A DNA stretch of 41,893 bases, taken from contig NZAJ01000016.1 in assembly GCA_002687495.1 (NCBI GenBank), positions 1 to 41,893 on the forward strand, written 5' to 3'. A model generated the notes under the pieces. It made no database searches and had not been told where the DNA came from. It saw nothing but the letters and a program-made list of their open reading frames with translations. A program made the position numbers and the translations under genes. The DNA is from Micavibrio sp. GTDB lineage: Bacteria; Pseudomonadota; Alphaproteobacteria; Micavibrionales; Micavibrionaceae. Shown here piece after piece: positions 1-41,893 of this stretch (the first letter of the stretch is position 1; each line of letters starts with the position of its first letter).

Positions 1-368
1 AGAGATTTGTTAACTTGCTCACGCAGTTGCTCTTGGTTTTTAACAAATGTGTCAAAGCTTTGCTCTAGATAGTTAGGGACAAGCGCTTGGATGTTATCAC
101 CATAAAAGCCGATGAGGTTTTTCAAGAAGCTTGTCGGGAGCAGGTTCTCACCTTTTGATTCTTGATCAGCAATGATTTGAGTTAAAACAGAGTGCGTGAT
201 GTCATCGCCACTCTTTGCATCATAAACGACGAAGTCATAGCCATCCTTTACCATCTCGCACAAATCATCGAGTGTGATGTAGCTGCTGCGTCCAGTATCA
301 TAGAGGCGTCTATTCGCATATTTCTTAATAACAGTTGGTTCGTTTTTGCCGTTTTGTGTCTTGCTCAT
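1..368 (-). CDS. phaR: Polyhydroxyalkanoate synthesis repressor PhaR (3' end cut by window)
   Basis: Reading the minus strand from an ATG at 368 gives a protein starting MSKTQNGKNEPTVIKKYANR, followed by RRLYDTGRSSYITLDDLCEM and a segment rich in NLLPTSFLKNLI. This matches the PHB/PHA accumulation regulator DNA-binding domain, about the first 60 residues, followed by the start of the PHB_acc domain. The reading frame is open to the window edge, so about 122 codons are visible and the C-terminus is missing. A ribosome binding site of AAAGGG type lies just upstream of the ATG. PhaR proteins are cytoplasmic repressors that sense polymer granules and control phasin and biosynthesis genes. The gene is divergent from phaA, which fits control of the shared intergenic region. 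The family call is firm; the regulatory targets are inferred. Confidence 0.93.
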   Translation of the reverse strand, partial: MSKTQNGKNEPTVIKKYANRRLYDTGRSSYITLDDLCEMVKDGYDFVVYDAKSGDDITHSVLTQIIADQESKGENLLPTSFLKNLIGFYGDNIQALVPNYLEQSFDTFVKNQEQLREQVNKS

Positions 369-466
369 GTCGTACCCTTTACGTGTCCGTATAGCGTTAA
401 AATTATTAAGTAAAGCAGTAATATTTTATTCATTATGCACAAAAACAAGCCTATTGAAAGTTTTCT

Positions 467-484
467 TTTTGCAACACGGCAAAA
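467..484. promoter_or_regulatory. Candidate operator: inverted repeat between phaR and phaA
   Basis: A perfect inverted repeat, TTTTGC, six bases, GCAAAA, lies in the 200-bp gap between the divergent phaR and phaA genes, about 85 bases before the phaA start and about 100 before the phaR start. PhaR-type repressors are reported to use TGC/GCA-rich dyads, so this is the best operator candidate in the gap. The symmetry is seen; the binding is inferred. A TTGAAA hexamer at 454-459 could be a -35 element, but no convincing -10 follows at the right spacing. Confidence 0.35.
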
Positions 485-568
485 CTTAGGAAAAGCAATT
501 TACAGGCCTTTTAAAGGGCTTTATGGTGCAGCTTAAGGTTTATGTGTTTACTCAAGGAGATTTTAAAA

Positions 569-1747
569 ATGAGCGATCCAGTTGTTATAGTCGCAGCAAA
601 AAGAACTGCTATTGGTGTTTTAGGTGGCGGTTTAAGCAGTGTGCCTGCGCCTAAGCTCGGTCAAGTTGTGATTGAAAATTTGTTAGAAGAAACTGGTGTT
701 GCGGCTTCTGATGTTGATGAAGTTTTGTTAGGGCAAGTTTTAACGGCTGGAAGTGGTCAAAACCCTGCGCGTCAGACAGCGATCTTTGCAGGTATCCCAG
801 AAGAAAAGGCTGCGCTGACTATTAACCAAGTTTGTGGTTCAGGTTTGCGCGCGGTTGCTCTTGGCATGCAAGCGATCTTATGCGGTGATGCGGATATTGT
901 TGTTGCAGGTGGTCAGGAAAATATGAGCGCGTCTAAGCATTGTATTCATATGCGTGATGGCGTGAAGTTCGGTGATGTTAAGATGCAAGACACAATGATC
1001 GTTGATGGTCTTTGGGATGCGTATAATGATTATCATATGGGGATTACTGCGGAAAATATTGCAGAGAAATATAATATCTCTAGAGAAGATCAAGATGGTT
1101 TTGCTGCAACCTCACAAAATAGAGCTGAGGCTGCGATTGCTGCAAATAAATTTGCAGATGAGATTGTGCCTGTGACTGTGAAGGGGCGTAAAGAGGATGT
1201 CATTGTTGATAAAGACGAATTTCCTAGAGCGGGTGTAACTGCGGAAGGTTTAGGTAAGCTTCGTCCAGCCTTTAAGAAAGATGGCACTGTTACGGCTGCA
1301 AATGCTTCAGGGATTAATGATGGTGCGGCTGCTGTTTTGCTGATGAAGCAAAGTGAAGCAGAGAAGCGGGGGTTGAAGCCTTTAGCGAAAATCGTATCTT
1401 GGGCGACGGCTGGTGTTGATCCAACGATCATGGGTACTGGTCCTATTCCTGCGTCACGCAAAGCATTAGAGAAGGCGAGTTGGTCAGTTGAAGATCTTGA
1501 TCTTGTTGAATCGAATGAAGCTTTTGCTGCACAGTCTTTATGTGTATTACGTGAGGTTGGATTTGATCCTGCAAAAACGAATGTTAATGGCGGTGCGATT
1601 TCATTAGGGCATCCAATTGGTGCATCTGGTGCGCGTGTGCTTGTGACATTATTGCATGAGATGAAGCGCAGTGGTTCAGCCAAAGGTCTAGCGACTTTAT
1701 GTATTGGCGGCGGTATGGGCATAGCAATGTGCGTGGAAGCTGCATAA
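569..1747 (+). CDS. phaA: Acetyl-CoA C-acetyltransferase (beta-ketothiolase)
   Basis: Condenses two acetyl-CoA into acetoacetyl-CoA, the first step of polyhydroxybutyrate synthesis, in the cytoplasm. The 392-residue product has the usual length of biosynthetic thiolases. The three catalytic landmarks fall at the classical positions: the nucleophile Cys89 in [10 protein letters not shown], His348 in [12 protein letters not shown], and Cys378 in [11 protein letters not shown] chose ATG 569 because AAGGAG at 554-559 is well spaced for it, and because the protein then starts [16 protein letters not shown] as in the family. An upstream in-frame ATG at 542 would put that ribosome site inside the gene. 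The gene is divergent from phaR and followed by phaB, the typical phaAB order, with a terminator-like hairpin between them. A role in acetoacetyl-CoA use rather than polymer synthesis is possible but less likely next to phaR and phaB. Confidence 0.96.
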
Positions 1748-1760
1748 TTTATTGAGTTTT

Positions 1761-1798
1761 TGTGCCCCTTAGTTTGGTTATTTCGGGGCACATTTTTT
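1761..1798 (+). terminator. Intrinsic terminator-like hairpin between phaA and phaB
   Basis: TGTGCCCC at 1761-1768 pairs perfectly with GGGGCACA at 1785-1792, leaving a 16-base loop, and six T residues follow at once. This has the form of a Rho-independent terminator. It begins 13 bases after the phaA stop, and phaB begins 30 bases after its end, so it may set the phaA:phaB ratio by partial readthrough. Confidence 0.7.
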
Positions 1799-1828
1799 AC
1801 ATCTATATTTTTTTAAGGAGATTTAAGA

Positions 1829-2551
1829 GTGAGTAAAGTTGCAGTAGTAACAGGTGGTACACGAGGTATTGGTAAAGATATTTCATTGGCTTTAATTGAT
1901 GCGGGATATCAAGTGGCGGCGCTATATCATGGAAATGAAGCGGCGGCGAAAGAATTTAAAGCTGAGACAGGTCAGAAAGCTTATAAGGTTGATGTTGCTG
2001 ATTTAGATAAATGTCATGCTGTTATTGAGAAAATCGAAAAAGATTTAGGTCCTGTTTATGCGCTTGTAAATAACGCAGGTATTACGCGTGATGGTATGCT
2101 TCATAAAATGCCTGCTGATGCGTGGCATTCAGTTATCGAGACGAACCTCACATCTTGCTACAATATGTGCCGCAGTACAATTGGCGGGATGCGTGATCGT
2201 GGTGAAGGGCGTATTGTAAATATTAGCTCGATCAATGGTCAGAAAGGGCAGCTTGGTCAGGCGAACTATTCTGCAGCGAAAGCCGGGATGATTGGTTTTA
2301 CTAAAGCGTTGGCTTTGGAAGGTGCGCGTAAGGGGATTACTGTGAATGCAATTTGCCCTGGCTATATTAAGACTGAGATGACAGAAGCAATGGATTCTGC
2401 AGTTTTGGAAAGTATTGTGAAGCAAATTCCTATGGGCCGTATGGGTAAGCCAAATGAGATTGCGGACATGGTGGCTTTCCTTGTTTCAGATAAGGCTGCG
2501 TTTATCACTGGCGCGACTATGACAGTTAATGGCGGTCAGTATATGGCGTAA
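1829..2551 (+). CDS. phaB: Acetoacetyl-CoA reductase (SDR family)
   Basis: Reduces acetoacetyl-CoA to (R)-3-hydroxybutyryl-CoA with NADPH, the second step of PHB synthesis. The 240-residue protein is a classical short-chain dehydrogenase. It has the cofactor loop VTGGTRGIG at residues 7-15, NNAG near residue 85, a catalytic Ser in NISSINGQKG, and the YSAAK Tyr/Lys pair. NNAGITRDGMLHKM and the INGQKGQLGQANYSAAKAGM stretch are typical of PhaB rather than FabG. The start is GTG at 1829, with AAGGAG at 1815-1820 correctly spaced and no better ATG. It follows phaA on the same strand. FabG remains an alternative, but the context favours PhaB. Confidence 0.93.
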   Translation: MSKVAVVTGGTRGIGKDISLALIDAGYQVAALYHGNEAAAKEFKAETGQKAYKVDVADLDKCHAVIEKIEKDLGPVYALVNNAGITRDGMLHKMPADAWHSVIETNLTSCYNMCRSTIGGMRDRGEGRIVNISSINGQKGQLGQANYSAAKAGMIGFTKALALEGARKGITVNAICPGYIKTEMTEAMDSAVLESIVKQIPMGRMGKPNEIADMVAFLVSDKAAFITGATMTVNGGQYMA

Positions 2552-2603
2552 GCCGTTTTTATGCTATTTTGGGTAAGCCGTTAACTGTAATAGGATTCGT
2601 GAC

Positions 2604-3116
2604 GTGATTTTAGAACGACAATATATCCCTAAAGGGGCCATCATCATGAGACAAGGTGATGAGGGCACAACGGCTTATCTAATTCAATCGGGCGCTGTTT
2701 CTGTTTTTACTGAGCAGTCTGGTGAACGCGTTGAATTGGCGCGTTTGGAGACCGGGCAGATTTTTGGCGATACAGCTCTGATTTTTGACGGAAGACGAAC
2801 AGCCTCTGTCTTGGCTGTTGAAGATTGTAATCTGATTATTATTACGCGTCAGGCTTTTCAGGAAAAGTTGAAGAAAAGTGATCCTACAGTTAGAGCGCTA
2901 CTGACTATGCTTTCAAACCGTATGATGACGAATAATAACACGATGCTTCAAAATAAGAGCACTGTTGATGATCTTTCGCAAACGGCTCAGATGATTTATC
3001 AGAATTATGCTGATAGTTTGCCTGCTGATAAGTTGGAAGATTTGCAAGATATGGTGCTGCCAGCTCTACAAAATTTCTTTTCTGCTTTGGACGAGTTTCA
3101 AAAGAAGCACTCGTAA
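2604..3116 (+). CDS. Single-domain cyclic nucleotide-binding protein
   Basis: This 170-residue cytoplasmic protein consists of one cNMP-binding beta-barrel domain at about residues 5-110, followed by a helical tail. The domain is seen in IPKGAIIMRQGDEG, AYLIQSGAVSVF and the phosphate-binding region IFGDTALIFDGRRTASVLAV. The Glu usually found after FG in that cassette is Asp here, while the Arg before T/S-A is kept. There is no helix-turn-helix, so it is not a Crp/Fnr transcription factor by itself. The start is probably GTG 2604, with a weak AGGA upstream; ATG 2646 would remove the first strand. It sits 52 bases after phaB and may be co-transcribed. Its ligand and partner are unknown; it may be a regulatory subunit for something encoded elsewhere. 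Confidence 0.8.
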   Translation: MILERQYIPKGAIIMRQGDEGTTAYLIQSGAVSVFTEQSGERVELARLETGQIFGDTALIFDGRRTASVLAVEDCNLIIITRQAFQEKLKKSDPTVRALLTMLSNRMMTNNNTMLQNKSTVDDLSQTAQMIYQNYADSLPADKLEDLQDMVLPALQNFFSALDEFQKKHS

Positions 3117-3212
3117 TCCTTTCTCAATACACTATATTATCTGCTTACATGTCAGCGGAATTGCTGGCGTGATTAATTTCAAAGTCTTTGAAACTTATTG
3201 GAGCGGATAATC

Positions 3213-6149
3213 ATGAAGTGGCTTATATCTATAATTTCAATTTTTGTACTGTTAATTGGGGTGGCGCTTATTGCTCCTAATTTTGTGAATTGGAATTCAT
3301 ATAAGGATCAAATCAAATCTCAGATATTAACTTTGAGTGGTCTTAACGCTGATCTTAATGGTGATCTCTCTGTCTCTATCTTGCCAAGCCCGCGTCTTTA
3401 TATTGAAAAGGCCGTCGTTAGTAATCCGCAAAATGATAATGGCGTTATAGCCAGTATAGAGCAATTTGAAGTGCAGCTTGATATTGGTGCGTTAATTGAT
3501 AAACGCATTGAGGTGAGTTCTATTCGTTTGGTTAAGCCTGAGATTACGATTGAAGAGCTCAGTAATGGGCGTTTGAATTTTATGACGGATGAGATTGAAG
3601 CGTTGCAGGCGTCTTCATCTGCTTCGGACAATGCTGCGTCTGATAAGGTTGCTTTACCTGTTTCTTTTGAATCGATTGTTATTGAGGAAGGGGCTTTTGT
3701 ATATGCGAATGCGGCAAGCCGTATGGAGATTTCCGATGTTGATCTTTCCGTTTCTGCCCAAACATTGCAGGGGCCTTTTGAGGGTGATTTAGGATTAAAA
3801 TATGCAGATAAGCCATTTGATGTGAGCTTTAAAACAGGTGCAATTGATATGAGTGATCTGAGCACCAGTTTGAATATTACCGGTCATTATGGCGATGCAG
3901 ATTTTAGTTTTGCGGGTGCTGTTACGGCGGGGAGTGAAAATCCAAATGCGCAAGGGGATGTGAAATTAAGCGTTAGCGATCTTGCGCAATATATAAAAAA
4001 TGATGCTGTGAAAGGTGCGCTTGAGGTCAGTGGCTCTTTAAAGGGTGATGCAAAAAATATAGCTCTTAAGAATTTGATTTTTAAGGCTGCTGGTCAGGAG
4101 CTTAAAGGTTCGGTTCAGGCTGGCTTATCACCTATCGCTGTCAGTGCGAATTTGAGCGCAGCGGATGTCTTGAAACTGGATCAATTTATACCCGCTCAAA
4201 ACGCATCTGGAAGCCGTAAAACGGCTCAATCTCTTGCTGCTAGTTTGACGCAACTCGTTCCACAGACTTTAGAGCTTCCAGTTATTGAGGCGTTGGATGT
4301 TCAATTGAGTGTACCGGGTGTGGTGTATCAGGGTAAAAGTTTTGGTGGTGTTAATGCGGCGCTTGCCAAAAAAGCTAAAGGCTTTGGTGTGAATGCACGT
4401 GTGAATGATATTCCTGGTAAGGCTATTATTGAGCTTGATGCGGATTTGAGTTTTGATGAAGTTTCCAAATCAGGTAAGAGCGGTAGTAATATTTATAGTG
4501 GCGGTAAGGTGTCATTGCATCTGCAAGGGCAGGCGCAAAATACACCTGTAACCATTGAAGCGTTGAGCGGTCTTAAAGATTTGCCTTTGGTGAGTGCGCG
4601 TAAGATTGGCGTTATTGATGTTAAGGCGCATATTGATCCTAAAGCGGTTTATCTGGATGAAGCGCTTGTTAATTTGGATGATGACGCATATTCGCTTAAA
4701 GGATCACTGAGTGCCGATGCTGAAGGTGGATCGGATTTAGTGATAGTTTCTTTGGTTGCGGATGCGCTGGATGTGAATGATCTTATGGTCAAATCAAATT
4801 CATCAGATAGTAAAAAGGCAGCGAATGCTGGTGGGCTGAATTTGCCTTTTGATGTGAATGCGCAAGCCTCTATTCATATGCTTAAAGTGGGGGGGCAGGA
4901 TATTAAGGGGCTAAAAGTTAGCACGAATATTGTTGATAATAAGATCATCGTTAAGAAGGTTGCTGCTGATAATGTAGCTGGTAATGCGCTTAACATTAAT
5001 AGTGATATTACGATCGATATGAGCGGTGCAAAACCCTATCTTCAAGGGGCATTGGCTTTGGGTGATTTGAAGTGGCGTGGTCAAAAAACTGCGGCGCAGA
5101 AAAAAGGCACAGAACGTTGGTCTTCTGCTGTTCTTGATTTGACGGCTCTTAATTCTGTGAATATGGATTTTGATGTTTCGGCGAAGTCTATCGATTATGA
5201 GGGCTGGATTTTAAGTGCTCCTTCAATCAAGCTTGCCTTAAAAGATGGGGTGCTCAATGTTTCAGAGCTTAAAGCGGGTCTTTATGATGGGCAGTTCGTT
5301 GGGAGTGCGCTAGTACAGCAGCAAAATGGTGCTGTGAATTTAAGCTCGACATATGCATTGAGTGAGGTTCAGATTGAGCCGCTTGTGATATCATTTGCGG
5401 GGAACTCGATTTTGAAAGGCAGTGGAGGCGTTAGTGTAAATGGGGATGTGAAAAGCTCTGGTGCTTCTGTGAAGGCTTTGATCGGTGCGTTAAGTGGTCA
5501 GGGTAAAGTGAATGGTCGCAATATTATACTTCAAGGTATTGATGTGCAGCGCTTTGTGAGAGCGCTTTCCGATGAAGCTAAGCCAGGAGACTCGCTTTTG
5601 AATATGTGGAAAGGTGTTGGTTCAGGTGGTTCCTCTCAGTTTGCTACGCTTGATGGTTCTTATAGTATTAATAACGGTGTGATTAGCTTTGATGATATCT
5701 TGCTGGATGGTGATGCGGCTGCAATTAATACGAGCGGTCATGTTAATCTACCTGCATTTACTATTGCGAGTGAACATGAGATGAGTGTGAAGAACCGTGA
5801 TGATGTACCGTCATTTACTGTGAAACTCTCTGGGCCATTGGATAACCCTGCGCAGACATTTGGTCAGGGTTTATTGCAAGATTACCTAAAGCGCAAAATT
5901 CAGCGTAAATTGCAAAAGGAGCTGGGCGATAAGATCAATAAAGAGCTTGGTAATAACCCTATAGGGAATGTGTTACAGGGTGTGCTTGGCGGTGGTTCTG
6001 CTGCTAGTGGCAATAATAATGATGCAGCGAATGACAATGACAGCGCAAGTGAAGATGAAGGCTCGCAAAATAGCGGTGGTAATAATAGCTCAACTGGCAG
6101 TGCTGCCGAGGATGCTGTTAGGGGGCTGTTGAATAACTTTATGAGATAG
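3213..6149 (+). CDS. AsmA-family envelope protein
   Basis: A 978-residue protein of the AsmA/TamB-like repeat family, which are inner-membrane-anchored periplasmic proteins linked to lipid traffic and outer-membrane assembly. The N-terminus has one membrane helix (residues 2-22), followed by the family-typical VNWNSYKDQIKSQI and a GLNADLNGDLSVSILPSPRL segment. A long beta-rich region follows, and the C-terminal AsmA_2-like part contains ALSGQGKVNGRNIILQGIDV at roughly residues 760-780. The last 50 residues are a low-complexity Asn/Ser/Gly/Glu stretch. ATG 3213 is chosen because GGAGCGG at 3200-3206 precedes it and the membrane helix starts there; an in-frame TTG at 3198 lies ahead of that site's optimum. 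It lies 96 bases after the cNMP protein on the same strand and converges with the RHH gene. The family call is firm; its cargo is unknown. Confidence 0.9.
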   Translation: MKWLISIISIFVLLIGVALIAPNFVNWNSYKDQIKSQILTLSGLNADLNGDLSVSILPSPRLYIEKAVVSNPQNDNGVIASIEQFEVQLDIGALIDKRIEVSSIRLVKPEITIEELSNGRLNFMTDEIEALQASSSASDNAASDKVALPVSFESIVIEEGAFVYANAASRMEISDVDLSVSAQTLQGPFEGDLGLKYADKPFDVSFKTGAIDMSDLSTSLNITGHYGDADFSFAGAVTAGSENPNAQGDVKLSVSDLAQYIKNDAVKGALEVSGSLKGDAKNIALKNLIFKAAGQELKGSVQAGLSPIAVSANLSAADVLKLDQFIPAQNASGSRKTAQSLAASLTQLVPQTLELPVIEALDVQLSVPGVVYQGKSFGGVNAALAKKAKGFGVNARVNDIPGKAIIELDADLSFDEVSKSGKSGSNIYSGGKVSLHLQGQAQNTPVTIEALSGLKDLPLVSARKIGVIDVKAHIDPKAVYLDEALVNLDDDAYSLKGSLSADAEGGSDLVIVSLVADALDVNDLMVKSNSSDSKKAANAGGLNLPFDVNAQASIHMLKVGGQDIKGLKVSTNIVDNKIIVKKVAADNVAGNALNINSDITIDMSGAKPYLQGALALGDLKWRGQKTAAQKKGTERWSSAVLDLTALNSVNMDFDVSAKSIDYEGWILSAPSIKLALKDGVLNVSELKAGLYDGQFVGSALVQQQNGAVNLSSTYALSEVQIEPLVISFAGNSILKGSGGVSVNGDVKSSGASVKALIGALSGQGKVNGRNIILQGIDVQRFVRALSDEAKPGDSLLNMWKGVGSGGSSQFATLDGSYSINNGVISFDDILLDGDAAAINTSGHVNLPAFTIASEHEMSVKNRDDVPSFTVKLSGPLDNPAQTFGQGLLQDYLKRKIQRKLQKELGDKINKELGNNPIGNVLQGVLGGGSAASGNNNDAANDNDSASEDEGSQNSGGNNSSTGSAAEDAVRGLLNNFMR

Positions 6150-6182
6150 AGTGTTATCGTCATAGAGTAGGGGGAAGCCTCC

Positions 6183-6395
6183 TTATGATAGGCGTTCTTG
6201 CAGCTTGTTTAATATATAGAGTCTAATGGCGCTAGAGAGATTTGTTTCGGGTGTTCTGGCCTCATCAATCTCAGCAATGAGTTTATTTAGAGAAAGGCCG
6301 CGATGTGCGGCCTCTTTTTTCAAAGCACTCCAGAATTCATCTTCGAGCGTGATGCTTGTTTCGTGGCCGAGGATGTTGACTGAATGCTTTTTCAT
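6183..6395 (-). CDS. Ribbon-helix-helix domain protein
   Basis: A 70-residue protein matching the short alphaproteobacterial ribbon-helix-helix family (RHH_4-like). The first strand is SVNILGHETSITLEDEFW, followed by helices in ALKKEAAHRGLSLNKLIAEI and NLSSAIRLYILNKLQE. Such proteins are presumed dimeric DNA-binding regulators, but targets are not established. Its ATG overlaps the stop of the upstream NUDIX gene in an ATGA arrangement (6392-6395), so the two are almost surely translationally coupled at the end of the purE-purK-fumC-nudix operon. A toxin-antitoxin antitoxin was considered, but no toxin gene adjoins it. Confidence 0.85.
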   Translation of the reverse strand: MKKHSVNILGHETSITLEDEFWSALKKEAAHRGLSLNKLIAEIDEARTPETNLSSAIRLYILNKLQERLS

Positions 6396-6754
6396 TGTTC
6401 AAGAATATGCTTTTTCACGAAATGAGACATTCTTCCATTTGTTATATGAATGATCTCTTCAGCACTAGCCCATTTTATAGATGTGAAGTTTTCTGGCTCA
6501 TTTAAATTTATTTTCTCAACCTCTGGAGTTGAGCAGGCGAAAAAATGTAGTGTAATTCCTTCGCCAGCCTTTGTGCCTAGTTTTTTTGTGATAGTCGCCG
6601 TAACGTCTGTTTCTTCCTTGATCTCACGAATAAGAGCGTCTTCTAATGTTTCGCCTTTTTCTACCTTTCCGCTAGGAAAAGTTGGCGTGCCATCATGACG
6701 CTCCATGAATATGAAGCCGAGGCTTGATTTAACGATGCCTACAACAACATCCAT
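6392..6754 (-). CDS. NUDIX hydrolase
   Basis: A 120-residue cytoplasmic hydrolase of nucleoside-diphosphate-linked compounds. The NUDIX box runs GKVEKGETLEDALIREIKEE and then TDV, keeping the Gly, the REIKEE metal-binding glutamates and the spacing, with Asp in place of the last Gly. PTFPSGKVEKGE resembles MutT-like sanitising enzymes, but the substrate cannot be told from sequence. Length is normal for a single-domain NUDIX protein. It begins 6 bases after the fumC stop, so its ribosome site lies inside the end of fumC, and its stop overlaps the RHH start by 4 bases. Co-transcription with fumC is very likely. Confidence 0.88.
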   Translation of the reverse strand: MDVVVGIVKSSLGFIFMERHDGTPTFPSGKVEKGETLEDALIREIKEETDVTATITKKLGTKAGEGITLHFFACSTPEVEKINLNEPENFTSIKWASAEEIIHITNGRMSHFVKKHILEQ

Positions 6755-6760
6755 AAATGG

Positions 6761-8158
6761 CTAGTCTCTTGGCTTAATCATATCAAGAGGGTTTACCCAC
6801 TCTTTGAATTGCTCTTCCGTAAGAAGCTTGAGCTCAAGTGCGGCCTCTTTTAGTGTTGTGCCTTCTTGGTGGGCTTTCTTAGCAATCTTCGCGGCATTGT
6901 CATAGCCGATATGAGGGTTTAGTGCTGTTACAAGCATAAGAGAGTTATTCATAAGCTCTGTGATGCGGGCTTCGTTTGCTTCGATGCCGACAACACAGTT
7001 ATCTGTAAAGCTGCGTGCACCATCAGCGATGAGGCGGATAGATTGAAGAACGTTATAGATCATCACAGGTTTGAATACGTTAAGTTCAAAATGACCGTTT
7101 GAGCCTGCAACTGAAACAGTTGTGTGGTTACCCATAACTTGCGCGCAGACCATTGTAAGTGCTTCACACTGTGTTGGGTTTACCTTGCCGGGCATGATTG
7201 ATGAACCAGGCTCGTTTGCCGGTAGGATCAGCTCGCCAATACCGGAGCGAGGGCCTGAACCAAGAAGGCGAATGTCATTAGCGATTTTCATTAAGCTGAC
7301 AGCAATTGTGTTAAGAGCGCCTGAGAGCTCAACCATTGCATCATGGGCTGCTAGAGCTTCGAATTTATTTTCTGCTGTTACGAATCTTAGGTTTGTGACC
7401 TTAGCTACGTTTTCTGCGAATTTCGTATCAAAGCCGACTTTTGAGTTAATGCCCGTTCCTACAGCTGTTCCGCCTTGAGCGAGCTGTAAAACGCGTGGCA
7501 TGGCATCTTTAATGCGGGAGATGCCGTATTTAACTTGTGTTGCGTAGCCCGAGAATTCTTGTCCGAGTGTAAGCGGCGTTGCATCTTGAAGGTGTGTACG
7601 GCCGATCTTGACGATTTCTTTGAATTTTTCTGCTTTTTGGAAAAGGATATCTTCTAGATTATCTAAGGCAGGGAGGAGGCGGTCATGCACTTCCATAGCG
7701 GCTGCGATATGCATGACGGTTGGGAAAGTATCGTTTGAGCTTTGCCCCATATTACAGTGATCGTTCGGGTGAACTGGGCTTTTGCCGCCTTTTGTGCCGC
7801 TAAGCATTTCGTTAGCGCGGCCTGCGATCACTTCGTTGGCATTCATGTTTGATTGCGTGCCTGACCCTGTTTGCCAGACAGCAAGCGGGAATTCATTTGC
7901 AAGTGCGCCAGAGATCACTTCATCAGCAGCCTTTACGATGGCTTCGCCGATTTCTTTGTCCATGACGCCGAGATCCATATTTGTAAGGGCTGAGGCTTTC
8001 TTTTGAATGCCGAGCGCTTTAACAACTGGCTCAGGCATTTTCTCTGTGCCGATGTCAAAATTTTGTAATGAGCGCTGTGTTTGCGCACCCCAATATGCGT
8101 CGAAAGGGACTTCAATTTCACCAATGGAATCTGTTTCTATTCTTGTTTGCGCTGTCAT
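6761..8158 (-). CDS. fumC: Fumarate hydratase class II
   Basis: Interconverts fumarate and L-malate in the TCA cycle; an iron-independent homotetramer. The 465-residue length is standard. The superfamily signature [16 protein letters not shown] is present, along with the N-terminal [20 protein letters not shown], the [16 protein letters not shown] and [13 protein letters not shown] active-site segments, and [20 protein letters not shown]. These separate fumarase C from aspartase or argininosuccinate lyase. It lies third in a minus-strand run with purE and purK, 16 bases after purK and 6 before the NUDIX gene. Fumarate is a by-product of purine synthesis, which may explain the company. Confidence 0.96.
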
Positions 8159-8174
8159 TTTTTAGCTGCCTTAC

Positions 8175-9239
8175 TTATTTAGAGTGTAAAATTGTAATAT
8201 GGCCCATCTTTCGGCCTGCGCGAATATCTTGCTTACCGTAGTCGTGGATGCAAGCATTTTCTTGAGAGATGTAGTCTTTAACGGTGGTTATCTCATCGCC
8301 AATAAGGTTTAGCATCTCTGCATTAGAGTGACGGCCGATTGGGGCTATCGGTAGCCCGCAAACCGCGCGCACGTGATTTTCAAATTGGCTGCATGCGCAT
8401 GCATCAATGCTCCAGTGGCCTGAATTATGTGTGCGAGGCGCTATCTCATTCGCTAGAAGCTTGCCGTCTTTAGTGACGAAAAGCTCAAGTGTTAAAATCC
8501 CTTTTAGATCAATGTGCTTAGCAAGGTTTTCTGTAAGATTTACAGCTTGGGCTGCAAGAATTGGATCAATCTTTGCCGGAACGGTTGTTTTTGAGAGAAT
8601 ATGGTTTTCATGCTCGTTTAGCATGGGGCCATAACTGGCCATTTTGCCATTTATATCGCGTGCTGTAATGACCGATATTTCGCATTCAAACGGGATGATT
8701 TCTTCGATGATTAAAGGATGATTTTTAAATTTCATCTTTATAGTATCGAAATTTGAACTCCTTGATATGCGGGCTTGTCCCTTACCATCATATCCGAAGC
8801 GTGTTGTTTTGATAATGACTTCATTGACGCCCCAATCATCAAAGGCAGCGATGAGGTCTTTTGCCGATTTTAGGGCGCGCCAGCGGGCGGTCGGAATATC
8901 AATGGAGTTGAGGTATGATTTTTCTTTTATACGGTCTTGCGAGATCTCTAAAAGTGATGTGTCTGGATAGACGGGCTTTAATTTTTTTAGATACTCTACT
9001 GTTTCTACAGGGATATTTTCAAATTCATAAGAAATATAATCAACTTGCTCTGCGAAATCTTTAAGAGCCTCTTTGTTATCATATGGGCTTAAGATTGTCT
9101 TGTAAGAGACTTGACTGGCGGGAGAATTTTCTTCTGGTGTGAAGATAATTGTTTTAATACCAAGGCGGGATGCTGCCATAGCGCTCATGCGCCCAAGCTG
9201 TCCGCCACCTAATATTCCGAGTGTTATATTTGTGTTCAT
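8175..9239 (-). CDS. purK: 5-(carboxyamino)imidazole ribonucleotide synthase
   Basis: ATP-dependent carboxylation of AIR to N5-CAIR in de novo purine synthesis. The 354-residue protein has the PurK N-terminus LGILGGGQLGRMSAMAASRL. It has the ATP-grasp core with IIKTTRFGYDGKGQARI and IIEEIIPFECEISVITARD, and the metal/substrate segment LLANEIAPRTHNSGHWSIDA, ending with the usual small C-terminal domain. It follows purE by 48 bases on the same strand, as in most bacteria, and is followed by fumC. Nothing looks broken. Confidence 0.96.
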   Translation of the reverse strand: MNTNITLGILGGGQLGRMSAMAASRLGIKTIIFTPEENSPASQVSYKTILSPYDNKEALKDFAEQVDYISYEFENIPVETVEYLKKLKPVYPDTSLLEISQDRIKEKSYLNSIDIPTARWRALKSAKDLIAAFDDWGVNEVIIKTTRFGYDGKGQARISRSSNFDTIKMKFKNHPLIIEEIIPFECEISVITARDINGKMASYGPMLNEHENHILSKTTVPAKIDPILAAQAVNLTENLAKHIDLKGILTLELFVTKDGKLLANEIAPRTHNSGHWSIDACACSQFENHVRAVCGLPIAPIGRHSNAEMLNLIGDEITTVKDYISQENACIHDYGKQDIRAGRKMGHITILHSK

Positions 9240-9287
9240 AAGCGCTTTTATAGTCCAGCTTGCTGACTAAATAAATACTAAATTTGT

Positions 9288-9785
9288 TTAATCTACTGGT
9301 TCTTCGGCAACAGCGTTTGTTTGCTCTTTGCGATAGAGATCTAGCTCGGCTTCAATCACATCGTCATGAAGGGCGAGAATAGATGCGGCCATTAGGGCTG
9401 CGTTCTTAGCGCCTGCTTTTCCGATTGCGAGTGTCCCGACAGGAATGCCGCCCGGCATTTGAGCAATGGATAACAGGCTGTCCATACCGCTTAACGCTTT
9501 GCTTTCAACAGGAACGCCAAGAACTGGGAGCGGGGTCATTGACGCTGCCATACCCGGGAGGTGCGCAGCACCACCAGCGCCAGCGATAATGACATGCAGG
9601 CCGCGTTCTTTTGCTGTTTTGGCGTATTCTACTAAGCGATCAGGTGTTCTATGAGCTGAAACGATTTTTACTTCGTGGGGCACGCCAAGCTCGTGTAAAA
9701 TATCGTGAGCATGTTTCATAGTTTCCCAGTCGCTCTGGGAGCCCATGATGATTCCGACTTTGGCATTTTGATCGCTGTTACTCAT
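9288..9785 (-). CDS. purE: N5-carboxyaminoimidazole ribonucleotide mutase (class I PurE)
   Basis: Converts N5-CAIR to CAIR in purine synthesis, acting directly on the PurK product. The 165-residue protein carries [20 protein letters not shown] at the N-terminus, then [14 protein letters not shown] with the catalytic His, [33 protein letters not shown], and [20 protein letters not shown]. This is the class I pattern that works with PurK, which is encoded next. It probably opens the five-gene minus-strand operon; the DUF465 gene lies 72 bases upstream on the same strand and might be part of it. Confidence 0.97.
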
Positions 9786-9857
9786 GTGTTTTTCATCTTT
9801 TCCGCTGTGAATGTTCGCAACATTTATTGTGAAAACGTTATAGCTAAAAGTTGCTGG

Positions 9858-10061
9858 CTAGGCAATGATATCATCAATCAGATCGCTCTCGATCTTTTGA
9901 ATCATATCTTTAAGCCAGAGCTTTTTTTTCTTCAATTGCTGCATGTGCAGCAGATTTACTGGCTGGTTTGAAGTGTGGATGCGCTCAAGCATTTCGTCGA
10001 GGGCAGCATGCTCGCTTCTGTATTCTGCAAGCTTTACAGCAAGTTCTTCTTGATCTTCCAT
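9858..10061 (-). CDS. YdcH/DUF465 family small helical protein
   Basis: A 67-residue all-helical protein of the DUF465 (YdcH) family, recognised from LAEYRSEHAALDEMLERI and the basic LHMQQLKKKKLWLKDMIQKI, then a short acidic tail. It is predicted to form an antiparallel helical hairpin or coiled coil. No biochemical function is established for the family. It lies directly upstream of purE on the same strand and divergent from pfkA. The family is often found as very short open frames in alphaproteobacteria, and the length here is typical. Confidence 0.85.
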   Translation of the reverse strand: MEDQEELAVKLAEYRSEHAALDEMLERIHTSNQPVNLLHMQQLKKKKLWLKDMIQKIESDLIDDIIA

Positions 10062-10125
10062 ATGAGATTTTTTGTGTAATAGTTTAAGTCAATAAAGTTT
10101 AATGCTATCATACAATCTCTTGTTT

Positions 10126-10157
10126 GGTAACATAAAAACGATAGTTACCTTTTTTTT
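10126..10157 (+). promoter_or_regulatory. Terminator-like hairpin in the pfkA leader
   Basis: GGTAAC at 10126-10131 pairs with GTTACC at 10144-10149 across a 12-base loop, and eight T residues follow. It lies 24 bases before the pfkA ATG in a divergent gap, so there is no upstream plus-strand gene for it to terminate. A TACAAT box at 10111-10116 would start RNA just ahead of the hairpin. It may be an attenuator or a 5' stabilising hairpin; it could also simply stop antisense transcription coming from the DUF465 region. Confidence 0.4.
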
Positions 10158-10181
10158 CTTAAAAGTGCAAAGATAAATATA

Positions 10182-11258
10182 ATGGCAAAAACAATTGGGA
10201 TTTTAACAAGTGGTGGTGATTGTGCTGGACTGAATGCGGTGATGCGCGCGGTGGTTAGCAGAGCGCGGCTATTGGGGTGGAAAGTTTTAGGTATTCAAAA
10301 TGGTACGGCTGGGCTTTTGGATAAGCCTTATAAGGTGCGTGAATTAACAATACAGGATATTGATGGTTTTACGATGCGCAGGGGCGGCACGATCCTTGGT
10401 ACGACCAATAGCCGTGATCCGTTTAATTACCCTATGGAAGATGGTAGCTATAAAGACCGCACAGATGAGATTATCGCGGCTATGAAAGAGTTGGGTATTG
10501 AAGCGCTGATCGGTATTGGTGGTGATGGAAGCTTTGATATTTTAAGCCGTTTAGCGAAAAAGGGCGGCATTAATATGGTGGGTGTGCCAAAGACGATTGA
10601 TAATGACCTTGCGATGACGGATGTGTCGGTTGGTTTTGATACAGCGTTGGAGGTGGCGACAGAAGCGCTTGATCGTTTGCAGCCTACTGCGGCGTCACAT
10701 GACCGCGTTATGATTCTGGAGGTTATGGGACGTGATGCGGGGCATATTGCTCTTAATGCCGGGATTGCAGGCGGTGCGGATGTGATCCTTATTCCAGAGA
10801 TTAAATATAGCATTGAAGCTATTGCGAAAAAGATAGCGGAAGTGAAAGAGAGTGGGCGTAATTTTGCGCTTGTTATCGTCTCTGAGGCTGTGAAATCGCC
10901 TGATGGTGAGAAGCGTGAAGTTGTTTACCATGGCGGGGAAAAACGCTATGGCGGGATTGCAGACTTTTTGGGGCCTCGCATTGCTGAAGCGACCGGGTTT
11001 GAGACGCGCGCGACTGTGCTCGGGCATGTTCAGCGCGGGGCGCAGCCTACGCATAATGATCGTTTGCTGGCTTTGGCACTGGGGGTTAAAGCGGTTGACC
11101 TTATTAATGAAGGAGAGTTTGGCAAGATGGTTGCGTGGCAGAATCGCGCGGCTGTGGCAGTGCCAATTGAAGATGCAATCGCGAAATGCCGCGTTGTAGA
11201 GCCTACTGACCCTCTTATTCACACAGCGCGCTCATTGGGGATTTCATTTGGTGATTAA
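10182..11258 (+). CDS. pfkA: 6-phosphofructokinase (mixed-substrate group III type)
   Basis: Phosphorylates fructose 6-phosphate to the 1,6-bisphosphate, the committed step of glycolysis. The 358-residue protein has the N-terminal GILTSGGDCAGLNAVMRAVV, the donor-binding IGGDGSFDIL, and GVPKTIDNDLAMTDVSVGFD with the catalytic Asp140. It also has the sugar-phosphate loops ILEVMGRDAGHIAL and LGHVQRGAQPTHNDR. Gly116 in GGDGS is the ATP-type residue, where PPi enzymes have Asp. Lys137 in PKTID is the residue found in PPi and group III enzymes. This Gly/Lys pairing is typical of the mixed-substrate group III branch, so ATP use is more likely but PPi use is not excluded. The ribosome site before the ATG is weak. 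The PH-domain genes follow 49 bases downstream. Confidence 0.95.
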   Translation: MAKTIGILTSGGDCAGLNAVMRAVVSRARLLGWKVLGIQNGTAGLLDKPYKVRELTIQDIDGFTMRRGGTILGTTNSRDPFNYPMEDGSYKDRTDEIIAAMKELGIEALIGIGGDGSFDILSRLAKKGGINMVGVPKTIDNDLAMTDVSVGFDTALEVATEALDRLQPTAASHDRVMILEVMGRDAGHIALNAGIAGGADVILIPEIKYSIEAIAKKIAEVKESGRNFALVIVSEAVKSPDGEKREVVYHGGEKRYGGIADFLGPRIAEATGFETRATVLGHVQRGAQPTHNDRLLALALGVKAVDLINEGEFGKMVAWQNRAAVAVPIEDAIAKCRVVEPTDPLIHTARSLGISFGD

Positions 11259-11307
11259 GTTTGAGCGTAGTATCATGGTATGGTGTTTATTGGGAGTGGG
11301 ATTTTAA

Positions 11308-11838
11308 ATGTTATATGTTGAGCAGTCTTTAGGGCCTGATGAAGAGTTGGTTCATGTCGGCCAGTTTCACTGGTTTTACACCGTTACAGCGTTTGCGTCT
11401 ATTCTGTGGGGTGTTGTTGGAAGCCTGATTATTTTACAGCTTGTCATTGTCGGCTATATGTTCATGGAGCGCTTTCCTCAAGATATCAGTTTCTATCATG
11501 CTATTCAGTATATGCATCCTGGATTTAAAATTTTGGCTTTCGTTGTTTTTATCCTTGGTGTGATGAGCTTTGCGAAAAAAATGATTGTTAAAGCGACGAC
11601 AGAAATTGCGATTACAAATAATCGTCTTGTTTATAAGCGTGGTCTTATCGCGAGGAATGTTGGTGAGATTAGTATTGACCGTATTGAGGGTGTGAATGTG
11701 CTGCAATCAATATTCGGGCGTATTTTTAATTATGGGCGTTTATCTATTCGCGGCATGGGGATTGGCGAGGTGATTTTACCTCCTATTGAATCGCCAATTG
11801 TTTTTAGACAAGCGATTGAAAAAGCGAGATCTATATAA
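11308..11838 (+). CDS. Membrane protein with bacterial PH domain (first paralogue)
   Basis: A 176-residue inner-membrane protein. Two hydrophobic segments at about residues 26-52 and 72-92 are followed by a bacterial PH (bPH_2, YdbS/YdbT-like) domain. The domain is visible as TEIAITNNRLVYKRGLIARN, then VGEISIDRIEGVNVLQSIFG and RLSIRGMGIGEVILPPIESP. Proteins of this type have no settled function; some are linked to envelope stress or resistance to antimicrobial compounds. It is followed after 13 bases by a second gene of the same design, so the pair is likely one transcription unit and may form a complex. Confidence 0.82.
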   Translation: MLYVEQSLGPDEELVHVGQFHWFYTVTAFASILWGVVGSLIILQLVIVGYMFMERFPQDISFYHAIQYMHPGFKILAFVVFILGVMSFAKKMIVKATTEIAITNNRLVYKRGLIARNVGEISIDRIEGVNVLQSIFGRIFNYGRLSIRGMGIGEVILPPIESPIVFRQAIEKARSI

Positions 11839-11851
11839 GGTAGGGCTATTT

Positions 11852-12382
11852 ATGAGTGAGACTGTTGTTAGAAAAAAAGACGTGAAGACGTCTTCTGAGA
11901 AAAAGAAATTGAGAAAAGCTTCTATTAATGAGCTTTTAGTTCCGGGTGAAGAGATTGTCTTACAAGGGCGTGTTCATTGGGCGATTTACTGGCGCACAGC
12001 GGCTGTGTTCTTATTGGCGCTCATTGTTGCAACTCAGATTGTTGAGCTTGGTGTTTTACTTCTGGGTAGTGCTATTTTAATGCTCATCCATGCATATTTG
12101 AAAAAAGAGATATTGCTGTTGGTGCTCACGAATAAGCGGGTGCTTGTTCGTTATGGTATTTTACAAGTTGATGTTGTTGATATGCGTTTTTCCAAGATTG
12201 AAAGTATAGAGCTTGAGCGCATGATACCGGGCTATATTCTAGGCTATGCAAATGTAGTTTTGATGGGCACGGGTAACCGCTATGTGGTTATTCCTTTTGT
12301 GGATAATGCGCTAGAGTTTAGACGCGCTTATAATAAGCTTACGCTTGTTGAGGATGAAGAGCTTAACAGCGAAGATGATTAA
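11852..12382 (+). CDS. Membrane protein with bacterial PH domain (second paralogue)
   Basis: A 176-residue paralogue of the preceding product. The first 25 residues are Lys-rich and probably cytoplasmic. Two membrane segments lie at about residues 45-80, followed by a PH-like domain with LLLVLTNKRVLVRYGILQVD, VVDMRFSKIESIELERMIPG and ILGYANVVLMGTGNRYVVIP. The order and spacing parallel those of the first gene (TNNRLVYKRGLI against TNKRVLVRYGIL). I chose ATG 11852, which AAGGTAGGG precedes at 11838-11846. An earlier in-frame ATG at 11786 would run into the first gene and lacks homology. The acidic tail DEELNSEDD is distinctive. Function unknown. Confidence 0.8.
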   Translation: MSETVVRKKDVKTSSEKKKLRKASINELLVPGEEIVLQGRVHWAIYWRTAAVFLLALIVATQIVELGVLLLGSAILMLIHAYLKKEILLLVLTNKRVLVRYGILQVDVVDMRFSKIESIELERMIPGYILGYANVVLMGTGNRYVVIPFVDNALEFRRAYNKLTLVEDEELNSEDD

Positions 12383-12512
12383 GGCATGCTCTTGTTGAGA
12401 GTGTTGTTTTCGTGCAGGTTTTCTAAAATATAGTTTTTTCCTAAATAGGCTTGTTTTTTGCCTAGAGTTCATACAATGTGCTTCCGTTTATTTATCTAAG
12501 GAGTTTATGAGC

Positions 12513-14252
12513 ATGTATGATGAAAAACGCGCACACCCTAATGGCTGGGATAAAGAAAAATTAGTGAGCCGTTATGTGACGGAAGGGGCGAAGAGCGCAC
12601 CTCACCGCGCGTATTATTATGCTATGGGCTTAACGGAGGAAGAAATCCATCAGCCTTTAATTGGTGTGGCGACATGCTGGAATGAAGCAGCGCCATGTAA
12701 TATTGCGCTCTCACGTCAGGCGCAATCTGTGAAGGTTGGGGTTAAAGATGGTAAAGGCACACCGCGCGAATTTACGACGATTACTGTGACGGATGGTATT
12801 GCGATGGGGCATGAGGGCATGCGCTCATCTCTAGCGAGCCGTGAAGTGATTGCAGACTCTGTTGAGTTGACTATGCGTGGGCATTGTTATGATGGTCTTG
12901 TGGGGCTTGCGGGCTGTGATAAATCTTTACCCGCGATGATGATGGCTATGGTGCGTTTGAATGTGCCTTCTATCTTTATGTATGGCGGCACTATCTTGCC
13001 TGGTAAGTTTAAGGGCAAAGATGTTGATGTTGTGAATGTGTTTGAAGCGGTTGGCCAAAATGCTGTTGGTAAGATGTCCGATAAAGAGCTGCATGAATTA
13101 GAATGCGTTGCGTGTCCATCTGCTGGTGCATGCGGTGGTCAGTTTACGGCGAATACTATGGCGTGTGTGAGTGAAGCTATGGGGCTGGCTATTCCTCATT
13201 CTGCGGGCGCGCCTGCGGTTTATGAAAGTCGTGATGAATATGCTAAAGCTTCTGGTGAAGCGGTTATGAAGCTTATTAAGAATGGCGGGCCGTATCCGCG
13301 TGATGTTGTGACGCGTAAGTCTTTAGAGAATGCGGCAGCGATTGTGGCTGCGACTGGTGGTTCAACAAATGCGGCGCTTCATTTGCCAGCAATTGCGCAT
13401 GAGGCGGGTATTGATTTTGATTTGTTTGATGTGGCTGAGATTTTCAAGAAGACACCATTGATTGCCAATTTACGTCCTGGCGGGAAATATGTTGCTAAGG
13501 ATCTTTATGATATAGGTGGCGTGGGTGTTGTTATTAAAGAGTTGCTTGATGGTGGCTTTATGCATGGCGATTGCATTACGGTGACGGGCAAAACTTTGGC
13601 TGAGAATTATGCTGAGGTGAGCTTGCCTGCAGATCAGGATGTTGTTGTTTCTTGTAATAATCCAATCCGTCCTACTGGGGGCGTTGTTGGCCTTAAGGGG
13701 AATTTGGCACCTGAAGGGGCGATTGTGAAAGTTGCTGGGTTAGAGAATCTGGTATTTGAAGGGCCTGCGCGTGTTTTTGATGGTGAGCAAGCGGCTTTTG
13801 AAGCGGTTCAGCGCCGCGAATATAACGACGGTGATGTGATTGTTATTCGTTATGAAGGGCCAAAAGGCGGACCCGGGATGCGTGAAATGCTTTCTACGAC
13901 GGCTGCTTTATATGGGCAGGGCGCAAATGTGGCTCTTATTACGGATGGCCGTTTTAGTGGTGGTACTCGCGGTTTTTGTATTGGACATGTGGGGCCAGAG
14001 GCCGCTGTTGGCGGCCCAATTGGTCTGATAAAAGATGGTGATATGATCCGCATGGATGCGAATACTGGCGCGTTAGAGGTGGATGTTTCTGATGAAGAGA
14101 TGGAAAAGCGCCGTCAATCTTTTGTGCCACGCAAGACGAATTATAATTCTGGAGCGCTTCATAAATATGCGCAGCTTGTAGGGGATGCGCGTTATGGTGC
14201 TGTGACGCATCCTGGCGCAAAAGAAGAAACGCACGTATTTGTTGATTTATAA
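12513..14252 (+). CDS. ilvD: Dihydroxy-acid dehydratase
   Basis: Fe-S dehydratase that makes the 2-keto acid precursors of valine, isoleucine and leucine. The product of about 580 residues carries [53 protein letters not shown] and [18 protein letters not shown]. The cysteines in the first three segments are the cluster-ligand candidates. The C-terminal half ends GAVTHPGA as in the family. Two starts compete: ATG 12507 and ATG 12513. AAGGAG at 12498-12503 is only 3 bases from the first and 9 from the second, so I prefer 12513. A TACAAT box at 12472-12477 could be its promoter -10. It is followed by a strong terminator, so it ends its unit. Confidence 0.96.
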
Positions 14253-14283
14253 GAGCTGCGGCTGCATCTGAAATTATAAATTG

Positions 14284-14320
14284 AAAACTATCCAAGCTTT
14301 CTTGGTTTTGGATAGTTTTT
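14284..14320 (+). terminator. Strong intrinsic terminator after ilvD
   Basis: AAAACTATCCAA at 14284-14295 pairs with TTGGATAGTTTT at 14308-14319, a 12-bp perfect stem with a 12-base loop, ending in a T run. A competing inner hairpin, CCAAG with CTTGG, is also possible. It lies 31 bases after the ilvD stop and separates it from the L,D-transpeptidase gene. Confidence 0.78.
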
Positions 14321-14383
14321 GTTAACTATTTCCGTGATAGGATTGGCCTGTAAGAAATCACAGTGCCTACAATAAGTCCTATT

Positions 14384-16099
14384 ATGATCAAGAAATGCAC
14401 ACGAAAATTTATGTTATATGCCGCTAGTGGAGCTATTATTGCTCTCAGTGCAGATATTATGGCAGAGGGTGTTCAGGCGCAGGAGCGTTTAGCTTCGGTT
14501 ACATATAATAGTACGATTATAAAACCTATGAGTAATTTTGCTGAAGCTATTCAGCTGAATTTTGAAATTCCAGCGTTGAAAAGCGTTGTTGAGGATTATG
14601 ATTCTCTTGTCAGTTTTTATCAAGCGCGTGCGAATGAGCCTTTTTGGGTGTCACGTTCAGGTATGAACTCTAATGCCAAAGAGTTGGTTCATTTACTTGA
14701 GAAGAGTTGGACACATGGTTTAAACCCTTATCTCTATAATTTAGATAAAATTCGTGGGCTTGCTGATGCGCGTACAACCGAGCGAAAAGCGGCTTTAGAT
14801 ATTCTTCTGAGTGATGCTTATTATCGCTATATGAAGGATCTAAGTGGTATTCGTGTTGACCCTAAAGGGCTTCGCACAAATATTAGTTATTGGAAGCAGC
14901 CCTTATCTGCTGCGGCGCTTTTTGGGCTATTAAATGATGTCGATGATGTTGAAGATATTGCTTATAAAGTGGCGCCGAAGGGGCGTACATATGCGAAAAT
15001 ACGTGCCGAGTTGCAAGATGTTGTGATGCGTCCTGCTCCAAATTATGAAACTTTACTTCCAATAAATATCAATGGGTTATTGAGACCAGGGGATCGTTCT
15101 GATGCTATTCCGCATCTGCGCGCGAGGTTGTCTGTTGAGCAAAAAGGTGAAGATGCTCTTTTTTATGATGCTGAGCTAGCACGCGCTGTTACGCGTTTTC
15201 AAAGAGAGAGTGGCGTAAAGCCTGATGCTATTATTGGGCGACAGACTTTAGAGCTTTTGAATGTGACGCGTGATGATAAAATTAAGCAGCTTATAGCTAA
15301 TTTAGAGCGGCTTCGTTGGGTTGATGATTATAAGCCTAATAAGTTTATCGTTGTGAATATACCGTCTGCTACGTTATGGGCTGTCGATAAAGGGCAGGTT
15401 TCATTTGAAATGCCTGTGATTGTCGGCAAGTCTAAGCGCCCTACAAATATGTTTATCACAGAGATTCATGGGGTGCGTTTTAACCCCAATTGGACCGTTC
15501 CTAAGACTATAAAAGAAAAAGATATCTTACCAGAATTGATTAAGAACCCAGCTTATCTTACTGATAAGGATATGGAATTGATTATGGGGCAGGGGGCTGA
15601 TGCTGTCTCGATTGACCCAACGTCTATTGATTGGTCTTCAATGAGTAAGAGTGATCTTAAATATTTTAACATGGTGCAAAGTCCGGGTTCTAATAACCCG
15701 TTGGGGCGCTACCGTGTTTTGATGCCAAATCCTTATAATATCTATCTACATGATACGAATAGCCCAGAATATTTTGAGAAAGCTTCGCGTGCTTTGTCAT
15801 CTGGATGTATTCGCATGAAAGATCCTGCCCGAGTCGCTGATTTCATTATGCATAGTAATGAGGATTGGAGTGAGGATGTCATGCAGCAGACCCTTAATAA
15901 GGGGAAAATGCGTGATCTATATATTCAGCAAACGATTCCTGTGTATCTCTTATATTACACCGTTTGGATGAATGAGAGTGAAGAGATTGTCTATGGTCGA
16001 GACCTTTACAGACATGATCAGACTTTGTTCAATTTGCTCTCAGAACTTGACGGAATCTTTATTCCTGTGGATAATAACGGAAATATTAATCCTATTTGA
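14384..16099 (+). CDS. L,D-transpeptidase, LdtD/YcbB type
   Basis: A periplasmic enzyme that forms 3-3 meso-DAP crosslinks in peptidoglycan. The N-terminus MIKKCTRKFMLYAASGAIIA looks like a Sec signal with probable cleavage after VQAQ. About residues 50-220 are the YcbB-like scaffold, followed by a PG_binding_1 segment (SDAIPHLRARL to PDAIIGRQTLELL). The YkuD catalytic domain begins near FIVVNIPSATLWAVDKGQ. Its active site shows His456 in LHDTN and Cys475 in SSGCIRM. Length fits YcbB-type enzymes (about 570-615). No clear ribosome site decides between GTG 14363 and ATG 14384; the signal peptide fits 14384 better. The next gene is a MepK-type hydrolase, the same adjacency as ycbB-ycbK in E. 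coli. Confidence 0.93.
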   Translation: MIKKCTRKFMLYAASGAIIALSADIMAEGVQAQERLASVTYNSTIIKPMSNFAEAIQLNFEIPALKSVVEDYDSLVSFYQARANEPFWVSRSGMNSNAKELVHLLEKSWTHGLNPYLYNLDKIRGLADARTTERKAALDILLSDAYYRYMKDLSGIRVDPKGLRTNISYWKQPLSAAALFGLLNDVDDVEDIAYKVAPKGRTYAKIRAELQDVVMRPAPNYETLLPININGLLRPGDRSDAIPHLRARLSVEQKGEDALFYDAELARAVTRFQRESGVKPDAIIGRQTLELLNVTRDDKIKQLIANLERLRWVDDYKPNKFIVVNIPSATLWAVDKGQVSFEMPVIVGKSKRPTNMFITEIHGVRFNPNWTVPKTIKEKDILPELIKNPAYLTDKDMELIMGQGADAVSIDPTSIDWSSMSKSDLKYFNMVQSPGSNNPLGRYRVLMPNPYNIYLHDTNSPEYFEKASRALSSGCIRMKDPARVADFIMHSNEDWSEDVMQQTLNKGKMRDLYIQQTIPVYLLYYTVWMNESEEIVYGRDLYRHDQTLFNLLSELDGIFIPVDNNGNINPI

Positions 16100-16183
16100 T
16101 TCTAGGTGATTGATATTATCTTCTTGAAGTGGTTTCATACATTTATTGGATGTTTACCCTTTACTCAATTGTGATTTCTGTAT

Positions 16184-16199
16184 AGGACATATCTGTCCT
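16184..16199 (+). terminator. Small hairpin between ldt and mepK-like gene
   Basis: AGGACA at 16184-16189 pairs with TGTCCT at 16194-16199 over a TATC loop. Only a broken T-rich stretch follows (GTTTATCGGGTTT), so termination is uncertain. It might be a weak terminator or a leader hairpin for the next gene, which starts at 16234. Confidence 0.3.
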
Positions 16200-16233
16200 G
16201 TTTATCGGGTTTAAAAAATATAGGTGTAAGGTA

Positions 16234-16803
16234 ATGATAGATATCAAAGCTGATTCTTTGTTGGATCGTCGTGAGATACTTAAAATGGGCCTTTGCGGGT
16301 TTGTAGCTACAGCGACACCGTTTTTGCTGAGTACTGAAGCTAAAGCTTCATCTTCGACGTGGAGAACTTCTTTTCGTAATGCACATACTGGTGAGAGTTT
16401 CAACGGCGTTTATCGCGTTGGTAACAAATATCTTCCAGATGCATTTGAGCGCATTAGTTATGTTTTGCGTGATTTTAGGACGGGCGAAGTATTTCCTATG
16501 GACCCTCGTGTCGTCGATATTATGACGGTTATTCATAAAAAGACTGGCATGAGCACGCCGGTTAATATTCTTTCTGGTTATCGTAGCCCTAAGACAAATG
16601 CGAACTTACGTGGTGCGACATCTGGCGTGGCTAAAAACTCATTCCATATGTATGGTCAAGCGCTTGATATCCGTGTCCCAGGCTATAAAACAAGCGGTAT
16701 CCGTAAGATCGCAATGGGCCTAAAGGCTGGTGGCGTTGGCTATTATCCTAAGAGCGGTTTCGTGCATGTTGATACAGGTAATGTGCGTAGCTGGTCTATG
16801 TAA
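16234..16803 (+). CDS. DUF882 / M15-type murein endopeptidase, MepK (YcbK)-like
   Basis: A 189-residue exported protein. The N-terminus has a twin-arginine-like motif (LDRREILKMG, Arg12-Arg13), a hydrophobic stretch and a cleavage region near TEAKAS, so Tat export is likely. The mature part is a peptidase M15-like (DUF882) domain, with ILSGYRSPKTNANLRG, the zinc motif SFHMYGQALDIRV (His and Asp), and GFVHVDTG (His). E. coli MepK cleaves the 3-3 crosslinks that LdtD makes, and the neighbouring gene here is an LdtD-type enzyme, which supports the assignment. The ATG at 16234 has AAGG upstream. A terminator-like hairpin follows at 16895. Confidence 0.9.
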   Translation: MIDIKADSLLDRREILKMGLCGFVATATPFLLSTEAKASSSTWRTSFRNAHTGESFNGVYRVGNKYLPDAFERISYVLRDFRTGEVFPMDPRVVDIMTVIHKKTGMSTPVNILSGYRSPKTNANLRGATSGVAKNSFHMYGQALDIRVPGYKTSGIRKIAMGLKAGGVGYYPKSGFVHVDTGNVRSWSM

Positions 16804-16894
16804 GATTTAATGACTTTGCTCTTAAAATAGAAGCAGAGCTTATAAAAATAATTTAGATAAAACTTTTCCGTAATGGGATTATACTGTATTGTTC

Positions 16895-16924
16895 AGCCTT
16901 TCTTAATTTAAGAGAGGCTTTTTT
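16895..16924 (+). terminator. Hairpin and T run abutting the folK start
   Basis: AGCCTTTCTTAA at 16895-16906 pairs with TTAAGAGAGGCT at 16908-16919 with one T-G wobble; the innermost pairs must open to form a loop. Six T residues (16919-16924) run straight into the folK ATG at 16925. The only good ribosome site for folK, AGAGAGG at 16911-16917, is inside the 3' arm. It can serve as the terminator of the upstream gene and could also hide the folK ribosome site. Confidence 0.6.
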
Positions 16925-17440
16925 ATGATCCTCATAGCTTTTGGAGCCAATTTGCCAAGTCATGTCGGAGCGCCGCGTGATACGGTTATTGCAGCACGTC
17001 AGTATCTACTTGAGCATGGTTTTGTACGCGAAGTTGCATTTTCTTCTTTGTGGTTTAGTGCGCCAGTTCCTGCGTCTGATCAACCGTGGTATTGTAATGC
17101 AGTGATGGCTGTTGAGAGTGATTATGAGCCATTAGAGCTGTTATCTAAGCTTCATGAATGTGAGAGAGCTTTTGGTCGTGAACGTATTGAGGGGGATCGT
17201 AATGCGGCGCGCACATTGGATTTAGATGTGATCGCGTATCATGATGTCGTTTCTAATGATCCTCATTTGGAGTTGCCGCATCCGCGTATGGCTGAGCGCG
17301 GTTTTGTGCTTAAGCCTTTGGTGGAGATTGCTAAAGATTGGATGCATCCTCAATTGCAGTTGAGCGCTGAAGCTTTGCTAGCGCGTTTGCCGCAGCTAGA
17401 TCAAGATGATCTGCATTTATTTGATAAGGCGGCTGCTTAA
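16925..17440 (+). CDS. folK: 2-amino-4-hydroxy-6-hydroxymethyldihydropteridine pyrophosphokinase
   Basis: Transfers pyrophosphate from ATP to the pterin alcohol in folate synthesis, making the substrate of FolP. The 171-residue protein has ILIAFGANLPSHVGAPRDTV at the N-terminus, FSSLWFSAPVPASDQPWYCN, and FGRERIEGDRNAARTLDLDV, the HPPK signature region with its metal-binding Asp pair. ELPHPRMAERGFVLKPLVEI near the end is also typical. The ribosome site AGAGAGG lies in a hairpin arm. A TATACT box at 16880-16885 could be the promoter -10. It ends directly against folP, whose ATG is the next base, so the two are translationally coupled. Confidence 0.95.
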   Translation: MILIAFGANLPSHVGAPRDTVIAARQYLLEHGFVREVAFSSLWFSAPVPASDQPWYCNAVMAVESDYEPLELLSKLHECERAFGRERIEGDRNAARTLDLDVIAYHDVVSNDPHLELPHPRMAERGFVLKPLVEIAKDWMHPQLQLSAEALLARLPQLDQDDLHLFDKAAA

Positions 17441-18289
17441 ATGGCTGTTCATGCAAAAAATCAAAATCAGGAGAGGAAGAATGCGCGTCAATTTCTTGAT
17501 GGAACGCATGTTATGGGGATTGTGAATGTTACCCCTGATAGTTTTTCGGATGGGGGGAAGTTTTATGCGCTTGATAAAGCTATTGAGCATGGGCTTAGGC
17601 TTCTTAAAGAGGGCGCGACCATATTAGATATTGGCGGTGAGAGTACGCGGCCTGGTTCTGTCGCGGTTGATGTTGATGAGGAAATTGCGCGTGTTGTGCC
17701 TGTGATTGAGGCTTTGAGGGTTGAAGCTCCATGGATCTCAATTGATACACGTAATGCAGCGACTATGGAGGCTGCGCTTAAAGCGGGAGCGAGCATTATT
17801 AATGATGTGAGCGCTCTTGAGCATGATCAAAGGAGTGTTTTTGTCGCGTCTGACGCAGAGGTTCCTGTTATTTTGATGCATATGGTAGGGAAGCCTAAAA
17901 ATATGCAAGATAATCCTAATTATATCAATGTGGTAGAGGATGTTTTAAAATATTTTTCTGAGCGCATTTCATATTGTGAGGCGCACCGTATCGATGCTGA
18001 TATGCTTATTCTTGACCCAGGTATCGGCTTTGGTAAAACACTTGAGCATAATCTCTTACTGCAAAGAAATATAAGGCTTTTTCATGATTTAGGTTTGCCG
18101 CTTTTGCTCGGGACTTCTCGAAAAAGCTTTATTGGGAAAATTTGTGATGAAGAAGACAGTGTGGAGCGTCTTGGTGGTTCACTGGCTTCTGTTTTATATG
18201 GCTTAACGCAAGGCGTGCAGATTTTTCGTGTGCATGATGTTAAGGAGACTGTGCAGGCGATAAAAATCTGGCAGTCTATTGATGGTTAG
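17441..18289 (+). CDS. folP: Dihydropteroate synthase
   Basis: Joins the pterin pyrophosphate made by FolK to p-aminobenzoate; this is the sulfonamide target enzyme. The 282-residue TIM-barrel protein shows the two family signatures, MGIVNVTPDSFSDGGKF and ILDIGGESTRPGS. It also shows ISIDTRNAATMEAALKAGAS, IINDVSAL, LILDPGIGFGKTLEHNLLL, the substrate-binding LLLGTSRKSFIGKI, and the final FRVHDVKETVQAI. No gap from folK, so it shares its transcript. It ends 3 bases from the convergent phosphatase gene, leaving no room for a separate terminator. FolB is not in this cluster. Confidence 0.96.
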   Translation: MAVHAKNQNQERKNARQFLDGTHVMGIVNVTPDSFSDGGKFYALDKAIEHGLRLLKEGATILDIGGESTRPGSVAVDVDEEIARVVPVIEALRVEAPWISIDTRNAATMEAALKAGASIINDVSALEHDQRSVFVASDAEVPVILMHMVGKPKNMQDNPNYINVVEDVLKYFSERISYCEAHRIDADMLILDPGIGFGKTLEHNLLLQRNIRLFHDLGLPLLLGTSRKSFIGKICDEEDSVERLGGSLASVLYGLTQGVQIFRVHDVKETVQAIKIWQSIDG

Positions 18290-18292
18290 ACA

Positions 18293-18916
18293 TTAGATGT
18301 CATAATTTTTTGATTTTGTCCTGATTATTTCACCCGTGCTTTCATCCAGATCATACTCAAAAATTATCCAAGGGAATGATGGGTTTTTTGGATTTGGTAT
18401 AAACTCGTATAGATGAGCATTTTTGAAATTGGTTGAGCTTTCCTTTTCATAGAGTGCGGCAAAGGCGCGCATTACACCGCCATGGCACGCTATGAGAACC
18501 GGTTCATTGAAGCGCTCTAAAGCATTGGTTTTCCCTGTTTTGACCCTTTGGAAGAACTCTTTTGCAGTTTCACCGCCTTCGATATCTATCCATTTTAAAA
18601 ACTCATCTAAACAGGCTTCATAAGGTGCTCCCTCATGGATGCCGCAATGTTTTTCGCCTAGGTTTTTATCTTCGAAGAGAGGGAGGTTTAGATTTGTATT
18701 TATAATATGTGCGGTATCACGTGCGCGGCAAAGATGGCTATGAAATATGGCCACTGGTTTGATCTCTAATTGCTCTATAATGCGCCGCGCTTTATCGGCT
18801 TGTTGGCGGCCTAACTTTGTTAGCGCTGTTTCAGTATTGCCTGCCATGATCCGTTTTTCATTAGCCTCAGTTTGGCCATGGCGGATCATATAGAAATGTT
18901 TTAAAGGCAGCGGCAT
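18293..18916 (-). CDS. Histidine phosphatase family protein
   Basis: A 207-residue member of the phosphoglycerate mutase-like/histidine phosphatase superfamily, probably cytoplasmic. The catalytic RHGQTEAN is at about residues 12-19. The second conserved pieces are SHLCRARDTAHII and LGEKHCGIHEG, and the second catalytic His is in VLIACHGGVMRAF. It is of the broad phosphatase type rather than a true glycolytic mutase (shorter, without the GpmA inserts). The substrate is unknown; alpha-ribazole phosphatase-like, sugar-phosphate or other roles are possible. The aspartate dehydrogenase gene lies 17 bases upstream on the same strand. Confidence 0.87.
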   Translation of the reverse strand: MPLPLKHFYMIRHGQTEANEKRIMAGNTETALTKLGRQQADKARRIIEQLEIKPVAIFHSHLCRARDTAHIINTNLNLPLFEDKNLGEKHCGIHEGAPYEACLDEFLKWIDIEGGETAKEFFQRVKTGKTNALERFNEPVLIACHGGVMRAFAALYEKESSTNFKNAHLYEFIPNPKNPSFPWIIFEYDLDESTGEIIRTKSKNYDI

Positions 18917-18933
18917 AGAAAATTCTTTTTTAT

Positions 18934-19737
18934 TTATAAGACAATAAGCTGATTATGCATATCTTTAAGGGCTGAAACAATACTTTGTGCTGCCAGCATT
19001 GAGCTTTTAGGATTTGCCGGGTCTGGCTTATTCTCAATACGGCTATAAAGCGTGCTGTATGTTCCTTCAATGGTGAGCTCGTGCATATTGCCTTTGGCTT
19101 CTGGATCTGCCCAAATCTCCACACGTGTTTTTTCAGGACCGAGGGCTGCTAGGGAGAGTGTTGCTGCGACATTTACATTTGCAGGAAAGGCGTTTGCAGC
19201 CTCAAAAGCATTACCTTCGAAGATTTTTGTTTTGGTTTTAATTTGCGTTAAATCTATCCCCATTTTATCCACATAGGGGGCGCCGGTAAAACCACGTGGA
19301 TGCTTAGTTGATGCTATTTTGCTGCTTATGATTCCCAGCTCTTTTAGCGCTTTTACGCCATCTATGCCTGATAGGGCTCCAGATGGTACGATTATGCGGC
19401 TGTGGGTATCTTTGTGGATATCTAAAATTTCCGGATAAATTAGCAAAGCGCATGATGAGATCATTATGAGTGTTTTTTGCGCTTTTAGCACTTTTTCCGC
19501 TAGCTCTGGTACGGCCTTTGGCGGAAGGCATTCAACAATGATGTCACATTCATTAGCGAGCTCGTCAAAATCTACATAAGGTATATTAAAGTCTTTATTC
19601 GGAGTGAGGTCACTTAGATGGGTGAGCTTTAAACCGTCTATTCCATTTATAAGAGCGTGTGCTACGGCGGAACCTAGTGCGCCAGTGCCTGCGATGCCAA
19701 CTGAGAGGGTTGTATTTGTGGGGACGGAAATGCTCAT
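18934..19737 (-). CDS. Aspartate dehydrogenase-like protein (DUF108 type)
   Basis: A 267-residue NAD(P)-dependent dehydrogenase. The Rossmann motif VGIAGTGALGSAVAHALI lies near the N-terminus. The C-terminal DUF108/aspartate dehydrogenase domain follows, with IIVPSGALSGIDGVKALKEL, ASTKHPRGFTGAPY, and FPANVNVAATLSLAALGPEK. Family members oxidise L-aspartate to iminoaspartate, which can feed NAD synthesis, but some DUF108 proteins act on other amino acids. I chose ATG 19737; a longer in-frame start at 19824 would overlap the recO start and adds residues unlike the family. Divergent from recO by 39 bases, and upstream of the phosphatase. The symbol nadX is plausible but left out because no NAD genes adjoin. 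Confidence 0.82.
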   Translation of the reverse strand: MSISVPTNTTLSVGIAGTGALGSAVAHALINGIDGLKLTHLSDLTPNKDFNIPYVDFDELANECDIIVECLPPKAVPELAEKVLKAQKTLIMISSCALLIYPEILDIHKDTHSRIIVPSGALSGIDGVKALKELGIISSKIASTKHPRGFTGAPYVDKMGIDLTQIKTKTKIFEGNAFEAANAFPANVNVAATLSLAALGPEKTRVEIWADPEAKGNMHELTIEGTYSTLYSRIENKPDPANPKSSMLAAQSIVSALKDMHNQLIVL

Positions 19738-19776
19738 GCTCTGGTCTTTCTTCTTATTTAAGCTTATCCTTTTGAC

Positions 19777-20553
19777 ATGGAATATTGGCAAGATCAAGGC
19801 ATAGTCATTAATGTGCGCGCGCATGGCGAAAATGGAGCGATTGTTTCTATTTTAACGCAAGAGCATGGGCGTGCTGCGGGCTATGTGCGTGGAGCGCGAA
19901 GCTCTAAGATGCGCGGGACATTAGAGCAGGGCAGTGTTGTTGATGTGGAGTGGAAGTCCCGTACAGCCGATGGTTTGGGGGCTTTTAATTTAGAGCTACA
20001 AAAATCATACGCAGCGCTTCATCTTGATCATGCTCTTAAGCTTGCAGCTTTGCAGGCGGCTTGTAGTTTATGCCATGAAGCCTTGCCGGAACATGAGGCG
20101 CATAGCGGTATTTATTTTGGAATGCTTGCTTTGTTTGATCAGCTTGATACTGATGTCTGGGGGGCGGCTTATATATTGTGGGAAATTGCACTTTTAAAAG
20201 AGCTTGGCTTTTCACTGGATTTAACGCGTTGTGCTGGTGGGGGGAGTGATCAAGCTCTGGCTTATGTTAGTCCGAAAACTGGTAAAGCGGTGAGTTATCA
20301 AGCGGGGGAGCCTTATAAAGATAAGCTTTTAAAACTGCCTGAGTTTTTGCGTCCTCAAGGCGGTGAGATTGATTATGAGGAAATCCATAAGGGGCTTGAA
20401 ATGTGTGGTTATTTCCTAGAGCGATGGGTTTTTGCACATCATTCTCGCGGAATCCCGCCATCACGCTTGCTTTTTGGTGAGCGTTTTGCCAAAACTCTAA
20501 AGATAGATAAAAATGCGCTTGTAAAAGAAGAAGGTCACTATGCCGCAGGATAA
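19777..20553 (+). CDS. recO: DNA repair protein RecO
   Basis: A recombination mediator of the RecFOR pathway that anneals ssDNA and helps load RecA. The 258-residue protein starts [20 protein letters not shown] with the N-terminal OB-fold, including [20 protein letters not shown] helical domain follows ([20 protein letters not shown] and [20 protein letters not shown]), and the end contains [15 protein letters not shown] as in alphaproteobacterial RecO. It overlaps the parC start by 14 bases, so recO-parC form a coupled unit. Confidence 0.93.
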
Positions 20554-22777
20554 TCAAATTATTGAGCATAATATTATTGATCAGCAAATGGGGGATTTGC
20601 TCTCTGATCGTTATTTATCCTATGCATTGTCTACGATTATGAGCCGTTCGCTGCCGGATGTGCGCGATGGTATGAAGCCGGTGCATCGTCGCCTTATGTA
20701 TGCGATGTATCAGCTTAAGCTTAGCCCGAATACTGCGCCTAAGAAATCAGCGCGTGTGGTTGGTGATGTGATTGGTAAGTTTCACCCGCATGGTGATACG
20801 GCTGTTTATGATGCGATGGTTCGCTTGGCGCAAGACTTCGCGCAACGTTATCCGCTTGTTGATGGGCAAGGTAATTTTGGTAATATTGATGGTGATAACG
20901 CGGCTGCTATGCGTTACACAGAGGCGCGCTTAACGGATGTGGCGCTTCTTCTTTTAGATGGTATTGAAGAAAATGCTGTTGATTTTCGTCCTACTTATGA
21001 TGGGTCTGAGAATGAGCCGGTTGTCCTACCAGGCGGTTTCCCAAATCTATTAGCAAATGGCACAAGCGGTATTGCTGTGGGGATGGCTACCTCTATTCCT
21101 CCGCATAACGTAGCGGAGCTTTGTGAAGCTATGGAGGTTATGCTGGAGCGTGACCCGACAGTAGCAGAGCTTTGCGATATAGTTGGCGGGCCTGATTTCC
21201 CTACTGGTGGGACATTGGTTGAAGATAAGGCTGATATTGTAAAAGCCTATGAGACGGGCCGTGGCTCTTTCCGTGTTCGTGCGAAATGGGAAAAGGAAGA
21301 TTTGAAGCAAGGGCAATATCAAATTGTCGTTAGTGAGATCCCTTATCAGGTACAAAAATCTAAACTTATCGAAAAAATTGCTGAGCTTATTACATCTCGT
21401 AAGCTGCCGATGCTTGATGATGTTATTGATGAATCAGCAGAAGATATTCGCCTTGTTCTTGTGCCCAAGAACCGTAATGTTGATCCGAATTTGTTAATGG
21501 AAGCGCTCTTTAGAAATTGTGATTTAGAGAGCCGTTTTTCATTAAATATGAATATCTTAGAAGGTGGCTTGGTGCCTAAGGTCATGACCCTAAAAGAGGT
21601 CTTGCAAAATTGGCTCAATCACCAGCAAGAGGTTTTGGTTCGTCGTTCACAATATCGCCTTGAAAAAGTTCTACATCGCTTAGAAGTTTTGGAAGGCTAT
21701 TTGGTTGTTTATCTCAATATTGATGAAGTAATCCGTATTATTCGTTTTGAAGATAAGCCTAAAGAAGAATTGATGAAGGTTTTTGATCTCACTGAGGTGC
21801 AGGTTGAAGCTGTTTTGAATTTACGTTTGCGCCGTTTGCATAAATTGGAAGAGATGGAAATCCGCTCTGAGCATGATGAACTATCGAAAGAGCGTGATGG
21901 TTTACAAAAGCTCATTGCTTCTGAAGCGCGTCAGTGGACACGTATTAAAAAGCAGATCGGGGAGCTAAAGAAGAAATTTGGCCAAGATACTGAGCTTGGT
22001 GCGCGCCGTACAGTTATTGGTAATGCACCAGCGCCTGTTGTTGTAGATTTAGAAGCCGCCATGATTGAGAAAGAGCCAATTACAATTATCTGCTCACATC
22101 AGGGCTGGATTAAAGCGATGAAGGGGCATGGTGTTTCTCCTAAAGATGTAAAATATAAAGATGGTGATAAAGAGGCCTTTATCTTAGAGGCGCAAACAAC
22201 GGATAAGCTTTTAGTCTTTGGTACGAATGGTCGTTTTTACACGCTAGGCTGTGATAAATTACCGCCAGGGCGTGGCTATGGTGAGCCTTTACGCTTAATG
22301 CTCGAATTGCCAAATGATGCTGAGGTGGCTCAACTTTGCTTACATGAAGAAGGGCTTAAATTCTTAGTTGTCGCGAGTACGGGGCATGGCTTTATTGTAC
22401 CGAGTGCTGATTGTATCGCGCAAACCAAAAACGGTAAGCAGGTTCTGAATGTCTCTTCTGGTAAGGCGCAAGCTAAAATCTGTAAGCCCGTAGGTAAAGA
22501 TGATGATATGGTCGCTGTGATCGGTCAGAATAGAAAATTACTTGTTTTCTATATTGAAGAGTTACCAGAAATGGGGCGCGGTAAAGGTGTTATCTTGCAG
22601 AAATATAAAGATGGTGGCGTGTCTGATGTGAAAAGCTTTGTTCAAACAGCGGGCTTGGAATTTAAGTATGGGGCAGGAACAACTGTTGTTGAAGATGTAT
22701 CTCCATGGCTTGGTAAGCGAGCTTCAGCAGGGCGTATGCCGCCAAATGGTTTCCCCAAAAATAATCAGTTCGATTAA
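20540..22777 (+). CDS. parC: DNA topoisomerase IV subunit A
   Basis: The DNA-cleaving subunit of topoisomerase IV, which decatenates daughter chromosomes with ParE. The 745-residue length and C-terminus, shorter than in GyrA and without the GyrA box, indicate ParC. The N-terminal breakage domain shows [60 protein letters not shown] and the active-site Tyr in AMRYTEARL. The position matching E. coli Ser80 of the quinolone-determining region is Thr here (HGDTAVYD), which may just be lineage variation. It starts within the end of recO, and AAGAAGG precedes the ATG. Its partner parE lies about 8 kb away on the other strand. Confidence 0.95.
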
Positions 22778-22804
22778 TCTGCGATAATTATATTGTGAGT
22801 GTTG

Positions 22805-22840
22805 ATAAAGCGGCACATTCATAAAGATATGTCGCTTTAT
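22805..22840. terminator. Shared terminator hairpin between convergent parC and motB
   Basis: ATAAAGCG at 22805-22812 pairs with CGCTTTAT at 22833-22840. After a two-base bulge, ACAT (22815-22818) pairs with ATGT (22829-22832), leaving a 10-base loop. It lies in the 75-bp gap between the 3' ends of parC and motB. T-rich sequence follows on the plus strand (TTTATTGTTT), so it serves parC best. Confidence 0.5.
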
Positions 22841-22852
22841 TGTTTAAGAGCG

Positions 22853-23944
22853 TTAAGGGAAATCTACGGCGCCAGAGCTTTTCTTAAAGGTACCTATTTT
22901 AGGGAGGGCAGGTGCAGGGCGCTCTTTTGCACGCTCTTCAGATTCGCGGATCATTCTCGCTTTTTCGTCTTCTTCGATTTTCTTTATCTCATCGGCAGCT
23001 TCAGCTTCTGCCTTTTTGTAGAAGTCAGGATTTGTAAGCTCTTCTTTTAAGAGTACGATAGAGATGCGTCTGTTGCCGGCGCGTGTTGGTTCATCTGGGT
23101 AGAGATGCTCCGTATCTGCTTTACCTACGACGTTATTGATACGCTCTTTAGGGAAGCCGCCATCTAAAAGAACACGGCGTGATGAGTTCGCGCGATCGGC
23201 GGAGAGTTCCCAGTTAGTATAGCTAGCGCTTTTACCGTAGGGAACGCTGTCTGTATGGCCGCGGATAGATATTTCGTTTGGCTCTGGCTCTATAACGTCA
23301 CCGACTTTATTTAGGAGCGTTTTTGTTTTTTCATACATACGCGCCGAGCCTGTTGCAAACATTGGATTGCCCTCGCGGTCAATGATTTGAATGCGCAGCC
23401 CTTCTGGTGTGATGTCAATCACCAGATTATCTTTCATCTTTTCAAGTTCAGGGTTGTTTTCAATGGCAGCTTCTAGCTTTTTCTTGGCCTCTTCCATGCG
23501 CTGTAATTCTTCTTGGCGCAGTTTTTCTTTTGCTGCTTCTATGGCTGCTTCTTTCAGTTCTTCCGATGAGCCAGCATTTTTCTCATTGCCTTGAGTTTTT
23601 CTGGAGGAGCGATCATTAACGCTTGAGCCGCTAGGTCTTGGAGATGTTATAGGCTGAACGTTGGTGACTTGAGCGCCTTCGGGTGCGACAGATAGGCCGC
23701 CAAGAACGCCGCCGGCACCACTTTCAGATTGAGATACTTTAGGATGCGTTGGATCAAAGTAGTTCGAGATTGCGTTTTTTTGCTCCTCGGTTGTTACATT
23801 TAAGAGCCAAAGAAGAAGGAAGAAAGCCATCATCGCCGTTACGAAGTCAGCATACGCAACTTTCCATGCGCCGCCGTGGTGGCCGCCGCCTTTTTTAATT
23901 TTCTTAACAATAATGGGCTGGAGTTCGCCTTCTTCGTCAGCCAC
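22853..23944 (-). CDS. motB: Flagellar motor stator protein MotB
   Basis: The peptidoglycan-anchored stator subunit that, with MotA, carries the ion flow that drives the flagellum. The 363-residue protein has a basic N-terminus, then one membrane helix in KVAYADFVTAMMAFFLLLWL, where Asp33 is the ion-binding residue. A Lys/Glu-rich coiled linker of about residues 100-175 follows. The OmpA-like peptidoglycan-binding domain covers about residues 190-310 (ISIRGHTDSVPYGK, ELSADRANSSRRVLLDGGF, GNRRISIVLL). An extra charged tail of about 50 residues, rich in Glu and Lys, follows the OmpA domain. It follows motA by 33 bases in the same unit. Confidence 0.95.
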   Translation of the reverse strand: MADEEGELQPIIVKKIKKGGGHHGGAWKVAYADFVTAMMAFFLLLWLLNVTTEEQKNAISNYFDPTHPKVSQSESGAGGVLGGLSVAPEGAQVTNVQPITSPRPSGSSVNDRSSRKTQGNEKNAGSSEELKEAAIEAAKEKLRQEELQRMEEAKKKLEAAIENNPELEKMKDNLVIDITPEGLRIQIIDREGNPMFATGSARMYEKTKTLLNKVGDVIEPEPNEISIRGHTDSVPYGKSASYTNWELSADRANSSRRVLLDGGFPKERINNVVGKADTEHLYPDEPTRAGNRRISIVLLKEELTNPDFYKKAEAEAADEIKKIEEDEKARMIRESEERAKERPAPALPKIGTFKKSSGAVDFP

Positions 23945-23977
23945 CTAAGACCTCTTTTTAATATTCATATGTGTTTG

Positions 23978-24871
23978 TTATGCGCCAGGCGCAGGAAGTT
24001 CGTTTAGACGTTCTTCTAATTCTTGGAATGTCGGCTGCACATCATGTGGTAGGAATTTTCGTGCAAATTCAACAGCAACTTGTGGGGCTGCACCATTTAA
24101 GAATGCGATAATACCAACTTTGATACATTTAAAGTACATAACTTCTGTTTCTGCTTTCGCAGTCATAGCACCTGCGATAGGTGCAATCATACCGTATGAT
24201 ACCCAAACCCCAAGGAAGGTACCTACGAGCGCTCCACCAATCATCTTGCCTAGAACCTCCGGTGGTTCAGAAATCGAGGACATTGTTTTGATAACACCTA
24301 AAACAGCCGCAACAATACCAAGGGCAGGGATACCATCAGCCATTGTTTGTACGGCATGACCTGGATGGCCTTCATGATGTTCAATTGTTTCAATTTCTTC
24401 ATCAAGTAAAGCCTCTAATTCATGTGGATTTTCATTGCCTAAGGAGATAATTCTCAAGTAATCACACAAGAAAACGAGGGCATGATGGTTGTGTTGAAAG
24501 CTTGGGAATTGTTTAAAAATCTCACTCTCTTCGGGGTTTTCAATATGGCTTTCAAGCGCTAGCCAACCTTTGGTTCTGGCTAATTTGAAAATGGTAAATA
24601 GAACTGAAAGCAGCTCCATATAATCATCTTTTGAATAAGCAGCCGGCTTTGTTAAGGCACTCAAATATTTTATAGAGCCTTTAATGACTTCACCATTATT
24701 AGCAACGAGGAACGCGGATACCGCACATCCCAAAATAATAACGACCTCCCCAGGCATAGCAGTCAATACAAGCATGAGAAGCTTCATGAATTTGGGCATG
24801 TCGAAACCCATGGCAATTAAGAGACCACCAAATGTGCAAACAAAAACTAAGATAAGGCCGACTAGTTTCAT
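23978..24871 (-). CDS. motA: Flagellar motor stator protein MotA
   Basis: The four-helix membrane subunit of the flagellar stator. At 297 residues it is of the longer MotA type found in proteobacteria. Helices are visible at the N-terminus (residues 1-20 and 28-58) and in the C-terminal half, with DGIPALGIVAAVLGVIKTMS and MIGGALVGTFLGVWVSYGMI. The charged cytoplasmic loop between them (about residues 70-170) contains the torque-generating segment, with LARTKGWLALESHIE and LRIISLGNENPHELEALLDE. It is upstream of motB on the minus strand. No other flagellar genes are in the window. The 136-bp gap between it and the EAL gene upstream shows no clear terminator. Confidence 0.95.
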   Translation of the reverse strand: MKLVGLILVFVCTFGGLLIAMGFDMPKFMKLLMLVLTAMPGEVVIILGCAVSAFLVANNGEVIKGSIKYLSALTKPAAYSKDDYMELLSVLFTIFKLARTKGWLALESHIENPEESEIFKQFPSFQHNHHALVFLCDYLRIISLGNENPHELEALLDEEIETIEHHEGHPGHAVQTMADGIPALGIVAAVLGVIKTMSSISEPPEVLGKMIGGALVGTFLGVWVSYGMIAPIAGAMTAKAETEVMYFKCIKVGIIAFLNGAAPQVAVEFARKFLPHDVQPTFQELEERLNELPAPGA

Positions 24872-25007
24872 GACTTTGTAATATATACCTTTAGCTAGGA
24901 GTTAGCGGGTAAGCAGTAAGTTTATATTTAAGAAGCAGCAATGTTTATTTTGCGGTTTTTTTGAAAAAATAGCAAGGATGCGCGAGGTGTTTATACCAAA
25001 AATGATT

Positions 25008-26642
25008 TTATTTTTGTGGCGGAATGAAGTTCGGAGATTCCTGCGCTCCACCAAAAAGTTCGCCTTGGCCGTATTGAACGCCAATGCTTTTTAGAAGCTC
25101 TAGCTGTTCTTGTGTTTTTATGCCTCTGGCATAAATGGTGATGTTTGCTTCTTTGCATTCTTTACTCACTTGAGCATATGCCATTTGTGTTCTTTTGTCT
25201 TTTAAGAGGCGCTTTGTGTATTTACGGTTTACTTTGATGCTGTCTGCGGAAAGTGTTGTTACTAGCTCTAGCGCTGTAGAATCTGCATTGCAGTTATCAA
25301 GTGTGACATCGAAGCCGAGGTCTCTTAACATTTTTATAAACTTCGCAGCTTTGCCCATATCTTTAATTTGGGCGGAGTGTGATATTTCAAAATGAAGGCG
25401 CTCTGGTAAGTTCTGGCCTTTTAGGAGTTGTTCTTTTATTTTTTCTAAGAATTGCTGATTTTCAATACATGTGGCAGAGATGCTCATTGAGAATTTGGTT
25501 CTTGAGCCACCTGATTTGAAGTTGATGTGATTTACGACGCGCTCACAAAAGGAAATGTTGAATGAGGGCATGAGCCCTGAATCTTCAGCGATCATCATCC
25601 ATTCTTCTCTATTTCCGGTGTGAAAGTGAGGGACGATCTCGTAGTGAATCGGTGTTTGGTCTTCAAGTGTCATGATTGGGAGGAAGTGAAGACCAAAATC
25701 AACGCGGTCAATAATGCTCTTGAGCTCGTCAACTTTATCTTTTTGTTCAGTCGCCAGTTTTCTCAAGGTTTCGCTGAACTCAGAAAACTCTAAATCTTTT
25801 ATGTCATCGGTTGCTTCAAAGCCTGTGAGCATGTAAGCGAGGGCCTTTTCTGCACCCCAATCTCCGACTTTATCTAAGTCAGCGACGACTGTTAAATCTT
25901 CAGGGATGTAACCTGTGGTGCCATCTGGAGCATGTTTCTTCGCGATTTGACCAAGTTCAGCTTTGAAGCTTTCTATGTCTAAATCCGGGTCATGAGGAAG
26001 GAGGTATTTATTGTCATCAATTTTGCATGGATTGACATTGTTGAATGAGTTGCTTTGAAGAAAACTCGCCAGTTCTTCCTGGAATTTTCCAAAAGCTTCG
26101 TCATCAAATTCTTCTATTATTTCCTGTGTAAAACCAAAGTCAAAGAGGGTCATTTCCGGATCAATGCCCATAGATTGTCCGAAGTCGAATATCTCATCTG
26201 CATCATCTTTGAAATCGGAAACGCTGGCAAGATCCCCATGGTGAACTGGGGGCGATGCAGCGAGTTTGCTCATAAGCTTGTTGCTTAGGCCGAGAGTGAT
26301 GTAAAACCCTTCGCTGCCTGGCATCTTAATGCCCGTGAGTACGGCTTTGCGCCTAGAGATGCTTTCGTCTAGATCAACGAGAACTGGGCCGCAGCGTTTG
26401 CCAGGCTTTGCCTTTTCATATAATTCAATGAGCTGGGCTTGGTCATAGGCAGAAAATAAATCCAGCCATTTCTTGCCCATCAGGTCTTCTTCGCCAAAGC
26501 CTGTCATGCCTTTTGATGCGCCCAATGTGAAAATAACTTTGCCCGTATCAGAGGCTTCAATGAATAGGTCTGCAGATGCAAAGGCGAAAGCGAGGAAGAG
26601 GTCTCGTTGTTTTTTTATCTTTTGATCTTTATTATCAGACAT
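25008..26642 (-). CDS. PAS-like plus degenerate EAL domain protein
   Basis: A 544-residue soluble protein. About residues 15-120 look like a PAS domain (FIEASDTGKVIFTLGASKGM then GFGEEDLMGKKWLDLF). Residues 120-310 are an acidic linker, with DEIFDF and EEFDDEAFGKFQEEL. Residues 310-535 are an EAL fold. The EAL motif reads YEIV (Glu335 kept), but the usual Asn is Ser387, the DDFGTG loop is DNCNAD (Asp449-Asn450), KID is KVN (Asn472), and the AEGVE Glu is Arg506. Known active c-di-GMP phosphodiesterases need these metal and catalytic residues, so this one is probably inactive and acts by binding c-di-GMP or a protein. It lies upstream of motA on the same strand, which suggests a role in motility control. 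Confidence 0.85.
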   Translation of the reverse strand: MSDNKDQKIKKQRDLFLAFAFASADLFIEASDTGKVIFTLGASKGMTGFGEEDLMGKKWLDLFSAYDQAQLIELYEKAKPGKRCGPVLVDLDESISRRKAVLTGIKMPGSEGFYITLGLSNKLMSKLAASPPVHHGDLASVSDFKDDADEIFDFGQSMGIDPEMTLFDFGFTQEIIEEFDDEAFGKFQEELASFLQSNSFNNVNPCKIDDNKYLLPHDPDLDIESFKAELGQIAKKHAPDGTTGYIPEDLTVVADLDKVGDWGAEKALAYMLTGFEATDDIKDLEFSEFSETLRKLATEQKDKVDELKSIIDRVDFGLHFLPIMTLEDQTPIHYEIVPHFHTGNREEWMMIAEDSGLMPSFNISFCERVVNHINFKSGGSRTKFSMSISATCIENQQFLEKIKEQLLKGQNLPERLHFEISHSAQIKDMGKAAKFIKMLRDLGFDVTLDNCNADSTALELVTTLSADSIKVNRKYTKRLLKDKRTQMAYAQVSKECKEANITIYARGIKTQEQLELLKSIGVQYGQGELFGGAQESPNFIPPQK

Positions 26643-26856
26643 ATGAATATTTATGTGTAGGACGGTTTAAGGCTATGCCTTGTGTAAGGCTATCGTAATA
26701 TAAACTGATTCTTTATAACATATTATTAATGAATATCGTTGGCTTTAAAATTTTAATTGAATAAAATTACTTTTCTTTTGTCTTTAATCCCTATAGAAAA
26801 TACAGGTTTACGTTTGTGTATTAGGCTAATAATTTCGGGATTTGTGGGAGGCTTTG

Positions 26857-28740
26857 GTGTTTACCTTTGCTATTGATCCAATCATACATATGTGGTTTGC
26901 GCTGGCTGTTACGGTTTTTGCTGTAACATCCTTTATACGTGAGCGCGTTCCAATTGAAGTGACATGTGTGACTTTGTTAACTGTCTTGCTCTTATTCGGG
27001 CAGTTTTTCCCTTTATATAATGAGACAGGCGATAATCTACTTCGTGCTTCTAGTTTTTTGGCTGGATTTGCAAACCCATCACTTATAGCCGTGCTTGCGT
27101 TGCTTGTGATGGGGCAGGGCATGATCCAAACTGATGCATTGCGTCTTATGACGAATTACTTTGTGGCGACGAAAAAAGAGCGTGTTTGGGCGTCTATAAT
27201 TGCCATTATGCTATTCATTTGTGTGTTAAGTGCATTTATGAACAACACGCCGTTAGTTGTTATTGCAATTCCATTTATTCAGGCTCTTGCTAATAGTGCG
27301 GGCATGTCGGAAAGCCGTGTGATGATCCCGCTGAGCTTTGTGGCGATTTTAGGTGGTATGACAACATTGGTTGGTTCATCTACGAACCTTCTTGTTTCAA
27401 GCTCTTTAGTTGAGCTTGGCTATGAGCCTTTAAGCTTTTTCTCTTTTGCAGTTCCTGGTGCTATTATGGCGGTCATCGGCTTGGTCTATGTGATCTTAGT
27501 TGTACCGCGTTTGCTGCCTGATCGTTCTTCTATGGTGAAGGATTTTACAAATGCGAAGAAAGAATTTGTAGCGGAGATGGATGTTGCTGCAGATTCACCT
27601 TTAATTGGTGTCGAATGCGTTGATGGCAAATTCCCTGTCCTTGGTGATTTGAATGTAAAGCTTATTCAACGTGCTGGGCACTTAATCTTACCACCTTTCG
27701 AAAATTACCGTATTGAAGAGAGTGATATTTTGATCGTGGCGGCTAATAGAGAAACGCTCGGCGATCTTTTGTCTAAATATCCTGGGTTTTTGTTATCAGA
27801 AGAAGATAACCAGTATATTAAGCCGGAAAAAGATGAGCCAGGGATGGATGCTGATAAAGCTGAAACACGTGTTATGGCTGAAATTATGATCACCCCAGCT
27901 TCGCGGATGGTTGATATGTCTTTGGAACATGTGAATTTTCAAAGACAGTTTGGTGTAATTGTTTTAGGCATTCAAAGACGGGCGAAAGCTGTGCGTCGTC
28001 GTTTGGGCCGCATTCGTTTAGAAGCCGGGGATGTGCTTTTAATTACTGGTAAGCGGCGCATGGTTGATGGTTTGCGTGATAACACGGATGTGATTGTGTT
28101 GTCAGGTTCTCGCCGTGACTTATTATTGCCACGTAAAGCGCCTATTGCTGCGGCAGTTTTTGCTTTGACGATTTGCTTGGCGGCTTTGAATGTATTGAGC
28201 ATTCCTGTGGCAGCGATTACGGGCGCAGTCTTGATGATTGCAACAGGCTGTTTGAATATCAGGCAAGCTACGCGTGCTATTGATCGTAAGATCTTCTTGC
28301 TTGTGGGCTCTATGCTTGCTTTGGGTGTAATCCTTCAGGTTTCTGGTGGTGCGCATTATATCGCTGAGCAGATATTAGCGTTGCCATTCGTGCAGACACC
28401 CGTGGCTATGGCGGCTGTTTTGTTTATCATTGTGGCTTTAGCGACCAATGTTTTGACAAATAATGCGTGCGCTATTTTGTTTACGCCTATCGCGATGAGT
28501 ATTGCGAGTGGTTTGCCTGAAGCTGAGGGGGCTGCATTTTCTATGGAGTTTATATTTGCAGTTACCGTTATTTTTGCGGCGAACTGTTCTTTTGCCTCGC
28601 CAATTGGTTATCAAACAAACCTTCTTGTGATGGGGCCGGGGCATTATCGCTTTAGAGACTTTATAAAAGTCGGTGTCCCCTTGATGTTTATATTATGGAT
28701 AAGTTATATTGGTTTGCTGAAATATTATTTTGGTTTATAA
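26857..28740 (+). CDS. SLC13-family permease with central TrkA-C domains
   Basis: A 627-residue inner-membrane anion transporter. Two membrane blocks, about residues 1-205 and 410-627, flank a cytoplasmic part with two RCK_C (TrkA-C) domains: ADSPLIGVECVDGKFPVLGD through EESDILIVAANRETLGDLL, and ASRMVDMSLEHVNFQRQFGV through RLEAGDVLLITGKRRMVDGL. The two SLC13 hairpin motifs are visible as LVGSSTNLLVSSSLVELGY and SPIGYQTNLLVMGPGHY. Substrate (sulfate, dicarboxylate or other anion) cannot be decided. I chose GTG 26857 because GGGAGG at 26846-26851 is 5 bases before it; TTG codons at 26842 and 26854 are alternatives. The 214-bp region upstream shows no clear promoter; it holds the short dyad AAGGC-TAT-GCCTT. 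Confidence 0.88.
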   Translation: MFTFAIDPIIHMWFALAVTVFAVTSFIRERVPIEVTCVTLLTVLLLFGQFFPLYNETGDNLLRASSFLAGFANPSLIAVLALLVMGQGMIQTDALRLMTNYFVATKKERVWASIIAIMLFICVLSAFMNNTPLVVIAIPFIQALANSAGMSESRVMIPLSFVAILGGMTTLVGSSTNLLVSSSLVELGYEPLSFFSFAVPGAIMAVIGLVYVILVVPRLLPDRSSMVKDFTNAKKEFVAEMDVAADSPLIGVECVDGKFPVLGDLNVKLIQRAGHLILPPFENYRIEESDILIVAANRETLGDLLSKYPGFLLSEEDNQYIKPEKDEPGMDADKAETRVMAEIMITPASRMVDMSLEHVNFQRQFGVIVLGIQRRAKAVRRRLGRIRLEAGDVLLITGKRRMVDGLRDNTDVIVLSGSRRDLLLPRKAPIAAAVFALTICLAALNVLSIPVAAITGAVLMIATGCLNIRQATRAIDRKIFLLVGSMLALGVILQVSGGAHYIAEQILALPFVQTPVAMAAVLFIIVALATNVLTNNACAILFTPIAMSIASGLPEAEGAAFSMEFIFAVTVIFAANCSFASPIGYQTNLLVMGPGHYRFRDFIKVGVPLMFILWISYIGLLKYYFGL

Positions 28741-28789
28741 GCTTTTATTCTTTTCTGTTTAGCTTCTCTCAACAACAATAAAAATAAAT

Positions 28790-29515
28790 ATGATCATTAC
28801 ACCTTATAACCCTAGAGACAGATATAAAAGACGTGCCGCTGATCAGATGGCGGGATTGTTAACTGTGGTTGCTTTAATCGCTGTTTCATTTGGCTTAGGT
28901 TTTTGGTTGGGGGGTAAAAACTCTAGCTATCAATATGGTGTGATGCAGAGAGAAGTCGTTGAGGTGAACGAACAAAATCTTGAGCTGCAAAATACAGTGA
29001 CAGAACTTCGTGCTGAGGCGCAGACAGCTGTCGCGCGTTATGAGCAAGTGCAGAAGCTCTATAACCAAATGGCACCAGAAGGGCCTATGCGTGATTTGGT
29101 GAAAATGCTTAAAGACCAAGTTGATGAAGGGCGTGATCCCGAGCGCTTGGCGTTTCTAATTCGCTCTGCACGACCACCAAGAAACTGTAGTGAGGCCCAA
29201 TCCAGACGCTTTGTTGTCAGTACACCTGCTTATAGCGGGCCTGAGAGTAAACTTGTTTTGGCTGATGGCGCATTGGTTGTGGCTGCTGAAGGCGCTTCTG
29301 CGTTGAATTCTCAAGGTAAGCCTGAAGCATGGTTTGATCCTTCTAAGCGGATAAAACTTAGCTTTGCGCTTTTAGGCGGGCAGGTTGAAAAGAAGGAAGC
29401 AATTTTGCCAGTGCATCATTCTGTTGTTGTCGATGATCGTGAATATCGATTTACAATCACAGACGGTGCACGTTCATTTGCTAAGGTCACATATGATAGC
29501 TGTGATTATCCTTAA
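28790..29515 (+). CDS. Membrane-anchored coiled-coil protein of unknown function
   Basis: I do not recognise a family. The 241-residue protein has a basic N-terminus, one membrane helix at about residues 21-42 (MAGLLTVVALIAVSFGLGFW), and a coiled coil at about residues 50-95 (EVNEQNLELQNTVTELRAEA). A short linker and a beta-rich C-terminal domain of about 110 residues follow. Cys133 (RNCSEAQ) and Cys238 (YDSCDYP) bracket the C-terminal domain and could form a disulfide if it is periplasmic. The design resembles small inner-membrane proteins with a periplasmic globular domain. It follows the permease gene by 49 bases on the same strand and converges with the next gene at a 13-base gap. Confidence 0.75.
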   Translation: MIITPYNPRDRYKRRAADQMAGLLTVVALIAVSFGLGFWLGGKNSSYQYGVMQREVVEVNEQNLELQNTVTELRAEAQTAVARYEQVQKLYNQMAPEGPMRDLVKMLKDQVDEGRDPERLAFLIRSARPPRNCSEAQSRRFVVSTPAYSGPESKLVLADGALVVAAEGASALNSQGKPEAWFDPSKRIKLSFALLGGQVEKKEAILPVHHSVVVDDREYRFTITDGARSFAKVTYDSCDYP

Positions 29516-29528
29516 ACGTGGATATGTT

Positions 29529-30962
29529 TTACTGAACTAAAGCTCTAATAAAATCTTCAGGTTTAGCTTCTATTGTAAATGTTACAACTTGTGCACCTTT
29601 TAAGTTAGGCGCCGTGCCTGTTAGTTCTATTTCAAACAAATATAAGCCACGTTTTGCAGGCTCTAATAGCTGTCTCGCTTTTAGGAAGAATCTGCTGTAG
29701 CTAAAGTTTTTAAGACTTTTCTTGAGACGCGCTCTGTTTATGCTTGAGGCGGTAATGGTCGGGAAGTTTTTACCTGCATTAACTTTAATGGTACCGCGTG
29801 AATTGCTTTTTACGGCTAATCCGGTTATGTATGGCTTATCTTTATTATATTTTAGCTGCATGAAAGCGTCATGCTCGATGCCTAAAATCTGATTTCTAAA
29901 TGTTAATTCTAAAGCGTCCTTATGTATTGTTTTAAGGAGGATTTCAGAACCTTCTACACCGTTAAGTGTCGCTAGTATCTCTCTGCTGGTTGGTAGGAGT
30001 TTGTGCTGATTTAGAAAATCAAAAAACTGTCCCATATTTCTTGCGTAAATATAGCCCGAAATATCTTCAGGGCGATTGATGTTATCAATGGCTAAGCCTA
30101 GCTCGGTTTGTTCGTAGCCTGTTGCCTTCGCTGCAATAACTGCACTGGGGGCTGCGGCGTGGCCATGCAGTGATATGGAGGCATTTGTCCAAGGGAGATT
30201 GAGAACTTTGATATTCCCAGCGGAAATTTCACCGTTAATCTGTGCCGGCTCATTTGCTGTTTGAGCAATGGTTAATGTGCCATTTGCTCTGGCAGCAGTC
30301 ATTTTTTCAGTGTTTAGTTTTAGGTCTTGTATTTCAACAGTTGAGTTCCAAGCGAGGTCTTTGCTCAGTGTCCCGTTAATTTTTGCGTTATAACGTAGGT
30401 GCTTTTGTGTGTTGCTTAATGTTCCGTCGAAGTCGAGATTTTCTCCGATTTTTTTAGCTTGAGCATCTATCTTTAGAGAGATACCACCGTCAGATGCACT
30501 TAATAGGGATATAGATGTATCTTTCAAACTTATATTTTGAGTGTTTAAAAGCTGGTTTAGGAACATATTGGGCGTTGAGGGTGTGTTCCATCCGGAGATG
30601 ATAAGAGCCCCTTGTTCGTTAATCTCTCCTGTTAAAGATAGCTTGTCTAGCTCGAGCTTTTTAAGCGGTCCACCCAGCAAAATATTGGTTGGAGAATAGT
30701 CTATCGTGAGCGTTTGCAGTGTTGAGAAGTTCTCTTTATCGAGCTTTAGGTTCTCATAACGTGCAGAGACGATGTTTTGTTCATTTGGTTTGCTTATTGT
30801 GCTAGCTTCGAAACCAGCAGATTTCGTATATGATTTTACGCGTTGCTCAACACTGTGTGGGATTCTCAGCAGTGCAAATATCCCGACAGCAAGAATGAAG
30901 AAAAAGGCGACGATTAAGCCGGCAAAAGGGTTGGCGCGATTAAATCGTAGAGCTTGTTTCAT
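29529..30962 (-). CDS. AsmA/YdbH-like membrane-anchored beta-repeat protein
   Basis: A 477-residue protein with a basic N-terminus and one membrane helix at about residues 13-33 (FAGLIVAFFFILAVGIFALL). An extended series of short beta strands follows, with motifs such as LQTLTIDYSPTNILLGGPLK, KKLELDKLSLTGEINEQGAL and TLSNTQKHLRYNAKINGTLS. This pattern is characteristic of AsmA-like and YdbH/TamB-like periplasmic bridge proteins, but I cannot name a precise family, and it is shorter than most of them. It starts 15 bases downstream of the parE stop on the same strand, so it may share the parE transcript. Lipid transport between membranes is inference from the fold. Confidence 0.65.
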   Translation of the reverse strand: MKQALRFNRANPFAGLIVAFFFILAVGIFALLRIPHSVEQRVKSYTKSAGFEASTISKPNEQNIVSARYENLKLDKENFSTLQTLTIDYSPTNILLGGPLKKLELDKLSLTGEINEQGALIISGWNTPSTPNMFLNQLLNTQNISLKDTSISLLSASDGGISLKIDAQAKKIGENLDFDGTLSNTQKHLRYNAKINGTLSKDLAWNSTVEIQDLKLNTEKMTAARANGTLTIAQTANEPAQINGEISAGNIKVLNLPWTNASISLHGHAAAPSAVIAAKATGYEQTELGLAIDNINRPEDISGYIYARNMGQFFDFLNQHKLLPTSREILATLNGVEGSEILLKTIHKDALELTFRNQILGIEHDAFMQLKYNKDKPYITGLAVKSNSRGTIKVNAGKNFPTITASSINRARLKKSLKNFSYSRFFLKARQLLEPAKRGLYLFEIELTGTAPNLKGAQVVTFTIEAKPEDFIRALVQ

Positions 30963-30977
30963 TTCTAGCTATGTCTT

Positions 30978-33014
30978 TTAAATATCAATATCGTTGGCGA
31001 ATTCAGCATTATCTTGAATAAATTGAAAGCGTTTTTCAGCGTTCTTACCCATCAATCTATCTACGAGATCGTCTAAGTCTTCATTTGAGTTGGATGCTAT
31101 TTCAAGTGGGTTTTCAGCTTCTTCACTATCGTCACTCAGCGCATGTATAGCGGCTGCATCAGGTAGTGTTACGCGTAATAGTGTTCTACTGGCTGGATCC
31201 ATCGTCGTTTCTTTTAGCTGCTTGGCTGGCATCTCACCTAGACCTTTAAAGCGGCTGATGTCGATTTTACTTTTGCCTTTAAATGTTGATTGCATGAGCT
31301 CGTCTTTATGAGAGTCGTCCATTGCATAAGCGCTCAAAGTACCGCTTACAAGACGGTAAAGGGGAGGTTGGGCCAAATAAAGATGGCCTTGCTCAACGAG
31401 TGGGCGCATTTGAGTATAGAAAAATGTGATGAGGAGCGAAGCAATATGTGCGCCATCAACGTCCGCATCTGTCATGATGATTATGCGCTCATAACGTAAT
31501 TTATCTATGTCGAAATCTTTTCCTGAGCCACAGCCCAAGGCTTGTATGAGGTCTTGGATTTCCTGGTTAGCTCTTATTTTATCTTTTGTAGCGCTGACGA
31601 CGTTAAGGATCTTACCTCTTAATGGTAGAATCGCTTGTGTCTCACGGTTACGCCCTTGTTTTGCTGAGCCTCCCGCAGAATCACCCTCAACGATAAAGAG
31701 TTCGGTATCATCAGAATCTTTGCGGCTACAATCGGCAAGTTTGCCGGGAAGGCGTAGTCTTTGTGTGGCGCTTTTACGTGCCTGTAGGCGATCCTTCTTG
31801 CGATTTTGACGTTCTTCTGCACGTTCAATGATGGCGTGAAGAAGTTGGTTTGATGCGCCTGGATTTGAAGAGAGGAAGAGATCAAACGCATCTTTAATTG
31901 CCGCGTCCACCCATTTAGATACGCTGCTGGTCACGAGTTTTTCTTTTGTCTGCCCTTGGAATTGCGGGTCTTTGATGAAGACAGAGAGGATAACGGCGGC
32001 GCCGTTCATAATGTCATCTGCTGTGATAATGCCAGCTTTTTTATTTCCAGTCATTTCAGCATAATTTCTTAAGCCTCTAGACAGGGCTATGCGAAGACCG
32101 CTTTCATGTGTGCCGCCCATCGGCGTTGGGACTGTGTTACAATAGGTGTGTGAAAAACCTTCAGCATCATTTGGCCATGTAATGGCATATTCTACGCGTC
32201 CTTCACCATCTGGTAGGTTGGCTTTACCGTGGAATGAGCCGGGAATGATTGTGCCGCGCTTTTTAAGTGTGGCTTCTAAGAAGTCATTAAGACCTCCAGG
32301 GAAGTGGAAGACTGCTTCTTCTTTTGCTGGGCTACCTTCGGGGATGATAGATGGATCACATTTCCAGCGAATCTCAACGCCTGAGTAAAGATAGGCTTTT
32401 GAGCGAGCGATTTGAAATAACCAGCCTGGTTTGAAGTGGGCTTTTTCGCCAAAGATTTCTGGATCCGGGTGGAAGTAGACAGTCGTGCCGCGGCGGTTAC
32501 TGACTGTGCCTAGATCTTCAAGTTTACTGGTTGCTTTGCCTCGAGAGAAATTCTGACGGTAGAGGTTTTTATTGCGAGCAACTTCTACCCACATTTCATC
32601 TGATAAGGCGTTTACAACTGAAATACCCACACCATGAAGGCCACCAGAGGTTTCGTATGATTTGCCCGAGAATTTACCGCCTGAGTGCAATGTGGTCAGG
32701 ATAACTTCGAGTGCAGATTTTCCTGGGTATTTCGGATGCTCATCGACAGGAATACCACGGCCATTATCTTTGATGGTTAGGCCATAATTTGCATCAAGGC
32801 CAATTTCAATCCAGTCCGCATGGCCTGCAACAGCTTCGTCCATGGAGTTGTCTAAAATTTCGCCACATAAGTGGTGTAGGGCGCGCTCATCTGTTCCGCC
32901 AATATACATGCCAGGACGTTTTCTGACTGGCTCAAGACCTTCCAAGACTTCAATGGATGAAGCGTTGTAATTATTTTCTTTTGCTTGTTTATCTGATCCA
33001 AACAGGTCTGACAT
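30978..33014 (-). CDS. parE: DNA topoisomerase IV subunit B
   Basis: The ATPase subunit of topoisomerase IV. The 678-residue protein shows the GHKL ATPase motifs ILDNSMDEAVAGHADWIEIG, IKDNGRGIPVDEHPKYPGKS and SGGLHGVGISVVNALSDEMW. The TOPRIM region is LFIVEGDSAGGSAKQGRNRE through IIIMTDADVDGAHIASLLIT, and the C-terminal part contains RFKGLGEMPAKQLKETTMDP. The TOPRIM sequence with SAGGSAKQGRNRETQAILPL and the length, shorter than GyrB of many Gram-negatives, fit ParE; GyrB is the alternative. Divergent from the secreted-protein gene by 217 bases. The AsmA-like gene follows directly. Confidence 0.93.
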   Translation of the reverse strand: MSDLFGSDKQAKENNYNASSIEVLEGLEPVRKRPGMYIGGTDERALHHLCGEILDNSMDEAVAGHADWIEIGLDANYGLTIKDNGRGIPVDEHPKYPGKSALEVILTTLHSGGKFSGKSYETSGGLHGVGISVVNALSDEMWVEVARNKNLYRQNFSRGKATSKLEDLGTVSNRRGTTVYFHPDPEIFGEKAHFKPGWLFQIARSKAYLYSGVEIRWKCDPSIIPEGSPAKEEAVFHFPGGLNDFLEATLKKRGTIIPGSFHGKANLPDGEGRVEYAITWPNDAEGFSHTYCNTVPTPMGGTHESGLRIALSRGLRNYAEMTGNKKAGIITADDIMNGAAVILSVFIKDPQFQGQTKEKLVTSSVSKWVDAAIKDAFDLFLSSNPGASNQLLHAIIERAEERQNRKKDRLQARKSATQRLRLPGKLADCSRKDSDDTELFIVEGDSAGGSAKQGRNRETQAILPLRGKILNVVSATKDKIRANQEIQDLIQALGCGSGKDFDIDKLRYERIIIMTDADVDGAHIASLLITFFYTQMRPLVEQGHLYLAQPPLYRLVSGTLSAYAMDDSHKDELMQSTFKGKSKIDISRFKGLGEMPAKQLKETTMDPASRTLLRVTLPDAAAIHALSDDSEEAENPLEIASNSNEDLDDLVDRLMGKNAEKRFQFIQDNAEFANDIDI

Positions 33015-33231
33015 TGCTGTGTCCTTGAGGGCGTATTAATAAAATTATGTTTCTAGCTCCTAACAGCAATAGCGCTGTTGTTGTTTTAAGGCAAGGGTTA
33101 CAGCGGTTTTATAAGTAGAAAACTCTTTATAAGTTGTTTGCTTGTAAGATTTTAAAGTCCTTTTTTGCTCAGTGAATATGATACAATGCAAATAATGGTC
33201 TTTGTTTATTGATTAGTAGAAGGTTTTTATC

Positions 33232-34398
33232 TTGATTAAGTCATTACGTTATTGGTGTGTTGCGCTTTTACTCGCATTTTCTTTTCACTGTTGTTTTGCA
33301 ACAGTTTCTCATGCGCAATCGATATTAGATATTTTTGAGAAGCCAATGCCGAAAATGGAGGGTGAAGATTACGATACATTCGTAAAGAACTCTAAGTTCG
33401 AGGAAGAGTATCCTGTCGGAAGTCGTGATCTGTCTTATGAGGTGCGTTTGCCGCAAGATTGGGAAAAGGCTGAAGGCGTCAGTATGAGCAGCCTTGTTGT
33501 CGATGATAATATTTTGTCTACAATTAATAAATATTGGGGGCCTGTATCCACTGGCACACGGCATTATATGACTGTTCAAGTTGTAGGGCTTAAGGTGCAG
33601 ATGACTGCTAAAGATTGGTTTGTGCGTTATATTTTAGATAATCAATATACTGTACAAGGGGTTGACGTTATTGATGATCGAGATGCGGAAGCTCTTTATA
33701 TTTTTGTTCAAGATAATGTCTCATATGTGACGAGATCGCGTGTCATTATAAGCGGTAAAAAAGTTATATTTGTTCAGCACTATCTTCCAATAGAGGAGTG
33801 GCATGACAATAAGGTTGCTCAGGCTCACATGCTCAAAAGTTTTCAGCTTAAATACCCATCTGAAGAAGTGGTGGAGGAGTTGTTAGCTGCACAGATGCTT
33901 GATATTGCAGAATTTAAATATCCAGAAACCTGGGAGCTTAAGCCAGGAGCTATGCGTTCTGTAGATCGTGTAAAATCTCAATTGCTTAATGTTGATAAGA
34001 GTCCTACTGGGCAACGCATTTTAGATGGGCAGATCGATTTGCAGTTGGTTTCAGTTTTTGCAACGGAGGGTATTGAAGAGGAGCTTGATAATATTCAAGA
34101 TGATTTGGTTAAGCGTGGACTATTCATTCAAGAAGAGATGGATGATCATACTCAATATATGTTTGATGGTACCGATCTTGTAGGGACTACTTATGTTTAC
34201 CAACTCGCAGATAAGAATATGAGTATCAAAGCATATGAATATTGGATTACAATTATGGCGTATGGAGATTATTTTTATTTTATGACTCTCACTACACCTT
34301 CTCGTGAAACTGATTTCTTTAAATGGTCGAGAAATGTGCAGACATATCAAACTGTGTCACGTTATTTCAAAAATATAGAAACAAGCGCGTTAGAGTAA
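33232..34398 (+). CDS. Secreted protein of unknown function with two similar halves
   Basis: I do not recognise a family. The 388-residue product starts from TTG 33232 (AGAAGG lies just upstream) with a clear Sec signal peptide MIKSLRYWCVALLLAFSFHC and likely cleavage at SHA-QS, about residue 28. The mature part seems to be two modules. The first runs from YEVRLPQDWEK to LKSFQLKYPSEE, about residues 60-215. The second runs from FKYPETWELK to TVSRYFKN, about residues 222-383. Each begins with a P-x-x-WE strand and ends with a beta pair followed by a helix (KVIFVQHYLPIEEWHDNK against YFYFMTLTTPSRETDFFKWS). The fold is reminiscent of PsbP/DUF1795-like domains, which is inference only. It stands alone between parE and glnA. 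Confidence 0.75.
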   Translation: MIKSLRYWCVALLLAFSFHCCFATVSHAQSILDIFEKPMPKMEGEDYDTFVKNSKFEEEYPVGSRDLSYEVRLPQDWEKAEGVSMSSLVVDDNILSTINKYWGPVSTGTRHYMTVQVVGLKVQMTAKDWFVRYILDNQYTVQGVDVIDDRDAEALYIFVQDNVSYVTRSRVIISGKKVIFVQHYLPIEEWHDNKVAQAHMLKSFQLKYPSEEVVEELLAAQMLDIAEFKYPETWELKPGAMRSVDRVKSQLLNVDKSPTGQRILDGQIDLQLVSVFATEGIEEELDNIQDDLVKRGLFIQEEMDDHTQYMFDGTDLVGTTYVYQLADKNMSIKAYEYWITIMAYGDYFYFMTLTTPSRETDFFKWSRNVQTYQTVSRYFKNIETSALE

Positions 34399-34406
34399 TA
34401 ACGCGC
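34385..34406 (+). terminator. Hairpin spanning the stop codon of the secreted-protein gene
   Basis: GCGCGTTA at 34385-34392 and TAACGCGC at 34399-34406 form a perfect 8-bp stem with a GAGTAA loop that contains the stop codon. The T-rich stretch (ATTTTCTTTG) starts only about 7 bases later, so it is an imperfect intrinsic terminator. It may also protect the 3' end of the mRNA. Confidence 0.45.
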
Positions 34407-34440
34407 CAGTCTCATTTTCTTTGATTTGCTCAGTAGGGGG

Positions 34441-35877
34441 CTAGCAAGAATAGTACAGCTTGTACTCTGCTGGGTGAACCATAGTTTCGTAATATTCGTT
34501 TTCTTCTTCTTTTAAAGCGATGTAGGACACAATCATGTCCTTAGTGAAAACATCGCCTTTAAGAAGATAGGCGTGGTCATTGCGTAGAGCTGTAAGTGCT
34601 GTACGAAGTGAGTGACATACTGTTGGGATGTTTTCTAGTTCGTTCTTTGGAAGGTCATAGAGGTTTTTATCCATGGCTTCACCTGGGTGGATTTTATTTT
34701 CAATCCCATCAAGGCCAGCCATTACCATAGCTGCGAATGCTAGATATGGGTTTGCGCTTGGGTCTGGGAAGCGGATTTCTACACGCTTACCTTTTGGTGA
34801 CGCGCTGTATGGGATGCGGCAACTTGCAGAGCGATTGCGTGCGGAATAAGCGAGCAGTACTGGTGCTTCATAACCTGGTACAAGGCGTTTATAGCTGTTT
34901 GTTGATGGGTTCGTGAATGCGTTGAGAGAGCGTGCATGCTTAATGATGCCGCCAATATAATAAAGAGCAGTTTCGGATAGGCCTGCATAATCTTTATCTG
35001 TACCTGCGAAAAGTGGGCTTCCAGCTTTCCAGATCGATTGGTGAACATGCATTCCAGAGCCATTATCACCAAAAACAGGCTTTGGCATGAAGGTCGCGCT
35101 TTTGCCATAGCTTGCTGCGACATTATGCACGCCATGCTTATAGATTTGAATATTATCAGCGCTGTCAGTCAATGTTGAGTAGAGTATACCAAGCTCGCAC
35201 TGGCTAGGCGCGACTTCGTGGTGGTGCTTTTCAACGGCAACGCCCATACTCTGGATAACAGTTAGCATTTCGCCGCGAATATCTGAGAGTTGATCGACGG
35301 GGCTTTCTGGGAAGTAGCCGCCCTTATCTTGTGGTCGGTGCCCTAGATTACCAGTGTCGTAATGCTTACCGCTATTATATGGGCCTTCTTCACTGTCGAT
35401 TTCAAAGCCGACTTTATTTTGTTGCATATGAATTTTCACATCATCAAAGATAAAGAATTCCGCTTCAGGACCGAAATAGGCTGTATCGCCAACGCCTGAT
35501 TTTTTTATGTAACCTTCCGCAGCTTTTGCTATTGAGCGTGGGTCATGATCATAGGGAGCGCCTGTTGAGGGATCATAAATATCGCAGAAAAGTTTCACTG
35601 TTTTTTGTGCTGCAAATGGGTCAGGTATCACACGGCCTAAGTCTGGTTTCATAATCATGTCAGACTCATTGATGTCTTTCCAGCCAGCTATAGAAGAGCC
35701 GTCAAAGAAAATACCTCGATCTAGTTTGTATTCATCTAGTGATGAGGCGTGTTCTGTAGTGTGTTGCCATTTACCTCTTAGATCTGTGAAGTTCATATCC
35801 ACATATTGGATATTTTCTTCTTTAATATATTTCAGAAAATCTTTGGCGTTTTTGAAGCTTAATCTGGAAACTGACAC
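34441..35877 (-). CDS. glnA: Glutamine synthetase type I
   Basis: Assimilates ammonia by ATP-dependent conversion of glutamate to glutamine; a dodecamer. The 478-residue protein has GIFFDGSSIAGWKDINESDM, the ATP/metal site YFGPEAEFFIFDDV, HHHEVAPSQCELGI, KPVFGDNGSGMHVHQSIW, NRSASCRIPY and VEIRFPDPSANPYLAFAAMV. Tyr407 in DKNLYDLP is the conserved adenylylation site, so this is a GSI-beta enzyme controlled by covalent modification. The start is GTG 35877, with GAGG nine bases upstream; no suitable ATG is close. I see no sigma-54 promoter (GG-N10-GC) in the 120-bp upstream gap, and glnB is not adjacent as it often is in this class. Confidence 0.96.
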   Translation of the reverse strand: MSVSRLSFKNAKDFLKYIKEENIQYVDMNFTDLRGKWQHTTEHASSLDEYKLDRGIFFDGSSIAGWKDINESDMIMKPDLGRVIPDPFAAQKTVKLFCDIYDPSTGAPYDHDPRSIAKAAEGYIKKSGVGDTAYFGPEAEFFIFDDVKIHMQQNKVGFEIDSEEGPYNSGKHYDTGNLGHRPQDKGGYFPESPVDQLSDIRGEMLTVIQSMGVAVEKHHHEVAPSQCELGILYSTLTDSADNIQIYKHGVHNVAASYGKSATFMPKPVFGDNGSGMHVHQSIWKAGSPLFAGTDKDYAGLSETALYYIGGIIKHARSLNAFTNPSTNSYKRLVPGYEAPVLLAYSARNRSASCRIPYSASPKGKRVEIRFPDPSANPYLAFAAMVMAGLDGIENKIHPGEAMDKNLYDLPKNELENIPTVCHSLRTALTALRNDHAYLLKGDVFTKDMIVSYIALKEEENEYYETMVHPAEYKLYYSC

Positions 35878-35938
35878 TGTAACTGACCTCGTTAATGTGA
35901 AATTTTGTAAAAAAAATGAAATTTTCTAAATAGAAAAC

Positions 35939-35966
35939 TTGACCAGAGCTACCATAAACGTATAGA
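35939..35966 (+). promoter_or_regulatory. Sigma-70-type promoter for tRNA-His
   Basis: TTGACC at 35939-35944 and TATAGA at 35961-35966 are separated by 16 bases, close to the housekeeping consensus. The predicted start of RNA near 35973 lies about 25 bases before the mature tRNA. A perfect dyad, CTGATTTGAAATCAG (35976-35990), lies in the short leader. Confidence 0.6.
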
Positions 35967-35997
35967 GAAAACAATCTGATTTGAAATCAGTCCTTGT

Positions 35998-36074
35998 GGC
36001 GGTCGTAGCTCAGTTGGTAGAGCACCTGGTTGTGGTCCAGGTCGTCGCGGGTTCAAGTCCCGTCGATCGCCCCA
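35998..36074 (+). tRNA. tRNA-His (anticodon GTG)
   Basis: The full cloverleaf folds. The seven-pair acceptor stem starts at 35999. The extra 5' G(-1) at 35998 faces C73 at 36071, the identity pair of bacterial tRNA-His. The D arm is GCTCAGTTGGTAGAGC. The anticodon stem CCTGG/CCAGG encloses TTGTGGT with GTG at 36032-36034. The T arm has GTTCAAGTC, and the CCA end is encoded at 36072-36074. A T run follows the gene and may terminate it. Confidence 0.96.
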
Positions 36075-36117
36075 TTTTTCTTTTGCTAAAGATTTTCAAA
36101 TATCATTAAATAGTTTC

Positions 36118-36882
36118 ATGAAGATTAATAAGCCTGAAGTTTGGGCAGGTTCTTTACCTGTTAAATCCAGCGATGCGCATAAATATCATTACGGGCATGC
36201 GGTTATATATGGAGCGCCAGAATTAACGGGCGCTACGAGGTTAGCTGCCTCTGTTGCTGCGCGTATGGGGGCTGGGTTAGTTACTGTGGTTTCACCACAA
36301 GAGCGCGCGGATGTATATCGTGCCTCTTTGCCAGCACATATAATGGTGCGTGATGAATTGGCTTGGGATTCGAAAAAGGTTTCCGCAAGGCTTTATGGGA
36401 GTGGTGGTTTGGCTCGTGGTGTAAAGATTCGCCTTAATCGTCCGTGCGTGATTGATGCTGATGCTCTTTTGTCTATGCCAGATACGCTCAATGATAATTG
36501 TGTGTTAACGCCTCATGAGGGGGAATTTGTTCGTGCTTTTCCAAAGATTGAAGGTTCGCGCGATGAAAAGGCTTTGAAGGCTGCGCAAAAGTGCGGTGCG
36601 GTGATTGTGCTTAAAGGGCAGGGGGGTGTTATCGCTCATCCTGATGGTCGTGTGGTTATTAATGAGCATGATAGTCCTTATCTGGCGAGTGCAGGGACGG
36701 GGGATGTTCTGGCGGGTATGATATGCGGGCTGATAGCGCAAGGAATGCCAAGCTTTGAAGCCGCTTGCGCGGCAGTTTGGATGCATGGAGATGCGGGCCA
36801 AAGAATAGGGATTGGTTTGGTTGCGAGTGATTTAATTAAAAAAATACCAGAAATCTTAAAAGAAACACTTGGCAAACGCTAA
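36118..36882 (+). CDS. nnrD: ADP-dependent NAD(P)HX dehydratase (stand-alone)
   Basis: Repairs hydrated NADH and NADPH. The 254-residue protein is a carbohydrate-kinase-like (YjeF C-terminal, CARKD) domain. It has HKYHYGHAVIYGAPELTGAT, AARMGAGLVTVVSPQ, the PCVIDADALLSMP segment, VLTPHEGEFVRAFP, VIVLKGQGGVIAHPDGR and the nucleotide/catalytic SAGTGDVLAGMICGL. Most bacterial NnrD proteins are fused to an N-terminal epimerase domain (NnrE), which is absent here: the gene begins directly at the dehydratase domain and no epimerase gene adjoins. ATG 36118 lies 43 bases after tRNA-His. The usual GPGLG-like glycine loop reads YGSGGLARG. Confidence 0.9.
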   Translation: MKINKPEVWAGSLPVKSSDAHKYHYGHAVIYGAPELTGATRLAASVAARMGAGLVTVVSPQERADVYRASLPAHIMVRDELAWDSKKVSARLYGSGGLARGVKIRLNRPCVIDADALLSMPDTLNDNCVLTPHEGEFVRAFPKIEGSRDEKALKAAQKCGAVIVLKGQGGVIAHPDGRVVINEHDSPYLASAGTGDVLAGMICGLIAQGMPSFEAACAAVWMHGDAGQRIGIGLVASDLIKKIPEILKETLGKR

Positions 36883-36930
36883 GAACTAGGTTAAAACGCC
36901 TCTCGATTTCACATTTTATATGTAGCGCGT

Positions 36931-37015
36931 GCGGCTGTGGTGAAATTGGTAGACACGCTAGATTTAGGTTCTAGTGCCGTAAGGCGTGGGGGTTCAAGTC
37001 CCTCCAGCCGCACCA
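36931..37015 (+). tRNA. tRNA-Leu (anticodon TAG)
   Basis: An 85-base class II tRNA. The acceptor stem GCGGCTG pairs with CAGCCGC (37005-37011), with discriminator A at 37012 and encoded CCA at 37013-37015. The anticodon stem CTAGA/TCTAG encloses TAG at 36965-36967. A long variable arm (TGCCGTAAGGCGT) and the T arm GGGGGTTCAAGTCCCTC follow. It reads CUN leucine codons. The trigger factor gene starts 28 bases downstream. Confidence 0.96.
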
Positions 37016-37043
37016 TTTTAAACCAAGAAGAAGATTCCTCAAG

Positions 37044-38498
37044 ATGCAAGTAAAAGAGTTAAAGTCCGAAGGTCTATCCTGCGAATTAGAAATAACAATC
37101 CCAGCAAATGATATTGATGCACGTGTTGATGAAAAGCTTAAAGAAGTAAGCGCAACAATCCGCATGCCAGGTTTCCGTGCTGGTAAAGTGCCGATGAGCC
37201 TTGTAAAGCAGCGCTATGGTAAAGCTGTTTTAGGTGAAGTTTTGGAAAAGGCAGTTAATGAAACATCTGCGCAAGCAATGGAAGATAAGAAAATCCGTCC
37301 AGCTATGCAGCCTAAAATCGAAGTTAAGAGTGAAGATTTCGGTGAAGGGAATGATCTTGTTTACACTGTTGAAGTGGAAATGATCCCTGAAATTAAGATT
37401 GCTGATCTTAAAGGCATGAAGTTAGAGAAGCTTGTTGCTAAAGTTGAAGATAAGCAAATTGATGAAGCATTGGAGCGTATTGCTGCTGGTAATCAAGCTT
37501 CTGAAGAAGTTACTGAGAAGCGCGGCGCGAAAGATGGTGATATCGTTGTTATCGATTTCCATGGTCGTACGGCAGATGACAATGTTGCGCATGAAGGTAT
37601 GCATGCACATGGTCACAACCTTAAACTTGGCAGCGGCCAGTTTATCCCTGGTTTTGAAGAGCAGCTTATCGGCGCTAAAGTTGGTGATAAGGTTGAGGTT
37701 AAAGTTAAATTCCCAGATGAGTATGGCGCAGCTGACCTCGCTGGACGTGAGGCTATCTTTGATGTGGATGTTAACCAGCTTCGTCAGCCTACTGAAGCGA
37801 AGATTGATGATGAATTTGCTAAGCAGCTTGGTATGGAAGATGTTGCGGCACTTCGTAAAGCTGTTGAAGAGCAAATCGCAAATGAATATAGCTCACATAG
37901 CCGTATGGATCTTAAAAAGAAGATGCTTGATATCTTAGATGAAAAGCATGAATTTGAGATCCCTGCAGGTATGCTTGAACTTGAGTATCAAAATATTGTT
38001 GATCAAGTTGAAGCTGAGCGTAAGCATGCTGGTGAAGGCGAATTAAGTGAAGACGAAAAAGCTGAATATAAAGAAATTGCAGCGCGTCGTGTTCGTCTTG
38101 GTTTCGTTATCTCTGAGATTGGTAATGTGAATGAGATTACAATTGCAGATAATGAGCTTCAGCAAGCTGTAATTCGTGAAGCGCAGAAATATCCAGGTCA
38201 AGAGCGTGAAGTTTTTGATTACTATGCGAAGAACCAGCAAGCGCTGCAGTCACTTCGTGCGCCATTATTCGAAGAGAAGGTTATTGATTTCATCGTTGAG
38301 CTTGCAGATGTGAGCGAGAAGGAAGTGAGCATTGATGATCTTATGAAAGCTTTAGATGATGAAGCCGAAGCTAAGCCAAAGAAAAAGGCTGCTGCTAAGA
38401 AATCTACAGCTAAGAAAAAAGATGATGGCGAAAAAGCAGAAAAGAAACCTGCTGCTAAGAAGAAAGCGCCAGCTAAGAAAAAGGCTGAAGAGAAGTAA
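37044..38498 (+). CDS. tig: Trigger factor with a lysine-rich C-terminal tail
   Basis: The ribosome-bound chaperone that meets nascent chains. The 484-residue protein has the N-terminal ribosome-binding signature PGFRAGKVPMSLVKQRYG near residue 50. An FKBP-type PPIase domain lies at about residues 150-245 (GDIVVIDFHGRTADDNVAHE, FIPGFEEQLIGAKVGDKVEV), and the helical C-terminal domain (MLELEYQNIVDQVEAE) runs to about residue 440. Residues 444-484 are an extra tail of Lys-Ala repeats (KPKKKAAAKKSTAKKK and AAKKKAPAKKKAEEK) resembling histone H1-like tails, beyond the usual end of the family. It opens the tig-clpP-lon block and is followed by a weak terminator. Confidence 0.95.
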   Translation: MQVKELKSEGLSCELEITIPANDIDARVDEKLKEVSATIRMPGFRAGKVPMSLVKQRYGKAVLGEVLEKAVNETSAQAMEDKKIRPAMQPKIEVKSEDFGEGNDLVYTVEVEMIPEIKIADLKGMKLEKLVAKVEDKQIDEALERIAAGNQASEEVTEKRGAKDGDIVVIDFHGRTADDNVAHEGMHAHGHNLKLGSGQFIPGFEEQLIGAKVGDKVEVKVKFPDEYGAADLAGREAIFDVDVNQLRQPTEAKIDDEFAKQLGMEDVAALRKAVEEQIANEYSSHSRMDLKKKMLDILDEKHEFEIPAGMLELEYQNIVDQVEAERKHAGEGELSEDEKAEYKEIAARRVRLGFVISEIGNVNEITIADNELQQAVIREAQKYPGQEREVFDYYAKNQQALQSLRAPLFEEKVIDFIVELADVSEKEVSIDDLMKALDDEAEAKPKKKAAAKKSTAKKKDDGEKAEKKPAAKKKAPAKKKAEEK

Positions 38499-38529
38499 GT
38501 CTCTCTGCTTTTTAGATCAAGTTTTGATG

Positions 38530-38560
38530 AAGTCCGATCACAATGTGTACGGGCTTTTTC
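38530..38560 (+). terminator. Probable terminator after tig
   Basis: AAGTCCG at 38530-38536 pairs with CGGGCTT at 38550-38556 (one G-T wobble) over a 13-base loop, followed by TTTCTTTTT. It starts 31 bases after the tig stop. The rest of the 204-bp gap to clpP shows a CATAATAT box near 38680 that could belong to a clpP promoter; its -35 is unclear. Confidence 0.5.
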
Positions 38561-38702
38561 TTTTTCATAGTCTGAGAGAATATCGTAGTTTGAGCGTGCT
38601 TGATTAAAATTCTTACAAGAGTGCTTGCGGCGGGGCGGTTTGCTGGTTATCCTGCTAAATGAAATTCGAATCTTAACTTCATAATATATGGAATAAATTA
38701 AT

Positions 38703-39347
38703 ATGTACGATCGTGATCCTATCGAAATTTATAATAATCATTTAGTGCCGACTGTTATCGAGTCTACAAATCGTGGCGAGCGCGCTTTTGATATTTATTC
38801 GCGCCTTTTGAAAGAGCGCATTATCTTTTTGACAGGTGAAGTTAACGATCATGTTTCAGCTTTGATCTGTGCGCAGCTTTTATTCTTGGAGTCTGAAAAC
38901 CCTAAGAAAGATATTTCATTCTACATTAACTCTCCGGGTGGTGTTGTGACATCTGGTTTAGCTATGTATGACACTATGCAATATATCAAACCTAAAGTTT
39001 CAACCGTATGTATTGGTCAAGCTGCTTCTATGGGCTCTTTGCTTCTAACAGCAGGTGAGGCGGGTATGCGTTATTCATTGCCTAATTCACGTATTATGAT
39101 TCACCAGCCATTGGGCGGTGCGCGTGGTCAGGCTTCTGATATTGAAATTCAAGCACGTGAAATTCTACGTTTGCGTGATCGTTTGAATAATATGTATGTG
39201 AAGCATACAGGCCAGAAGCTCGATGTTATTGAGAAAGCTATGGACCGTGATAACTTTATGAGCGCGGATGAAGCTAAAGACTTTGGTCTAATTGATCACG
39301 TTGTTGAGCAATTACCAGAAACTAAAGATGCTGATGGTAAGAAATAA
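38703..39347 (+). CDS. clpP: ATP-dependent Clp protease proteolytic subunit
   Basis: The serine peptidase chamber that works with ClpX or ClpA. The 214-residue product shows [20 protein letters not shown] and [15 protein letters not shown]. Catalytic Ser109 is in [11 protein letters not shown], the active-site His is in [20 protein letters not shown] (about residue 134), and the Asp is in [19 protein letters not shown]. Length is normal and all catalytic residues are present. In most alphaproteobacteria clpX follows; here lon is next, 100 bases downstream. Confidence 0.97.
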
Positions 39348-39379
39348 GTAAGAGTTTGTTCGGTATAATTGAGCGTACT

Positions 39380-39407
39380 CTTGATTTGGCTCGGGAACGG
39401 GCCAAAT
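39380..39407 (+). promoter_or_regulatory. Hairpin and possible heat-shock promoter upstream of lon
   Basis: ATTTGGC (39384-39390) pairs with GCCAAAT (39401-39407) in a perfect 7-bp stem extendable inward by two pairs. No T run follows, so it is a weak terminator for clpP at best. The overlapping CTTGAT at 39380-39385 and CCAAAT at 39402-39407, 16 bases apart, vaguely resemble a sigma-32 promoter; this is a weak match and is offered only as a candidate for lon. Confidence 0.25.
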
Positions 39408-39447
39408 TATTATCATAGTCTTTTAGTTTAATAGATAAGGATTTTTT

Positions 39448-41877
39448 ATGCTTGGCCTGAGCTCTTCCGATAAAAACCAAGAATATGCAGTATTGCCGTT
39501 AAGGGATATTGTTGTTTTCCCTCATATGATTGTTCCGTTATTTGTTGGCCGTGAAAAGTCAGTGAAAGCGCTTGAACATGTCATGAATGAGAACAAGAAG
39601 ATCCTTCTTGTCACACAGAAATCTCCTTCAGAAGATGATCCAGCAGGTGCTGACCTCTATACGGTGGGGACTATTGGCACGATTTTGCAATTGCTGAAAT
39701 TACCTGATGGTACTGTAAAGGTATTGGTTGAAGGTATTGAGCGTGCAGAGGTTAGTGCATTTGAAGATGCTGAGGATTTTATTCGCGCTAAAACTAAGGC
39801 CGTTAAGGATGAGCAGTCTGAGGATGAGGCTTCGGATGTTGAAGCTTTATCGCGAGCAGTGATTACACAGTTCGAACAGTATGTGAAGCTGAATAAGAAA
39901 ATACCGCCAGAGGTGATTGCATCTGTAAATCAGATTGAAGAGCCTTCAAAGATGTCTGATACGATTGCTTCACATTTGGCTCTAAAGATTGAGCAGAAGC
40001 AGGAGCTCTTAGAAACGCCAACTACGCTTGGCCGTTTTGAAAAAATATATGCGCTTATGGAAGGCGAGATCGGTGTCTTGCAAGTTGAAAAGCGTATACG
40101 TGGTCGTGTTAAGCGCCAAATGGAGAAGACACAGCGCGAGTATTATTTGAATGAGCAAATGAAGGCTATTCAAAAAGAGCTTGGTGATAATGAAGAAGGG
40201 CTTGATGAGCTCGGTGAGCTTGAGAAGAAAATCGAAGAGGCGAAGCTGCCTAAAGATGCTTTGGAGCGCGCGAGTAAAGAGCTCAAGAAGTTGCGTCAAA
40301 TGAGTCCTATGTCTGCAGAGGCGACTGTTGTTCGCAACTATCTGGATTGGATTTTGAATGTGCCTTGGGCTAAGCGCACACGAGTGAAGAAAGATATTAA
40401 AGCTGCGAAGAAGGTGCTTGATAATGAGCATTATGGCCTAGAGAAGGTTAAGGAACGCATTTTAGAGTATCTTGCCGTTCAGCAGCGTACAAATAAAGTT
40501 AAGGGGCCTATCTTGTGCTTAATTGGCCCGCCTGGTGTTGGTAAAACCTCGCTTGGTAAGTCGATCGCTAATGCAACTAATCGTAATTTTGTTCGTATGT
40601 CATTAGGTGGTATGCGTGATGAGAGCGAAGTGCGTGGCCATCGCCGTACATATATTGGTGCAATGCCTGGTAAGGTTATTCAGGGCATGAAAAAAGCCAA
40701 GGTTACAAACCCGCTCTTCTTGCTAGATGAGATAGATAAGTTAGGTTCTGATTATAGAGGTGATCCATCTTCTGCGCTTTTGGAAGTTTTAGATCCTGAG
40801 CAAAATGCTACATTCCAAGATCATTATATGGAGCTTGATTATGATCTTTCTGATGTAATGTTTGTGTGTACCGCTAATAATTTGGCGACTATGCCGCGTC
40901 CATTGCTAGATCGTATGGAGCTTATTCGTATCTCTGGCTATACCGAAGATGAAAAAGTACAAATTGCCAAGCGTCATTTATTGCCAAAGCAGGTTAAGGC
41001 CGCTGGCCTTAAAAAGAATGAGTTTTCTTTGAGTGATGCGGCTATACGTGATCTTATCCGCTTTTATACACGTGAGGCGGGTGTGCGTTCATTGGAGCGT
41101 GAACTTGCGAATCTATGTCGTAAGGCGATTAAAGAGATTCTTATGAAGGGTAAGAAGAAGATATCTATTACCCCACGTAGTTTAGAGAAATATGCTGGTG
41201 TGCGTAAATTCTCGTTGCGTGAGATTGATGATGTTGATCGCGTCGGTGTGGTGAGTGGTCTTTCCTATTCAGAAGTTGGCGGTTCGATCTTGCAGATTGA
41301 AGCGGTAACAATGGAAGGTAAAGACGGTAAGGTTTCTATGACTGGTAACCTAAAAGATGTGATGAAAGAATCAATTACCGTTGCTGAGATGCTGGTTAAA
41401 TCGCGCGCCACACAATATGGCATAGATTATGAGCAGCTTTCTAAGCGTCAAGTTCACGTGCATGTGCCTGAGGGTGCTGTGCCTAAAGATGGACCATCTG
41501 CAGGGGCGGCAATGGTGACGGCTATTATTTCTGTGCTAACGGGTATTCCGATTAGTAAAGACATCGCCATGACGGGTGAAGTGAATTTACGCGGCAAGGT
41601 GACAGAGATTGGCGGATTAAAAGAAAAGCTTCTTGGTGCGCTTCGTGGGGGAATCACTAAAGTTCTGATTCCTGAAGATAATGTGAAAGATCTTGATGAG
41701 ATTCCTAAAAATATCCTCAAAGAGCTTGAAATTATTAGCGTGAAGAGCATTGATGAGGTCTTGACGCATGCGCTTTTGGAGGTTCCAAAGCCTGTGAATG
41801 CTGATTCTAAGGCGGAAATTGAAGAAATTTCCTCAAAAACTGCAGAAAATAAGGGCGAAGACGTAATTCGCCATTGA
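39448..41877 (+). CDS. lon: Endopeptidase La (Lon protease)
   Basis: ATP-dependent serine protease that degrades damaged and regulatory proteins. The 809-residue protein is complete. The N-terminal LON substrate-binding domain starts at LPLRDIVVFPHMIVPLFVGR, followed by a coiled region around residues 190-270 (QVEKRIRGRVKRQMEKTQRE). The AAA+ module has Walker A GPPGVGKTS near residue 360 and Walker B LFLLDEIDKL. The protease domain has the catalytic Ser684 in KDGPSAGAAM and the catalytic Lys near residue 727 in GGLKEKLLGALRGG. AAGG lies before ATG 39448. It follows clpP with no clpX between. The gene ends 16 bases before the window edge. Confidence 0.97.
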   Translation: MLGLSSSDKNQEYAVLPLRDIVVFPHMIVPLFVGREKSVKALEHVMNENKKILLVTQKSPSEDDPAGADLYTVGTIGTILQLLKLPDGTVKVLVEGIERAEVSAFEDAEDFIRAKTKAVKDEQSEDEASDVEALSRAVITQFEQYVKLNKKIPPEVIASVNQIEEPSKMSDTIASHLALKIEQKQELLETPTTLGRFEKIYALMEGEIGVLQVEKRIRGRVKRQMEKTQREYYLNEQMKAIQKELGDNEEGLDELGELEKKIEEAKLPKDALERASKELKKLRQMSPMSAEATVVRNYLDWILNVPWAKRTRVKKDIKAAKKVLDNEHYGLEKVKERILEYLAVQQRTNKVKGPILCLIGPPGVGKTSLGKSIANATNRNFVRMSLGGMRDESEVRGHRRTYIGAMPGKVIQGMKKAKVTNPLFLLDEIDKLGSDYRGDPSSALLEVLDPEQNATFQDHYMELDYDLSDVMFVCTANNLATMPRPLLDRMELIRISGYTEDEKVQIAKRHLLPKQVKAAGLKKNEFSLSDAAIRDLIRFYTREAGVRSLERELANLCRKAIKEILMKGKKKISITPRSLEKYAGVRKFSLREIDDVDRVGVVSGLSYSEVGGSILQIEAVTMEGKDGKVSMTGNLKDVMKESITVAEMLVKSRATQYGIDYEQLSKRQVHVHVPEGAVPKDGPSAGAAMVTAIISVLTGIPISKDIAMTGEVNLRGKVTEIGGLKEKLLGALRGGITKVLIPEDNVKDLDEIPKNILKELEIISVKSIDEVLTHALLEVPKPVNADSKAEIEEISSKTAENKGEDVIRH

Positions 41878-41893
41878 TTCTTATCTTAAAAAG

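Follow-up and report, generated by a model that had tools for sequence, protein, structure and literature searches.

Inactive EAL proteins are well known; the passage from an active enzyme to a non-enzymatic regulator is, to our knowledge, seldom visible within one orthologous gene. In the EAL domain the first Glu of the EGVE motif acts as the catalytic base, one Glu stabilises loop 6 and the remaining signature residues bind Mg or substrate, and EAL domains without the base are classed as predicted inactive, as set out in part of PMC12900916. For such inactive domains, a section of a review describes the ExLxR motif as determinative for c-di-GMP binding (PMC10333796). LapD and FimX, which combine a degenerate GGDEF with an inactive EAL domain, bind c-di-GMP through ExLxR (parts of PMC12564702 and PMC10333796). 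In CsrD, an RNA turnover protein in which GGDEF and EAL are both degenerate, a change of ExLxR accompanies loss of binding, and YdiV/STM1697, which bind FlhD4C2, neither cleave nor bind c-di-GMP (both in part of PMC10333796). Among the alphaproteobacteria, the flagellar EAL protein TipF places the motor in Caulobacter (PMC3764195, in part).

Here we analyse a gene of Micavibrio sp. (Alphaproteobacteria; Micavibrionales) on a stretch of 41,893 nucleotides, contig NZAJ01000016.1 of assembly GCA_002687495.1, referred to as the window. The window protein belongs with the known degenerate EAL proteins, and what is unusual is a graded series of losses within one orthologous gene. Like YdiV/STM1697, it has an inactive EAL domain, probably without c-di-GMP binding, and a flagellar theme (PMC10333796, in part), but those are EAL-only proteins with transcription factors as partners, whereas this EAL domain follows a PAS and a GGDEF-fold domain. 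Like LapD and FimX, it carries a degenerate GGDEF domain beside the EAL domain, but it has lost their ExLxR motif. Orthology with CsrD, which it resembles in having both domains degenerate, was rejected (73.2 bits with the NCBIfam CsrD model against a cut-off of 663), as was orthology with TipF (29.6 bits against 600). A search of open-licence PMC papers returned, among the matches listed, no literature on this orthologue family.

A predicted PAS-GGDEF-EAL protein encoded upstream of motAB

The open reading frame is real and complete, with exactly the coordinates of an earlier sequence-only reading. As that reading had it, the gene sits next to and upstream of motA-motB; all three genes share a strand, and 136 bp separate the EAL gene from motA. 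The source genome is a 1.97-Mb draft, 90.5% complete, of which the window is contig C16. The features are as follows.

25008..26642 (-): gene for the PAS / degenerate GGDEF / degenerate EAL protein, 544 aa, ATG start
26283..26630 (-): N-terminal helix and PAS-like domain, residues 5-120 (predicted structure, conserved positions)
25812..26222 (-): degenerate GGDEF-fold domain, residues 141-277 (predicted structure)
25038..25730 (-): degenerate EAL domain, residues 305-535 (Pfam, alignment)
25278..25301 (-): remnant of loop 6, residues 448-455, where the family motif DDFGAG reads DNCNAD
23978..24871 (-): motA, stator (open reading frame and family scan)
22853..23944 (-): motB, stator (open reading frame and family scan)
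26842..28740 (+): CitMHS/DASS-like transporter with TrkA-C domains, divergent from the EAL gene

Beyond motB lies parC (the names parC and gyrB were read off translations alone), and on the other side the transporter gene occupies the place that hemB holds in most mot-linked relatives, an arrangement shared by the orthologous loci L085 and L087.

Pfam assigns residues 310-531 to the EAL domain with 130.8 bits (E 6.9e-38; cut-off 31.3), and the PAS assignment draws on sub-threshold Pfam and NCBIfam matches of full-length queries together with the predicted structure. The AlphaFold2 model of the window protein, built with 54 family sequences (mean pLDDT 89.2, pTM 0.69), has as its top full-length Foldseek match PA0861 (RbdA) of Pseudomonas aeruginosa (PDB 5xgb; E 4.2e-24), which shows the same domain order. 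In a second-look comparison with 5xge, residues 10-536 were covered with 457 positions aligned (Z 26.5) at an rmsd of 10.1, indicating that the domain arrangement of the window model differs. PA0861 has been solved with GTP and with c-di-GMP, according to the PDB titles, whereas the window protein, at 16% identity, lacks the GGDEF signature and has a dismantled EAL site.

The middle domain, modelled alone, reaches a pLDDT of 90.6. Foldseek alone returned no match with E < 0.001 for it; in the second-look alignment of residues 122-296, all 50 matches listed contain GGDEF (Z 9.5-11.4), which rules out an unrelated middle domain. The GGDEF signature itself is absent from the 14 family rows printed and from the family consensus, which reads GRYSxIHD at this place. 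The predicted architecture is PAS, degenerate GGDEF, EAL; the PAS-like sensor proposed by the sequence-only reading is supported, and the GGDEF-fold domain that separates it from the EAL domain had been missed.

Loss of catalytic and ligand-binding residues in the EAL domain

The EAL motifs align gap-free to those of C. crescentus PdeA (PDB 3u2e) and of the orthologues (sets of 59 and 96), which rules out catalytic residues at shifted positions. Nine of the 14 signature positions are changed. Asn387 is Ser, the second loop-6 Asp450 is Asn, the KID Asp472 is Asn and the first Glu of AEGVE, Glu506, is Arg; these four losses and the retained Glu335 sit where the earlier reading had put them, but its list was incomplete. 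In addition, the substrate-binding Gln321 is replaced by Leu, ExLxR has become ExVxH through Leu337 to Val and Arg339 to His, the second Glu of the family motif EITES, Glu422, is His, and the second Glu of AEGVE, Glu509, is Lys. By analogy with RocR, we take Glu422 to be the Glu that stabilises loop 6. Apart from Glu335, only Glu419, Asp449, Lys470 and Gln526 are retained.

The EAL fold is present, whereas metal- and substrate-binding residues are largely lost, and with the catalytic base turned into Arg and the second loop-6 Asp, the KID Asp and the Asn gone, the earlier verdict of probable inactivity is strongly supported. Judged by these residues, the window protein is almost certainly inactive. 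A variant site formed by the five retained residues could conceivably still support weak phosphodiesterase activity, but the combined loss of the base, the second loop-6 Asp, the Asn, the KID Asp and ExLxR makes this scarcely credible. EAL domains dimerise, and the window protein might instead serve as a regulatory pseudo-subunit, paired in the cell with an EAL protein whose site is intact. Candidate partners would be at hand, as the full set of 14 signature residues is retained in two of the five further EAL domains detected in the genome (the changed positions number 9 in the window protein, the most, and 0, 0, 2, 2 and 4 in the others), but we consider such pairing very improbable.

Since ExLxR and the substrate Gln are lost together with the catalytic residues, the window protein would not hydrolyse c-di-GMP and probably does not bind it either. 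This bears on the c-di-GMP receptor that the sequence-only reading had considered, in which an inactive protein of the LapD/FimX type still binds the ligand and passes the signal to the motor. The motAB neighbourhood would suit such a receptor, and the EAL domains of LapD and FimX rank high among the 50 fold matches listed (Z 28.3 to 26.1 within a range of 24.0-28.3), although the ranking is nearly tied, with MorA at Z 27.4 and, at about 26-27, other entries whose descriptions name no receptor. The motif through which LapD and FimX bind is, however, ExVxH here (E335-x-V-x-H339) and the substrate Gln is Leu, so that a receptor of this type is disfavoured and, for the window protein, decidedly unlikely.

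A second degenerate EAL domain was observed elsewhere in the window genome, at L004 (C6:31503-32183), with the signature QEYRNEHDHKKEEQ and a loop 6 that reads DHVDHL.

Graded losses within one clade of orthologues

By full-length homology, the window protein belongs to a Micavibrionales group of PAS-degenerate GGDEF-EAL orthologues found beside motA. Matches with E < 1e-30 are present in 66 of the 142 genomes of the order (hand count; a few are fragments); the closest full-length relative shares 42% identity over residues 7-544, and a copy in genome G061, at a contig end, shares 64% but over residues 4-109 only. A scan of the collection with the family alignment, from which the best 80 of 120 relatives were used, added sequences from Pelagibius/Kiloniellaceae, Robiginitomaculum, Phenylobacterium, Caulobacter and Asticcacaulis. 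With frames shorter than 500 aa and identical-core rows left out (for instance the frameshifted L108 and fragments at contig ends, L115 and L128 among them), the final set holds 97 different full-length sequences, window included.

All 14 signature residues are intact in 85 of the 97, which shows a family built as an active phosphodiesterase and rules out family-wide degeneracy. The 12 deviating sequences are L087 with 10 changed positions, the window protein with 9, L098 with 7, L111 and L116 with 4 each, L090 with 3, L085 with 2, and L112, L104, L092, L093 and L101 with 1 each. Eight of them, namely the window protein, L087 (genome G059), L085 (G062), L090, L098, L112, L111 and L116, form one clade (bootstrap/SH-aLRT 100/96) in a tree of 44 chosen sequences from which the 14 signature columns had been masked; a quick, unmasked tree of all 97 rows recovers the same clade (SH-aLRT 98). 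Glu422 is missing from all eight and present in the remaining 89.

Within the clade the losses are graded. In L112 and L085 the catalytic base survives along with most of the other residues; the base is gone but Q321, ExLxR and N387 remain in L111, L116 and L090, and these three suit the receptor reading better than the window protein does; in the window protein, L087 and L098 both the base and ExLxR are gone. Because L085 and L112 still carry the base, relaxation appears to have preceded full inactivation, and the simplest history suggested by these residues is a single common first step, the loss of Glu422, followed by separate losses. All eight are open frames of 543-680 aa with 34-42% identity to the window protein, their openness being partly by construction since rows had to be at least 500 aa long.

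Some orthologues show further peculiarities. L111, L112 and L116 carry an acidic repeat insert, with units such as LTTGYEADD, between the PAS and the middle domain, and L098 has a different repeat (FDDSLYNQ) at the same place; at the DNA level, Tandem Repeats Finder confirmed the repeat of L116 and reported none in L098. Among nine genomes searched, the LTTGYEADD-type repeat occurs in those of L111, L112 and L116 only, besides a match in G038 with E 0.15; the window protein is without the acidic insert, and the search of its genome turned up no such repeat. These inserts in sister members hint that some of them gained something rather than merely decayed. At L043 1486-3148 (the same as L083 and L108; genome G036) the orthologue is split into two overlapping frames within the EAL part; its catalytic residues appear intact and an assembly error is possible.

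Divergence of the individual domains

With the tree fixed, branch lengths were obtained for each domain, measured from the common ancestor of the mot-linked sequences to each tip. Median root-to-tip lengths for the eight clade tips and 23 other mot-linked tips are 1.77 versus 0.67 (EAL domain, about 2.6-fold), 1.76 versus 0.78 (middle domain) and 0.98 versus 0.65 (PAS domain, about 1.5-fold), a contrast for which we claim no exact probability, as tips and pairs have a common history; the Mann-Whitney p for the tips is accordingly no true probability. The window's own lengths are 1.73 (EAL), 1.91 (middle) and 0.60 (PAS). The acceleration is thus strongest in the EAL and middle domains, and the PAS domain is faster clade-wide and ordinary in the window. 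Pairwise identities agree, on smaller samples: at 70-75% MotA identity, 61 pairs outside the clade average 50% (PAS), 49% (middle) and 61% (EAL) and seven pairs within it, all with L090, 47, 32 and 33%; at 75-80%, the values are 55, 56 and 68% for 38 pairs outside versus 46, 23 and 27% for three pairs within; the 80-85% bin holds no pair outside the clade.

The EAL fold is nonetheless largely kept in the clade. The window protein retains 62 of 69 hydrophobic core positions (59-66 across the clade, and 67-69 in four family members from elsewhere in the tree), and among 103 polar columns it is hydrophobic at 9. A further 21 EAL positions show at least 95% constancy in the other rows; here it keeps only 11 (clade range 8-16). 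Its PAS part preserves all 8 family-conserved positions.

The main rival to a protein-binding role is ongoing decay, in which phosphodiesterase activity became dispensable in the lineage and the relaxed protein is heading for loss. The faster EAL and middle domains, with the PAS domain following to a lesser degree, are what decay would produce, as is the retention of just 11 of the 21 otherwise constant EAL positions. At the E 1e-30 threshold, 76 of the 142 genomes of the order are without a match to the gene whereas motA is detected in 134, an absence that suggests loss elsewhere; of 20 motA loci from genomes in which the orthologue is missing or sits at another place, 12 have hemB immediately before motA, and the G036 orthologue is split by a frameshift in spite of an otherwise intact site. 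Decay sits poorly, however, with the full-length open frames of eight such divergent sequences, with the complete PAS positions and ordinary PAS branch length of the window protein, and with the contrast between its hydrophobic core and its polar columns, and we consider it a serious but rather unlikely explanation.

With the fold kept and the window PAS domain evolving at an ordinary rate, the protein is instead most likely a PAS-controlled protein-binding module, and we find it moderately probable that the protein is still functional in this folded, PAS-dependent form. Counted against the protein-binding module are the faster PAS domain in the clade as a whole, a rate pattern that by itself fits slow decay, the loosened near-constant EAL positions, the many genomes of the order without the gene, the relaxation of L085 and L112 before full inactivation, and the fact that no partner is known.

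Conservation of the motAB neighbourhood

Whether the gene stays next to motAB in relatives, a check suggested by the sequence-only reading, has a divided answer: it does so in half of the genomes that could be judged. By hand count, the orthologue lies directly beside motA in 31 of the 62 judgeable genomes of the order and elsewhere in the other 31; four more of the 66 genomes with a match, among them G023, fall outside the judgeable set. All but one of the motA-adjacent genomes belong to the window's family f1 (30), the exception being G121 in f5. On the 97-row tree, where L113 of G023 was scored as mot-linked because motB is near, on the opposite strand, the link to motA/motB requires 5 changes, where shuffling gave 25 on average, and is therefore mostly inherited with few departures; L085, a member of the degenerate clade, lies away from motA. 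In the Robiginitomaculum relatives L130, L134, L139, L140 and L145, the orthologue is followed on the same strand by a receiver-like gene, named from its translation.

Of the 27 mot-linked loci that are named, 20 were called with hemB immediately upstream, one representative being confirmed as ALAD. As noted above, hemB can also precede motA where the orthologue is missing or sits elsewhere, and hemB-motA-motB-parC is a backbone that occurs without the EAL gene as well, making the neighbourhood weaker support for a stator function than it appears. The gap between the EAL gene and motA contains one further feature.

24947..24975 (-): sigma-70-like promoter candidate for motA (TTGCTA, 17 bp, CAAAAT)

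Sites of this type, with the spacer at 17 bp, occur before motA in 13 of the 27 gaps, whereas 300 rounds of shuffling gave 2.8 on average and never more than 7, a count that describes rather than tests, since the pattern was picked after reading the gaps; a stricter promoter scan did not list the window's site. From this sequence pattern motA may have its own promoter, which weakens, short of eliminating, an operon shared with the EAL gene and likewise lessens the support that the neighbourhood lends to a stator function. The regulator of stator or flagellum envisaged by the sequence-only reading is thus possible by neighbourhood, set against promoter-like sites, a hemB/parC backbone and a motA that is often without the gene; a function that concerns the stator or flagellum appears to us conceivable but doubtful.

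Discussion

We propose that the ancestral protein was an active c-di-GMP phosphodiesterase of PAS-(degenerate GGDEF)-EAL architecture, encoded between hemB and motA in many Micavibrionales. The loop-6-stabilising Glu422 would have been lost in the common ancestor of the eight sequences, after which separate lineages would have lost loop 6 and the catalytic base, and the lineage of the window additionally the substrate-binding ExLxR and Gln. The present protein would then neither hydrolyse nor, probably, bind c-di-GMP, and its role would most likely be that of a PAS-controlled protein-binding module, YdiV-like in principle, docking perhaps via the EAL surface or on a motility partner; motility as the target is suggested by position. 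The reading as a whole, a c-di-GMP-blind, PAS-controlled protein-binding remnant of an active phosphodiesterase, is one that we hold tentatively, as slightly short of probable. A bolder version is quite unlikely: an enzyme beside the stator genes turned into a c-di-GMP-blind scaffold with the PAS domain as its working part, the fold docking on the motor or its regulators and the acidic repeats of the sister proteins serving as docking sites. If so, the eight orthologues would preserve, within a single orthologous gene, living stages of a conversion of enzyme into receptor and of receptor into scaffold.

In the different predator Bdellovibrio, single mutations in motA or fliL are reported to yield host-independent, biofilm-forming strains (PMC11323537, in part). 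If the link to the stator holds, the window protein would represent an extra motility input in the little-studied relatives of Micavibrio. Within one gene, intact members (e.g. L086 and L088) can be compared with those after the first step (L112 and L085), those in which the base is gone and binding residues are kept (L090, L111 and L116) and those fully dismantled (the window protein, L087 and L098). With the same gene available at these successive stages, the order of loss is testable at the bench.
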